Part shown: piece by piece, positions 1 through 64,000 of the stretch
Position numbering within the stretch: position 1 is the first letter of the stretch
Layout: each line of letters opens with the position of its first letter
Source of the DNA: Cafeteria roenbergensis
Lineage: Eukaryota > Sar > Bigyra > Bicosoecida > Cafeteriaceae
Direction: 5' to 3'
DNA: 64,000 bases
Assembly (NCBI GenBank): GCA_008330645.1
Contig: VLTN01000003.1
Location: forward strand, 1-64,000
Program-made: the position numbers and the translations under genes
The notes under the pieces: model-generated
The model's database searches: none
What the model saw: only the letters and a program-made list of their open reading frames with translations
Told to the model about the DNA's origin: nothing

Positions 1-13
1 AGACAAGTCAAAC

Positions 14-1262
14 GTGGCGCAGATGCTTGCCCTGGAGGTCACCAAGAGGCGACCACAGCCAGTGGTTCCACGCAGGGAGCAGGACTCGGACCAGGACGAC
101 GATGACTCGGACGGCGAGGAGGCTGCCGCGACCAGAGGCCCCCACCGGGGAAATGGTGGGCTGATTGGAGGTGACGGCGCACGTGAGGATTCACTGCCGG
201 TGGATGGCGGAGCAGCCATGGAGGAGGAGAGCCAGCCACCAGAGACTCAGGACGCGTCGGGTGACGACGAGGACGGGTCGGGGGAGGATGATGATGTCGT
301 TGGTGGAGACGGCGACATGACGTCTATGGACGAGGACGCAGGGAGCGAGGGGGAGAGCGAGGCGTCGGGAGGTGAGGACGCGGCGGATGGGAACACTGGT
401 GCATGGCTGGTGGATGGATGCCAAGCTACTGGGAGCCAGACCAGAGGCTCCGTGGACTATGGCACAACGGACGAGGCCAGTGACGAGGGGTCGGAGGACG
501 ACGGCGAGGCGAATGAGGAGGAGGACTGGCAGATGACGGGCGACAGCGCAGCCAGCCAGGACCAAGTCGAGGAGACAATGGACGACGGAGGATGGAGTCC
601 GAGGAGCGAGACGCCAGAGGATGATGGCGCCTCGGACGAGGAGGAGGACGGGTCGCTGGCGGGCGACAGCGCAGCCAGTGCGGGGCTAGAGGGGTCGACG
701 GTGGACAGTGGTGAAACGGGGGAGGTGGAGGGTGACCCGGCGGCGGATGATGAGGAGGCGAGTAGGGAGGAGGACGAGTCGACGGAGGAGGCTGGCGCAA
801 CTGGTGGAGAGCTGGGCCCATCGGCTGCAAACGTGGCGGTGGACCCGAGTGTAGGACAGGTTCACAGCACCATGCCGCAGCTCGAGGTGGAGGTGCCGGC
901 GGCGGCAGGAGTCGCAGGGCAGTTGGCCGGAGCGAACCGGACAGCGGAGCCACCGACGGGCGAGGAGGGGGACATGGATGCAAGCCACGGATTGGAGGGG
1001 GATGACGCGGAGGACGTGACGGGAGCGATGGCGGAAGCAGGAGGCAACGAGACGCCACTCTCTGACGGAGAGAGGGCGTGTGGGGACGGGCGGTGCAAGC
1101 GGTGCTCCACCAGCTCTCCGGACAGCCTCGCCAAGGGAGCCTTTCTGAGACACGGATGTCCCTCCAAGAAGTGGGTGCAGTGGTACATCAAGGCGCTGCT
1201 CCGGCAGTGCACCTTCGGCGAGGCCTTTGCCGCGGACAAACTGCGGGCAGCGCAAGGCGGTG
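14..1262 (+). pseudogene. Acidic N-terminal region of LINE copy 1
   Basis: This open stretch of about 415 codons is extremely rich in Asp, Glu, Gly, Ser and Ala. Near its end is a short Cys-containing segment (CGDGRCKRCSTS, about 1069-1105). Such acidic low-complexity regions can precede the reverse transcriptase in LINEs, but this one matches no family I recognise. The frame continues open to 2017, yet reverse-transcriptase homology moves to another frame at about 1250, so the last 250 codons of the open frame are probably not element protein. The start of the element is not seen. Confidence 0.5.
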
Positions 1263-3555
1263 AGCGAGCACGTGCCGGTGGCGCTCGAGCCCACCTTACA
1301 GCATGGCACCATGGCAGCGGCGGCGTCCCTGGCGGGTGCTGGGCGCAGAGGCAACGCGGAGGGCCACCCGACCGTCGAGCAAGCGGCGGGAATAAGGGTG
1401 CAGCTCACCACGGTAGCGGCCCTGAAGGCGTATCTGCGGCGTCAAAACGGCACTTCCGCCAAGGACCTGGCGAAGAGCATGGCATCGGCGGGCACCGTCG
1501 CGCAGGACAGGGAGACGCTGGAAGCGTTGATGAACCTGCACCCGAGCGAGGAGGAGGTGGTCGACGGCACAGTGGAGGGAGAAGCGCCGGACCTCACCGA
1601 CTCCGAGCTCCGGGAAATGGTGTCGGCGGCGATTCAGTCGATGCCGCACAAGAAGGCCGTGGGCCCGGACGGCATGGTCGCGAAGCAGCTGGAGAACATC
1701 GCCGAGAAGGACCTGGATGCGCTCGTGTCATTTGTCCGAAGGGCGTTGAGGAACGACCTCTCTGCCGAGGAGCGCAGGGTCCTCGGGTCGTCAACCCTGA
1801 TGGCGATTCCCAAGGGCAACGGCAAGATCAGGCCGGTGGCCATGGTCTCGGGCCTGGGCAAGCTGGTGGGCAAGGTGGTGAACACCATCCTGGGGAAAGC
1901 ACGGACTGCTGGACCAGCTGCGCTTCCAGTTCCTGGGCTGCCGAGACGGGTCGTGCAGGCTGGTCCATGCTGTCCGTACCGCGTTCGAGGAGGGAGGAGC
2001 CAAAACGGTGGTGGTAGCGTTGGACATGGCCAACGCCTACAACTCCGTCTCCAGGCGCGCGATGATCGAGGAGGTGCGGCGGTTGGACGAGAAGCTCGTG
2101 CCGGCGGTGCTGGCGCTGTACGGCTCGTCCAGCCCGCTCCTCTTTGCCACGGACGAGGGCGAGGTCTTTGAGCTGAAGTCCAACAGGGGCGTGCGTCAAG
2201 GCGACCCGGCAGCGGGCGCACTGTTTGCGATCGCAGTGCACCCCCTGGTGGACGAGGTGAGGCGCGCCTTCCCAGATGTGCTCATCTTGCAGATGGCCGA
2301 CGACACGACGCTGGTGGGCCCGAGGAGGAGCGCCTTCAAGGCAGCCCAGATGCTGGCCGAGCGGCTCAGCACGGTGGGGCTGCGGATGAACACCAGCAAG
2401 ACCCAGGTGCTGTGCAAACGTGGACAGCGCGAGGAAACCAAAGCCAGAATTCAGCGGGAGATGAAGCGGAGTAGGGACGATCCAGGGTCCCCACCCTCGG
2501 TGCTGGAGGGGTGCCACCTCACCGAACGGAGCGTGGCGGTGCTGCAGTGTCCTGTGGGGGAGGAACTCCCGCCGGAGGTGGCACTTGAGCACTCGATGAA
2601 GCGACTAGAGAAGGAGTTCGGGCCGGCGGCGGAGCGCCTGCTCGCGGGCATCGAGGTCTGCGGGCTCAAGCGGGCGCACCACCTGCTGCTGTCGGTGGTG
2701 GGCCAGAAGTTCAGCTACCTGCACAGAGCAGCGGGTGCGGCGGCGGGCCAGGAGCTGGCGGTGTTCCATGCGGCGCTGCTGGCCAACCTGTCGGCGGTTG
2801 CGCACAAGACGGAGCTGGATGCGATCGGCCACGCGCTCTCGGACGAGATGTGCACGGTGACCGAGGACGGCTTCCGTGAGGCCATGTCCAAGGCCATCGA
2901 GGCGCTTGTTCGGGGGCTGCCGGACGAGCACGCAAGGCGGGAGGCGTGGTGGGCGCTCCTGGGCCGGGAAGCCGACGGTGTGACTCGGCTCGCATCAGCA
3001 GCGTCCAACCCGGCCTTGAAGAAGGGAGGCTACGCTCAGATGAAGCTGGCGAAGATGCTGAGCAAGGGCTGCAAAGCCGGGGGCATGGGCCTGCCTGGCG
3101 TGGCGCAGTTCCGCTTCGAGGCGACAGCGGGCTTCATCGAGGCCGTTCGGGACATGCGGAAAGGGCGGTTCGAGATGGCGCCACCGCCGGAGGAGGCCCT
3201 CGACGGGGCCGACACTGGTGGAGGCGGAGGAGAGCCGGCGTCGGGGAGTGGTGCCGGAGCGGGACCAGCCAACGCCGGCGAGGCGGAAGCGGAGGATGAG
3301 TCAGGTGCGGCGGCTGCTGCAGCGGGCGGCACGCCGTGGGTGGACCACTCGGCGGTCGGAGAGAGCGAGTCCAAGGAGGACTGCGAGGAGGGGCCGGCGC
3401 ACGGGCAGCAGCTTGCAGGTACGCTGGACGGCTGGCTCGTCAGCGGTACGGGGGAGCGGCTGAACCGGAGCATCAGCCATCACCGACAAGCGGAGGCCAG
3501 ACGGTCGGTGGAGGTGCGGCTGCCGCCAGCGCGGCGGGAGCGGCGACCGAGATGA
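1263..3555 (+). pseudogene. Reverse transcriptase region of LINE copy 1
   Basis: Motif order matches LINE reverse transcriptases. Fingers motifs (KKAVGPDGM, then a conserved K-RPVAM stretch) lie in one frame from about 1260 to 1900. Palm motifs (DMANAYNSV, GVRQGDPAAGALFAIA, MADDTTLVG, GLRMNTSKTQ) lie in the next frame from about 1905 to 3540. The first residue of the catalytic box is Met rather than Tyr or Phe, with both aspartates kept. The single frame change near 1900 breaks the enzyme. The thumb and a Gly/Ala-rich linker follow. Confidence 0.85.
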
Positions 3556-5343
3556 CGACGGGCGGCGGCGGCGCAGCGGCAGCTGGTGCGGCTGGCGCTC
3601 CAACCGGCCAAGAGACATCTGATGCCGCACAGCCGAGAGCGGATGCGGCACAGGTCTACTCGGTCAGGCGAACGCCGGCGATCGGGTTGGCCAGGGACGG
3701 ACCCGACGCGGACGCGGACGGCAACGACCCCAACTGGAAGGGCATCTCGCTCAAGAAACTCGTGATGCGGGCGCTGAAGCGCTCAGACCGCAGCGATGCG
3801 ACCAAGGAGGTGGGCGACATCCTGCTGCGATGCGAGGAGGTCGCCAAGGGAGCCTACCGGGACTACGAGCGGGACAGCAAGGAGTACAAGGACGCCTGCA
3901 CCGAGGCACGGTACTTCAGGCCGGACAAGGACTGCGTCGTGGGCAAGGAGGCCGACCTTCATGCCGCCAGGGTGAAGAAGCGCTATCAGCTGGCGCACGT
4001 GTGGAGGTCGGACATCGCGGGGGCTGTCGAGGGCCTGGAAGAGCTGCGCGCCGAGATCGAGGAGCTGGCGCTGGAGGCGATGATGGAGCTCAGATCTGAC
4101 GACGAGTCGTCGGATGACATGGAGGCAGCGGCAAACCTGGTGGAGGAGTTCATCAGGGCCTGCAAGGGAGCCCGCTGCCTGGCCGCAGCGACAGGGTTCG
4201 AGGGCTTCTTGCCCGACACCTTGGGCGTGCTGTCGGATGACCTGAAGGCCAAGCTCCGCAAGTGCCTGTACGGCGACGGGGTGACGGCGCGGGCGAACGA
4301 GCAGACCGAGGCGCCCTGGCAGCGCAAGATGGTGCTGCATCACGACGACATGCTGCGCATCAAGCACGAGTGTGTGTCTTCCTGCGCCGTCTGGCCAAGG
4401 CGCGCAGGGCCTGCACAGCACGCTGCAGGGCCGAGGCGCTGGCAAAGGGCACGCCGGAGAAGCGTGTCGCCAACATCGACGACCCGGCCATGCTGCGCGC
4501 GTCATGAGCGACCTGGTCGCGTTCCGGGAGGCATGCGTGCCGGGAACGCACTACTGGCTCCGCAACACGATGATGGGGCCCCGCGGGCTCACAGACGAGG
4601 AGTTCGCGGTGGTGGAACGCTACCGCATCGGAGCCTCCGAGGCCGACCACGTGGTGCCGGACGGCGTGTCGATCAACTGCGCGTGCGTGCAGGGGGACAC
4701 CACGGCGAGAGGCACTGTCCACATCGGCGGGGTCTCCGGCGTGGCACACCACCTGGCGCGTTGCCGCTGCGGCAAGGGCTCCACCATCCGGGCGCACAAC
4801 GACGTCCGCGACGTCCTCTTGCACGCAGCGGTGCGCTCGGCGGGGCTGCAGTCGGTGGTGGAGCCCTCCAGCTGGCAGGACGGGCAGCGCGCGCTTCGGG
4901 TCCCAGCCGGGGTCCAGCGAGGCCGCGCGCAAGCGACCGGACCTGCGGGTGCACGTCGACTTCGAGACCACCCGTCTCGTCGACGTGCAGATCACCTCGG
5001 CGGTGAGCAAGTCCTACGTGACGCAGGGCCTGCAGAACATGGACGCCTTTCTCGAGCGCCGTGAGAATGACAAGATGAGGGAGTACAAGAAGAGCTCAGC
5101 TACAAAGGACAACTTGAGCTCCATTGTGCCCTTCGTCATCACGACCACGGGACGCATGGGACCGGCGGCCTTCGCCTTCCTCAAGAAGGTGGCGGACACG
5201 GCCTTTGGTGACCGGCCGAGGGAGCGTGCGCGCTGGGCCTTTCGCTGGCTGTCGAGGCTGAACGAGGTCATCGCCAAGGGACTGGCGACCCAGCTGATCG
5301 GGCAGACGCAGTACCTGCGACAGCAGGTGGAGCGTATGCGGTG
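3500..5343 (+). pseudogene. Linker and restriction-like endonuclease region of LINE copy 1
   Basis: A helical, charged linker (about 3700-4370) leads into the endonuclease region. Seen directly are a CAC...H...H...C.C cluster, IRAHNDVRDVL, and RPD followed 14 residues later by LVDVQI, the PD-(D/E)XK pattern of LINE restriction-like endonucleases. The final residues before the stop are QQVERMR. Compared with copy 2 there is a two-base insertion after HECV near 4375, another near 4500, and small differences near 4820 and 4890, so the domain is spread over several frames here. Confidence 0.75.
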
Positions 5344-5536
5344 AGCAGGGGCGGCTGAGTGGCGACTCGTGGCAGTGTGATGGGAGTGATCTGGGACTTG
5401 AGACTTGGGATTGTGGGTTTGGCGCGGTTTGTGACTCATCGGTGATGGAGTTGCTGGATTGGTGATTGGTGAGTCTGTGAATCGAGTGTGTGGCATGGTT
5501 ACGCGAGTTTTCGACCCCCCCCAACGATGTTCATTC

Positions 5537-6036
5537 AACGCTCTTACGCTGGTCTTGGCCTCCAGGTCGGCACCCCGGTCCACCAGCAGCTCCACCGTGT
5601 CCTTGTGGCCACCTTGTGACGCCTTCACCAGCGCCGTGTAGCCACCCTGCGAGGTCGTGTACCCCCAACAAACGCAGCCCTTACAGTATGCGACCGGCGT
5701 GGCCTCTCGCGAGCCACCCGGCGGTGCCCAGCTCGCCATGACACCGCCCCCATTGCCACTGCGCCCCGGACTGCCCCACATGTTTTCCCGCGCGATCCGC
5801 GATGCAGCAGCCCAACTGGTGGGAGAGAGACACACGCCTTGCTGTATCGCGCTCCATGCCCTTGTCAACGGGGGAGGCACCACGCCGTGACAGCAAGCGC
5901 TCACGTCGGCATCGTTTTTCCAGTCCGCCGGTGCGCCCTCATCGAGCAGCGTCCGGGCCTCGGCGGTGTTCCCGGACTTGGCCGCCTCCCAGAGCGCGCT
6001 CGCCATTGCATTTTCGTTCATAGCAGGGGTGGCCAT
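5537..6036 (-). pseudogene. Head of an ankyrin-repeat gene, interrupted by LINE copy 1
   Basis: Exon 1 runs from ATG at 6036 to 5905 (132 bp, 44 codons). It encodes an N-terminal capping half-repeat with ALWEAAKSGNTAEARTLLDEGA. It is followed by a GTGAGC donor, and a CGCAG acceptor precedes exon 2 at 5646-5548 (99 bp, 33 codons), an ankyrin repeat starting GGYTALVKASQGGHKDTVEL. A GTAAGA donor follows at 5547, and the LINE 3' end lies 11 bp beyond it. Both exons are phase 0 and have the same lengths as the first two exon types of the plus-strand array at 8746-12743. The remaining exons are not in the window. They may lie left of the LINE, making this an intact gene with a huge intron, or be lost. 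Confidence 0.7.
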
Positions 6037-6432
6037 GCTGTCAGATGTGCGAGGGGGCTGGGGGGGGGGGCGAGTGTTGGTCGGGAGGGGCAGAGTGGAC
6101 CGGCGATCTCTCGGGTTCTGGTGGGGTCGGGAATAGGCGCAGAGCCCGAGGGTCACAATGCTCGTTCAACTCAGGGCCAGGAATTCAGTGAGGCGCAATT
6201 TCCGCATGCTTGCCAGCCAGCCGCGCCGCGGACAGGCGGGATGCGACAGTGATGCCACGACGGGTGCTGCCATTGCGGCACGCCCAAGCGTCTCGTGTGG
6301 ACTTGTTCTCGCAGGCCGCTGTCCTGCAACCCCGATCGCTCTGTTTGTAATTCCCTGGGTTCCGGGCGCGATCGCGTCGCTGCTGCGCGTCGGCTGGTGC
6401 GCAAGGCACTGGCACAGGCAAGCGGGAGCTGG
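6037..6432. other. Upstream region of the ankyrin head and 5' junction of LINE copy 2
   Basis: No gene is supported. The left part is presumably the promoter of the minus-strand ankyrin head and includes a run of G at about 6060-6070. Homology to LINE copy 1 (around its position 4060) starts at about 6420-6435, which marks the 5'-truncation point of copy 2. Confidence 0.4.
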
Positions 6433-7889
6433 CGCGGGAAGCGGTGGCGGAGCTTGATTCTGACGACGCGTCGTTGGATGGCATGCAGGCAGACACCCTG
6501 GTGGACGAGCTCATCAAGGCCAGCAAGGGAGCCCGCTACCTGGCCGCAGCGACAGGGTTCGAGGGCTTCTTGCCCCGCACCTTGGGCGTGCTGCCGGGCG
6601 AGCTGAAGGCCAAGCTCCGCAAGTGCCTGTACGGCGACGGGGTGACGGCGCGGGCGAACGAGCAGACCGAGGCGCCCTGGCAGCGCAAGATGGTGCTGCA
6701 TCACGACGACATGCTGCGCATCAAGCACGAGTGTGTCTTCCTGCGCCGTTTGGCCAAGGCGCGCAGGGCCTGCACAGCACGCTGCAGGGCCGAGGCGCTG
6801 GCCAAGGGCACGCCGGAGAAGCGTGTCGCCAACATCGACGACCCGGCCATGCTGCGCGTCATGAGCGACCTGGTCGCGTTCCGATAGGCATGCGTGCCGG
6901 GAACGCACTACTGGCTCCACAACACGATGATGGGGCCCCGCGGGCTCACAGACGAGGAGTTCGCGGTGGTCACCCGCTACCGCATCGGAGCCTCCGAGGC
7001 CGACCACGTGGTGCCGGACGGCGTGTCGATCAACTGCGCGTGCGTGCAGCGGGACACCACCGCGAGAGGCACCGTCCACATCGGCGGGGTCTCCGGTGTG
7101 GCACATCACCTGGCGCGCTGCCGCTGCGGCAAGGGCTCCACCATCCGGGCGCACAACGACGTCCGCGACGTCCTGCACGCGGCGGTGCGCTCGGCGGGAC
7201 TGCAGTCGGTGGTGGAGCCCTCCAGCTGGCAGGACGGGCAGACGCGCTTCGGGTCCCAGCCGGGGTCCAGCGAGGCCGCGCGCAAGCGACCGGACCTGCG
7301 GGTGCACGTCGACTTCGAGACCACCTGTCTCGTCGACGTGCAGATCACCTCGGCGGTGAGCAAGTCCTACGTGACGCAGGGCCTGCAGAGCATGGACGCC
7401 TTTCTCGAGCGCCGTGAGAATGACAAGATGAGGGAGTACAAGAAGAGCTCAGCTACAAAGGACAACTTGAGCTCCATTGTGCCCTTCGTCATCACGACCA
7501 CGGGACGCATGGGACCGGCGGCCTTCGCCTTCCTCAAGAAGGTGGCGGACACGGCCTTCGGTGACCGGCCGAGGGAGCGTGCGCGCTGGGCCTTTCGCTG
7601 GCTGTCGAGGCTGAACGAGGTCATCGCCAAGGGACTGGCGACCCAGCTGATCGGGCAGACGCAGTACCTGCGACAGCAGGTGGAGCGTATGCGGTGAGCA
7701 GGGGCGGCTGAGTGGCGACTCGTGGCAGCGTGATGGCAGGGATCTGGGACTTGGGACTTGGGATTGCGGGTTTGGCGGGGTTTGTGATTCATCGGTGATG
7801 GAGTTGATGGATTGGTGATTGGTGAGTCTGTGACTCGAGTGTGTGGCATGGTTATGCGAGTTTTTGACCCCCCCCAACGATGTTCATTC
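6433..7889 (+). mobile_element. RLE-type LINE, copy 2, 5'-truncated
   Basis: This copy matches copy 1 from about 4063 to 5536 at very high identity. It carries only the end of the linker, the endonuclease region and the 3' tail. From 6444 it reads openly through HECVFLRRLAKARRACTARC, where copy 1 has small insertions. It has an in-frame TAG at about 6886-6888, where copy 1 has a sense codon. After that it is open to the stop at 7695-7697. The endonuclease core is RPDLRVHVDFETTCLVDVQI. The 5' truncation is typical of incomplete reverse transcription. The copy ends at the same C tract plus AACGATGTTCATTC and abuts a dispersed repeat. Confidence 0.85.
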
Positions 7890-8296
7890 TAAACCTTGCG
7901 AGTGCATGTGGCTCTGCTTTCTGCGGCAGAGCTGCGCCTCGCCGATCGTCAATCGTCTTGCGCCCTTCGAGAAGCGAGCGCAACCGGTGCTCAAGCCCGC
8001 GTGGGCTTCCCGGGCGACCCCCCGTACTGTCTCGCGCGCGCGCCCCGTGTGGTGTGTGCGTGAACTCGTTTGACCCACCCTCCCGTCCCTCGGGCGACCC
8101 TGGCGGTCCCCGCCGAGCCGAATCTATAGCCACTAGGTCAGCATCGGCGATCCTCGCCTTCACTCTGCCAACCAGAAGCAAGACAGCAGTCGTGGAATCA
8201 TATTCGTCTGCGAACAAATATGAATCCCGAGCGATTTCTGGATGACCTGCGACGTTGCCAACTCGGCACGGTCTCGCGCGCGCGCCAAGCAGCACG
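7890..8296 (+). repeat. Dispersed ~400-bp repeat, copy A
   Basis: The sequence beginning ACCTTGCGAGTGCATG and ending near GCGCGCGCCAAGCAG recurs at 14163-14566 in the same orientation with few differences. More divergent, reversed relatives lie at 13089-13440 and 13866-14040. It contains a segment resembling a tRNA B box (compare GGTTCGAGCCC in the relatives), so a SINE-like origin is possible. It starts directly at the 3' end of LINE copy 2. Confidence 0.7.
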
Positions 8297-8745
8297 GATC
8301 CGCAGTCTCGTCGGCTGGGGACAACAAGTTGTGCACTCGCTGCGCCTGAGCCATGCTTCAGGTGCGGGCCGGTCTCAAGGTGCCGACCCGGCGGTTGGCA
8401 GTCCGCGCCCTTGCAGCAGCTCAGGCGGCTGCGGCGGAGCAAATGCTCGCCTCGTGCTGGCGCAGCTCAAACCGGCAAGCCGAGCCGGTTGTCTTCGGTG
8501 CTCTCCGTCTCGGCCACGCCCCGCGCCCGAGCATTCGTGTCAGCTGGCCTGGCTTTGCCCCGCAAGGTCCAGGGCTCCGCAACCTGCTCGCCGATGCCCG
8601 CTCGTCGGGAGCAAGTCTTGCAGCTGCGGGAGCTCTGCATTGCTGCTTGCGCCGTCATGCGCGGCAACTGTGCGGCCCACTTTCGCAGGCAGGAGCGTCC
8701 AACTGTGGCGCGCTCAGCCTTCCCAGGCCCCTGCAGACACGGGGC

Positions 8746-11700
8746 ATGGCCACTGCTGCCACCACTGAGGACAAGCTGCTGCTCGCCCTGGCAGACGCCT
8801 GTGACAGGGGCAGCACTGCCGAAGTCAGCAGACTGCTGGACGCAGGAGCGCCTGTGAACGGGATGTGGCCAACAGCAGTGAGCGCGGTTCGTGACGAGAG
8901 TCAAGTCGTGCCCAGGCGCAACGACCAAAAGAGCTGCTGCTGCGAGGCATGGAGCCGACATGAGGGTCGCCGAGAACAAGAGCAAGTCCATATGTTTGAG
9001 GCACGGAGCCCGCCACAGTGGTCTTGGCCGGGCAAGTATAATCGGCCTTGCTGCGCTGCTCTAGCGGACATCGTGATCGATAGGCAGAGATTCGCTCTTG
9101 GCTGGAGATGCGCGTCCCCGCAGTACGGAAAGACAGCGCTGTTTCGCGCGTCTGAGCGCGGCCACGTGGACATCGTGCGGATGCTGCTCGACCGTGGCGC
9201 CAGCGTGGATGCCACCGATCGCGTGAGTCAGCCCACGCACCCCGCCGCGCCACTGTCGTCGCTGCACGCCGCGTCCGGGCCCATGCCGCAGCGGATCGAA
9301 TGCGGGTGGGCGAGGCGGCCAGCTGGGTGGGTGGTCGTGGCCGCGTGGCATTGGTGTGCGGCTGGTCGATTTGCAGGAGGATGCGCTCTTGGCTTAGGTT
9401 GCGCGTCCCCGCAGTACGGAAAGACCCCGCTGCTTGAAGCATCTGAGCACGGCCACGTGGACATCGTGCGGCTGCTGCTCGACCGTGGCGCCAGCATGGA
9501 AACCGCCGACTATGTGAGTCAGCCCACGCACCTCGCCGCGCCACCGTCGTCGCTGCACGCCGCGTCCGGGCCCATGCCGCAGCGGATCGAATGCGGGTGG
9601 GCGAGGTGGCCAGCTGTGTGGGTGGTCGTGGCCGCGAGGTTAAGTGTGCGGCTGGTCGACGAGCAGGAGGATGTGCGCTTGGCTTAGGTTGCGCGTCCCC
9701 GCAGTACGGAAAGACCCCGCTGCTTGAAGCATCTGAGCACGGCCACGTGGACATCGTGCGGCTGCTGCTCGACCGTGGCGCCAGCATGGATGCCGTCGAT
9801 AGCGTGAGTCAGCCCACGGACCTCGCCGCGCCACTGTCGTCGCTGCACGCCGCGTCCGGGCCCATGCCGCAGCGGATCGAATGCGGGTGGGCGAGGTGGC
9901 CAGCTGGGTGGGTGGTCGTGGCCGCGTGGCATTGGTGTGCGGCTGGTCGATTTGCAGAAGGATGCGCTCTTGGCCGGGGTTGCGCGTCTGCGCAGGATGG
10001 CAATACACCGCTGATTTGCGCATCTGCGAACGGCCACGTGGACATCGCTCGGATGCTGCTCGACCGTGGCGCCAGCGTGGATGCCACCGACGAGGTGAGT
10101 CAGCCCACGGACCTCGCCGCGCCACTGTCGTCGCTGCACGCCGCGTCCGGGCCCATGCCGCAGCGGATCGAATGCGGGTGGGCGAGGTGGCCAGCTGGGT
10201 GGGTGGTCGTGGCCGCGAGGTTAAGTGTGCGGCTGGTCGACGAGCAGGAGGATGTGCGCTGGGCTGAGGGTGCGCGTCCCCGCAGTACGGACCAACAGCG
10301 CTGCGTGAAGCATCTGAGCACGGCCACGTGGACATCGTGCGGCTGCTGCTCGACCGTGGCGCCAGCGTGGATGCCGCGACGATCGCGTGAGTCAGCCCAC
10401 GCACCTCGCCGCGCCACCGTCGTCGCTGCACGCCGCGTCCGGGCCCATGCCGCAGCGGATCGAATGCGGGTGGGCGAGGTGGCCAGCTGTGTGGGTGGTC
10501 GTGGCCGCGAGGTTAAGTGTGCGGCTGGTCGACGAGCAGGAGGATGTGCGCTTGGTTGAGGTTGCGCGTCCCCGCAGTACAGAAAGACAGCGCTGTGTCT
10601 CGCATGTGAGCACGGCCACGTGGACATCGTGCGGATGCTGCTCGACCGTGGCGCCAGCGTGGATGCCACCGACGAGGTGAGTCAGCCCACGGACCTCGCC
10701 GCGCCACTGTCGTCGCTGCACGCCGCGTCCGGGCCCATGCCGCAGCGGATCGAATGCGGGTGGGCGAGGCGGCCAGCTGGGTGGGTGGTCGTGGCCGCGT
10801 GGTTAAGTGTGCGGCTGGTCGACGAGCAGGAGGATGTGCGCTGGGCTGAGGGTGCGCGTCCCCGCAGTACGGACCAACAGCGCTGCGTGAAGCATCTGAG
10901 CACGGTCACGTGGACATCGTGCGGATGCTGCTCGACCGTGGCGCCAGCGTGGATGCCGCCGATCGCGTGAGTCAGCCCACGGACCTCGCCGCGCCACTGT
11001 CGTCGCTGCACGCCGCGTCCGGGCCCATGCCGCAGCGGATCGAATGCGGGTGGGCGAGGTGGCCAGCTGTGTGGGTGGTCGTGGCCGCGAGGTTAAGTGT
11101 GCGGCTGGTCGACGAGCAGGAGGATGTGCGCTTGGCTGAGGTTGCGCGTCCCCGCAGTACGGACCGACAGCGCTGCGTGAAGCATCTGAGCACGGCCACG
11201 TGGACATCGTGCGGATGCTGCTCGACCGTGGCGCCAGCGTGGATGCCACCGACGAGGTGAGTCAGCCCACGGACCTCGCCGCGCCACTGTCGTCGCTGCA
11301 CGCCGCGTCCGGGCCCATGCCGCAGCGGATCGAATGCGGGTGGGCGAGGCGGCCAGCTGGGTGGGTGGTCGTGGCCGCGAGGTTAAGTGTGCGGCTGGTC
11401 GACGAGCAGGAGGATGCGCGCTTGGTTGAGGTTGCGCGTCCCCGCAGTGCGGACAGACAGCGCTGCTTGAAGCATCTGAGCACGGCCACGTGGACATCGT
11501 GCGGCTGCTGCTCGACCGTGGCGCCAGCATGGATGCCGTCGATAGCGTGAGTCAGCCCACGCACCTCGCCGCGCCACCGTCGTCGCTGCACGCCGCGTCC
11601 GGGCCCATGCCGCAGCGGATCGAATGCGGGTGGGCGAGGTGGCCAGCTGTGTGGGTGGTCGTGGCCGCGAGGTTAAGTGTGCGGCTGGTCGACGAGCAGG

Positions 11701-12743
11701 AGGATGTGCGCCGGGCTGAGGGTGCGCGTCCCCGCAGAACGGACAGACAGCGCTACTTCTCGCATCTGAGCGCGGCCACGTGGACATCGTGCGGCTGCTG
11801 CTCGACCGTGGCGCCAGCATGGACACCGCCGACTATGTGAGTCAGCCCACGCACCTCGCCGCGCCACCGTCGTCGCTGCACGCCGCGTCCGGGCCCATGC
11901 CGCAGCGGATCGGATGCCGGTGGGCGAGGCGGCCAGCTGTGTGGGTGGTCGTGGCCGCGAGGTGAAGCGTGCGGCTGGTCGACGAGCAGGAGGATGTGCG
12001 CTTGGCTGAGGTTGCGCGTCCCCGCAGGACGGGCAGACAGCGCTGCTTCACGCATCTGAGCGCGGCCACGTGGACATCGTGCGGCTGCTGCTCGACCGTG
12101 GCGCCAGCATGGAGGCCGCCGATCGCGTGAGTCAGCCCACGCACCTCGCCGCGCCACCGTCGTCGCTGCACGCCGCGTCCGGGCCCATGCCGCAGCGGAT
12201 CGAATGCGGGTGGGCGAGGTGGCCAGCTGTGTGGGTGGTCGTGGCCGCGAGGTTAAGTGTGCGGCTGGTCGACGAGCAGGAGGATGTGCGCTTGGCTGAG
12301 GTTGCGCGTCCCCGCAGTACGGAAAGACAGCGCTGCTTGAAGCATCTGAGCACGGCCACGTGGACATCGTGCGGCTGCTGCTCGACCGTGGCGCCAGCAT
12401 GGACACCGCCGACTATGTGAGTCAGCCCACGCACCTCGCCGCGCCACCGTCGTCGCTGCACGCCGCGTCCGGGCCCATGCCGCAGCGGATCGAATGCGGG
12501 TGGGCGAGGTGGCCGGCTGGGTGGGTGGTCGTGGCCGCGAGGTTAAGTGTGCGGCTGGTCGACGAGCATGAGGACGCAAGCGTGAGAGGTGACCATACGG
12601 CATCGCAGCGTGGCTTGACAGCACTGATGATGGCCGCATGTAAAGACAACTTGGACATCGTGCGGCTGCTGCTCGACGAGGGTGCCAACGTGGATGCAAC
12701 GTCCGTGGTGAGCCACCGTAGTGCCCCCCGCAATGCAGAGTAG
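8746..12743 (+). CDS. Exon-modular ankyrin-repeat protein (14 exons predicted)
   Basis: Exon 1 (8746-8877, 44 codons) is an N-terminal cap, with LLLALADACDRGSTAEVSRL. Twelve ankyrin exons follow at 9124-9222, 9415-9513, 9705-9803, 9996-10094, 10286-10386, 10578-10676, 10868-10966, 11158-11256, 11448-11546, 11738-11836, 12028-12126 and 12318-12416. A last exon lies at 12609-12743. Each repeat exon is 99 bp (33 codons), phase 0, preceded by CGCAG and followed by GTGAGTCAGCCC. The repeat core is GHVDIVR[ML]LLDRGAS. Variation sits in the first 12 codons and the last five. The fifth repeat exon (10286-10386) has two extra bases and would shift the frame if included, while skipping it keeps the frame. 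The last exon could end at its own stop or splice on at 12708. Ankyrin repeats bind proteins; the partner is unknown. An ATG at 8353 in the same frame would add a 131-residue leader, but 8746 matches the start of the related gene at 6036. Confidence 0.8.
9124..12608 (+). repeat. Tandem 290-bp exon-plus-intron units (12 copies)
   Basis: Units of 99 bp exon plus about 191 bp intron repeat twelve times. Successive exon starts differ by 290 bp except the first (291), the fourth (291 after 9705), the one after the exon with two extra bases (292) and the last junction. Introns are almost identical along the whole array, including the stretch GGATCGAATGCGGGTGGGCG and the tail GCGCGTCCCCGCAG. Because 290 is not a multiple of three, reading through an intron always breaks the frame, so the array only makes sense when spliced. 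The array probably grew by unequal crossing-over. Confidence 0.9.
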
Positions 12744-13088
12744 CCGTGAGTCATTCGCCGCAGCCGAGAGTACCCTAGCACCAGGACTCACTCTCGACTT
12801 GTCTTGAGCTGCTTGGGCCGTCGACCGAGGCTTGCCTGTGTCGCAGATCGGGAGGAACGCCCTTCAGTATTGCTCTTGCCGCGAGTGCAGGACTCTGCTG
12901 CGCGGCGCTGAGCGCACTCAGCGCAGACAACGACGCCATTCCCTCGTCACTTGGGGTCACGCGGCCTTCAAGCAGAGATCCTGAAGCTGCTCCATGTTTG
13001 TGATGAAGATCTTGTGCTGTTGTCCATTCTGTTCACCTGAATGGGCGCTGAGAGGCCGCGTGCTGGTGAAGGACTGGTGTTGACCTAA
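12744..13088. other. No gene seen downstream of the ankyrin array
   Basis: This is a unique-looking stretch after the ankyrin stop. There is no convincing coding sequence on either strand and no repeat relative elsewhere in the window. It presumably contains the 3' end of the ankyrin transcript. Confidence 0.4.
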
Positions 13089-13440
13089 ATGGCTACACTT
13101 CGGCGCGGCGGGGACCACACGGGGTCGCCCGAGGGACGGGAGGGAGGGGTCAAACGATCGAATCGAGCACACACACACCACTCGGGGCGCGTGCGTGCGG
13201 CGGGTACGGGTACGGGTGCGGCCGGTGAGCCCCACGTGGGCTCGAACCGGTGTGCCCGCCCAGAGGGCGAGCTTGCGAGCGGGTCGAATGGCCCGCGCTT
13301 GCCGTGAGGCAGAGCCGGGGTCCTGCGATCGATAGCGCGCCCGCGCCACTTAGGGCGCGGGCGTGCAGCGGGTACGGGGTACGGCCGGTGTCCGGCAACG
13401 CCTCCGATTCGCCCTGGTGCGTGTGATCGTAGGGAATGGT
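13089..13440 (-). repeat. Divergent reversed relative of the ~400-bp repeat
   Basis: The stretch at 13104-13165, with GTCGCCCGAGGGACGGGAGG, is the reverse complement of part of the repeat at 8050-8110. Read on the minus strand, 13225-13245 gives CCGGTTCGAGCCCACG, which fits the tRNA B-box consensus GGTTCGANNCC. No convincing A box or cloverleaf was found, so this is not called a tRNA gene. Confidence 0.5.
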
Positions 13441-13442
13441 GA

Positions 13443-13735
13443 TCACGCATCCAGCAGTGGCCAAATGGGCACCTGTTAGGTGTCCGGCGCCAGCAGGCTA
13501 GGAGTTGCAGTGCCTTGCTCGGAGTCTGCACCCACAGGGGCACTGAAACCTCGCAAGCCACCTCCCAGCCTGCCGCGGGATGGGCGGGCGGGTCACGAAT
13601 GCGGCTTTGCTCTCTCGCACAACCTCAAAGCCGACCGCAACGGGCCCTGGAGTGCTGTGCGAGCGTTCGCACAGCACGGCGGGCAAAGCGAAGCGCACGC
13701 TGCGCGCGCCTTGCCAGCGAGCTGCTAGTCTTGGC
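13443..13735 (+). repeat. Left arm of a large inverted repeat
   Basis: Starting from CGCATCCAGCAGTGGCC, this arm reads through AAATGGGCACCTGTTAGG and GGGCCCTGGAGTGCTGTGCG to AGCGCACGCTGCGCGCGCC. It is matched by the reverse complement of 14567-14822 with small gaps, including a lost 12-18 bp segment. Arms of about 270 bp separated by about 830 bp suggest either a non-autonomous DNA transposon with long terminal inverted repeats or two opposed copies of one repeat. No clear target-site duplication was found. Confidence 0.65.
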
Positions 13736-13865
13736 CGCCGACGCAGGCGGGTAGACTTGAGCTCGAGACCCTCTGAGTCACGCCGAGGGCACCCCCAGCA
13801 CGCTGTGGGGGAGCCGCGCAGTCCAAGAGAGTGTCGTGACGATGCCAGATGGCTCGTCTATTTTG

Positions 13866-14040
13866 TCGGGGTAGAATCTACGTCTGCGGACAAATATGAA
13901 CCCAACCGGTTACCGAACCGACCCCCACGTGGGCTTGAACCGGTGTGCCCGCCCAGAGGGCGGGCTTGCGAGCGGGTCGGATGGCCTGCGGCTGCCGTGG
14001 GGCAGAGCGGGCCTGGGGTTGTTGCCCTGTCTTGAGGGCG
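13866..14040 (-). repeat. Short reversed relative of the ~400-bp repeat
   Basis: GTGGGCTTGAACCGGTGTGC at about 13928 followed by CGCCCAGAGGGCGGGCTTGC matches the segment at 13240-13280. The stretch TCTGCGGACAAATATGAACC at 13881 resembles TCTGCGAACAAATATGAATC at 8208 and 14479. It is therefore a mosaic of pieces of the same family. Confidence 0.5.
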
Positions 14041-14162
14041 GCAGCCGCTCAACTCGAGGGGACAGCAGCACAAGATTTACATCACAAACATGCTCCATGC
14101 TTGTAGAACTGACCGAAGTCTGGGGCTGCTGTTCAACTTGGTTGGCGCCAAAACGCCACCGC

Positions 14163-14566
14163 TAAAACCTTGCGAGTGCATGTGGCTCTGCTTTCTGCGG
14201 CAGAGCTGCGCCTCGCCGATCGTCAATCGTCTTGCGCCCTTCGAGAAGCGAGCGCAACCGGTGCTCAAGCCCGCGTGGGCTTCCCGGGCGTACCCTCCGA
14301 ACCGTCTCGCGCGCACGCCCCATGTGGTGTGTGAACTCGCGTGACCCACCCTCCCGTCCCCCGGGCGACCCTGGCGGTCCCCGCCGAGCCGAATCTATAG
14401 CCACTAGGTCAGCATCGGCGATCCTCGCCTTCACTCTGCCAACCAGAAGCAAGACAGCAGTCGTGGAATCATATTCGTCTGCGAACAAATATGAATCCCG
14501 AGCGATTTCTGGATGACCTGCGACGTTGCCAACTCGGCACGGTCTCGCGCGCGCGCCAAGCAGCAG
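14163..14566 (+). repeat. Dispersed ~400-bp repeat, copy B
   Basis: Near-identical to 7890-8296 from ACCTTGCGAGTGCATGTGGC through CGAATCTATAGCCACTAGG to CGCGCGCGCCAAGCAG. A few substitutions and small indels lie near 14290-14345. It lies inside the inverted-repeat structure 13443-14822. No coding sequence is supported in it. Confidence 0.75.
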
Positions 14567-14822
14567 CTCTCCGGCAAGGCGCGCGCAGCGTGCGCTTCGG
14601 GTTGCCTTCCGTGCCGTGCCTGCGTTCGCACAGCACTCCAGGGCCCGTTGCGGTCGGCTTCGCGGCTGTGTGAGGGCAAGGCCGCATTCGTGAGGCTGGG
14701 AGGTGGCTTGCGAGGTGTCAGTGCCCCCGAAGGTGCAGTCTCCGAGAAAGACACCGTCACTCCCAGCCTGCTGGCGCTGAACACCTAGCAGGTGCCCATT
14801 TGGCCACTGTCAGATGCATGGC
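14567..14822 (-). repeat. Right arm of a large inverted repeat
   Basis: Reverse complement of the arm at 13443-13735. Its outer end, read on the minus strand, begins ATGCATCTGACAGTGGCCAA, compared with CGCATCCAGCAGTGGCCAA on the left. Similarity is high through CTGGGAG, CTCGCAAGCCACCTCCCAGC and GACCGCAACGGGCCCTGGAG. Confidence 0.65.
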
Positions 14823-15454
14823 TACATTTGTCTCCGATCACACACCAGGGCTGGTCGGAGGCGTCGTTGTACTTCTGAGTGAATGGCTTTGGAGGCTGGG
14901 TGACGCAGCGCCCTGCCAGCCTCAGCAGAGCCAGTGCTCTCCACTGCAGTAGAGACATGACGAAATGCCCCTGTGCCAAGCAGATCTTGAGTGAAGGAGG
15001 GAGCGAGGTCTGAGGCCGACATGTCACAACACGACCGTTTGCCTTTGCCTCCGAACTGGGAGACGAAGTCGAAGATGACGCATGGTGGTGGGCAATGGGC
15101 GTGGGCGGCGCCAGTATCCTCAGGAGCAGCGCACTGCGGTGAGCGGGGGCGGCAGCGAGAGCGAGCTCGGGAATGGCACCGCCAACTCTTGCGCAGCTCA
15201 CGACGCACAGTCTTCATTCGCAACCATGCGACGGCCGGGCACTGTGCGCGGCTGCGTTTGTGGTCCTGGACTGAGCCATTGCGCACCTGGGTGCAGCCAA
15301 TTCAAACAGGGAGTCTTGGGTGCAGCAGCAAGCAAGCCAGCAGAGTTCACGGGACAAGTACCAAGCGCGCGAGTCTGGGAGGACGAAGCGGCTACAAACT
15401 CCACGCAGTTCTCCTTCACAGTTTCCCGCCTGGTTTCGAGTCCCCAGGCGCACG
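14823..15454. other. No supported gene
   Basis: I see no convincing coding sequence here. It should contain the 3' untranslated region of the minus-strand gene that ends at 15455. An open plus-strand frame crosses it but has no family resemblance and runs antisense into the next gene. Confidence 0.35.
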
Positions 15455-18448
15455 TCATCCCTTGCCGTGGCTTGCCAGGCCAGTCTCGTGGAGGAGCAGC
15501 GCTGCCATGGTGCCAAGGCTGCCAGACAGCAGCAGGGCTCTCGACGCAAGTGCAGTTGCTGCCGGGTCGCGGTGGCCGGGACATGGCAGCCCAGACGGAT
15601 TGTGCTGCAGAAGCCCCGCCGCTGCCCAAGCATCGGCAGCAGTCTGGGCAGAGAAAGGACTGGCAACGCCAGCAGCCCCCACAATGTGAACCGCGCTGAG
15701 GCAGTCAACCCGCAGCGAGATGCCACGAGTTGCAAGCGCGGCAGTTGATGAATCTGATGTCACCAAGCTCTGCGGCGCGGCGGCTGGCGCAGGAATCGCT
15801 GCGGCCGAGGAGGGCGCAGCGCCATTTCCGAGTAGAATCGAGACTTGAAGCAACTGGGGCGGTTCACTGTTGCCGTCGGCAGCCGAGCGTGCCGACTTTG
15901 CCAAGCGGTCCCCGGCCGCGCCGCCCATGGACCCGGACTGAGGCACCACCAGAACTCTGATCCGCAGCGAGCCGGAGGAGCAAACCTCTGCGCCAGCCAC
16001 TAGAATCCCCCTTATTTCGGATTGAGGTGCGGCAGGCGCTGACGCTACGCCTCCTGAGTTTGGGACTTCTTCGTTGCGATCGAGCTCAGCAGCGGTCCAC
16101 AGCTGCTGGCCCACCCCGCAGGTTCCCAACAAGTCAGTTGCCAAGCGCAGTGCCGAGCAGCACGATACAGCAGCTGCCCATCGAGCCGCTACATCCGCTG
16201 GGTCCACCAAGCCAGCTTGCTGCTGGCTGCTGTTCAATGAACTTGTTGCGGGAAAGAGCGGGACGTAGCGCACAAGCCGGTCCTTGCCGCGTGTCGACAC
16301 GACAGTCACTGTCCTGAGTGACACCCGGCGAGCGCACAACTCAGGTTCCATGTCGCTCGCCGGTCGCTTGCCACCTGATCCCGCCGTGGCCGCCGGGGCA
16401 GCTGCCGCATGGGCGCGCTCCAGCAACTCGACCTCCAGGTGCCCTTCTGACCACAGCAGGGGCTCGCATTGGCCGTGGCAAGCAACAGGCTGCCATAGCA
16501 AGCGAGGAGCATGAACCAGCGCCATCGCCCTCCACGCAGGCACACCACGGCAGACGCCAGCGGCTTCCGTGCGTGCTGCGGGTGGCAGCACAGGCGAGGC
16601 TTGTGTCGAGCTTGCAGGGGGTCCCACACCACGAGCCACACTGCCAGACCGCAGCTTTCGAAGGAGCATCGTCTCTGCTGCCGCGCATAGCGGGAGAGCC
16701 AGCGGCAGTCCCAAAAATGGAGTCGCGAGCAAGCCCGGCGTTGCGCAGCTTCCGGCGCCAGGGAGCCACACCATCTCGGGAGCGCAAGCATGCTGAACGG
16801 CAAAGAGCACGTCAGGCGACCTGGTGGCTAAGCCGGGGGTCTCCGAAGTGCCAGCCACCCTTGCGGCATAGTCTGCGCCATCCATCTCCGCTGGACAGTA
16901 ACGCGGAAGCCAGAGTGGTCTGACCCACCGCCCGTAGGGACCCTGAGCATCAGAGCTCGCAGCGCCATAGCCTTCCGGCAAGGAGTGCACTCGGCCCTTG
17001 GCTGGCAGACGCGAGCAAGCCCACGCAATGAGCGGGCTGGGAACGAGAGGAGTCTCGCTGCTTGGCCGGCCGCGCCGGGCCCACACCCCGAAGAGACCCG
17101 GACTGCGATGGATGCGCTGGGCAGTGGATGCGTGCCAAAGGGCTTCTTGCACCGCCCCCTGCCACGTGGTCGGGAGCCGCCGATTGCCCGCGCCGTCGGG
17201 TCTTGCCCAGAGAGCATGCGGCAGAGGTTGGGGTCTGGGTAAACCCTCCCCGGGCGCTCCAGTCTCAGCAGATCTGCGAGCGGAAGGCACTTCGGTCCGG
17301 GTGCCCCCGTCGTACACAGGGGCGCATCTGTCCGGCAGCCAGAGCGGAATGCACGGAAGAAAGGCTTTGTCTCGCACTGCAAAGGCACAGGCTTTCTCAA
17401 CGGCGAGCATCCAGCGCGCAGCGGATGCTGCCGGCGATGCAAGCGCAGGGCCTGGCGAACGCGGCGCTGCTGTGGCGTCAGGCAGGCGGGTGGCACCCGC
17501 GAGGTGGGCCGTCTGCAGCCGGTGCAGCAGCCGCTTGACCGCTGCTGCGCGAAACTGGACGCCAATTTCCAAAGTTGCCCCCGCCTCCAGTTGCGCCCGG
17601 CCAGCTGGCGTGCTCTGGTCCGGTGAAGTCAGTGTCCGACTCAGGAGCTCAGCCTCCTCGTCAAGCGCAGAGAACCCAGACGAGCCAGTTGCGAGCTGGA
17701 TATCCCCTGACAGGTCGCCTTCGAGGGCAGAAGTGCCCTCAAGATCGTCAATGCCGGGGGCCGTCGGCTCAATGATGTGCACCTGGCAGGCGACCACCCG
17801 GCCGTCCACGGCCCCGATACTCACCTCCACACTCACGCCAGGTGAGAAAGCGTGGACCACGACAAGCCCATGCAGCGCGGCCTGCTCAGATGGCCGCTGC
17901 TCGAGGGCGTCTGAACCGTCACCGTCGCCGTTTCCGGACAGCTCGCGCTTTTCCGCGTCCGCTTCAAAGCGCGAGCCGCTTCCACCTTCACGCTGAAGAG
18001 CGGCGACAGCGAGCAGCACTGGTAGAGCGGTGAGCAACGCAGATGCCGAGCCACCTGCCGCTCGCACGCTGGCAGCAGCGTACTGCTTCACGAGACCCGC
18101 GGGGAGGTTGGCTGCTGGACAGGCTTGGCTGATCGAGTCTGCTGCAGCCTTCTCAGCTGCCGCAACGGCGGACGCGGAGGCCTCAACGACAGTCTTGGCT
18201 GCTGCTGCCACCCCCTTGGAGTGCGTGTGTCTGCGGCGAGCAAAGTCGACGGAATGCGGCCACCACGAGGAGTCTCGCTCACCCGTCGGCACCATGGCAT
18301 GCTGCCGCTGTAGCCTTTGCAGCGAGGCCCGAGCAGTCTGTGAGCACTGCCTGCGAAGCGCAGGCCAGTGAGCTCACGCATGTTCGACGGCCTGGCGGCG
18401 CTCAGCAAGTGCGGCCGATGCTCCCGAGGTCGCGAGTAGCCGGGCCAT
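15455..18448 (-). CDS. Unrecognised ~988-aa protein
   Basis: I do not recognise this protein. The model joins exon 18448-18378 (from ATG, MARLLATSGASAALAERRQ) to 18350-15455 through a GTGAGC donor and a TTCGCAG acceptor with matching phase, giving about 988 residues. The long exon alone is open for 946 codons from ATG at 18295. Seen are an Ala-rich N-terminal helix-prone part, an acidic Ser/Asp/Glu patch around residues 130-250, and many conserved-looking Trp/Cys-rich segments mid-protein (LPCIPLWLPDRCAP, WVRPLWLPRYCP). Near the C-terminus are beta-like stretches such as GILVAGAEVC and LRIRVLVVPQSG. No signal peptide or membrane helix stands out. Further 5' exons up to about 19230 are possible. 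Base composition and codon use resemble the neighbours. Confidence 0.55.
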
Positions 18449-19713
18449 TGGCGTCGACCACCTGAGGTTTTGATTGCCAGCACTGCCTGGAGGACCTTCC
18501 GTCGTGGCAGCCCCGCGGGGTGAGAGCGCTCCTTCCGAAGACGCAACCTGCGCACCGCCACCGAATGGGCTTGGCCGAAGCGCTTTGGGTGGCGCGCAGC
18601 GTCGCACCGAGACGCCCGCAGCACGCGAGCTGGCGGCCCAACTCCCAGCACATGAGCTCGACCCCAGCTATGTGCCTCGGCGCCAAGTGCCGCTCTGGAG
18701 CAGCCGACGGGCCAAGGTTCCCTGGCCACCTCGCGCTCGCGCGCCCGACCCGCCCAGGCGTCTGCAGCCCAGCGACGGCCTTCCTCGCGAGCCCACCACG
18801 GCCACGGGGCAATTCGTGCCAAACGCACCCCTCTCCTCCTCTCTGTTTTGGCATTGCCCAGGGCCGTCGTCCCTTTGCCAAGCAGCCAAGCTGCTCACCG
18901 CTCGAAGCGCAGCCGCGGACTCCCGCAGCGCTGCCGATGCCGAGGCAAGTTTCGCGGCAGCGGCATGGTCCCAATTTTCGTGGCCTGCGGCTCGGCAAGG
19001 TCAGCGAGTTCTGCGACGCTCCAGGTCGGGCGCACCGAGCGGGCAGCAAAAGCAGCCGCACGTGTTGTTTGAGTCTGCGTCGTCTTGCTCACACTGCCAT
19101 GGGTGTGCGGGCGAGGCCTCAAGCGCCTCAGTGGCTAGGGCCAGGGCTTGCCCGACCGTGATGGCCCTGTCCCGCTCCCGGGACCCGTCCATGCGTTCGG
19201 TGGGGTGAGGCGATGCTTGCTGCACGGTCGCCAACCATCCGCCTCGGCGACTGGCTCTGCATTCAGCGCATTGCTGGTGCTAGAGATTGAGCAAAATTTT
19301 CCGTTTGCCGAGTGCACGTGTGTCGCGAGGGAGCAGCGCTCGTATAGGAAGCCAATGCGCACATTCTTCGGCGAGCAGCTCGTGGCAGTCACGACTGCCC
19401 GTGGTGGCCCGCAACTCAACATCTGGATGAGCGGCACCTGCGGTTGCGCACGGAGTGCAGGACAAAGGCGGGAGTGGCAGAGAGAGAGAGAGAGGGAGCT
19501 TGATGGGAGTTTGTGCAAGCCTGCCCACGCACGAAGCGAACGAAAGTAGCTCTCTGGTGAAAGGTCAAAAGTCCACACGACATGTTTTGGTGACTTCGGA
19601 CAAGAGGACAGCAGTATGTCAGACTTCGTCATCGAGCTGCGAACGCGGGCGAACCAAAGCAATGGCTAGCCAAACCTCACCTTGGCTGAAAGATGCCACC
19701 AAGTTTGAAGGCG
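18449..19713. other. Gene-poor stretch, possible 5' exons of the minus-strand gene
   Basis: Several short minus-strand open stretches look protein-like, for example MDGSRERDRAITVGQALALA from about 19193, and AARSVRPTWSVAELADLAEP near 19020-19060. I could not join them in phase to the gene below, so they are not called. A GA-dinucleotide run lies at about 19479-19496. The part from 19500 to 19713 should hold promoter sequence or the 3' untranslated region of the carrier gene. Confidence 0.35.
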
Positions 19714-21164
19714 CTAGAGGGCTTCAGCTCCAATGGCAGAGCGAAGGCCTTCAAACACCATGAGCGACACCGTGGTGTGAGGCCCAATGCGGGCCCATGA
19801 TGCCATGGCTCCTTTCCACAGAGCAGCAGGTCCCTCGTTGCGGACGGTGGAGAGCAGGCAGTCAAGCGCCCCGGAGTAGCGCGGCGCCGTCCCTGACGAC
19901 GCGGCAGCCGCCCGCTGCTCCATCATGCGAGTCTTAACAATGTCCACCGGGTTGGTGACCATGGCCGTGAGAAACCCGGCCAGCGAGGATGCAGCAAAGT
20001 GAAGCAGAAGGCCCTCGGAAGCCAGGCCCCTTCGCAGGCATTGGTGCTTGATCTCGTCGTAGGCTGGGACTTGCGTGGCTGTCAAGAGCGCCGCGCGTTG
20101 AACAGACGGCAGTACACCTTGCCACAGCCCGGGCACCCCGCCCTCGTGGCGGACCACATGCTTCACGGCGTCGATCACGCCCAGGCTGCCTGGGCCTTGA
20201 TAGGCCTGGCACCGAATCTTGATCAGGTCACAGGGGTTCGCAAAGGACGCGCCAACCGTCCCGGACATGGCGCCGGCCGCCACTTTGACAGAAAGGGGCG
20301 TGTTTGCGCGGTCCGTGGCGCCGAGGAGCTCCTTGAACGGCTCGTAGAGGCCCATGCGGACGCCCGAGTACGACAGTTCCCGCAACACCGAGGGGAGGAT
20401 TCCCTTGTACAGCCCCATGAGGCCTGCGCGCGTTCAAGGCGGCCAGAACGCAAGTCCACGCAGGATCGATCGGGAAGGGTTGTCCTGGCAGGGTCGTCCA
20501 CAGTCGGCTTGCGTGCCTCAAGCGCGAAGACTGCTGTGCCTCGCAAGCCTTCCAGGATGGCAAGGACTGTGCGCGGTGCGTGCGCTGCAGCTGCCTTGGG
20601 GGCAGGTCTGCCGCTCACCTTCAGTCCGTACGATGCTGACGAGGCCTGAGGCGAAGTTGGGGTACTTCCGGGCCGCACCTCGCCCCTTGAGCTCGCCGTC
20701 GAGCTGCTGGCGGATCTTGACCACATCCAGTGGGTTCGTGAGCTGCAAATCAGGTCATGCCGAGGAACAGGGCCCCCAGCGTCACGGTGGCCCGGCGCAT
20801 GGCTGGCCGAGAGTGCGGCGGCACCACAAAAACTCGCTGCAAGCCGCAGCGCCGCCACGAGCTCTGCCAAATGGCTCCCGCAACAAGCATCCAGGGCGGA
20901 CGGCGTGATTCTTTGCGAACCAAAGGCCGCGTCGCGCGAGGCATCGCCCTCCCTGGCCCCAAAGTGCTCGCACCACCCATGCCTCGCCACAGCCGCGAGG
21001 GGCGCAGCCGGCGCTCGGCACACGCGCGCCACCAGGCCGAGCGCACGCTCGCGCGCGTTTGGTCTCACCGTGGCGGCACTGGCGTTCGAGGCTCCAGCCA
21101 TGACCAGCCGCTCCCAAAGCGCGATCGGCCGCTTCGGGGCAGACTCATGAGTCGCTGCGGCCAT
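19714..21164 (-). CDS. Mitochondrial carrier family (SLC25) protein
   Basis: A solute exchanger of the mitochondrial inner membrane. Three exons join in phase: 21164-21069, 20742-20619 and 20423-19714 (introns 326 and 195 bp, GTGAG...CAG), giving 309 residues, the usual family length. Signature motifs of the three repeats are NPLDVVKIR, NPCDLIKIR and NPVDIVKTR, each at the end of the first helix of a repeat. The C-terminal half of each repeat carries the expected glycine-rich turn (EGLMGLYKGILPS, GVPGLWQGVLPS, GPAALWKGAMAS). TQVPAYDEIKH and GVRMGLYEPFKE place it nearest the dicarboxylate/oxoglutarate/uncoupling-protein-like group, which is inference; the substrate is not certain. The start ATG at 21164 gives a short N-terminus before the first helix (LWERLVMAGASNASAAT). 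Confidence 0.9.
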
Positions 21165-21407
21165 GCGCACGTGGGCTCGAAAGAGTGAACGAATCACGAT
21201 CCTGTGGCGGGCGGGTGGCGTGGCACGCTTGCTCTGCTCCGGACCATTGCAGCCGGACGTGGGCTGGAAGCGTGTGTGGCCCAGGCGCGGCAAGCGTAGG
21301 TCTCCGCGTTGGGATGGGCCCGGGGCTGCAGCCGCCCCCCCCCCTCTGCACCCTGGGCATTGCGGGGCATCTCGGCGGGCAAGGCGCGCGCTGGAGCGTG
21401 CGCTGGT

Positions 21408-24009
21408 TCAGCCGAGCGCCAGGTCCACGGCATCTGCGACGCCGAGCGCAGCCGCATCCTGCCGGGTGCGTTCCAGGGTAGTGGTCGCCAGCTTGGTTCG
21501 CCGCTGCATAGCGGCATACCTGCGCTTCAGGTCCTCCAGCTCCTGCTTCATTGCCGCGCCCTCCGTCTTGCGAGTCTCGAAGTCGATGGCGAGTCGGTCG
21601 CTGTGAGCAAAGCCTCGTGCTGTCTTTCGGCGGTCGATCAGGGTCCGCTGCTTTTCGCGCTGGCGCTTGCTGCCGGCCAGAGCAGCGCGCTGTGCGGCGA
21701 CCTCGGCCTCCACGGCAGCGGCCTTGGCATGAAGCGCGTCAGCCTCCGCCTGCACAAACTGCAGCTTTTCCCTCACGTGGGTCAGAACCTGCACCGTCGT
21801 TGTCATTTTCGACCGCAGCTTCCTGAGCTCGTCCTGGCGGTCCTCGATCTTCTCGTGGACCGTCGCGTTTTCGATCTTCAGCTGCTCAAAGTCGATGGTG
21901 GAGAGCCCTCCGCCGACGTCCTCCCTCGCCCTCGCTGACTGCTCCAGCCTGCCCAAGCGGAGGCTGTCGTACTCGAACTGCTGCCTGGCGCCGCTGACCA
22001 TCTCCCGCAGAGTCGCCGCCTCCGCCTCCCACTGAGCAGCTTGTATCTTGGGCAAGCCCTTGCCTGTCACGGTGTGGCTGGCCTTGTCGCAAACCTCCGC
22101 CTGGAACTCGGCAAGCTTGGTGCGCACCAGGTCCAGCCGCTCGCGCTCCCCCTTGAGGCGAGCATGCAGTCGGCCTGCCTTGGCCTGGAACGACTCCTCC
22201 GCGAGCGCCAGCTTTTGGTTGGCAGACCGGAGCTCGGCCAACAGCTCGTTGTACCGCTCCTCCTTGTCAGCGCTGCTCGCGGCCGCTGCAGCCGCTGCAC
22301 CGCCTGCAGCCCGCCCGGCGCCTTCGTTCTTCTCGAGGAAGAAGAGAAGCGCGCGCCGCTGCAGAGCTCTGTTGTCCTCACTCAGCGCCTCGTGGTCAGA
22401 CACGGCTTCAGCAAGGCGGTCCTCCAGGTCCTGCCTCTCGGCCTCCAGGGCGGCTGTCGCTTCCGCGGCTGCCTCCGCCTCCATCAAACGCTGCTCGTCC
22501 CCGGAAGATGGCATCGCATGCCTGTCGCCCCAGCCACTGGCATCCCGCCGACCGAACTCGGCGTCGGCATCGGTTTCGGCGTCGCTGGGCCCAACAAGTC
22601 CGCCCGCAGCGACCGGGGAAGCTTGGCCGTCCAGCTCGCCGTGCCCCCCGTGTCCGTCCATCCCATCTGCGGCAGCGGCTGCCTCCTCCTCCTCCTCGCC
22701 GCCAGGTTGGGGGCCTGCCGCCTCACCGCTGGCCAGGGTGCCGGGCGAGTCGCCACCCGCCGCGTCTTGCTCCCCGCCTCCGTCCGCTGGGCCACGCGCG
22801 TCACCATCCGCACCGTGCTCCAGCCGCGCGTCCGCCTCGGCTGCCGGGTTGCCACCCGCGCCGTCTTCTGGGTGCGCTGCGGTCGCGCCTGCGTCGAACG
22901 CTGCCATAACCTCACGGGCAGCCTCTTCGTCCGTCAGCATGTCGGAGCCCGCCCTCCGGACAGCAGCCGCAGCCTCAGCTGCGGCGAATGCCCCGCCAAG
23001 CCAGCCTGCCGAGAGTCCGCGCCCCAGAGCCACCCCCACGGCTCCTCCCCACACCGCTGCCAGCACGTCGAGCAAAGAGTCTCCAGACGCCTCTTCCAGG
23101 CCGGAAGGGAGCCCGCCCTGCACCTCACACACCACGGCGAGCGCCAAGCCGGGCGGGAGGACGACAGAGTATCCAGCCTCGTCGGGGGCCGCTGGGAGAG
23201 CAACTGTGGGCATGCCCTCAGCGTCGAATCCCACCGCGACCAGGGAGGCTCCGGCCCTGGCCCGGAAGGACACGCGGGTTTCCTCTGCATCACGCATACA
23301 GTTGGAAGGCTCGCATGCCTCCTGTGAGTCGGGCGCGCTGCACACCAGCGCCTCCACTGGCTCGGCCGAAGCCGGGCCCGCAATCGCGATGAGCAGCACT
23401 TCGTCGCCGGCCTCCCCGGCCAAAGGGAGCCACGCTCCTGCCCCAACCAGCCCCCCGTCCAGGCTCGCCCGCGCCGGCTCCAGCAAGACTGCCAGCTCGC
23501 TGCTGAGCGCCTCGGCATCTTCGTCTCCGATCGCTGCCCCCGCCGAACCCAGCGACACCAGCTGCTGCCACAGTGACGGAGGCAAAATCAAAGTGCTTGC
23601 TCCCTGCGGAAGCCTCGCACCCAGGCCGCCTTCGGACTCGGAAGAAAGGAGGAAAATCTCCCGAACGGCTCGCTCGCAGCCTCGCGCGGAGTACCTGCGA
23701 GGCCAAGACCAGCGAGCACGCAAGCGCTTCCCAGATGAAAAGTTAAAACGAGCGCAATCACGGCGCCGCCACCGCCGCGCACTCCCGAGCGGCGGGCAAG
23801 CCGCATGCCGGTCGAGCTCACCATGCCAGGCTTGCTGGAGCCACTGGAGCCTCGCTAGCCAGCTCAATCGCGCGCGCCTGCGCCAGGCTCTGGAGCGCAG
23901 CGGACGCAGAGAGCTGGACTCGGCCTTCGTGCTCGAGAGCCCTTCCAACAGCGGCAGTCAGCTCGCTGCTGAGCTCCCAGTTGTCGTCGGCAGCCGTTGC
24001 GCCCGCCAT
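21408..24009 (-). CDS. CFAP184: CCDC96/CFAP184-like axonemal coiled-coil protein
   Basis: Two exons join in phase: 24009-23822 and 23694-21408 (127-bp intron, GTGAGC...CGCAG), giving 824 residues. The last ~330 residues are a long coiled coil with the DUF4201 signature. Diagnostic pieces are STIDFEQLKIENATVHEKIE, DELRKLRSKMTTTVQVLTHV and REKLQFVQAE, as in CCDC96 (CFAP184). In ciliates and vertebrates that protein works with CCDC113 (CFAP263) at the base of axonemal radial spoke 3 and the dynein regulatory complex. The middle is acidic and low in complexity (residues about 350-480), as is common in CCDC96. The N-terminal ~330 residues look folded (LPPSLWQQLVSLG, GLALAVVCEVQGG) but I do not recognise them. 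It is divergent from the transporter gene at 24290. Confidence 0.8.
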
Positions 24010-24289
24010 GGCTCAAGACCTGCCTCGCGAATTCTGCTCTCAGGGTCCTACGCACACACGCCACCCGTGCCCGAGAACGCAATGAGCCCCGCCTGCGTGC
24101 CTTCCCACCCAGCTGCCGTGAGCGCTGTGCCTTGGAGCCCGGCGCCGGGGGACGGCGTCCGCTGGCTGCCTCCACCGGCAGAGCCAAGCCAGCCGCGCCC
24201 TCAGTCGCGCTCGCGGCCGCACAGCCGCCGCCTCGGACGGACACAGGCAGGAGGGCGAGTGGGCCGGGAGCGGGTGCTCGGCGGATTTC
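24010..24289. promoter_or_regulatory. Shared upstream region of CFAP184-like and MFSD13A-like genes
   Basis: This 280-bp interval lies between two divergently transcribed start codons, so it must contain both promoters. I saw no TATA box and no good RFX X-box. Confidence 0.4.
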
Positions 24290-25774
24290 ATGGTGTCGCC
24301 GACGGAGCCGCAGTCGGCCCGGCAGCTGAGCTCGTGGTCGGCCCTGGCGTACGGCCTCACGATGCTGGGCTCCACAGCGCTGCACAGCTGCTTCATGACG
24401 TACTACGTGCAGGTATTCATGCACCGGTTTTCAGTGTCACCCTCGTCGTTCGTTACGGCCCAGCTGCTGTTTGGCCTATGGAACGCGCTCAACGACCCCC
24501 TGTTTGGCTGGCTGTCGGACAGCATTGCTTGGGCAGGCGGCTCGCCGCTCAGCCGAAGGGCCAAGGCCATCGCAGCGGGAGGGCTTGTGTGGGCGGCTGC
24601 GTTCCTATCGGTGTGGTGGCCCTGGGGCAGTGGCGACTCTCTGGGGGAACTGGCGCACATGGTCGTGTCGCTGTGCGCCTACGACGCCGCTCTCACATGG
24701 GTGGAGGTGAACCACGGGGCCGCGCTTGCCGAGATGACGCGCGACCAAGGGGACAGGGCGCGCGCAAACGCATGGGCGGGAGTGTGCGCGGCAGCAGGTT
24801 CAGCCGCATCGTGGCTCGCGCACCTAGGCTGGACGAGCAGCTCTGGACTCAAAACTTTCCGACTGGTGTGCATCCTGACCGCTGCAGTCGCATGCGCCGC
24901 GTTTCTGGTCTCGGCAAAAGGTATTGCCGACGCGAAGCCGCCTAAGGCCGGTCACAGGGCCACTTCGGTCGCCCAGCCAGAGGCACGGTCTCCTGAAGAG
25001 CGAACCCGGTGCTGCTCGCAGCCGATCAGCTTCGCAGCGCAGCTGGTCAAGTCCTCAAGCTTCCGCATCTTTGCGGTGGTGGCAGCTGTGCAAGCCTTTG
25101 ACTGCGCGTTCGAGAAGAACTTCTTCGGCAGCTTTCTTGGAGCCTTCGCTGGCGCCCCTGAGCAAGGAGGCATGGCCGCCGAGTCGCAAGCAACAATCGT
25201 GTCCCTCAGCTTTCTGCTGCCGCACGTGGTCACAGTTGCGCTGACCCCAACCATTCGCTCGCTGGGCCTCTACTCGGTGCTCCATGGCATTTTTGTGGCA
25301 CGGTCGGCATTCTTACTCTTTGGGGTGGCAGTCACGGCTATGAACGGGATGATGCCCACGCTTGGCCTGCCGGCTGGGTGGACACAGGGACTCTTCATGC
25401 TAACGAACAGAGTTGCATCTGAAAGTGTCTGCAGACTCTTCCCGATCGCAATCGGCGACATCACGGACGAGACCGTCGCGTCTCAGCTCGTTGGGGAACG
25501 CCAGCGGGCTGCAACTGTTGTCGGGTCTTCGCTGTTGCTTGGGCGACTGACCTCGAGTCTGGCACCTCTGTTCGGATTTCAGCTCGTCCAGACGGCTACA
25601 AACTCCGCGGGCGGGGCTGACGGAACGATGCGCGCGCTGCTCCTGGTGCCATTGTGTTGTGTTGTTGCCCAGCTCGTGTTGTGGCAATTTTATTCCCTCC
25701 ACGGAGCCCGACTCCGGGAAATCAAGCAGCGGGCGACGCTGGTGGAGGCTGGTGGCAAGTGTCCCGATGTGTGA
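24290..25774 (+). CDS. MFS transporter, TMEM180/MFSD13A-like
   Basis: A single-exon, 494-residue polytopic membrane protein with about 12 hydrophobic segments. The N-terminal hallmark is LLFGLWNALNDPLFGWLSD (residues about 62-80), which closely matches the WNSLNDPLFGW motif of TMEM180 (MFSD13A) and the related glycoside-pentoside-hexuronide branch of the major facilitator superfamily. A hydrophilic middle loop (residues about 215-250) separates the two six-helix halves. The second half begins at SSSFRIFAVVAAVQAFDCAF. The transported substrate is unknown for this family. The start ATG at 24290 leaves a short cytosolic tail before the first helix (AYGLTMLGSTALHSCF). It ends in a basic, cytosolic C-terminus. 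Confidence 0.85.
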   Translation: MVSPTEPQSARQLSSWSALAYGLTMLGSTALHSCFMTYYVQVFMHRFSVSPSSFVTAQLLFGLWNALNDPLFGWLSDSIAWAGGSPLSRRAKAIAAGGLVWAAAFLSVWWPWGSGDSLGELAHMVVSLCAYDAALTWVEVNHGAALAEMTRDQGDRARANAWAGVCAAAGSAASWLAHLGWTSSSGLKTFRLVCILTAAVACAAFLVSAKGIADAKPPKAGHRATSVAQPEARSPEERTRCCSQPISFAAQLVKSSSFRIFAVVAAVQAFDCAFEKNFFGSFLGAFAGAPEQGGMAAESQATIVSLSFLLPHVVTVALTPTIRSLGLYSVLHGIFVARSAFLLFGVAVTAMNGMMPTLGLPAGWTQGLFMLTNRVASESVCRLFPIAIGDITDETVASQLVGERQRAATVVGSSLLLGRLTSSLAPLFGFQLVQTATNSAGGADGTMRALLLVPLCCVVAQLVLWQFYSLHGARLREIKQRATLVEAGGKCPDV

Positions 25775-27699
25775 ACGACGAGTCCAGGCTTCCGATCCAA
25801 GCGGTGGCGGCTAACGCTGCCGCGAAAAGCCCCAAAGACAGCTCGGCCTGTGCACGGCACAACAATGCGCAGCCGAAGGACAGAAGCAAACGACCTGCAT
25901 GATCACTGCAAGGAGGACACGAGTGAAAGAAGTCGAAGACCCAGGTTGAGCACGCCCCGGGGACTCTTGACTCGACGGGATGCAGAACATCTCGCGCAGA
26001 ACTGAACTTGCTCTCCCTGTCAGGCCGGTCTTGATGGGGCGAACCGTTGAAAACGGGTGATGGGCCCTCTAAGGGCTCTTCCCGTCCACCACTCATCTGC
26101 CGCATGGAAATGCGTGCCAGTTGCTTTGTCCGCGACATATCAACAGCTGTCCTGGCAATGTCTTGCAAAGCGATAGTGCTGCCCAGGAGCGGGACAAATA
26201 ACCATGGCATTGGCAAAGCCCAACAAGAACCGCCCCAGCGACCTTGCCCGAATCCCCACCGGCTGATGTATGTGGTCACGTTCCGGCTGGAAACAGCAGT
26301 ACGAGGAACACGTTGGGAATGGCTGTCTCGTTCAATCGGCGGGTCTATAGGTAGCCGCTGAATCAGAAGTCGTACCACAGCTCCTGCTCTGAATGACCGC
26401 CTTGCCCGGTATCCAACCTTTGTACCGGCTCCCAGACCACGCTGCGAATGTTGAAGTTTGGAGCTTGCAGTCTTAATGTGAGCTGGAACGCAATGGCGAC
26501 AACTAGATTGAAGACTGCTCGAACGATGCGCATATTGTCGAAAGCGTGCCCTGTCACAGGTCATTGCTCGCGGACAGTCAGCATAGCTGTGCAGACCAAA
26601 CGCACAAAGCCTTTCACATCATTAGCGGTGTAGTCCTTGAGCACCGTGCTTCCAAGCCGGGGCTCGGACCAGATCTATCTGTGAGGTTGCGTCCTCATGA
26701 TTGGAAGGCAGCTCGCGGACCTCGCTGGTTCGAGCTGGACCAGTTGTCAAGGCAGAATGGCCGCTGGTGCTGGTTCTGCCAATCTTCTTGCAGCTCAGTC
26801 CTGTGTCGGGGCCGTGATGATGCTTTGCGCTGCGCTGAGGGTCACTGTTGATGACGACTCTTGTGAATTTCGATTTCCCTGCCCGAGCAAGGGCGACTAC
26901 TTGAGCTGGAGCGATGTCGAAGGATGGTCTGTTGCAGTGCTCAGTCCGACATTTCCCGCCACGCAGTGAAGCTGTCACTACGAGTAGCTCGATGTTCTTG
27001 CGAGCATTGCAGAACTGTCTCCCGGGTCCCTCGCTAGCCGTGCCGCCCTGCGTCAGCGTGGACAAACCGCCCAAGACATCTCGTGAGATGCTAATGACTG
27101 CTCCTGAGCCCAGTGACAGGGTGTCACCCACTTGACCTCGACAGCTAAACATAAGGGGAATCCTCTTCCACACTCGGCGACTGACAGGTTGTGTTGGTCT
27201 GTCAACTTGCGATCCGTGATGCTGTGCAGCGGCGCCGGATCAAGGGTCGTCTCAGGTTGCAAAGTCTTGGAGCCCGGGTCCCTCGCATATGGCTACGGCG
27301 TGAGCACTTCTGCAACAGCTCGCTGTTCGTCACGCAATTCCAGCCCCACGGCACGGTGCCCAAGCGCAAGCGTGGGAGGATTCGAGGCTCCAGGCCGCTT
27401 GGACAAGGATCGTCTTCAGGCCGGATTGTCCTGCTGTGCATTTGAAGCTGAGGTGACCGTTGGGCTCGCCAACGAGCGACTGAGTGTTGATCAGTGCACA
27501 TTGCTGGCAAGGCGCTGTTGCTTCCATAGAGTTTCCCAACACGGTCCTCCCGGGCCATCGCGCTTGGTGCGAAGAAATTCATCAAAGGACACAACTGCAC
27601 TCGATCTGTGCCGAAGGCATCCTGGTCGCGTGCATGCTTCATTGCCGCGCGGCACTTGTTCGCAGCGGCGAGATGTACAATCCAAGACTCTTGACAGGC
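25775..27699. other. 1.9-kb block of lower GC with no resolved gene
   Basis: Base composition is visibly more balanced than in the flanking genes, and stop codons are frequent in all frames. Short minus-strand stretches look protein-like: KDYTANDVKGFVRLVCTAML near 26560-26640, and NMRIVRAVFNLVVAIAFQLT near 26470-26535 with a likely membrane helix. Others are FVPLLGSTIALQDIARTAVD near 26140-26200 and VGDTLSLGSGAVISISRDVL near 27070-27125. I could not assemble them with consistent splice sites. It may be an intron-rich minus-strand gene, a decayed gene or noncoding RNA. Confidence 0.4.
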
Positions 27700-29142
27700 C
27701 TAAAGGCGAGCAGTGTTGCGCACAGGCATTGCAAGCACCTCGAACAGCAGCGCACGCAAGCTTGGCCCAAGGGATGTCGTTCCAATCGGGCGGTCAAATG
27801 CGCTATCCATCATGGGCAGGATCGTGTCCATGTGGGTGCCTTTATCGACGGCGATGAACGCGCTCAACAGACCAAGTTGCGCTGCACTCCGCGCGAGTCG
27901 GCCGCTGCTGCTGAATGGCACCGTTTCGTCGCTTGTGCCATGCACGACTACCATGGGAGGCATGGCAGCCACTTCTTGCCGGCTGAGGCGGCGGAGGATC
28001 GTCTCTGGCGAGGCGAGGTGCCATCGCTTCGGGCCCCCGGTCGCTGGGGCCATGGGTGAAATTGCCTCCACACCTCGGACTTGTTGGCCCCAAGGAAGCG
28101 TCAAGGTCCTCGAGGCCTCGAAGGCAAAGTGCTCGCCGATGTCTGCGACCCCTGAGAGCCACACAAACTTCCTGACGATGCGCGGCTCGGAAGGCGCGGC
28201 CGCCTGGCTCGCAGTGCTATCCTTGGCCATGGTTGCGACGGCAGCTGCTGAAACGCTAGCCCCTGAACTGTGGCCCACAAGCAGAAGGCCTGGTCCAGCC
28301 CGCTTGGCTGCGGCACGGCACGCAGATACTACGTCGGCAGCCATCATTCTTGCGTCCCCGTGCGGGTATGAGCGGTACGAAGGGAGATACGCCGTGCACC
28401 CCAGTTCGTCGGCCAGGTTTTGCCCCAGGGATGCGAAGTAGAACCGCTCCCCCCAGCACCAGGCACCACCGTGGACGAAGACACAGGCAGAGAAAGCACA
28501 CTCGGTCGGAGCGGGGGCTGACCTTCTGCGGCCAGACGGCTCGAACACGCTCATGCATTGCCGCGAGTGAGCACTGCCGTAGGCAACCGTTTTGGTTCCT
28601 CCCGGCAAGGCCGCAGCGATGGCGGCCATTGCAAGGCGCGGCGCGGCGATCCCAATGAGGCCCTCGGACAGTGCCACGAGAGCCATCGTTGCGGCGTCGA
28701 GCTTCCCTCTGCCTTGCCAGTCGCCATGAGGAATTCCGAATGCCGGCGCATCACTGCTGTCGGAGTTGTCAGCCTCCGCGCCCTCCCCGCGCACACCGCG
28801 CTTGAGCGCAGTCTGGACCGCGGCAACGCGGCCTGCAGCTGCTGCAACCAGGGCCCCAGCGACGCCAGCCCCAACAGCCGTCGCGACTTGGGTGCTGGGG
28901 TCCATCTTCGGCGCTGCGAGGCGGCCCGCGGCTGCGTCTGCGGCCCCAGGCCGAGCGGGTGGCGGAGAGAGGCTACTGCCGGCCAGATGCGGTCCCGGCC
29001 CAGGGATGGGTGCGCCCTGGGGCGAGCGGGGTGCAATATGCGCGGACAAGCGTTCGGCTTGCCGCAGCAGCAAACAAGCCGCGCCTCTGCCGGCGACTGT
29101 GTTTTTGAGGGCAACGCGTCGGGCACCCGTGCCCCAGCCCAA
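27700..29142 (-). CDS. Alpha/beta hydrolase, prenylcysteine-methylesterase/formamidase-like
   Basis: Single open frame of 480 residues. The hydrolase domain covers the last ~300 residues. FVHGGAWCWGERF supplies the HGG(A) oxyanion-hole motif, YLPSYRSYPHGDARMMAADV follows, and GHSSGAS contains the nucleophile serine. HGTSDETVPF contains the acid aspartate and KGTHMD contains the histidine. This set matches the carboxylesterase/lipase HGG group, which includes isoprenylcysteine methylesterase and kynurenine formamidase; the exact substrate is not determined. The first ~80 residues are Ala/Pro/Arg-rich. An internal ATG at 28905 (MDPSTQVATAVGAGVAGALV, followed by a likely membrane helix) is an equally good start, which would give about 401 residues anchored at a membrane. 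Confidence 0.8.
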   Translation of the reverse strand: MGWGTGARRVALKNTVAGRGAACLLLRQAERLSAHIAPRSPQGAPIPGPGPHLAGSSLSPPPARPGAADAAAGRLAAPKMDPSTQVATAVGAGVAGALVAAAAGRVAAVQTALKRGVRGEGAEADNSDSSDAPAFGIPHGDWQGRGKLDAATMALVALSEGLIGIAAPRLAMAAIAAALPGGTKTVAYGSAHSRQCMSVFEPSGRRRSAPAPTECAFSACVFVHGGAWCWGERFYFASLGQNLADELGCTAYLPSYRSYPHGDARMMAADVVSACRAAAKRAGPGLLLVGHSSGASVSAAAVATMAKDSTASQAAAPSEPRIVRKFVWLSGVADIGEHFAFEASRTLTLPWGQQVRGVEAISPMAPATGGPKRWHLASPETILRRLSRQEVAAMPPMVVVHGTSDETVPFSSSGRLARSAAQLGLLSAFIAVDKGTHMDTILPMMDSAFDRPIGTTSLGPSLRALLFEVLAMPVRNTARL

Positions 29143-29462
29143 GGCGCTCTTTTCAGCAGGTGAGGTGCTAGTGCTGTGCTGGCCTCACCCCGCACTCGTG
29201 CCTGTGGCCGGGGCCTTCGGCTGGAAGCCGAACTGGCCGTCGCCTGCGCTCCGGAAAGTCGGCGTTCCCTTTGTGCCACGTTGGCTGCCTGGCGGCCTTC
29301 GGAGCAGCCATGCCCGCCAGCCCCCTGTCCTGACTCTGTCCTCTGCCTGCTCATGCTTCTTTGACGCAGGAAGCCTGCTGGTCGCGATCGCTCGGCAGCT
29401 CGCGTCTCGGGAACGGGCGTGTGTTGGACCCTCAGCCACAAAGCTGCGTTGCAGGCTGCAGC
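29143..29462. promoter_or_regulatory. Shared upstream region of hydrolase and DnaJ genes
   Basis: This 320-bp interval lies between divergent starts. The DnaJ frame is open upstream to 29361, but the codons there lack family resemblance, so the start at 29463 is preferred. Confidence 0.35.
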
Positions 29463-30755
29463 ATGGCCGACCCCATGGCGCTGGACACGGCAATGCAATG
29501 CGTCGACAAAGCTAAGGCTGCGATGATGCAGAAGGACTGGGACACAGCGACCCGCCTGCTGAACCGGAGCCTTCGAGTGGCTGGCACGGCCGTCGCAGGC
29601 GCGGATATTCTCCTGGGTCACTGCAAGGAGCAGCTGAAGCGCAAGGAGGCGAAGGCGAAGGCCGCCGCCGCAGAGGCCCGTGCCGCGGCGGAGGCAGCTG
29701 CCCGCCGTCGCGCTTCTGAGCGGAACAACGTCAGGACTGCCGCAGCGCCCGCTCCTCGGCCCAGCGCCGCTCGCTCGCCGCCCCCCGCGTCCCCCGTGGA
29801 GGATACGTCGACACCTGAGCAGCGCGAGCTCGTGAACCGCGTCCTTGCCGCGAAGAGCCTCTGGGAGGTGCTGGGCGTGGCGGAGCGCGCCCCCGGCTCC
29901 GCGGTGAAGAAGGCCTTCCGCAAGCTGGCCTTGCGGATGCACCCCGACAAGAACCCGGCCCCTCGCGCCAAGGAGGCATTCCAGCGAGTGAACCACGCGT
30001 TTACGGTGCTCAACGACGCGGACAGCCGGGACCTGTACGAGCGAACAGGCGACGACGGAACGGAGGCGTCACGCCCGGCGGCCCAGCCCACGGGCGTGCG
30101 CCGCCGCGGCTTCGCACGGGCGCGCGGAGGCATGGGGCACGAGGCTGACTTTGACGACTTCGTCCGGGAGGCTTTCTTCGGCGGCTTCGCTCCCGCTGGC
30201 AACGGGTTTGAGTTTCGCTTCGGCAGGGGCTTCGACCCCCGCGGACGCGCAGGGCACCAGCACCACGCCCACGCGGAGGCCGACGAGGGCCAAGAGGAGA
30301 CCCCCCAGATCGCCAGGCTCTTGCAGTTCCTGCCCCTCCTCCTGATGCTTGTCCTGGCCATCGGCGCCTTTCCTTCCACGATGCGCAGTGAGCCTTCGTT
30401 CTCCTTCGTTCCCAGCCTCCACCTCAACAAGGAAATGCACACCAAGTCCAGCGGTGTCGTGGGAAACGTGCGTTACTACGTCAAGCCCGACACGTGGCAC
30501 ACCCTTCACCAGTCCTACGCCGAACGGTCGCGCTTTGAGGCCCAGGTTCAGCAGTCGCGCTTCAACGACTTGCGGCAAGCATGCTCGGACGAGGAGCACG
30601 AAATCCGAAAGCTCAAGTGGGAGCACCAGTATTCGTTTGGGCACCGTCGAGCGGCCATAGCCCGACGGCTGAAGTCGCTGTCCTCGCGTCGCTGTGACGA
30701 GTTCCGAGAGTTCGCAGCCATGGCGCAGCGAGCTCGCGGGCTAGCCGGCAGCTGA
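29463..30755 (+). CDS. ER-membrane DnaJ co-chaperone, DNAJB12/DNAJB14-like
   Basis: An Hsp40 co-chaperone that stimulates Hsp70 at the cytosolic face of the ER, where this family supports folding and ERAD of membrane proteins. It has 430 residues from MADPMALDTAMQCVDKAK. An N-terminal helical repeat (residues about 8-60) and an Ala-rich linker precede the J domain at about 132-200, with the catalytic HPD in RMHPDKN (residue about 160). A Gly/Phe-type segment (GGFAPAGNGFEFRFGRGF) is followed by one membrane helix (LLQFLPLLLMLVLAIGAF, about 284-301). The C-terminal luminal DUF1977-like part has KPDTWHTLHQSYAERSRFE and pairs of cysteines. Architecture and order match DNAJB12/14 and yeast Hlj1. 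Single exon. Confidence 0.9.
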   Translation: MADPMALDTAMQCVDKAKAAMMQKDWDTATRLLNRSLRVAGTAVAGADILLGHCKEQLKRKEAKAKAAAAEARAAAEAAARRRASERNNVRTAAAPAPRPSAARSPPPASPVEDTSTPEQRELVNRVLAAKSLWEVLGVAERAPGSAVKKAFRKLALRMHPDKNPAPRAKEAFQRVNHAFTVLNDADSRDLYERTGDDGTEASRPAAQPTGVRRRGFARARGGMGHEADFDDFVREAFFGGFAPAGNGFEFRFGRGFDPRGRAGHQHHAHAEADEGQEETPQIARLLQFLPLLLMLVLAIGAFPSTMRSEPSFSFVPSLHLNKEMHTKSSGVVGNVRYYVKPDTWHTLHQSYAERSRFEAQVQQSRFNDLRQACSDEEHEIRKLKWEHQYSFGHRRAAIARRLKSLSSRRCDEFREFAAMAQRARGLAGS

Positions 30756-30983
30756 GAAAGGCCCTTGCGCGCTGCGCGGAGCTGTTTGTGTTTGTGCCTC
30801 TTGCGGCCTGCGTGTGGGCGTGTATTGCCGCTCTCAACCTGCCCTCGTGCGCGAGTGCCGGCCGGCTCGTGTCGGGCGCACAGCGCCTTCCGTGTGACGC
30901 CACCCGTTCGCCGCCGCTGGCTGCAACTCTGCCGGAATTGCAGCACGCAGATTTGCACACTTCCGGTCGTGCTGGAGACCCAA

Positions 30984-33900
30984 ATGCCCCGCCACGACGA
31001 CAGCCACGAAGTCCGGGAAGGCCTTTTGGCCGCCGAGGTGCGCCTGCGCGGCGGGCCGGGGGCTGGGGCTCAAGCGGCGCGCCTCCTCTCCGATCTTTGC
31101 TTGAGGCACGCGCTCGCCTCGCACGCGCGCTGCGCGCTCATGGAAGCCCGGAGCCGGCACGGCCCCGACGCGCAAACCCGTTCTGGTCTGCCCCCGGGTG
31201 TGCCCCGCAACCGCAGCGAGGAGACGGCCGCCCTTCGCCCGCTTTTGTTGAGTCCGAGTTCGTTCGTGTGGGCAGCCGAGACGCCGTGAGTTGGCGGTAT
31301 CGGCGCCCCACCCAGCGAGAGGCCACGCTTGGGCGCGCGCGCGCTGCTCATGGCCGTGGGGCAGTTTTAGGGTGCGGCGGGCGGGGCTCCGTTGGCCTCG
31401 CGCCCGGCTGAAGGGCTGCCACCCTGTCTTTTGAATCCCCGACCTTGCACCGCTCTCCCCCCAGGTTGCCCGCAACCGCACGTGCGCCGAGAAGTGCACC
31501 GGGACACTAATCGGGCTAGTGATTGCCGTGGGCATCGCGGCGGCGCTGGGCATTGCGGCCGCCGTTGACAGCACCGCCTCGCTGGAAGGATGGCAGATCG
31601 CGCTCGGCGCTGCGCTCGCGCTCGTGAGCTTGGTCGCCGTCCCGTGCCTCTACACCCCGGGACTGCCGAAGGAAACTGCATTCCCGAAAGCGACCCCTGT
31701 CGCGCTGACAGGCGCAACCCGCGTCGGGCAAACGCTGCCCTACCGGTCCACGCGCGTTGACACCCTGTCCACAACGAAGCGCTACGCCGCCGGGACTGCA
31801 ACGACGCTCCGCGAGATGTGGGACCTGACGAGCGCCGCTCACGCGGGGTGTAGCGCCTTCGGGCGTCGCGAGGAGGTGGACAGGTACGTAACCACGAAGC
31901 GCCAGCGCACGGACGACGGCGAGGTCGTGAAGAAGTTCCGCCGCGTGGTGCTTCGCAACGAGTTCTCATTCCTCACCTACGCCCAGGCCAACGCCCGCAT
32001 CGTCAAGCTCGCCCGCGGGGTGGAGTCCCTCCTCCAGGCCCACCACAGTGCAGGCGCTGCTGGAAGCGACCCCCGCCATGCTGCTATTTTCGCGGCCACG
32101 CGCGTGGAGTGGCAGCTGTCCGCCCAGGCCTGCTTCCGTGCAGGGGTGCCCTTGGCAACGGTGTACAACACGCTGGGCAAGGACGGGCTCGCTTACGCCG
32201 TGAACCTCACCGAGGCAACTGTGCTCTTCGTCGAGGGGGCAACCCTCGCGATGGTGGCCGACGTGGCGAACGGCGGGGCAGTGGTGCAGGCAGGCAGCCC
32301 CGACGAGTCGGAAATGGACCTGTCCTGCGTCAAGTGTGTGGTGCTTCTCGACGAGCCGCACAGTCCCGACGTGGATGCGAAGAAGCTCGACGCCTTGCGC
32401 ACCCGCAGCGACGCGCGCGGCGGGCCCATGCAGGTGGTGTCGCTCGCAGAGCTGGAGGAGATCGGCGACAAGCCTTCAGCCCCGGAGCCCCCCGCCCCCT
32501 CCCCCGAGGACACGGCCGTCATCATGTTCACCTCTGGCTCGACCGGCCTGCCAAAGGGAGTCGTGGTCCTGCACCGGAACCTGGTTGCCTGCGCGGTGGG
32601 CCTCGGCGACAGCCTCCCCAACCTCTGCAGTGACGACATCTGGCTCGCGTACCTCCCGTCCTCTCACGTGAGCCTTGCTCGGCGCCGCCACGTTGGCAGC
32701 GGCCCTGTTGTCAAGAGCCGTCCCTCCCATCCCATCCCCTCGCCTTCCCCTTCGGTCCCATACCCGCTGCGTTTTGTTTTGGCTCCCCGTGCTTCGTTCG
32801 CGCCAGACCTGCCGGGTCCGCAGCTCTCCCGCCGCATGCGGCTGTCACGCGCCCGCCTCTGCCGATAGTCCCCACTGCACCTCGCCCGCAGATTCTGGAG
32901 CTCGCGGCAGAGCTCTGTTTTGTCAGTGCTGGTGGAGCGCTCGGCTACGGCAGCCCGTTCACGCTCACCAGCGGCTCCCCCTCCATCCCGCAGCCCGGGG
33001 ACGTGGACGAGAGTGGCAGGCCCCGGGAAGCCGACGTCGTTGGCGACGCCGTGGCCCTGCGGCCGACCATCATCGCGTGCGTGCCTGCCGTCGTTGCCCG
33101 CATCCGCAAGGGCGTGATGGGCACGGTCAACTCGACCACTGGCCTGCGCAAGTGGCTTGCCACATATGCTCTCAAGACCTCCACCGCAGCCTTCTCGGCC
33201 GGCAAGTCCACCCCGTTCCTCGACGGCCTGGTGTTTGACGGGATTCGCACCAAGGTGCTCGGTGGCAACGTGCGCGCCATCGCCTCGGGCGGCGGCCCGC
33301 TCAGCGCCGATGCGCAAGTGTGGATGAACGTTGTGATGCAGTGCCCCATGCGCCAGGGCTACGGACTCACGGAGACATGCGGTGGCGGCACCCTGCAGTG
33401 GATGGACGACCGCTCCACCGCCCGAGTGGGCCCGCCCATCCTGTCAAACGACATCAAGCTCGTCGACTGGGAGGAGGGAGGCTACGTGTCCTCCGGCGCC
33501 ACGCCTCAGGGCGAGATCTGCATCTGCGGCGGCAACGTGACGGCTGGCTACTACCGCGAACCCGAGAAGACTGCGGAGTCCTTTGTGGAGGAAGCCGACG
33601 GCCGCATCTGGTTCCGCACTGGCGACGTCGGGCAGTTCGACCCCGACGGCGTGCTGCGCATCATTGACCGGAAGAAGGATCTGGTCAAGCTGGAGCGCGG
33701 CGAGTACATCAGCCTCGGCAAGATGGAGAGCGTGTTCTCAGGCGTGGAGGGAGTGGCCAACATCGTGTGCTACGGCAACTCGAGCAAGATGGACAGCGTC
33801 GCCGTCGTCATCGTCGACGAGGCGGGCCTTCCCGAGGCTGTCCGCCGCGGATCGGAGCGGTCGTACATCGGCGACCGCGAAGTGGCGGCCCACATCAAGA

Positions 33901-34136
33901 GCATGATCGCAGCCAAGGCGCGCGAGGCCAAGTTCGCCAACAAGGGCGAAATTCCCGCCCACGTCTTCATCGGCGGGAGCACCGCATGGCTGCCCGCCTC
34001 TGGGCTCGTCACAGCCTCGATGAAGCTGCAGCGGAAGAAGGTCGACCGCTACTACGACGCGGCTTACAAGTTCCTTTACGGCGACGGGCCCGACCCGAGC
34101 GCGGCTCTTGCCGCTGCCGCGCCCGCGCACGTGTGA
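30984..34136 (+). CDS. Long-chain acyl-CoA synthetase (ACSL type)
   Basis: Activates fatty acids to acyl-CoA with ATP. Three exons join in phase 0: 30984-31037, 31465-32667 and 32892-34136 (introns 427 and 224 bp, GTG...CAG), giving 833 residues. Two hydrophobic stretches near the N-terminus (residues about 32-55 and 64-86) suggest anchoring in the ER, peroxisome or a lipid body. The AMP-binding motif TSGSTGLPKG is at about residue 372. The sequence YLPSSHILELAAE, typical of ACSL enzymes, is completed exactly by splicing exon 2 to exon 3. Further motifs are YGLTETCGGG (about 575), WFRTGDVGQFDPDG and DRKKDLVKLERGEYISLGKM, a close match to the ACSL signature. The C-terminal lysine region is LVTASMKLQRKKV. 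It is somewhat longer than mammalian ACSL because of the N-terminal extension. Confidence 0.92.
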
Positions 34137-34315
34137 CGGGGCTGCGTGCCATGCTTGCGAGACTGGGGGCCTGCTAGAGTGGGCGGCGCGAATCGCGCCC
34201 TGAGTGCCGCGCCTGCACAGAACATGTCCATTTCCGCTCTGCGCCTCGGGCGGCCAAGGCGGCACCCGGTCCATCTCGCCCCCACACGAGCGCGCGACAC
34301 GCTCGACAGGCCTCG

Positions 34316-35790
34316 TCACCGGCTGGGAGGCGTACGCTCCGCCACGAAGAGCACCGCCCCATACTCGTTGGGTCGCATGCTGCGCGGGTTGGAGCAATAC
34401 GGCACGCGCTCAACGCGCTCCTCCTTGACCAGCCGCAGACCCGCCAGCGCCATGGCCGCCTTCATCTCCTCCCAGGTCAGCTCCACGGACCGGTCCCAGC
34501 GGTCTGCACCCAAGACTGTCGGGTCTGCCTTGCTGGCTCCCTTGGAGCACGCTGGCGGCGCGGCCCAATGGAACTGCAGCGGCCCGATGCCCACGAGCAG
34601 GCCGCCAGGCCGGAGCACGTGGGCCACCGTCGCAAGGTACTCGGACGGCACCACTGCCGTGTCGAGGAAAAAGCAGGCCGCGACGGCATCGAACGCGCTG
34701 GCGTGCTCCTCTGCAGCAAACGCCTCGGCGAACTCGCCGGCCGCCATGCTCATGTCAAGCTCCCAGCCGCGGGCGGCGGCATCGGCGGCAACTTCAGCCG
34801 CCAAAACGTCCGGCACAGTGCACCGGCGGAGCTGCGAGTCGGCGTCCCACAGGTTGCACGCCTCCTCTGCCCACGGTGCCACCGGCCACTGTCTGCCTCC
34901 GTTCAGCATTGCGGCCCCCAGAAGCAGCATCTGGTAGCTGAACTCGCACCCCACGCTGCTGTACCCCGCAGCAGCCACGTCCAGCACCAGGCGTCCCATC
35001 CCCGCCCCCGGGACAAGCACCCTCGGGCGCCGGGTCCTGTCCGAGACGCCTGCGGGGACGGCCCCCGAGGCCTCCGCTGCTGCTCCACCGCTGCCTTCCT
35101 GGCCACGTGGCCGTGCTGGGAGGTGCTCTGCGAGCGCGCGAAGAACGCGCCCGAAGGACGCGTCTCGCTCAGGCTTGCCCTCCTCGCTCCACTCGCGGGC
35201 CACCTGGTGGAGCGCCTTGCGCGTCTTTCCAACGTGGTGAGGAGGGGCAAGCACGAAGGCTCCATGGGACCTCTCGCCGCCGGCCCCTGCGACCTCATCC
35301 AGCCACCCGCTTGTGGGACGGGCGCTAGCCGGGCTGGTGCCCCGCGAAGAGGGGGCTGGCGAGGCTGGGGCAGCCGCCTCATCTGGGGTCTCGCTTCGAA
35401 CGCCGACAGCGCGAGCGGCGAGGCTCGTGAGCCCCGCGAGGTCGATGCAATCGTCAAGCAGCGCCTGGTTCAGCTCGGCTGCAGCCCGCATGCCCTCGAT
35501 CCGCTTGGAAATGGCGCCCACTGGCCTGCGCGGGCGCGGAGAAGCGGACGGGAAGCAACGATGCGCGCGGCCCGACGCGTTCAGCAGTCCACGCTGCCCG
35601 CCACGGCGCGCTCCTCTGCTGACCGGCCGCCCGGGTGCTTGGCTCACAAAAGACCTGCTGCCGGAGGCCCCAGCTGCGCCAAGTGCCTGGCCCGCTTGTC
35701 GGCCTCCTCGTTGGCGAACAGCGAGTACTGCGCGAACGAAGCCACCACTCCGCTCAGGTGAGCGGCGTCAGCGGCAGTCTGCTGCTCCAT
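34316..35790 (-). CDS. CARNMT1: Carnosine N-methyltransferase-like protein (N2227 family)
   Basis: SAM-dependent methyltransferase; family members methylate the histidine imidazole of carnosine. Two exons join in phase: 35790-35648 and 35525-34316 (122-bp intron, GTGAGCC...GCGCAG), giving 450 residues. Family hallmarks are the N-terminal YSLFANEEADKRARHLAQL, REWSEEGKPERDASFGRVL, and the SAM-binding loop VLVPGAGMGRLVLDVAAAGY followed by GCEFSYQMLLLGAAMLN. Also present are VAACFFLDTA (motif IV region), LRPGGLLVGIGPLQFHW and SVELTWEEMKAAM. The order and spacing match CARNMT1. Ala/Pro-rich insertions (residues about 85-110 and 165-190) are not typical. It is convergent with the acyl-CoA synthetase and divergent from the aspartokinase fusion. 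Confidence 0.9.
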
Positions 35791-36123
35791 TGGGAGGCCA
35801 GCTGAGCAGCGATGGACGGCGGGCGGGGAGGCACCGGCCGGCTGGCAGCTGCGGGCACTGCCTGCTGCCCTCAACTTCCCGACTCTCGTCCGTTGGCGGG
35901 CGCCTGTGCGACCTGCAGCGACACGTCGCGCGCAGCTGGCAGAGCCATGAGTTGGGGTCACCGAGGGCGACAGGTGCACTTTTTCCTGCCTTCCGCTCGG
36001 GCGGTGTAGGGGCAGATTCGGCACTGTGGGGGCAGCCGGTTGTCCACGCCGCGCCGCTCTCGTTGCTGTCCCTGACTTATCAGGCCCCCGACCACTCCCC
36101 GGGCAAGCGCGCGCGACGATTCG
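35791..36123. promoter_or_regulatory. Shared upstream region of CARNMT1-like and AK-DAPDC genes
   Basis: A 333-bp interval between divergent starts with no recognised motif. The minus-strand frame of CARNMT1 exon 1 stays open to 36024, but MEQQTAADAAHLSG at 35790 is the last ATG before family resemblance begins. Confidence 0.35.
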
Positions 36124-39100
36124 ATGAGCGGCTTCAGGGGCAACCGAAGCCGCGGTGGGTCATTCCTCGGGATGGCGAGCAGCCGCGGCCGCAGGCCGGT
36201 AGGCACGTTCTCCACGCATTCTGTGCAAGCCCGGCGCGGGCGGAGCGGGCGCGGGGGCGGCGGATCCTCCCGCGGTGCGCGCGCCGATGACGGGTCTTCA
36301 TCGCCGCCGATGGACTGGGTCGTGCTCAAGTTCGGCGGCACCTCAGTCGCAAGGCTCGCCCGCTGGCGCACCATCGCGAATCGCGCGAAGGAGGTCTTGG
36401 CCGAGGGCCGGCGCGTGTGGATCGTGGTTTCGGCAGTGTCCCAAGTTACCAACGCGCTCGAGCGCGCGCTGGCGGACGCTGTCAGCGCCCCGTTTTCCGC
36501 CGCCGACGCCCCGTCCTCACTGTACAACCTGGGCGGGCCCACGGGCGGGGCGGCGGTAAACGGCGCCCCGGCGGCATCGGTCCCCTCGTCTCCGGCGCTC
36601 ATGCCGCGCGTGACGTCGGGCGGAAGCCTCCCCGGTGCCTCAAGCGACTGCGACGACGACGACCATGTGGTTGCGCAGCGGCTTCGCGAGTACTCCTGGA
36701 TCGCGACGCGCCACGAGGAGCTGGGCACGGAGCTGGGCCTGACCGACAAGGAGATGGCTCCCGTGCGCAGGCTGCTGGGCGAGCTGCGCCGGCTGCTCGA
36801 GGGAGTCCACCTCACCAAGGAGGCCTCGCCCCGGGTGCGGGCCCGCGTCGTCGCGTTCGGAGAGCTCATGTCCTCCCACTTGGGCCGGGCGTTCCTGCAG
36901 CGCGAGCTCGCCTCGGGCGCTGGCGTCGCTCCGCCGCGGGTGAAGCGAGTGGATGCCCGCTCGCTCCTCGTGGCCGTCAGCGACGACGGCGCAGCTGCAG
37001 CTGCCACAGTGCTGGCGGAGGAGCACGGCCGCCAGGCTGCCTCGCGGGGTGCTGACGGCGGCGGGGGCGGCGGGGGCGGCGGCGGCGGCGCGTGGGACCT
37101 GGACCGCGAGGCCGACGGCGACGCCTCCCCCCACGAGCCCGGAATCGGTCTAGACGTCGACCTCGACGCAGAGCTGCGCGCTGCAGACGAGGCCATCGCG
37201 CGCTCAAGCGGCGCGGAGCCAGCCGCCGTGGACGAGCAGGCGGAGGAGAACCCCGCGGGCGAGCTGTCCGGCCGGCCCTCCGCCCTCAACGGCATCCTCC
37301 ACTCCGCAGCAAAGGCGTCCGCAGTGGCGGCCGCGGACTCCGCTCTCTACGCCTCGCCCCCCGGCGGCGGGGCGGACCCTGCCCCGAGCGCGGCCCGCAG
37401 CCGCGGAGTGGCCTTCGGCGCCGGCGCCCCGATGGGCGGAGGCGGCCCCGGGGCGCCGGGCCCCATGTCGGAGCGCTCGGACGAAGACCGCTTCCTCAGG
37501 GCCGACGTGGCCCCGGTAATCGCTCGCTCCTTCTGCGAGGACGCTGCCGGCGGCGCCGCCGTCGTCATCACGCAGGGGTTCATCGCGTCCACCGCCGACG
37601 AAGGCGAGACCTGCCTGCTGGGCCGCGGCGGCAGCGACACCAGCGGCGGGCTGTTCGCCTGCATGCTGCGGGCGGCGCGGCTGGAGATCTGGACCGACGT
37701 CCACGGCATGTTCTCCGCGGACCCGCGGCAGGTGTCGGCGGCTCGCCTGCTGCAGCGGCTGAGCTACCGCGAGGCGCAGGAGCTGGCGGCCATGGGCGCC
37801 AAGGTGCTGCACCCGCGCTGCCTCGTGCCTGCGGCCGTGGCCAACGTGCCTGTGGAGATCCGGAACACGGAGGACGTGCACGCGCCCAAGGAGGCGGTGA
37901 CGCGAATCGAGGCGGCCGGCGCCTCGGAGCGGCCCGAGGTGCTCGCCGTCACCCGGCGCGAGGGCATCGCCATGGTGACCGTGTCTACGGTGGGCATGTG
38001 GGGCGCAGTCGGCTTCGTCGCGCAGGTGTTCAACGCGTGCGCGCGCTTCGGCTGCTCCGTGGACCTGATTGCGACGTCGCAGTACGCGGTGTCGCTCACC
38101 TTCGATCACGTCCCGGGCGGGCCGGAGGGGCCAGTGTTCCGGCGCCTGCTGGGCGTGCTGCGCTGCTCCGCCCACGTGGAGACGGAGTACCCGTGCGCGG
38201 TGGTGTCCGTCGTGGGCCGGCGCCTGCGCGGCGCGCTCCCGTCCCTCGGCCCGGCGCTGTCGGAGCTGAGCGGCGTGGAGTGCCACATGGTCAGCGAGGC
38301 GGCAGAGGACCTCAACATGTCCTTCGTGGTCAGCCAAGGGGAGGGCGACGGCCTGCTTTGCCGCCTCCACAAGCGCCTCCTCGAGGCGACACCGGGGGAG
38401 GCGGAGCAGCGCGTGCGGTCGGGGTCCCTTGGCCCGTCGTGGACCGAGCTGCGCGCCCGCATGACCAGCTCGCCCAGCGCGCTTGCAGCCAAGCCCCCCG
38501 CCAGCCCGCCCCACCAGCCCCTGCCTCCAGCGTCGGCCGTTGCGGACGCCATTGCGCTGGGCGGGGCCGCCATTGCCGGCGAGGCCCCAGGCGTGCCCGA
38601 GCTCTCCCCGGGCGAGGCCGCCACGGAGTCCACGTGGTTCCTGCGCCCCGAGGCGGCAGCCGCCCTGCAGGAGGTGGTGGCCTGCACCGCCGGCCGCTGC
38701 GCCTTCGTGTACAGCGCGGCCGTGGCGCGCGACCGCGCCCAAGCGCTGCTGGCTGCGCTGCGGCGGCCCGTGGAGGCCAGCGGCGTGTCCCTCCGCCTGC
38801 TGCACGCCCTCAAGGCGAACGACTGCGAGCCGCTCGTGGAGGCCCTGCTCGCGGCCGGGTCGGGCGGCATCGAGTGCGTGAGCGGCGCGGAGGTGGAGGC
38901 GGCGCTGCGCCTGCGCGCCGCCACCATCGCCGCCGACCTCGCCTCTGCCAGCGCGCTGGGGTCTGGCCCGGAGGACACTGGCCCGATGGTGCAGTACACC
39001 CCCAACTTCGCGTCCGGCTCCGAGATGCACCAGGTGGCCACGCTGGCCATGCGCGAGGGCGGCGTCAGCATCGTGCTGGACGGCCCGGAGGCGGTGGCCG

Positions 39101-40014
39101 AGCTGGCAGCCGCCTGCGCTGAGGCTGGTGGCGACTACGCTGGCCTTGAGGTGGGCATCCGCGTGGACATCCAGCCGCGCGACCTTTGGGGTGACGCTGC
39201 CGCGCCCACGCACCACGCCAAGGTGACGACGGCGGGGGCGGGCCAGAAGTTCGGGTGCCCGCGCGATGCCCTGGAGGAGACCGCCGCGGCAATCCGGGCA
39301 GCCGGCTGGACGCTGAGCGGACTGCACGCCCACGCCGGGTCGGGCATTCTGCTCAAGCCCGAGCTGTGGGCGCGCACCTGCGACGCCCTCGTGGGGGCTG
39401 CCCTGGAGGCCGGCATCGGCGCCAGCCTTCGCTGGCTTGACTGCGGCGGCGGCATGGGCGTCGTGGAGCGGCCCGGCCAGGCGCCGCTCGACCTGCTCGC
39501 CGTGGGCAAGCACCTCGGCCGCGCGGTCGCTGAGGCCAAGCGAGCTCTCCCCGACCTGCGCGAAGTGCGGGTGGAGCCAGGGCGGTACTGCGTGGCCCCG
39601 GCTGGGGCCCTGGTTGCGCAGGTCACCCAGGTCCGAGCCAAGCGGGCGGCGGGCGGAGGCCGCACCGTCTTCGTGGGAGTGTCCACGGGCATGAACAGCC
39701 TCGTCCGCCCCGCCATGTACGGCTCGCACCACGAGGCGTTCCTCCTCGGGGAGCCGGCGACCATCGCGCCCAAGGACGAGGCAGGGGGAGCGCCAGGCGC
39801 TGTGCACGTTGTGGGCCCCATCTGCGAGACGGGCGACGTGCTCTGCGCAAACGCACGATTCGTGCCCGGGACTGCCAAGGCCGGGCAGTGGATCGCGGTT
39901 GCCAACGCGGGGGCTTACGGAGCTGTCATGGGCTCGCGCTACAACATGCGCGACCCGGCGCCTGAGGCGGTGCTTGGCCTCGACGGCGTCATCGCCTTCG
40001 TCGCGCGTGCTTGA
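36124..40014 (+). CDS. lysAC: Bifunctional aspartokinase / diaminopimelate decarboxylase
   Basis: Fuses the first and last enzymes of lysine synthesis by the diaminopimelate route. Single exon, 1296 residues. The N-terminal ~60 residues are Arg/Ser/Gly-rich and could be an organelle-targeting peptide (ATGs at residues 1 and 17; the domain starts at MDWVVLKFGGTS, about 63). Aspartokinase: KFGGTSVA, VSAVSQVTNAL, then, after a long Gly/Ala-rich insertion (about 310-460), GFIAS, GRGGSDTSGGLFACML, EIWTDVHGMFSADPR and AMGAKVLHPRC. Tandem ACT regulatory domains follow (about 605-760), so feedback control by lysine or threonine is likely. Decarboxylase (about 835-1290): LHALKAND with the PLP lysine (about 897), SGGIECVSGAEVEAAL, LDCGGGMGVV, VEPGRYCVAPAG, ICETGDVLC and NAGAYGAVMGSRYN. 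Fusions of this order are known in bacteria such as Xanthomonas. Confidence 0.93.
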   Translation: MSGFRGNRSRGGSFLGMASSRGRRPVGTFSTHSVQARRGRSGRGGGGSSRGARADDGSSSPPMDWVVLKFGGTSVARLARWRTIANRAKEVLAEGRRVWIVVSAVSQVTNALERALADAVSAPFSAADAPSSLYNLGGPTGGAAVNGAPAASVPSSPALMPRVTSGGSLPGASSDCDDDDHVVAQRLREYSWIATRHEELGTELGLTDKEMAPVRRLLGELRRLLEGVHLTKEASPRVRARVVAFGELMSSHLGRAFLQRELASGAGVAPPRVKRVDARSLLVAVSDDGAAAAATVLAEEHGRQAASRGADGGGGGGGGGGGAWDLDREADGDASPHEPGIGLDVDLDAELRAADEAIARSSGAEPAAVDEQAEENPAGELSGRPSALNGILHSAAKASAVAAADSALYASPPGGGADPAPSAARSRGVAFGAGAPMGGGGPGAPGPMSERSDEDRFLRADVAPVIARSFCEDAAGGAAVVITQGFIASTADEGETCLLGRGGSDTSGGLFACMLRAARLEIWTDVHGMFSADPRQVSAARLLQRLSYREAQELAAMGAKVLHPRCLVPAAVANVPVEIRNTEDVHAPKEAVTRIEAAGASERPEVLAVTRREGIAMVTVSTVGMWGAVGFVAQVFNACARFGCSVDLIATSQYAVSLTFDHVPGGPEGPVFRRLLGVLRCSAHVETEYPCAVVSVVGRRLRGALPSLGPALSELSGVECHMVSEAAEDLNMSFVVSQGEGDGLLCRLHKRLLEATPGEAEQRVRSGSLGPSWTELRARMTSSPSALAAKPPASPPHQPLPPASAVADAIALGGAAIAGEAPGVPELSPGEAATESTWFLRPEAAAALQEVVACTAGRCAFVYSAAVARDRAQALLAALRRPVEASGVSLRLLHALKANDCEPLVEALLAAGSGGIECVSGAEVEAALRLRAATIAADLASASALGSGPEDTGPMVQYTPNFASGSEMHQVATLAMREGGVSIVLDGPEAVAELAAACAEAGGDYAGLEVGIRVDIQPRDLWGDAAAPTHHAKVTTAGAGQKFGCPRDALEETAAAIRAAGWTLSGLHAHAGSGILLKPELWARTCDALVGAALEAGIGASLRWLDCGGGMGVVERPGQAPLDLLAVGKHLGRAVAEAKRALPDLREVRVEPGRYCVAPAGALVAQVTQVRAKRAAGGGRTVFVGVSTGMNSLVRPAMYGSHHEAFLLGEPATIAPKDEAGGAPGAVHVVGPICETGDVLCANARFVPGTAKAGQWIAVANAGAYGAVMGSRYNMRDPAPEAVLGLDGVIAFVARA

Positions 40015-40221
40015 GGCGCCCGCGGCGGCTGGTGGCGCCCCCCGGGCCTGGCGCATCGCGTGGGCGCGACCTTCCCTGGGCGAGGGGAGCGGGGAGCGGG
40101 GAGCGGGCACCCCGAGCGCGAGCGCCGAAACCTTCCGCCGTTTGGGCCTGCCTCTCTCGCGGCCCGGCAAGCGCCCACGAGATACACACACAAGCAGCAT
40201 GCACGCAGCAACCACTCACGC

Positions 40222-40708
40222 TCAGTCGCGGAACAATGGGGCAAACTTGTCGGCGGCCAGGCACACGACCTCGTTGTACGTTGCCAGGTCGAACGGGGTC
40301 CCGCCCGTGGGCAGGAACGCGGCAAGCTGCTCTCGCACGGAGCCGTCCTCCGCGACCATCCCGATGATCTCGACGAAGTCCGTGGGCCGCTCTCCGGAGG
40401 CCAGCGCCGAGTCAGAGAGCAGGTGCACCGTCACGTTCTCGCTGTCCTGCGGTTGCAAGCGATGCGGGGCGGGCTCGGGCGGCGCCGGCGGTGGGGCGGC
40501 GACGCTGGAGCCAAGCGCGCCCTTCAGAGTCCAGCCCCAGTCCTGGGCACGCTTGCGGGCGGGCGAAGTGCCCACTGGCCCGAGGTCTCACCGATGCCTC
40601 CAGTGTCAAGGTCGAGCCCGAGACGCTGGTGATTTTCCCCACCAATGTGACCAGCTTGCCCTGGTGCCCGGCCAGCATCGCGCCGTTGACGCGAGGCACT
40701 GCCGGCAT
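40222..40708 (-). CDS. RPA3: Replication protein A 14-kDa subunit
   Basis: Smallest subunit of the heterotrimeric ssDNA-binding complex of DNA replication and repair, acting in the nucleus. Two exons join in phase 0: 40708-40592 and 40446-40222 (145-bp intron, GTGAGACC...CCGCAG), giving 113 residues against about 120 in animals. It is a single OB fold. PRVNGAMLAGHQGKLVTLVG matches the family's PR-N--ML--...V--VG opening. The middle is SGSTLTLEAS then ENVTVHLL, next FVEIIGMV, and the end is PFDLATYNEVVCLAADKFAP, the diagnostic FDL-LYNE motif of RPA3. It is convergent with the aspartokinase fusion and divergent from the heat-shock factor. Confidence 0.92.
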
Positions 40709-41109
40709 GGCCGCCTGCGGGGAGGGAAACAACCGAACGGGTACCCGGGCATCTGTAGCAGCGGAGCTCCAGCACACCGCCCCGCCCTGCGCCCAGACGC
40801 GGCCAAAGCGGGAGCCGGCCCGCCGAGGTGTTTGAATTCGGCGCAAGCCCTGGCGCGCGGCAGCCGGGGCTCACGTCGCCTGAGCTCGCTCCCGAAGCAG
40901 CCATGCTGACACCGGTTCGTCTCCGGACGCGCGCGCCGGGACAAAGGCCCTTGTGTGCGGAAGGGGCGGGCCGGCGCCCGAAAAGCCGCTGACGCCGGGG
41001 CCGGGCGGACAGAGCCGGCGTTGGCCGGCAGCGGCCCAGGGTCACGCAGATCAGGCGGCAGCGCGCGCGGCGGCGCGGCCCGCAGCGGCCACTCGGGCCC
41101 GTCGGCGCC
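40709..41109. promoter_or_regulatory. Shared upstream region of RPA3 and heat-shock factor
   Basis: A 401-bp GC-rich interval between divergent starts. GAATTC occurs at about 40832, but no run of alternating GAA/TTC pentamers (heat-shock element) was found. Confidence 0.4.
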
Positions 41110-43896
41110 ATGGCCGCCCCCGAGCGCAGCGCCGATGGGTTCATGTCCAGCAAAAGCACGCGGCAGATGGTCATGGCCATGCCGCTGCCGGGGTTCGTGA
41201 AAAAAACGTGGGACATCCTGGACCGCGCCGAGCACCAGGACCTCGTGAGCTGGAGCCCTGCGGGTGACAGCATCCTGGTGCATCAGGTGAGGCTTGCTTT
41301 GCGCGAGCGCCGCGCCTGTTCGTCGGGTTGGCGGGGCTGGCCGCGCGCCGCTGCTGCCTTGTGACCGCGCACGCGCCGCCGGCGCCACTCCCGATCGCCC
41401 TGCTGTCCCCGGGCCGCCACCTTCGCCTTCCCCGCGCTGCCCTTCTCTCCGCCGTGCCCGCAGCCTGCGCGGTTCAGCAGTGAAATTCTTCCCAACTTCT
41501 TCAAGCACCGCAACTTCAGCTCGTTTGTGCGTCAACTCAACTTGTACTCCTTTCGCAAGACCGGTGACGACCCGTCCTGCCGCGAGTTCAGGCACCCCCT
41601 GTTCCGCCGGGACCGACCAGACTTGCTGCCTCAAATTCGCCGCCGCACGAGGAAGAAGGGCAAGGCCGGCGGTGACGACGGCTCCGAGCCGCACGATTCG
41701 CCAGGTTTTTCCAGCATGCCGGCCAGAGCCGATGCCACCCCTCAGGGCTGGCACGGCCACGACCGGTGGCAGGCTTCCCAAGGCCAGCCGCCTGCTGGTG
41801 GAGGCGGCCCCTCCCTGCGCGGGGGGCTTGGGTCCGGTATGCACTTCGCGTCGCGGCGAGACACGGTCGACGACGGCAGGGCGACAGGCAACAGGGGGAG
41901 CGGCGACGGCAACAACGGCGGCGACGACAGGACCAGTGGTGGCGTCGGCGGGGATGCCGACGACGACGACGACGACGGCGACGCCGCCACCGCAGACCGG
42001 GCTGGCGATGGCAGGGCGGGCCGCAGGGCTGGCGACGACCGGGGCGATCGCGCCGGCCACTCCGGCTGGCGCCAGGGGCATCACCACGGCGGACCCGCTC
42101 ACAGCGGCCACGACGCGGACAGCGACGACGACGACGGCGTGCACCACCGCTCCATGGAGCTGCACATGTCTGCAAGCGACGGCATCGAGGAGCTGCGGGA
42201 GGGTCGCAGGGACGCAGACCGCGTGCTCCGCCGCCTGGTCGCGCTCTCCCGGAGGCAGAACGAGATGGAGATGGAGATGCGGAACCTCAAGGTGCAGAAC
42301 GCGGAGATGCTTCGGGTCGCGGAGCACAGCCGCGCGCTGCAGGAGGAGCTGGAGCAGAGCCGCCAACGCATGTTCCTGCTGAAGCGCTCCATGCAGCGCC
42401 TCTACGTCCTCATCTGGCACATGTACGACGCGTTCAAGGCGGCGGTGGGCCCCGCGGGGATAGCCGACCGGCCCGAGCTCGCAGCAATCGCCAACGCGGC
42501 GGCCAACAGCGCCGGTTTGCAAGACTCCATGCCTGGGGCCAGAAGCGACGAGGCCTTCTCCAGGGACAGCCGAGCCGCCGCAGCGGCGGCGGCTGCTGTC
42601 GAGGCCGCCCTGGGTGGCGGCGTTGCCGGGGTGGCCCCTGGCGGCAACTCGTCCCCGGACGCCCTGCCCAGCGCGTCTCCCATCGCCACGGCGTCCGAGG
42701 CCAACGAGACTATGCCGCTCAGCTCGTTCTCCCGCGACGGCGCCTACCCTTTCCACGAGGCGCGACAGCATTGGCGCACGCTGAGCGGCCCCGGAAAGTC
42801 TCGGACGTCCATGTCGGCAGCTCAGGGCTACGGCAGGCTGCCTGGCAAGCGCGCTCGCAGCGGCGAGGACTCGGGGGACTCCGGCGACGCCCCGGACAAG
42901 CGGATGGCCTTGGGGGACCTCCACGGCTTCGGGTCGCCTCGGGCGTCCCCGCCGATGACGGACGTCATGGGGCCCCCTCCGCCGCCTGGGCCGGCCTCCG
43001 ACCTGTCGGCTCCCTCGGGGGGCATGTCCACCCCGTCGGCGACTTCTAGCGTGCCGATGCTCGTTCCCTACCCCGCGGCATCCAGCGCCCCCCTGGGCCG
43101 CTCGATCGACTCCAGGCGCTATGCCTCCAGCGCGCCCATGCCCGCCGCATCGGCGGCGTTGCCCGCTGCTGTGCACTCGCTGGGCCGCGCCGCGCTGTCG
43201 CTGGCGGACGACCAGCACGCCGTGATGTCCACCATCGCCACAACGGAGGACCGCGTCCGGAGCGCAGCGCTCGCCCTGCAGCTCAACCCTGCTCCCCAGG
43301 TGCTCAACGCCGCGTCTGTCCGCCTCGCCAGGGGTGGCGGTGGCGGTGGCGCTGGGGGATACGCGGGCCAGCAGCAGCGGTCCAGTTGGGCCTCGCCTGC
43401 CGAGCAACTGGCTCCCACGCCCACGGGCCCGCTGTCTTCGCCGGCTGGGCCCGTGACCCGTGAAGCCCTCCCGGTGACCTCAGCGCCGATGCTTGCACCC
43501 TCCTCTGGCTCGGCCGTGTCGCCTGACGCGCCGCAGGCCGCAGCACCAAGCTGGTCTGGCGCCCGGGCTCCGGCAAGCCTCTCGCTGTCCATCGGTCAGC
43601 CCCCGGCTGCCGCCGCGGGCGAGTACCCGACGTCGCTGGCCCGCAGCTTCAGCGGGGCGAGCCAGTCGAGCAACGCGGCGGGCGGCCAGGAGAACTACAC
43701 GGTGGCGCTGGCAGGGATCGGATTCGACGGCTTCGGCGCCCCAGAGCTGGAGCCGGCGCACCGGTCGATGCTGCGCAACGCCAGTGGGAGCGACGAAGCC
43801 AGGGACGCGCCGCCGGAAGACGACGACCTCGACGCGCTTTCCCTGGGCTCGCTTGGGTCGCTGGACGAGCCCGAGGACGACGGGGAAGCCGAGTGA
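41110..43896 (+). CDS. HSF: Heat-shock transcription factor (HSF)
   Basis: DNA-binding activator of heat-shock genes. Two exons join in phase 0: 41110-41286 and 41464-43896 (177-bp intron GTGAGG...CCCGCAG), giving 869 residues, long for the family. The winged-helix DNA-binding domain (about 24-120) begins PGFVKKTWDILD and continues SWSPAGDSILVHQ. The recognition helix is NFSSFVRQLNLYSFRKTG, and the domain ends REFRHPLFRRDRPDLLPQI. The intron falls inside this domain. A basic cluster (RRRTRKKGK) is a likely nuclear localisation signal. An Asp/Gly-rich linker is followed by a heptad region (about 255-345, LVALSRRQNEMEMEMRNLKV) matching the HR-A/B trimerisation zone. The C-terminal ~500 residues are Ala/Ser/Pro/Gly-rich and acidic at the end, as expected of an activation region. 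Confidence 0.93.
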
Positions 43897-44019
43897 TGCC
43901 TGCTTTGCGTGTCAGCGGGCCAGGCTGTCGCCAGGTGAGTGAATTCGATCGAAACTCAGAGCAACAGGAGGCAGCGGCAGCGCGCCGAGTACACTGCTGC
44001 TCTTGCCAGCGAAGGGCCC

Positions 44020-45456
44020 TCACGCGAGAAGCAGCCCCCCTAAAAGGAGGCCGAACACACCAGCAAGCGCAGCTGTCACGGTCGGGTCGCGAAGGGCAAA
44101 CGGCAGAGCAAAGTGCACGCTCTCCAGCGGGACGTGCGCGTGGCGCCGAGGGCCGCTGGCCAGGGCCCGGAAGTACGCGCTGTCTGGCGGCATCACGTTG
44201 GGTCGGGCCTGCGGGGACAGCAAGGTTGCCCTCCACCACCCACCCTCCGTCGTTGCCGCGCGCTGCCCCGGGTCGCCCTCATCGAAGGCGGTTCGCCACC
44301 GCTCCTCCGGCACCGGCTGGCCGTGATACTGCCGGCGCGTCGAGTCGGAGCCCGACACCGCGCCGCTCAGACCCACGTTGACGGGCGATGCCGATCGCGG
44401 AACTGCCGTCACGGCGAAAAGCGAGCCCGACACGAGCGCCTCCACCGCGTGGTCGTAGCAGAGCGGCGAACACCAAGAGCACCACTCGACCAGGTGGCCC
44501 AGGCCCGCGCCATCACCGGGACGCAGGGGCTCGCTGCCCGCAGCCCCGCCCGCGGCTGCCTGGCGGGGCTGAGCCGTCTGAGCCGCGAGCAGTCCCCGCA
44601 GCCGCCTCGCAAGCGTCGCGTCCATCGTCCACGCGAACGTCCGAACGACGGTGCGCGCCGTGGCTCGTCGCACGTCGACGCGGGCGGCCGCGGCTTGCTG
44701 GCTCGCCCCGTTCCCCGCCCCCACGATCTCGGCCTCCGCTGCCGAGACCGCAGGCGCAGTGGAGAGATCCTCCCAATCACCCATGTCTGAAAACAGCCCT
44801 GGCCTCAGCAGGGCCTGCGTCGTTCCCAGGCGGACACGCTCTGGTCGGCCAGAGCCCCACGGAACCCACTCTGCCCCCATGACCTCACGGTGCATATACG
44901 TGAGCGAGCTGACCACGTCATCGCTCAGCAGCGCGTCGTCCTCCACAACCACAACGAAGCGAGCCCACGGGAGGGAGGTTGCAAGCGCCAGACCGTGCAG
45001 CAAGTTCCGGCTGGACTCCAGCTTGGATCCGTGCACTCGAATCTCGGCCCCATTCGTGCTGCTGCCTGCCGCGGGGGTCGGCGCGTGCACGGCGCAGGGC
45101 CAAGCCAGCCCGTCCACGCGTTGCTCCGTCAAGCAGGCCTCCGTCGCGCGCACGGCAGCCGCTGTAGGCGCTCCTGAGCTGGTCTCCGCGACTTGGCGCA
45201 CTACACGGTTGGCAACTCCTTGTATGGCGGCAGCGGCTGCGTCGACGGTCGAATGGTTGCCCTCCGAGCAGCTCTGTGGCACCAAAAGCGGCCACTTTGC
45301 CCCACCCTGCGCCAGCAGCGCCTCGAGAGTGGCGCGCAGCGAGTGAATCCGGTTGTATGCCATCACAATGACCACAGTGTCCAGCGGGCCAGGCGCTGCG
45401 CTGCAAAGCCCGAAGCTTGCCGCCGCCGCCACCCATGCGAGCAGGCTCGGGCGCAT
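44020..45456 (-). CDS. Secretory-pathway glycosyltransferase, GT13 (MGAT1/POMGNT1)-like
   Basis: 478 residues from MRPSLLAWVAAAASFGLCSA, a clear signal peptide. The GT-A fold starts TVVIVMAYNRIHSLRATLEA, which resembles the VIACNR opening of MGAT1/POMGNT1. RFVVVVEDDALLSDDVVSSL carries the EDD metal/nucleotide-sugar motif; the expected acceptor-side region with several Cys/Trp (EWCSWCSPLCYDHAVEAL) follows. The protein ends in a hydrophobic segment (ALAGVFGLLLGGLLLA), so it is a type I membrane protein or lipid-anchored. That differs from the type II topology of animal MGAT1. The frame is open upstream to 45714, but the signal peptide at 45456 decides the start. GT family membership is inferred from motifs. 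Confidence 0.75.
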   Translation of the reverse strand: MRPSLLAWVAAAASFGLCSAAPGPLDTVVIVMAYNRIHSLRATLEALLAQGGAKWPLLVPQSCSEGNHSTVDAAAAAIQGVANRVVRQVAETSSGAPTAAAVRATEACLTEQRVDGLAWPCAVHAPTPAAGSSTNGAEIRVHGSKLESSRNLLHGLALATSLPWARFVVVVEDDALLSDDVVSSLTYMHREVMGAEWVPWGSGRPERVRLGTTQALLRPGLFSDMGDWEDLSTAPAVSAAEAEIVGAGNGASQQAAAARVDVRRATARTVVRTFAWTMDATLARRLRGLLAAQTAQPRQAAAGGAAGSEPLRPGDGAGLGHLVEWCSWCSPLCYDHAVEALVSGSLFAVTAVPRSASPVNVGLSGAVSGSDSTRRQYHGQPVPEERWRTAFDEGDPGQRAATTEGGWWRATLLSPQARPNVMPPDSAYFRALASGPRRHAHVPLESVHFALPFALRDPTVTAALAGVFGLLLGGLLLA

Positions 45457-45659
45457 GCCAGAGCCGGGCCGAAACGCAGAAGCCGCCGATGCCTCCCGGC
45501 TCCCGATGACGATGGCGTGGCCCTCTGCCTCTGTGCGGCGGCCTGGCGAGCGCCAGCGCGAGCAGGCGCAGCTCTGCTTGACAAGTGTTTCCCGAAACGC
45601 TCGCCTTGCCACCCAAGGCAGACGGGCGCAGCTGCCTTGGTGCTCATAGCCGGCGTGGC
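45457..45659. promoter_or_regulatory. Shared upstream region of glycosyltransferase and golgin genes
   Basis: A 203-bp interval between divergent starts of two Golgi-related genes. No motif is recognised. Confidence 0.35.
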
Positions 45660-48600
45660 ATGGCCGACGCGGCCGACCCGCCTGCGACGCCGCAGCCACA
45701 GCGCGGCCAAGCACTGACCAAGCAACAGTTGCTTGCGTACATCAAGAAGCAAAAAGCAGAGATCGCGCGACTCCGCGGCCTCGTGGATGCCAAGGAGGCC
45801 GCCCCGGACGGCGAGGAAAGCCGAGTCCCGGATGCTGCCCAAGGTGCCGCAGCCGCTGCTGCGACGGAGGAGCTGAAACCGGACAGCGAGCGAGTGGCCG
45901 CGCTGGAGCGCCAGCTCGAGGCTGTCAAGGCCCGCGCTCGCGAGGTTGTGGCCGACCGGGTGTCCAAAGCCCGACGACAGGCCGATGGCTTCAGGAAGCA
46001 GCACAGCGACGTTGCCCGGCAGCTGGACGAGACGATGATGCAGCTGGGCCAGGAGCGATCTGAAGCCGACAGGCTCCGGGCCGAGTTGGCTGCAGCCAGG
46101 CGAGCGCTCGAGGAGGCTTCCAGCGCAACCGCCGAGCCCGCAGCTGCGCTTGAGGGCCAAGCCGCCATGGAGTCGCAGCTGCTTGCTGCCCGAGAGCGTG
46201 CCGATGCAGCCGAGGGAACCCTGGCGGAGGCGGAGGCGCGTCGCATTGAATCAGAGGCCCGCCGTGCGGAGGCGGAGGCCGGTCGCGAGGCAGCTATCAG
46301 GGAGCTTGAGGCACTTCGCCACGCTGCTGATCCCAAAAATCAGGGAGTCGACAGCATGAATGCCGACGCGGCGTCGGAGGCATCGGAGCGGCTGCGCGGG
46401 GAGCTGTCCGAGAGCAAGGCGGAGTCGGAGCGGCTGAGCGGGGAGCTGTCCGAGAGCAAGGCGGAGTCGGAGCGGCTGAGCGGGGAGCTGTCCGAGAGCA
46501 AGGCGGAGTCGGAGCGGCTGAGCGGGGAGCTGTCCGAGAGCAAGGCGGAGTCGGAGCGGCTGAGCGGGGAGCTGTCCGAGAGCAAGGCGGAGTCGGAGCG
46601 GCTGCGCGGGGAGCTGTCCGAGAGCAAGGCGGAGTCGGAGCGGCTGAGCGGGGAGCTGTCCGAGAGCAAGGCGGAGTCGGAGCGGCTGAGCGGGGAGCTG
46701 TCCGAGAGCAAGGCGGAGTCGGAGCGGCTGAGCGGGGAGCTGTCCGAGAGCAAGGCGGAGTCGGAGCGGCTGAGCGGGGAGCTGTCCGAGAGCAAGGCGG
46801 AGTCGGAGCGGCTGAGCGGGGAGCTGTCCGAGAGCAAGGCGGAGTCGGAGCGGCTGAGCGGGGAGCTGTCCGAGAGCAAGGCGGAGTCGGAGCGGCTGAG
46901 CGGGGAGCTGTCCGAGAGCAAGGCGGAGTCGGAGCGGCTGCGCGGGGAGCTGTCCGAGAGCAAGGCGGAGTCGGAGCGGCTGAGCGGGGAGCTGTCCGAG
47001 AGCAAGGCGGAGTCGGAGCGGCTGAGCGGGGAGCTGTCCGAGAGCAAGGCGGAGTCGGAGCGGCTGAGCGGGGAGCTGTCCGAGAGCAAGGCGGAGTCGG
47101 AGCGGCTGAGCGGGGAGCTGTCCGAGAGCAAGGCGGAGTCGGAGCGGCTGAGCGGGGAGCTGTCCGAGAGCAAGGCGGAGTCGGAGCGGCTGCGCGGGGA
47201 GCTGTCTGAGAGCAAGGCGGAGTCGGAGCGGCTGAGCGGGGAGCTGTCCGAGAGCAAGGCGGAGTCGGAGCGAGCCCGCCTGCAAGCGGGGGAAGAGGTT
47301 GCTGAGGTGTCGAGGCGCGCCCAGGCTCGCGCCGACGAGCAGGCTGCCCTGGTAACCAAGTTGAGAGAGGCCTTCACTGTGGCCAGGGATGCGCAGCAGC
47401 GTGCGGAGGCCCTGGCCGCCGCGGCGGAAGAGCAGGCAATGACTGCCAGCCAGGCAGAGACGCAGGCAGTTGCGGCTGCCGCTCGCAACGATGCCGAGCG
47501 GTCAAGGCTGGCTGAGGAACTGGCGGCTGCCAGAGCCGCTGCCGAGGAGAGCTCTGCTGCACTTGCAGGGCAGCAAAAGCGTGCTGAGGCCGCAGAGGCG
47601 TCCGCGAAGGAGGCGCTTCGCGTCGCCGCCGCTGCCAAGAGGGTGGCAGCGCGCATGCGGGCCGAGGGACGCAAGCTGACCGAGCAAGCCGCCGCGAGCG
47701 AGGGCACGCCCAGCCCAGACGCAGCGAGCGACGCTGCAGCATTGACCGTGGTCCAAAAAGCGCTGGCTGATGCAGAGGCCCGCCTGCGATCCATGGAGGA
47801 CCGAGAGCGCGCTGCGGCGGCGTCTGCTGCGGCGCACAATGCCAAGGCCACGGAGCTGCAGGCCGAGCTGGATCAGCTCAAATCCGCCATCGCCGAGCGA
47901 GATTCGTGGCCAGTGTCGCGATCGCCGAGGCAGGTGCTCGGCTCGATTCTCGGCGGCCAGCGCGAAGGCTCGGTGCGCGGCGCTGGCCCGGACGGCTTTG
48001 GAGCCGGTCCATCCACGCCTCCGCGCACGACTGCTGGGCGGGCTGGCGCGGCTCTGGACACACCCGGGACAGCTGCTGCGACTCAGCTTGCGACCGACGC
48101 GCTCGCGGCAATCCGGAGCCCGCCGCTCGCTTCCCAGGGTCGCGACGAGCCGGCCAGTCCGCCTCTTCCTGGCTCGCCTGCCAGCGCCGGCTCAGCACAG
48201 TACGGATCACTGGAACAGGTGCTGCTGGAGGCCGGCCGTGAGGGCCAAGGCGGCGACTCGCGTGCTGGTGCGGAGGTCCCGAGCAGCGATGCACTGCTGC
48301 GCTTACGGTCGGACAACGAGCGCCTCAAGTCTCGAGTCGCTCAGCTGAGGCAGGCATTGGCCGTGCAGGAGGCGCAATCTCGCGGGGCGTCGCAGGCCGC
48401 GAAGATGGCCCCGCTGTACGCCAGCGCTGCCACCAGCCCGTCAGGCAGCCCGCACGGTGCCGCGGCCGCACGACCTGCGGACTCGGCACCGGCTTCGCCA
48501 GCGGGGCCGTCGCCGTCCCCGAACGCGCACTTGCAGCACCTGCGGCAAACGGTGCTGCACTTCGTCACGACGACCGAGGTGTCCGAGCGACGCCGCTTGC

Positions 48601-48722
48601 TCCCTGTGCTGGCTGCCCTCCTCGCGTTGACGCCCGAGGAGTCGAAGAAGATCAAGCAGCAGCTGGAGCCAGCGTCTGGTCTGGCGTCCGTAACGGGTGC
48701 GCTTGCCTCGTTTTGGCAATGA
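45660..48722 (+). CDS. GRIP-domain golgin-like coiled-coil protein
   Basis: A tether-type trans-Golgi coiled coil of 1020 residues from MADAADPPATPQPQRGQAL, single exon. The N-terminus has LTKQQLLAYIKKQKAEIARL, like the start of several golgins. Nearly continuous coiled coil follows, including 21 tandem copies of a 14-residue unit SERLSGELSESKAE (residues about 242-535). After a Pro/Ser-rich region comes a GRIP-like domain (about 955-1000): HLRQTVLHFV then ERRRLLPVLAALLALTPEES. In golgins this domain binds Arl1-GTP through a conserved Tyr at the first helix (YL-). Here the aligned residue is His, so Arl1 binding is uncertain. It is divergent from a Golgi-type glycosyltransferase and convergent with the ABCC gene. 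Confidence 0.8.
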   Translation: MADAADPPATPQPQRGQALTKQQLLAYIKKQKAEIARLRGLVDAKEAAPDGEESRVPDAAQGAAAAAATEELKPDSERVAALERQLEAVKARAREVVADRVSKARRQADGFRKQHSDVARQLDETMMQLGQERSEADRLRAELAAARRALEEASSATAEPAAALEGQAAMESQLLAARERADAAEGTLAEAEARRIESEARRAEAEAGREAAIRELEALRHAADPKNQGVDSMNADAASEASERLRGELSESKAESERLSGELSESKAESERLSGELSESKAESERLSGELSESKAESERLSGELSESKAESERLRGELSESKAESERLSGELSESKAESERLSGELSESKAESERLSGELSESKAESERLSGELSESKAESERLSGELSESKAESERLSGELSESKAESERLSGELSESKAESERLRGELSESKAESERLSGELSESKAESERLSGELSESKAESERLSGELSESKAESERLSGELSESKAESERLSGELSESKAESERLRGELSESKAESERLSGELSESKAESERARLQAGEEVAEVSRRAQARADEQAALVTKLREAFTVARDAQQRAEALAAAAEEQAMTASQAETQAVAAAARNDAERSRLAEELAAARAAAEESSAALAGQQKRAEAAEASAKEALRVAAAAKRVAARMRAEGRKLTEQAAASEGTPSPDAASDAAALTVVQKALADAEARLRSMEDRERAAAASAAAHNAKATELQAELDQLKSAIAERDSWPVSRSPRQVLGSILGGQREGSVRGAGPDGFGAGPSTPPRTTAGRAGAALDTPGTAAATQLATDALAAIRSPPLASQGRDEPASPPLPGSPASAGSAQYGSLEQVLLEAGREGQGGDSRAGAEVPSSDALLRLRSDNERLKSRVAQLRQALAVQEAQSRGASQAAKMAPLYASAATSPSGSPHGAAAARPADSAPASPAGPSPSPNAHLQHLRQTVLHFVTTTEVSERRRLLPVLAALLALTPEESKKIKQQLEPASGLASVTGALASFWQ
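46383..47264 (+). repeat. 21 tandem 42-bp coding repeats
   Basis: The unit encodes SERLSGELSESKAE. Units are almost identical in DNA. Units 1, 6, 14 and 20 carry Arg (CGC) instead of Ser (AGC) at the fifth position, and one unit has a silent TCC-to-TCT change near 47210. The length of 14 residues equals two heptads, so unit gain or loss keeps the coiled coil in register. Confidence 0.97.
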
Positions 48723-48831
48723 GTGACGCTGGCGTCGTGCAGCGAAGCGTGCAGTGGCCCAGGCGGATTCAGAACTCGCCGCTGGCACGCGCTTGGCACG
48801 TTTTATGCCGCTGGCACGCACTAGGCACTCT

Positions 48832-51800
48832 TCACGCAGGGAGCTCACGCTCGTGGCTGGCTCTGTAGTGCTCCATGAGCGCAAAGAGGCGCGAGGACGG
48901 GTCCCCCAGCAACTCTGCCGGCGGGCCTTGCTCGGCGGCCACGCCCTCGTGCATCACGACCACGCGGTCGAAGCGCGAGATGTGATCCAGCCGGTGACAG
49001 ATGGACACGACCGTTTGAGGCAGCCCAAACAGCACGTCGTGCACCCGCGTGTCCGCCCCTCTGTCAACTGAGCTTGTCGCCTCGTCAGCCAGCACCACGC
49101 CGCAGCCTAGCGTCCACGCCCTGGCCAAGCAGCGAGCCAGTCCGAGCAGCTGCGCCTCCCCCCGCGACAGCGACCCGCTCGACTCGAGTCGCTCATCGAG
49201 GTCGGGGAGTCTGGGAGCCAGTCCAACGACCCGCAGGGCTTCTCTGCACGTGTCGTCTGCCAGGTCGGAGGGGTCCTGGCCGAAGCCCATGACGTTTTCG
49301 CGAACAGAGGCTTCGAACACCGCCGCATCCTGCGACAGCGGCGCAAAGTGCCTCCTCGCTTCCCACGGCCCCTCTGGGAGCAGGGACCGCCCGGCAACAC
49401 GCACGTCCCCGGAGAACGCGTGCGTCTGCAGGATGGCTGCCAAGAGGGACGACTTGCCGGCTCCCGACCGGCCGACGACGGCCACCTTGCTCCCTGGCGG
49501 CAGGTCAATGCACACTCCGCGCAGCGCTGGCTCTGACGTCTCCTCATACTGGAGCCGCACGCTCGCGAGCTCCAGCCGCGCGCCCTTGCCCGAGCCCCGC
49601 GGGCCTCCGTTGGACGTGCCGGCTGTGCCCTTGCCGGAGCGACTCAACGCCGCCCAGGCGGGCAGCGAGTGGCGCCCTCCGGCCTTGCCCATGCCCAGAG
49701 CGGCCGCGGCTTCAGACACTCCTTCGTCGGCTAGCAAGGCCTCTGCTGCCGAGCCACCGCCGGCGGGCCCTACCTGCTTGCTGCAGCAGCCACACGCACG
49801 AGTGCACCACGAGCTTGGCCGCTCCTGTGGCAAGCCGTCCGCGGCTCTGCTCTCGTCAGGCAAGTCGATGAACTCGAACACCCGCTCGGCCGACACGAGA
49901 GCGAGCTCGAGCGACGCAAAGTTGCGTGTCACCCACAGCAGCCGGCTCGGTACCGACTGGGCCTGGGTGAGCAGGAAGCCAACGATGGCGACAGGAATGG
50001 CTCCTTCCAGCCGCGCAACGACCAGCATGACTGCCGTGGCGAGCACGATGACGCTGCCGAATACCTCCAGCCACACGGTGGCCCACTGCTCCACGGCCAT
50101 CAGCAGCATCGACCGCGTGATGTACGACATGGCCAGCACGCGGTGGCGGGCAAGGAACTTTGCGCCGGCCCCAAAGGCCCGCATGACGTGGGCACCGCCG
50201 GCAGTCTCGCCAAACAGCGAGAGCAGGGGGGAGTTGGAGGCCGAGCTCAGCCGCTGCAGGTCGCGAGCCGCGTGGCGGAACCGGAGCGCAAGCGCGTAGT
50301 ACGGCACCGCAAGCACGGCCATGGCAGCGAGAACCCAGGGGCTCCCCGCCGCGACAAGAATGGAAGCGCTGAGCAGACGCAAGACGTTGAACACGAAGGT
50401 GCGGACGTTGGTGGCCACCGAAAGGTCGACCTTCTGCATGTCCTTCACGGCTCGGTTGACGACGAGGCCCGACGGAGTGGCATCGAAGAAGGACTGCGAC
50501 GCGAGCAAGAGAGACGTCATCAGAGAGTCGTGCAGCCGCCTGGATGCAGAGAGGGAGCCCAGCACGCCGAGCAGCCACATGAGCGCAGCCAGGAGCACCG
50601 TCGCGCTCTGGAACAGAGAGTACACGACAGCGAAGCACTGCGCGTCGTGGGCGTCAGAGCAAATGCCGCTGAGAAACAGGCCACCGTCGAACGCGCCCGC
50701 CGACGCTGCGCCACCGGTGCCGCCAGGTGGGTCTGAGAGGGTCGCGTTGCCCTTGGCAGAGTTTACCCAGACCGTCAGGAACAAGTCCGACCCCAGCAGC
50801 GACACTTCCCGCACGACCAGCGCCAGCGCGTACGTCATCGCAAAGGCGGTGGGGCCGCACGCCGCGCAGTAGCGCCAGAAGACGCGCAGGCGAACAAAGC
50901 CAGCCTGGGAAGTCTCCTCGGCACCCTGGCCTCTGCCGGACACGGGGGCGGCAGTTCCCGAGCCGAGCTCCTTTGCGCCATCGGAGTCGGGCACCGCCGT
51001 GCTCCTCAAGACGTCTGCGGCGTACGCCATCCGGTCGGCGACGGCCTCGACCTGCGACGCGCTGCTGCTGCTGCTGCTGGTCAGCGCACCAGGCCGCGGC
51101 CGCTCGGGCGAGAGAAGCGTGTGTTCCGACGGCTCGTCGGGCTCGCTCGTGGAGGCAAGCACCTTCCCGTCGGCCGAAGCGCGCCCTCCAGGCGCTGCCC
51201 GACCGGCTGTGATCGTCCCCTTCGCGCTCGGGGCGGCGCGGCCCGCTGCGGCCGCGCCAACAGCGGCACCCGGAGTCGCCGCCGCGGGGCTCTCAAGCGT
51301 CGAGGCGCCATCGAGCCGCTCTGGCGCCTCACTCTCCAGGCGCAGAGAGGCGAGCTCCGCCCTGCTGATCACGCGCAAGCCGGACGCCCCGTCGCCGCCC
51401 TTGCCTGACTCGAGGAGGGCCACGGACACGGCCTCCGGGTGCCGCGCCAGCGACAGCAGGTTGGTGCCCATAACCACGACCACGCCCCGTCGCGCCATGA
51501 GGCCAAGCACGCATTGCTCCAGCACATGCCTCGCCACGGCTGCGTCCAGCGCAGCGAGCGGGTCGTCCAGCAGCACCACCTGGGCCTCAGAGTAGAGGGC
51601 GCGCGCAATGGCGATGCGGGCTCGCTGGCCGCCCGAGATGCTGATGCCCCGCTCGCCGATTTGCGTGTCCTCGCCCTTGGGAAAGAAGGCCATGTCGTCG
51701 CGGAGGGCGCAGGCGTCAACCACCCTGTCGAACCACTCGCGGCGGAACGGGCTGACAAAGGTGATGTTCTCGCGGACCGTGGCGTTGAGCAGCCAGGGCC

Positions 51801-53538
51801 GCTGGCCGACGAACGCGGATCGGCCGCGCACTGCCGGCGGGGTTCCACGCACGATGGGCGCGCCAGTGAGCGACGCGAGCAGCGAGCTCTTGCCGGCCCC
51901 CGTCGCCCCCAGCACGATGTTCAGCCCGGGGCCCAGCCGCAAGCGCACGCCGCGCAGCACCGCCACGGCCGGCCCCTCCGCAGATGCCGGCTCATCCAGG
52001 TCGTCGTCCGGGTCACTGCCCGGCACTGGGGCGCCACGCGGCGGGCCGGTCACCGCTGCCGGTGAGGTCGTGCGCTGACGTCCGGGCGGGCAGCAGCAGC
52101 AGAACGCCGCAACCAGCAGCCGAGCAGACATCACGGAGAGACGCCCACTCCTCCCGAGGCATCCCTCAGGCGGGGGGCGCTCGCCGCGCTCGTCCCCCCG
52201 CTTCGCTTCCTCCCCCCCTGCCTCCGGCGCCCCGTCCAATGTGCTGGGCCAGAGAACGTCGGTGCCGTCCCAGCAAACCCCCGGCTCCTCGTCCGCCCCC
52301 CCATCCAGCACGCGCAGGGGAGCCACGACGCTGGTGCGCCAGAAGAAGTCGGCAAGCCTCTCGAAGGACACGCTGGCGGTCGCCGCGGCGCGGATGGCAG
52401 ACGGGATCTGCCACATGGGGCCCTGCAGCGTGCCGATCCAAGCGGTGGCCGTGAACACTGTGGCAGCGCTCATCGGCTTGCCCAGCACCACTGCGTAGAG
52501 GGCAAAGCTCACGCACGTGGCCACGGCCGGCACCAAAACCACAAGCAAGGCGCTGGTGACTCGCCACAGCAAGTCCGTCCGAATCGCCCGCAGCTCCTTC
52601 TGCCTCAGCCCGAACACCCGCTCCAGCGACGGCCCCTCCCACCCCAGCACCTTGAGCGACCGCACGTTGCTCAGCACCTCCGTTGCGGCCCGGATGCGGT
52701 GGTCGCGCGCCGACTGCACCCTCGACTGCGCGTTGCGGATGCGAACCGAGAGGCAGCCCGCGTTGACGAACGGCATGCTCCCCAGCAGGGCAGCCGCGAC
52801 CAGGGCCGGCCAGCCGAGCAGGCGGTAGAGGTTCGTCAGCCCCACCGCCAGCATCACCAGCGGCGGCCAGGACCCCCAAATCAGCAGCGGGAGCACCATG
52901 CCAGAGGTGAGCCGCTCTGAGTCAACGCCCATGAGCTGCGTCAGCTGGCCCAAGCCGTACCCCGCCCTGTCCGAAGGCCCCAGCACCACGGTGCGCCGGA
53001 ACACCTCCGTGCTCAGGGCGGCAGTGACCCGCATCCCAGCGCGCTGAGCGTCGAACCAAAACTTGTGCACGGACACCGAAGACACGGCCGCGCACGCAAA
53101 AATGCCCACGGCCAGCGGGAACCCAACCGCGGCGCTTGGCGTCGGCGAGGCCAAGTTGTCCAGCAGCGCCTCGAGCAGCGTCGGCTGCACGATCACAAGC
53201 GCCGTGTACAGCGCCATGAAAAACGAGGCGCTCAGAAGCAGGGGCCATTGAGTCCGCACTGCCAGCGCGAAAAGGCCCACCCAGTCCAGCACCCTGCCCT
53301 CGTGCTTGTGGCGACGCATTGCCGCAGTCAGAGCGGCGTGAAGCAGTGCAGGTCCGTCACCGAGGCTAGGCGGAGGCAGGTGCTCCTTCGTCGTGGCCTC
53401 ACGGCCGTACGCGGGGCCCACCACGTGAGTCCATACCCAGCAGAAGCACAGCCGGTTCAGCGGCCCGGCAAGGTCCTCGGGGCTGTCGACCGGAGCGCCC
53501 GCAGGCCGGCTGGGCGGGCACGCCGAACCGCCCGTCAT
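48832..53538 (-). CDS. ABC transporter, ABCC (MRP) subfamily, full-length
   Basis: An ATP-driven exporter of organic anions or conjugates. Single exon of 4.7 kb, 1568 residues, arranged TMD1-NBD1-TMD2-NBD2 without the extra N-terminal TMD0. The N-terminus has NRLCFCWVWTHVVGPAYG, as in the cytosolic lead-in of ABCC proteins. NBD1: Walker A GATGAGKSS (about 550), signature ISGGQRARIAIARAL (about 636), Walker B VVLLDDPLAALD. The Asp in place of the catalytic Glu is normal for ABCC NBD1. NBD2: Walker A GRSGAGKSS (about 1355), signature LSRGEAQLLGLARCL, altered from LSVGQ, Walker B GVVLADEATSSVD with Glu, and the H-loop in ICHRLDHI. A ~170-residue Ser/Ala-rich linker joins the halves. Plasma or vacuolar membrane is likely; the substrate is unknown. 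Confidence 0.95.
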   Translation of the reverse strand: MTGGSACPPSRPAGAPVDSPEDLAGPLNRLCFCWVWTHVVGPAYGREATTKEHLPPPSLGDGPALLHAALTAAMRRHKHEGRVLDWVGLFALAVRTQWPLLLSASFFMALYTALVIVQPTLLEALLDNLASPTPSAAVGFPLAVGIFACAAVSSVSVHKFWFDAQRAGMRVTAALSTEVFRRTVVLGPSDRAGYGLGQLTQLMGVDSERLTSGMVLPLLIWGSWPPLVMLAVGLTNLYRLLGWPALVAAALLGSMPFVNAGCLSVRIRNAQSRVQSARDHRIRAATEVLSNVRSLKVLGWEGPSLERVFGLRQKELRAIRTDLLWRVTSALLVVLVPAVATCVSFALYAVVLGKPMSAATVFTATAWIGTLQGPMWQIPSAIRAAATASVSFERLADFFWRTSVVAPLRVLDGGADEEPGVCWDGTDVLWPSTLDGAPEAGGEEAKRGDERGERPPPEGCLGRSGRLSVMSARLLVAAFCCCCPPGRQRTTSPAAVTGPPRGAPVPGSDPDDDLDEPASAEGPAVAVLRGVRLRLGPGLNIVLGATGAGKSSLLASLTGAPIVRGTPPAVRGRSAFVGQRPWLLNATVRENITFVSPFRREWFDRVVDACALRDDMAFFPKGEDTQIGERGISISGGQRARIAIARALYSEAQVVLLDDPLAALDAAVARHVLEQCVLGLMARRGVVVVMGTNLLSLARHPEAVSVALLESGKGGDGASGLRVISRAELASLRLESEAPERLDGASTLESPAAATPGAAVGAAAAGRAAPSAKGTITAGRAAPGGRASADGKVLASTSEPDEPSEHTLLSPERPRPGALTSSSSSSASQVEAVADRMAYAADVLRSTAVPDSDGAKELGSGTAAPVSGRGQGAEETSQAGFVRLRVFWRYCAACGPTAFAMTYALALVVREVSLLGSDLFLTVWVNSAKGNATLSDPPGGTGGAASAGAFDGGLFLSGICSDAHDAQCFAVVYSLFQSATVLLAALMWLLGVLGSLSASRRLHDSLMTSLLLASQSFFDATPSGLVVNRAVKDMQKVDLSVATNVRTFVFNVLRLLSASILVAAGSPWVLAAMAVLAVPYYALALRFRHAARDLQRLSSASNSPLLSLFGETAGGAHVMRAFGAGAKFLARHRVLAMSYITRSMLLMAVEQWATVWLEVFGSVIVLATAVMLVVARLEGAIPVAIVGFLLTQAQSVPSRLLWVTRNFASLELALVSAERVFEFIDLPDESRAADGLPQERPSSWCTRACGCCSKQVGPAGGGSAAEALLADEGVSEAAAALGMGKAGGRHSLPAWAALSRSGKGTAGTSNGGPRGSGKGARLELASVRLQYEETSEPALRGVCIDLPPGSKVAVVGRSGAGKSSLLAAILQTHAFSGDVRVAGRSLLPEGPWEARRHFAPLSQDAAVFEASVRENVMGFGQDPSDLADDTCREALRVVGLAPRLPDLDERLESSGSLSRGEAQLLGLARCLARAWTLGCGVVLADEATSSVDRGADTRVHDVLFGLPQTVVSICHRLDHISRFDRVVVMHEGVAAEQGPPAELLGDPSSRLFALMEHYRASHERELPA

Positions 53539-53828
53539 TCCCCAGCTTCACACGAGGGCGGCCGTGCAAGCGCGCGGCGGGCCGCAATTCCACGGCACAC
53601 ACCCACGCACACACAAAGCACCGTTTGTGCCTTCAGGGCGTGTGCTCGGTGCGACCTTGAACTTGCAGTGTGACAAGAAATTTTTGAGACGCCACGCCGA
53701 GGCGCAGCTCTGCCAGGCAGCTTGTTTCCAGCTCGGGGGACGCTCGCCCGCGACATGACAAACGAACGAGAACACGCAATGACCGGGGCAGCCAAGAGGC
53801 ACTCTGGTCTCTGGTTGGGGGGCAAGGC
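53539..53828. other. Intergenic between ABCC and DRC12 (290 bp)
   Basis: No gene seen. It should hold the ABCC promoter and the DRC12 3' untranslated region. A CACACACCCACGCACACAC run lies near 53595. Confidence 0.4.
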
Positions 53829-54821
53829 TCAGGCGTCCTCTGTGGCGGGCCCTGCCCCGGCGCCGCCCCTGGCGGCCGGCCCGCCTCGCGAAAGCACGGG
53901 GACGCTCGCGTCAGCCGCGTCCCAGGACGAGGACGAAATTTCGATCTTGTCGGCCATGCGCGAAAGCGTCTCCTGGAGCATCTCTGCGAACTCTGCGGCC
54001 ATGTCGCTCATTTTTGCCTGCAGGGCGCGCAGCTCCTCGTCCTTGGCTGCCACGACGGCGTCCTTCTCCGCCTGCAGCTCCTCGTAGTGCACTCTGGACT
54101 CGGCAAGCTCGTCCTTCAGCTCCTGAACCTGCCTCTCAAGGGCGTTGATGTCCCCCATGAAGTGCTCCTCCATCGCCTTGTACTGCCTCGTCATGTCTGA
54201 TGTGATGGCCATTGTGTCGTCGGACGTCTCCTTGAAGTCGCTCTTCAGGTCTGCGACCACAGCCTGGAGGGCCCGCTTCTCTTTCTCAGCTCGCATCGCC
54301 TGGGCAGTCCTGTCGGCTGCGGCAAGGAGGGAGAAGCGCGTGAGGCTGCTCCTCGAGGGGCGGTGGTTGCTTCAGCTGCTGCAGTCGTAGTTTCAAGGCG
54401 CGCAATCTCAACGCCCTGGTGCCCCCCGTCCCCCCGCCGCTGAGCGATACTCCGCAAGGCACACTCGCATCCGAAGGCCCTCCGGCCTGGTGGCCACCCG
54501 GGCGCGGGCAGCACAGGCTCCGCGAGAATTGCCGGCTGCCCGCGATTATATTGCCCTGTCTCACCGAGCTGCACCTTGAGCGCCTCAATTTGGCTCTTCA
54601 GCATCATGTTCTGCACCTCCGTACTCGCAATGTCGGAGCCATCGGCCGCCCCAGCTGCACAGGGCAACAGCGCGAGGGGAGCACCACTGGCGTCCACAAA
54701 ATGCTGCCACCTGCCACGGTCTCTCGCGCGGTCCTGACACAGCCGCTTGGTCGCAGAGGACGCGCCCGAGCCGCGACTCACCGCTCTTCTTGCCCTTCTT
54801 GGCTGCAGCCTTGGGGGGCAT
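53829..54821 (-). CDS. DRC12: Dynein regulatory complex subunit 12 (CCDC153) homologue
   Basis: A component of the nexin-dynein regulatory complex of motile axonemes. Three exons join in phase: 54821-54782, 54654-54565 and 54316-53829 (introns 127 and 248 bp, GTGAGTC...GTGCAG and GTGAGAC...CCGCAG), giving 205 residues, the same size as vertebrate DRC12. The start MPPKAAAKKGKKS is the basic opening seen in many axonemal proteins. The rest is coiled coil: IEALKVQL joins across the second splice to ADRTAQAMRAEKEKRAL, then SDMTRQYKAMEEHFMGDIN, the family's DMTRQYK motif. FAEMLQETLSRMADKIE is near the end. The C-terminal tail is Gly/Ala/Pro-rich. It shares a 179-bp upstream region with a second small coiled-coil gene. 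Confidence 0.87.
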
Positions 54822-55000
54822 CCTGGCGGCCAGCGAGTGGCTCGCAACGTGGACTTGGGCAGCGCGCGCAACGGGCTGCAGAGCAGCGGCGCTTGGCTGC
54901 AACCCGCACTCCGCTGCCCCAGGCAGGACGGAAGCGGGCATTTGGGGGCGCAGGCTGGGTTCCGGGTCGCAAACACTTGCTTTTGCTGACGCACAGGCGC
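54822..55000. promoter_or_regulatory. Two-way promoter of DRC12 and a small coiled-coil gene, with X-box-like site
   Basis: A 179-bp interval between divergent starts. GTGGCTCGCAAC at 54837-54848 matches the RFX X-box consensus GTNRCC-RGYAAC with zero spacer at 10 of 12 positions. RFX factors control ciliary genes in animals; whether this lineage uses them is unknown. Confidence 0.35.
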
Positions 55001-55637
55001 ATGGCAGCAGCTTCGGAGCGCCGGGAGGGGCTGCGGAAGTCTGCGCCAGCCAGGCGCGTTAACTCGAAGCAGTATTCGCAGTGAGCCCACGCATTGGCCA
55101 GAGCGCGATGTCCTGTGGCAGGGTGTCTGTGCCAGTCGCGCTATCCCGCCTTCTGCGCTGGAGGGACAGGGTTGTGCGCCCGGGGCGGTGCGCGGGCCAG
55201 CCGCCGCACCGAACGACAAGTGCCGAGCGCGCGCCATCCTGCCGCCGCTCCCCCACAGGCTCAACGTCAACTTCAGTGCCATTGGCGCCCAGGTTGAGCG
55301 CCTGCGTGTGCGCTTGGGCCAGGTCGAAGCCGAGATCAAGGCGGACGCCGAAGGGATGGAGGCGTACTCGCAGCGGCTGCGTCGAGTTCAGCTGGAGCAG
55401 GAGCTCATCCGCGTGCGGCTGAAGCGCAACAAGGAGTGGGCTTCGCAGTTCGCGACCAATGTGGGCCCGTTCGAGGCCAAGTACGACAAGCTCACGGGCG
55501 AGATCGGCACGCTGTACGACGCGGCCAAGGACAAGCACGCGCGGGCCGTGCAGTTGCTGGTGGACGAGTTTCGGTACCACCCCGCGTTCCGCCGCCCCGG
55601 CGACGACTTCTCGGCAGTGCCGTTCCGTCCTGCGTGA
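55001..55637 (+). CDS. Small coiled-coil protein, candidate ciliary
   Basis: Two exons join in phase: 55001-55080 and 55259-55637 (178-bp intron GTGAGC...CCACAG), giving 152 residues. After a basic N-terminus (GLRKSAPARRVNSKQYSQ) comes a coiled coil (about 28-90), then KYDKLTGEIGTLYDAAKDKH. The end is compact and conserved-looking: LVDEFRYHPAFRRPGDDFSA followed by VPFRPA. The pattern YHPAFRR...F..PF.P looks like a family signature, but I cannot name the family with confidence. The shared promoter with DRC12 suggests an axonemal or basal-body role (inference). Confidence 0.7.
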
Positions 55638-55925
55638 GGGGATAGCTCCGCCTGCGCGGGGAGAACCAAGGCCGCGCCCGGGTCGAGGCGTGTGCGTGGT
55701 GCTGCCTGCCGATTCTGGCAGCTCGCGTCTGCGTCGTTCAGTGCGGCGCAGCGATGCGCAGACTGCCCGAACACGAGTGCTGACTTGGACAGCTGCCAGT
55801 CACACACCCTTAATATCGAACAGTGCACGCCGAGCCAGTGCAGAGCGCCGCACGCGCATCAGCCTGATCCGAGCAGCGAGACCTTGCCTCTCGGAGCAGC
55901 CGCGTGTCGCGCTCTTCCGCCCCCT
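55638..55925. other. Convergent intergenic region (288 bp)
   Basis: Lies between the stops of two convergent genes. It should hold both 3' ends. No element seen. Confidence 0.35.
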
Positions 55926-58900
55926 TCACGAAACCGCTTTGCTCTCGCCGCCATAGGCGGGCGCGTCCCTGGGTGCGCCCCAGCCCTTGCGGTGCGTGTG
56001 CTCGGGCGCGATCGCGACCGACCACGCGACTGTCTCTGCGCCGCGCAGCGGCGGGAGGTCGGTGTCCGACCCGGTCCAGGGCACGCCCACCAGCGGCGTT
56101 CGCGCTCGGCTGGCCGCCTCCAGCTGGGCGGCGCTTGCTGTGCCCCGGGATCGCCCAGTCATGCGGGGCCCGCGCGATCGGCCCCCTGACCACCGATCTG
56201 GCGTCTTGGCAGCGTCTCCTCGACGCACCGTGCCTGCCCCACGCGACCCGGACCGCTGCGGCCCGCCCACCTGCACACGATTGTCCGCCGGTTCCCGGGC
56301 TGGGAGGTGGATTCCAACGTCCCACAGAGCAGCGTACGCAGAGCTCTCCAGGCTCGTCGCCGACGCCTGAGACAGGCCCGCGAGGCCGCTGGCTGCGCGG
56401 GAGCCGTCCGCCCCGGCCGCGCTCCCGGCCTTGCCCTTGTCCCCGCGGCTGCCGGCAAGGCGCCTCTTCGCGATGCCGGGCAGCTGGTTCCCGGCGCCTC
56501 GGCCACTGCTCTGCCGACCGACACCCCCAACGGTTGAGGGCCGCAGGGATGCGCCCGACTCACCCGCCGCCGCCGCCGCCGCCGCCCCAACCGCAGCGTG
56601 GGGTCCCTCCCCGCGCCAACGGGGCGACGCAAACGCGTCCAAACCTTGCCCCCCTTCCCGGCGCTCCACCCCCAGCCCGCCGATCCGCGCGGCGCCCGCC
56701 GCCGCAAGGGCCTGTGCTCGCTGGCTCGGCGGTTTGCCCGGCGCCGTCGAGGGCAGCTCGCCCTGGGCCGCCGAGTCGGGGTGGCGGGCCCTCGCCTGGG
56801 GCCCACGCCGCGCCACGGGAAGCGCTGCAGGCGCGAGCGACGGGGCAGACATGAGCCTCTTGGCGCTCTCCAGCGCTGCGCCCGATGCGTCGCCCTTGCG
56901 CCGCCGCCACGCGCCCCCTCGAGGCGCCATCGCCGAGTGGAGCGACTGCAGGCGCCCGGCCGACGTGCTACTCCCCCCGCGGCCACCCCCTCCAAGCCCC
57001 GCGGAGCTCCGCCCGCGCAACGGGCTGGGAGCGGGCATTGCTGCAGACCCGCCGGCGAGAGGAGACTCGGAGCGCGCCGCTGCCTGGCGAAGCGTGGCTC
57101 CCGCTGCGGCGCTGCTGCTGGGCTCCCTGCTGCTGCCGCGGCGAGAGGCGCCCGGTGCCTCCCCTCTGGCAGGCAGCGGCGCTGCTTCGGCAGCGCTTGC
57201 CGCCTTGGCGGGGCTGCCTGCCCTGGCAGAGCGCTCCGAGCTGGAGGGGGCGGCCGCCTTGGCGGGGCTGCCCGCCCTGGCAGAGCGCTCCGAGCTGGAG
57301 GGGGCGGCCGCCTTGGCAGGGCTGCCCGCCCCGGCTGGACTCGTGCCTCCCCCTTGCTCTGGCAGCGACGTGGCTGGCTGGCTCGCTGCCGCCTGCGGAC
57401 TGCGGCCCCACGGACGGGGAGACTGGCCCTTAGGGGCCAGCTCGTCGCTGCCGCTGCCGCTGCCGCTGCCGCTGCTGGCGGAAAAGGGCCGCACCGCAAC
57501 GGGCGCTGCGATTGGAGAGACGCTCCGCTGCTCGAGCCCGCTGGGGCTGGTCACCTCCACCGCCTCAGCAAAGCTGTCGTCGGTGTAAGCCGCCACCCGG
57601 AAACTGCTGCCCGCGTTGGACGACACGCGGGAGTCGCTTCGCGACGGTGCGCCTCGACGGTGCCCGCCGCCTGGGTGGCCAGGGCTGCTGGCCTGCAGGG
57701 GGCTGGGCGCGGCTAGGCCGTCGCCTCGCTGAACCCGCATCGATGCGTGTGCGTTCGTCGCGGCCGGCCGCGGCCGGAGCAGCTCCCCTGTTGCGGCCGG
57801 CTTGAGCGACGCCGTGGACCGGGCGTGCAACGGCACGGAGCCAGTGTCCACCGAGTGCCGCCGGGGCGCGGACGCGCGCGGCATCCGCATGGACCCGGCA
57901 CGGCTGGCCTGGGCGCCTCGCAGCGATTTCCCAGCGGACCGAACCGCAACGGCTGCGGTGGCAGCTCGCCGCTCGCTGCTGGTGAGCACGGGCCGGACTG
58001 CTGACGTGCCGTAGTCGGCTGGCAGGGCCACTCGCCACTCCGTGTGGCCCTGGCCGAATAGCCCCATGGTCGGGGCGGCCTCCTCCGGCGCCTCTGGCCT
58101 GCCCGGCATGCTCCCCCGCCTGCTGCCGCGCCGCCCAACCGTGCCAGCCAGGCCGAACTTGGCCGACCCGAGGCCGCTTGAGCCGGCCCGCCCTCCGCTG
58201 CGCAGTCGCGAGCGAGACCCGTCAGCGCGGCCGAGCGCAAGCAGCGTCTGCACCCCCACGCTGGCCGTGGGAGGCCGGCTCTCCAGCTCCAGGCACTTGG
58301 CCTCGAGCGCCGCAACACGTTGCTCGGCCGCTTCCAGCGCAGCTTCAGCTGGCCCCTCAGTGCCGCGGCGAGCCCCGGCTGCTCCCGAGCGGGCGTTGGC
58401 GCTGCCCGCGCCTGTTCCGCCGGCGGCGCCGTCTGACGCGCAAAACTCCCCGTCGCCCCCTGGTCCATCCGGGCTCCCATCGCCGCGGCCTCCTTCCCCT
58501 GCTTCCGCCGCCTCCGCGGCCGACGACGCAGCGGCTGCTGCTTCCGCCTCTGCCCGAGCCGCGGACGCCTGCGCCTGCGCCTGCTCTGCCGCGGCCCGGG
58601 CCGATGCGGCCTCCTCCCGGGCCTCGCCCATCCTGGCCGCTGCCCCCATTCCCGCGGCCTCCAGCCCCTGCAGAGCGCGCCTGAGGGACTCGAGCGGGCC
58701 GCTCAGATCTGCGAGGGCGCCGCTGGCTCCGCCTCCGCTTGCGCTGCTCGGCCTCTCAGCGGCGACACCTGGAGTCGTCACTTCGGCGCCTGCCGCGGCT
58801 GCCACGCGCTCTGCCGCCCGCTGCGCCTGCTCGCTCAGCCCAAACACCTCGCTCCTCGCCCCGTAGACCGCTTGCTTCACAGAGTCAGCCGCGCTGGCCT

Positions 58901-61900
58901 GTGCAAGAGCGCGCTCCTCCTCCACCTGCGCCGCCGCCTTGGCAGCCGCCGCCGCCATCCTCTCGGCCTCCTCCCTCGCCTCCCGCTCGCCAGCCCTGAG
59001 CTCCGCGGCCGCGCGCTCCGCTGCGGCGCTCTGCCGCGCCCGAAGGCCCTCCTCTCGAGCGGTGGCGGCCCGCTGTTGGGCGAGCAGGCGAGCAGCCTCC
59101 CCCGCCCCACACGCGTTGCGCAGCGCCCTGAGCGCCCAGGCGGTGCCAACGGCTTGCGACCTGCGCAGCTCCCCCTCGATGCGCTGCACCGACAGCCGCT
59201 GCTCGCCGAGCTCTGCCGCCGCGCGCTCGCCCTCCAGCTCCGCCGCTCGCTTGGCGGCCTTGGCCGCAGCTAGCGCAGCGCGCACCTGCGCCAGGGCCTC
59301 CAGCAGGCCAGTTCGCTCGCGCATAGCGGAGTCAGCGGCCTGGAACCCGAGCGACACGCGGATGAGCTCTTGCTCCAGCGAGCGCAGCCGGGCGTGGCAG
59401 AGCGGCACAGTGTCCGGCAGGCCGCCGCCCACGGCCGCGTAGGCAGGGTCGAGGTCGGCAGGGGCCTGAAGGGCGAAGTCTGCTGCGGTGCCCAACTGGA
59501 GCGGGCCGGACAGCATCGTGCCGACGCTGGCGGTCGCCACACTGGCCTGCGTCCCGCACTGCGCCGTCGCGGTGGGAGGGGCCGCCGCGCTCAGCTGCGG
59601 AAGAGTGGCCTCCGTTGCCCGCGCCGGGGGGGCATTCTGGCGCTGGCGGCTAGGGGGGCGCTGCCGGGCCTGAGCCAGCGCCGCGACTGCCTCCTCCCTC
59701 GCGCGCCGCCGCAGGGTCGCGGCCTGCGTGGCGCCGGCAGCCTGCTCCGGCGTGACGTCATCCACGGGAAGCGTCTGAACAGCCTTGCTCGCCCGTCCCA
59801 TAGACCGCGCTGGCACGACCTCCCCGACTGCCAACCCGAAGTTCGCCTCGCGAAGTCCTGGTGCGGCGAGGTGCCCAGCCGATAGGCGCGCCAGCCTGGC
59901 AGGGAGAACGGACGCTTCGTGGCCCCGGCGCGACTCCCAGCCAAACGGGGCGGCGCGGCGCGGTCGGCTCTCTGAGCCGCCCCTGTGAGCATGCAGGGCC
60001 GTATGGAGCTCCTGGGTGGGGGTGGCGGCCACCTCGGCCCCCAGAGACCGCGCTGGCATCGTCCACCCTTCCCCCACCGGCCCCGATCCGGGCGTGCGCA
60101 CGTCCACACTGAGACGGCGGCGCGCGCGGGCTGGGCTTCCCACGAGACTGCCAAGGTCGCGGGGGGCTGCCTGCACGGCCTCTGCTGCCGCGGCGGGGCT
60201 GGGCTCGAGCCCCGCCGTGGCTGCCGCAGGAGCAGCTGAATCTGGCCCCGCCCCGGTGCGGCCATTGTCGAGGAGCACTGCAGTCCCGCCAGCGCTCACG
60301 CCCGCCTCTGGAGCGTCGCCACCAGCGGATGAAGAGTTGACATTGCTTCTCTCGCCCTCGGTGCGCAGGGACTCCGCAGGCACTTGCTCCGAGCGACCAG
60401 GCTCCGGAGAGGCGCGCTCCGAGCGACCAGGCTCCGGAGAGGCGCGCTCCGAGCGACCAGGCTCCGGAGAGGCGCGCTCCGAGCGACCAGGCTCCGGAGA
60501 GGCGCGCTCCGAGCGACCAGGCTCCGGAGAGGCGCGCTCCGAGAGCAGTGAAGGCTGCGCCGCATCTGAACGCTCGGTATATCCGGCCGAGCCACGAAGG
60601 TGACCGGGAGATGCGCGCAATTGCTTGCGAACACTTGACAACTCCGCATGAGCCGCGGCGAGGGCGGCACGAAGGCGCGCGGCCTCCTCCTGGGCTGCTC
60701 GCAGCTGAGCAGCGGCACGGCCGTCGGGGGCTGGCTCAGCCGGGTCTCTCTGCGGCTGCGTTGGCAGCGGTTCGACCTCATCATGGTGGCTCTCGCCGTC
60801 TTCCCCCTCAGGGGTGGAAGGCGTGGCCGCGTGGGCTCCGTGCAGCGCCTCCTGTTGAGGCGCGGCCACAGTGCATGAGCGCTCCGGACGCGCGACGGCG
60901 ACATCCGCCGGTCCCGCGCGAGCCGCCGCCTGTGCGGACGGCTGCTCGTGCCCGTTCCGGGCCGAGGACGACGGCCGAGGGCTCGTCGCTGGAGCCGGCC
61001 TCGCTGGGCGGTCAGGATGCGCCTTGGGACGCGGCGGCGGTCCCGGCGCCCCCCGCGCGCGCTTTTCATCGGGACTGTGCTCCGCCGCTGGCAGCGCGCC
61101 GCTTGCTGCCGGCATCGCAGGGGGAGGCCTCACGCTGTCGTCGAACACGGGCACTCTCTGCATGCCGACCGGCTCGCCAGCACCCTGAGGCTGCTGGCTT
61201 GTTGCCGCCCGCTGTCCATCCTCCTGCTTGGCCGGGTTCGCTGACTGCGGCTGCGGCAGGGGAGGCTCCTCCGCCTGCTGACTCTGCGGCGGTTCTGCCG
61301 CGGCCCTCGCAACCGAGAGCGCGCGCTCGGCCTCGAGAGCGCGGCTCTTCCACGCCTCCACCTGCTGGAGAAGGGCTTCCGACTCGCCCTTGGCTGCCTC
61401 CGCTTGCATTTGGTTCACCACGGCCAGCTCTCGGCCGCGGGTCGCCTGCGCCCGTGCCTCCTGCTTCTCCTGCTCAAGCGCCTCCACCGACCGCGTGGCC
61501 GCTGCCACCTGGCCTTGGAGTGCGCGCTGGGCTCTGAGAGACTCGGCCAGAGCGTGGTCGCGCTTGGCAATGGCCTCGCCCGCGGCGGCCAGCGTGGCTC
61601 TGGCGGCTGCCAGCTCGTCCTCCGCCGCGTCAAGCTGCGCCGCGCGGCCAGCGCCCTGCCGACGCTCGGCCTTGAGCGCCTCCACGGCCTCTGCGCCACG
61701 GGCCCGCTCCTCGAGCAGCGCGCCCGCAGCCTCTGACAGCGCCCCCTGTGCCGCCCTCAGCCGGCGCCGCAGCGCGACAGCTTCCAGCGCAGACACCGCC
61801 TCGGACGTGCCCGTGTCGTCCAGCGACCCCGCCAATGACCGCGCCGAGGTTGTCAGCCGTGCGTGCCTGTCTGCAAGGGCGCGCGCTTGACCCCGCAACG

Positions 61901-63212
61901 CAGCCACCCTCACGCGCAGCTCGGCCGCCTCCTGGGCCTCCGCCTGCAGGTGCTCGAACTCCTCCCGGGGCACCGGCACAGAGTCGGAGTCGAGGCCGAA
62001 CACGCGGAGCACCTGCCTCAGCTGCACGCTGGACGGCATCGCCAGCGAGAAGGCAGGGGCCCACCGCTCGGGCCTGCCGCGATGCGCCCCGTCTCCGGGC
62101 GGCGACGCGTCCCCATGGAGCTGCATGGTGCGGCTGTCCACGCTGCCCTGAGACGCAGCGTCGTCGCCGTCGTCACCGTCGCCACGGGCCCGCGTGGACG
62201 CTGTGCCTTGGGCAGCGTGCGCGCCCCCGCCCGACGACGACCGAGGCCCCTGCGTTGGCGGGATCGGCGCCCTCGCCGCCTCGCCCCGCTCCGTCGCGGG
62301 ACCACCTTCCGCCGACGCTGCGCCCTGGCTGGGGGCGCTGTCCGAGCCGGCCCCTGCCCCCGCGCCACGCCCGCGGGCGCCTCGCTGGGCCGACGCCTCC
62401 GGCTTGGCGGCCGCATCGCCAGCCCGCGCTCGCGCCCGCTCGCGCTTGCGAAACAAGTGCTCCCGGATCCGCCACACGTCGTTCACGTAGGCTGTCTGGT
62501 AGAGCTGTAGGAGGGCCTCCGACCGCTCGAGATGGCCCCGGAGCTCGGCGACGGACTCCCTCAGGCCCGCCTTGCTCATCCGCGACACGGACGCGTCGTC
62601 CACGCCCAGGGCGGCGAGCAGCGCCTCCCGCTGGCGCCCTGTGGAGGCCAGGGCCAGCTGCCCCGTCTCCCCCGCGCGCCCCTGCTCTGCCCGCTCGAGG
62701 GCGGCCCCCAGGTCCCGGCCGAGATCGGAGGCCGTCGCCGAGTCGCCAGCGTCCGCGATCGAAGGCGGCACGCCCATGGCAGTCACTGCCAGGGGGGACG
62801 GCTGCCGCCGCGCGGCTTCATCTCCCGGGGCCAGGAGTCGCAAGAACGGCGACGAGACGCTGCGGGTTGACTCGTTGCGCAGCGATGCTTCGGCATCGCG
62901 AGCCTGGGAGCCCAGGGTGTCGGTCCAGGCGCGCGCGCCCGAGCGAGCCCTCGGCGGCCCTTTGGCCTGGCGCGATGCCGGCCCGTCTTGCCCGCCAGCG
63001 GGCCCTCGCCCGGGCGCGATGGCGCTCTGCTCCATCCGAGAGACGGCAGTCTCCCCAAAAACGCCAGAGCTGACGCTGGCCGCATCGCCCTCTGCAAGCA
63101 GCTGGAACTGCGCAGCATCAGGGTCGCTGCGGCATCGCTCGAGGACTGCGCGGGCCACCTCCCTCCCCTCGTCGATGACACGGGAGGCCCAGCCGCTTGC
63201 TGTGGCGCGCAT
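55926..63212 (-). CDS. Giant single-exon coiled-coil protein, 2428 aa, unrecognised
   Basis: I do not recognise a family. From MRATASGWASRVIDEGREVA the frame is open for 2428 codons; it is open still further upstream to 63680, but composition there is not protein-like. Near residue 190-255 is a conserved-looking helical segment ending LLQLYQTAYVNDVWRIREHL. Long Ala/Arg/Glu/Gln coiled coils follow (about 490-700, 760-810, 1250-1700), separated by Pro/Ser/Gly-rich disordered linkers. There are five tandem SERASPEPGR units and a Ser/Ala repeat with SPAKAAAPSSSERSARAG. The C-terminal ~500 residues are disordered and basic with short hydrophobic patches (LPGIAKRRLAG, GVPWTGSDTDLPPL). Size, coiled coils and disorder suggest a scaffold such as a centrosomal, flagellar or cortical protein; this is inference. 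Opposite-strand frames are shadows. Confidence 0.7.
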   Translation of the reverse strand: MRATASGWASRVIDEGREVARAVLERCRSDPDAAQFQLLAEGDAASVSSGVFGETAVSRMEQSAIAPGRGPAGGQDGPASRQAKGPPRARSGARAWTDTLGSQARDAEASLRNESTRSVSSPFLRLLAPGDEAARRQPSPLAVTAMGVPPSIADAGDSATASDLGRDLGAALERAEQGRAGETGQLALASTGRQREALLAALGVDDASVSRMSKAGLRESVAELRGHLERSEALLQLYQTAYVNDVWRIREHLFRKRERARARAGDAAAKPEASAQRGARGRGAGAGAGSDSAPSQGAASAEGGPATERGEAARAPIPPTQGPRSSSGGGAHAAQGTASTRARGDGDDGDDAASQGSVDSRTMQLHGDASPPGDGAHRGRPERWAPAFSLAMPSSVQLRQVLRVFGLDSDSVPVPREEFEHLQAEAQEAAELRVRVAALRGQARALADRHARLTTSARSLAGSLDDTGTSEAVSALEAVALRRRLRAAQGALSEAAGALLEERARGAEAVEALKAERRQGAGRAAQLDAAEDELAAARATLAAAGEAIAKRDHALAESLRAQRALQGQVAAATRSVEALEQEKQEARAQATRGRELAVVNQMQAEAAKGESEALLQQVEAWKSRALEAERALSVARAAAEPPQSQQAEEPPLPQPQSANPAKQEDGQRAATSQQPQGAGEPVGMQRVPVFDDSVRPPPAMPAASGALPAAEHSPDEKRARGAPGPPPRPKAHPDRPARPAPATSPRPSSSARNGHEQPSAQAAARAGPADVAVARPERSCTVAAPQQEALHGAHAATPSTPEGEDGESHHDEVEPLPTQPQRDPAEPAPDGRAAAQLRAAQEEAARLRAALAAAHAELSSVRKQLRASPGHLRGSAGYTERSDAAQPSLLSERASPEPGRSERASPEPGRSERASPEPGRSERASPEPGRSERASPEPGRSEQVPAESLRTEGERSNVNSSSAGGDAPEAGVSAGGTAVLLDNGRTGAGPDSAAPAAATAGLEPSPAAAAEAVQAAPRDLGSLVGSPARARRRLSVDVRTPGSGPVGEGWTMPARSLGAEVAATPTQELHTALHAHRGGSESRPRRAAPFGWESRRGHEASVLPARLARLSAGHLAAPGLREANFGLAVGEVVPARSMGRASKAVQTLPVDDVTPEQAAGATQAATLRRRAREEAVAALAQARQRPPSRQRQNAPPARATEATLPQLSAAAPPTATAQCGTQASVATASVGTMLSGPLQLGTAADFALQAPADLDPAYAAVGGGLPDTVPLCHARLRSLEQELIRVSLGFQAADSAMRERTGLLEALAQVRAALAAAKAAKRAAELEGERAAAELGEQRLSVQRIEGELRRSQAVGTAWALRALRNACGAGEAARLLAQQRAATAREEGLRARQSAAAERAAAELRAGEREAREEAERMAAAAAKAAAQVEEERALAQASAADSVKQAVYGARSEVFGLSEQAQRAAERVAAAAGAEVTTPGVAAERPSSASGGGASGALADLSGPLESLRRALQGLEAAGMGAAARMGEAREEAASARAAAEQAQAQASAARAEAEAAAAASSAAEAAEAGEGGRGDGSPDGPGGDGEFCASDGAAGGTGAGSANARSGAAGARRGTEGPAEAALEAAEQRVAALEAKCLELESRPPTASVGVQTLLALGRADGSRSRLRSGGRAGSSGLGSAKFGLAGTVGRRGSRRGSMPGRPEAPEEAAPTMGLFGQGHTEWRVALPADYGTSAVRPVLTSSERRAATAAVAVRSAGKSLRGAQASRAGSMRMPRASAPRRHSVDTGSVPLHARSTASLKPAATGELLRPRPAATNAHASMRVQRGDGLAAPSPLQASSPGHPGGGHRRGAPSRSDSRVSSNAGSSFRVAAYTDDSFAEAVEVTSPSGLEQRSVSPIAAPVAVRPFSASSGSGSGSGSDELAPKGQSPRPWGRSPQAAASQPATSLPEQGGGTSPAGAGSPAKAAAPSSSERSARAGSPAKAAAPSSSERSARAGSPAKAASAAEAAPLPARGEAPGASRRGSSREPSSSAAAGATLRQAAARSESPLAGGSAAMPAPSPLRGRSSAGLGGGGRGGSSTSAGRLQSLHSAMAPRGGAWRRRKGDASGAALESAKRLMSAPSLAPAALPVARRGPQARARHPDSAAQGELPSTAPGKPPSQRAQALAAAGAARIGGLGVERREGGQGLDAFASPRWRGEGPHAAVGAAAAAAAGESGASLRPSTVGGVGRQSSGRGAGNQLPGIAKRRLAGSRGDKGKAGSAAGADGSRAASGLAGLSQASATSLESSAYAALWDVGIHLPAREPADNRVQVGGPQRSGSRGAGTVRRGDAAKTPDRWSGGRSRGPRMTGRSRGTASAAQLEAASRARTPLVGVPWTGSDTDLPPLRGAETVAWSVAIAPEHTHRKGWGAPRDAPAYGGESKAVS
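57202..57330 (-). repeat. 54-bp coding repeat (about 2.4 copies) in the giant protein
   Basis: The unit encodes GSPAKAAAPSSSERSARA. Copies are nearly identical in DNA and keep the frame. Confidence 0.85.
60391..60540 (-). repeat. Five perfect 30-bp coding repeats in the giant protein
   Basis: The unit GAGCGACCAGGCTCCGGAGA plus GGCGCGCTCC repeats five times without a difference and encodes SERASPEPGR on the minus strand. Perfect identity points to very recent expansion or homogenisation. Confidence 0.97.
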
Positions 63213-63676
63213 GGGCCGTTGTCGGCGAGCCTCGGCCCGCGCGCGACTTCCCGCTAGCCAGGCTCGGCCCCGGTGCGCGCGACTTCGAGCTGTATACGTT
63301 CGCGCAGCGTGTGCGGCAGCGGGGGCAGGCCTGGCGGGCCGCCAGCAACCGTTAGCAGCTCTGCCGAGCGGTCGCAGCGCCGACGCCGCCCGAGCCTTGC
63401 GCGGGACCTCCCGCGCGCGCCCCGGCCCACAAGAGCGCAACGCCCGCCCCGGTGCGCCAGCCGGCCCAGGGTGCTTCCTTGGTGTGGGGCGCGCTGGTGT
63501 GCTGGCACAAGAACGTGGCAAGCGTCCCGCCAGTCGCAAGATAGCAAGTGCGGTTTGGGGGCTCGATCGCAGCTGGCAATGATAGGTTGCGAGCGGCACA
63601 CACACGCTGTCAACTGCATGCAGCAGAGAAGGGCTGCACGACGTCAGTGAACGTGCAAGCAAGGCCGTCCACAGCC
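63213..63676. promoter_or_regulatory. Upstream region of the giant coiled-coil gene
   Basis: This 464-bp interval separates the giant gene's start from the stop of the next minus-strand gene. No gene is supported. The minus-strand frame is open across it, but its sequence (Arg/Pro/Ala-rich, low complexity) lacks coding character. Confidence 0.4.
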
Positions 63677-64000
63677 TCACAGCACGACGACGGCCTTGCC
63701 GGCCGTGTGCTTCGAGCTCACCGCGCCCACCGCCTCCGCAAGCCCCGGCTCCAGGCCCTTGTGCTCGGACGCGATGTCGACGCGGATCTGCTTTTTCGCG
63801 GCCCAGTGCATGAGCTTCTCCAGACCCTCGCGCTCGGGCTGCACGGCCAAGTAGTCGTTCGCGGGCTCCAACCAGGTCACGGGGGGAGTGGGCCCGCTCG
63901 CCGCGGCGGCGCCTCGGGCGGCCAGGCAGCTGCAGGCAGACGACATTGCTTGGCCGAGCCAGCGCTGGCCCTCTGTCAGGAGTGCCACCGGGATGCTCGG
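63677..64000 (-). CDS. C-terminal end of a medium-chain dehydrogenase/reductase (quinone-oxidoreductase-like), partial
   Basis: Only the last ~108 codons are in the window; the frame is open to the right edge. The end LEKLMHWAAKKQIRVDI followed by GLAEAVGAVSSKHTAGKAVV fits the closing helix and strand of MDR-family NAD(P)H:quinone oxidoreductases, including the RTN4IP1 branch. In those, a LV-G-I-P-V stretch and an A----GK-V-- ending form the last part of the catalytic domain. The cofactor-binding fold lies outside the window, so substrate and exact family cannot be told. Confidence 0.65.
   Translation of the reverse strand, partial: PSIPVALLTEGQRWLGQAMSSACSCLAARGAAAASGPTPPVTWLEPANDYLAVQPEREGLEKLMHWAAKKQIRVDIASEHKGLEPGLAEAVGAVSSKHTAGKAVVVL

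Follow-up and report, generated by a model that had tools for sequence, protein, structure and literature searches.

Ankyrin genes of Cafeteria roenbergensis laid out as one repeat per exon, with variation on the binding face

Cafeteria roenbergensis, which later papers call C. burkhardae, is a unicellular marine flagellate of the bicosoecid stramenopiles; it is bacterivorous and serves in the laboratory as a model for the study of giant viruses and virophages. Its genome contains ankyrin genes in which the repeats are encoded one to an exon. At the level of the DNA this layout, its recurrence in 11 paralogs and eight further loci, the duplication of exon together with intron and the variation on the binding face are all evident. 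We consider it likely that the genes encode binding proteins made of ankyrin repeats and grow as exons are duplicated in tandem, with selection probably favouring diverse binding.

Structure of the gene on contig C3

Within the window, i.e. the whole stretch of 64,000 nucleotides of contig C3 that was analysed, Tandem Repeats Finder identifies one strong array at 9097-12574 (period 290, 12.0 copies, 92% matches), in agreement with the 12 exon-intron units of 290 bp described in a first-pass annotation of the same DNA. The 12 ankyrin exons of the array, at 9124-12416, are framed by 12 identical GTGAGTCAGCC donors and 12 CGCAG acceptors, so the claim of CGCAG acceptors and one shared donor holds throughout, and the introns between them are 191-192 bp long (Table 1). 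That every exon would be 99 bp, equal to one 33-residue ankyrin repeat and in phase 0 on both sides is correct for 11 of the 12; unit 5, at 101 bp, departs from it. The annotation had placed the end of the locus at 12743 and counted 12 repeat exons, and both have to be revised, as the array is followed by a thirteenth, diverged ankyrin exon with flanks other than those of the array, and the terminal exon lies beyond it. An interpretation of the 290 bp unit as one continuous long repeat protein was discarded, the 191 bp spacers shifting the frame. Near the gene there are a reverse-transcriptase ORF and dispersed repeats.

Table 1. Exons of the ankyrin gene, its first intron and an upstream dispersed repeat, in window coordinates
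Feature	Position	Strand	Length (bp)	Remarks
Dispersed repeat	7891..8294	+		Upstream of gene; 97% identical direct copy at 14165-14565; 52 matches genome-wide
Exon 1	8746..8877	+	132	Phase 0; N-terminal cap with partial ankyrin repeat (MATAATTEDKLLLALADACDRGSTAEVSRLLDAGAPVNGMWPTA)
Intron 1	8878..9123	+	246	3' part matches 3' part of repeat introns
Ankyrin exon unit 1	9124..9222	+	99	
Ankyrin exon unit 2	9415..9513	+	99	
Ankyrin exon unit 3	9705..9803	+	99	
Ankyrin exon unit 4	9996..10094	+	99	
Unit 5	10286..10386	+	101	+2 frameshift if included, frame kept if skipped
Ankyrin exon unit 6	10578..10676	+	99	
Ankyrin exon unit 7	10868..10966	+	99	
Ankyrin exon unit 8	11158..11256	+	99	
Ankyrin exon unit 9	11448..11546	+	99	
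Ankyrin exon unit 10	11738..11836	+	99	
Ankyrin exon unit 11	12028..12126	+	99	
Ankyrin exon unit 12	12318..12416	+	99	
Thirteenth ankyrin exon, diverged	12609..12707	+	99	Flanks other than array; donor GTGAGCCA
Terminal exon	12847..12984	+	138	TGA stop; IGRNALQYCSCRECRTLLRG...HSLVTWGHAAFKQRS; modelled, aligns in paralogs

When unit 5 is included in the joined gene model the frame shifts and a stop is reached at position 444; the model from which it is omitted is an open frame of 485 residues. Unit 5 may shift the frame wherever it is not skipped, may stem from an error in the assembly, or may be dead as an exon in the C3 copy. The proposal that exons can be skipped or duplicated without loss of frame is nonetheless sound for all C3 repeat exons but this one, and such symmetry would allow many isoforms to be produced from each gene by exon skipping or choice, as in the ROCO genes of brown algae. 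We regard combinatorial splicing of this kind as rather unlikely here. It would accord with the need to skip unit 5 if a full-length protein is to be made, provided that the assembly is correct, and with the reported Ectocarpus ROCO isoforms that have differing LRR exon sets (passages of PMC11378527), but unit 5 may be misassembled or, in this copy, dead.

Pfam assigns exon 1 with four repeat exons to PF13637 (5.9e-48) and PF00023 (1.4e-41), and the thirteenth with the terminal exon to PF00023 (3.4e-11). No ROC-COR or NB-ARC domain was found by Pfam beside the repeats in exon 1, the terminal exon and five of the 13 repeat exons, the sole non-ankyrin match in these exons being a single unrelated one below the Pfam cut-off, and among 480 solved-structure matches ankyrin-1 and DARPins rank at the top. 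The best reading of the gene product is that it would be an all-ankyrin binding protein, probably cytosolic.

Paralogs, further loci and splice sites

In the genome searched (36,303,456 bases, 167 contigs) the region of the promoter and exon 1 has 11 matches, spread over 9 contigs, i.e. 11 paralogs including that of C3. Between them these genes have 143 repeat exons, and single genes have from 3 to 25. This range, and the recurrence of identical exon DNA in two of the paralogs (only 7 of 18 exon sequences are distinct in C68, and 19 of 24 in C91), bear out the earlier suggestion that the arrays expand at the DNA level. The family exons are 99 bp in all but two cases (141/143; one of 101 bp in C3 and one of 108 bp in C91) and none contains a stop; over all the exons scanned 158 of 160 are 99 bp, again with no stop. 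Were the same differences placed at random, a stop would be expected in 23.6 of 141 exons, the lowest count in 300 trials being 12. The lengths of the introns are indifferent to the reading frame, leaving remainders of 0, 1 and 2 on division by three in 30, 69 and 46 of 145 introns, respectively. Exon 1 is open, 132 bp long and followed by the donor GTGAGC in every one of the 11 paralogs. The shared part of the terminal exon is open in nine of them; in C7 this exon is altered, and in C91 it stops after two residues.

These counts make it very improbable that the locus is a pseudogene or a satellite repeat at a contig end, an idea that would fit the frameshift in unit 5, the disturbed terminal exons of C7 and C91, the reverse-transcriptase ORF and dispersed repeats nearby, and the location of the family within ~18 kb of a contig end on eight of the nine contigs, although contig C136 is itself only 19 kb and repeats can break assemblies. 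Uniform exon length, freedom from stops, an open exon 1 in every paralog and an open terminal exon in most all argue against it. Telomere repeats were sought with the TTTAGGG-type motif alone, which gave no match.

Exchange of exons between genes was considered and rejected, as no cross-gene pair shares exon nucleotides 1-42 (pairs among the three C94 genes being left out); the nearest neighbour of an exon lies in its own gene for 106 of 141 exons and elsewhere for 35, with the C94 genes counted apart. A mobile intron family was likewise dismissed, the exon-plus-intron unit used as query having matched the array contigs and, by its exon parts, C51 and C103, and nowhere else. The search for a chlorophyll a/b-binding protein gave no match, and a photosynthetic host was set aside.

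All 143 family exons have an AG immediately in front of the repeat and 141 have a GT immediately behind it, the misses being the 101 and 108 bp exons; these counts are taken from per-locus rows with each exon entered once, five C94 exons sitting in two overlapping loci. At the best other offsets AG is found in 64 of 134 cases (+8) and GT in 67 of 134 (+4), the latter within GTGAGT itself. The arrangement is not confined to the family. A protein search with a single repeat, in which 150 of 1170 candidates were scored, gave matches on many contigs, often spaced 310-345 bp (e.g. on C34, C60 and C7), and from the matches with spaced neighbours eight further loci were chosen (C51, C103, C101, C155, C29, C78, C61 and a second C136 gene), all with repeat-matched phase-0 exons. 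Outside C61, AG and GT lie exactly at the repeat ends in 49 and 48 of 49 exons (eight in C101, nine in C51, seven in C78, six in C103, five in C155, 12 in C29 and two in the second C136 gene); in C61 the counts are 12/12 and 11/12, the one miss being a GC donor. In eight intronless ankyrin loci, by contrast, AG occurs at 7 and GT at 1 of 111 repeat ends, a comparison of two gene kinds rather than a random sample, as the intronless loci were selected for long open ankyrin frames. Ankyrin genes of at least two kinds, exon-per-repeat and intronless, thus coexist in the genome.

The intron of the TBP gene, a gene that was verified by RT-PCR in strain RCC970-E3 (PMC6972860), has the ends GTGAGC...CGCAG, like those of the array introns. 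Of the three TBP primers given in the C. roenbergensis genome paper, two match this gene exactly and the third with one mismatch. Ankyrin repeat genes as a class, rather than these genes specifically, are enriched among the Cafeteria genes raised in stationary phase (passages of PMC7852580), and the literature searched yielded no description of Cafeteria ankyrin genes with one repeat per exon.

Divergence of exons and introns and the place of variation

Exons differ by 13-28% within the 11 genes, and introns by 3% to 49% across 17 array rows when all introns of 60-420 bp are aligned, a comparison restricted to introns of the same length understating the intron difference. Introns differ less than exons in 11 of the 17 rows (C3, C14, C7, C68, C71, C91, C101, C51, C78, C136 and C155) and as much or more in C29, C61, C88, C94a, C94b and C103, where the C94a and C94b rows overlap and mix genes, as the C136 row mixes two genes. 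The introns noted in the first-pass annotation as near-identical are so in C3 (mean difference 6%), but this does not extend to all the arrays. At the far end of the range, C103 has five introns that differ by 49% on average, with differing donors, and yet all six of its exons keep their size and phase. Copying alone does not explain the layout if so old an array retains its exons and sites, and the splice sites look conserved, not merely copied.

Positions in the repeat are given in DARPin numbering, which rests on the DARPin consensus. The classic DARPin set of positions 2, 3, 5, 13, 14 and 33 (passages of PMC8248824), named before the entropy test, has a mean entropy of 2.63 vs 0.82 elsewhere (permutation p 0.00002). 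Variability is highest at positions 3, 5, 14, 10, 13 and 2 (120 and 124 distinct peptides), the same six that are randomised in an artificial ankyrin library (passages of PMC3308923), a match made once the entropy had been computed. Alanine 9 and leucine 21 are nearly fixed, and amino-acid change tracks the contact residues codon by codon. As judged from these repeats, the variation clearly lies on the binding face.

Whether this variation has been selected was assessed from pN/pS, which is 1.24 (CI 1.00-1.56) at seven contact residues, a set fixed after seeing the entropy, 0.51 (0.45-0.60) outside them and 0.85 over all codons. At the DARPin six, named beforehand, it is 1.22 (CI 0.94-1.58), and at the library six 1.06 in the family and 1.22 in the other exon-per-repeat loci. 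Synonymous sites near contact codons are also raised (pS ~0.34). Positive selection at the contact residues is suggested by these values, hinted at rather than proven. The intronless ankyrin genes show the same contrast (pN/pS 1.36 at contact residues vs 0.51 elsewhere), indicating that contact-residue variation is not tied to the exon-per-repeat structure; their entropy at the six positions is 1.77 vs 2.91 in the family.

The layout could also be a by-product of copying one exon with its intron, without selection for diversity. A neutral tandem array of this sort would account for the young arrays (C3, C91, C14, C7 and C101), whose introns differ by 3-7%, as from copying alone, for a contact-residue pN/pS near 1 (1.06 to 1.24) and for the lack of any exon nucleotides 1-42 common to different genes. 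We nevertheless think it improbable, because the complete lack of stops where more than twenty were expected shows that the exons are constrained, pN/pS is low outside the contact residues with variation lying on the binding face, and C103 keeps its phase-0 exons between strongly diverged introns.

Along the unit, diversity in the ten genes profiled peaks at exon nucleotides 1-42 and in the last codons, with synonymous sites contributing to the peaks, and the core of the exon shows little. Most of the ten also have raised diversity over the final 40 bp of the upstream intron and low diversity where the intron starts. Such a profile might be expected if targeted hypermutation of exons or templated conversion, and not selection against homogenisation, generated the diversity. 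This appears highly unlikely to us, as amino-acid change follows the contact residues at the level of the codon, no identical exon 5' halves are found between genes, and linked selection gives a profile of the same shape.

A proposed route to diverse binders and its relatives

Under the explanation we prefer, that of ankyrin binding proteins growing through tandem exon duplication, the repeats would be spliced together into a single solenoid. Unequal exchange and conversion inside the array would alter the repeat number and keep many introns alike, and selection would maintain difference at the residues expected to contact a ligand. Neighbouring exons meet in the fingertip loop, between DARPin positions 2 and 3, so that an exon duplicated, lost or skipped leaves a proper in-frame solenoid. 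The likely outcome would be a limited group of binders that evolve fast and differ in specificity, and the exon-bead layout with its varied contact residues looks like a way to make many different binders. Our confidence in this explanation is lowered by the library-six pN/pS of the family and by the disturbed terminal exons. A more far-reaching proposal, that this bacterivorous stramenopile, a host of giant viruses, has a genome-wide repertoire of natural DARPin-like receptors whose binding surface is varied by tandem exon duplication and combinatorial splicing, possibly to recognise invaders inside the cell, is doubtful and put forward as speculation.

According to the first-pass annotation, introns of ankyrin genes would usually follow the repeat boundaries less strictly than here. 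Many exons of the vertebrate ankyrin genes ANK1-3 are 99 or 198 bp long and match repeats, and these exons are old and diverged. The Cafeteria genes share with ANK1-3 the ankyrin solenoid, and differ from them in their tandem arrays with variable unit number. With DARPins and artificial libraries they have in common a constant ankyrin framework and variable positions 2, 3, 5, 10, 13 and 14 (passages of PMC8248824 and PMC3308923); unlike the classic artificial library, which randomises position 33 (PMC8248824, same passages), they are only moderately variable at this position (entropy 1.37). The green alga Bathycoccus prasinos has a large protist ankyrin family of 149 copies, for which the passages of PMC3491373 consulted describe no repeat-matched exons.

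The nearest published precedent that we found is in the brown algae, the ROCO genes with one LRR per exon (this and what follows from passages of PMC11378527), in which 72 bp phase-2 exons are accompanied by positive selection on the concave face and by splice variants. Both systems belong to stramenopiles and have one repeat per symmetric tandem exon with variation on the binding face. The Cafeteria exons, however, encode ankyrin and are 99 bp and phase 0, in contrast to the 72 bp, phase-2 LRR exons attached to a ROC-COR GTPase, and whereas isoforms and site-model selection have been reported for LRR-ROCO, isoforms are hypothetical and selection is no more than suggested in the Cafeteria genes. 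The NB-TPR genes of brown algae are cited in PMC11378527 for the shuffling of TPR exons and for splice variants; unlike the Cafeteria ankyrins they pair their TPR repeats with a nucleotide-binding domain.

As Cafeteria can be grown in culture, changes in exon number, the choice of splicing and binding could all be measured in it. For the multicellular brown algae, receptor genes that have one repeat per exon and diversified binding faces have been considered as a way in which immune diversity might arise. An ankyrin version of this plan in a unicellular stramenopile would point to its repeated origin, or to its being old within the group.

Repetitive sequence around the ankyrin gene

Upstream of the ankyrin gene lies an open reading frame that is probably a piece of a retroelement, followed by a tandem segment pair whose pieces are 88-99% identical and which are perhaps 3' ends of retroelements. 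The dispersed repeat bracketing the gene has 52 matches across the genome assembly (G000).

Repeat features of the window
Feature	Positions	Details
ORF with reverse transcriptase match	2008-3555	RVT_1, PF00078, 7e-14
Tandem segment pair, ~1 kb each	4136-5189; 6497-7542	2.36 kb apart
Dispersed repeat, two direct copies	7891-8294; 14165-14565	6.27 kb apart, on either side of ankyrin gene
42-bp tandem repeat	46383-47272	21.2 copies, 98% matches

A golgin-like reading frame

The 42-bp array is contained in an ORF of 1045 aa with a GRIP domain close to its end, a predicted product resembling a golgin whose coiled coil expanded recently.

Ankyrin loci elsewhere in the genome

In the paralog array on contig C68 (L027) blocks of three units, ~887 bp, recur as a higher-order repeat, and only 7 distinct exon DNA sequences are present among its 18 exons. 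The terminal exons of the C91 and C7 paralogs (L028, L030) are disturbed, with a stop after two residues in C91 and an altered exon in C7, through either decay or assembly error. At the exon-per-repeat locus on C61, outside this family, the donor of a single exon begins with GC (GCGAGA, G000:C61:206688), amid GT donors. The genome also holds ankyrin genes of a second type, long open ankyrin frames on C28, C33, C45, C46, C48, C77, C82 and C86 in which repeat ends carry no splice signals.
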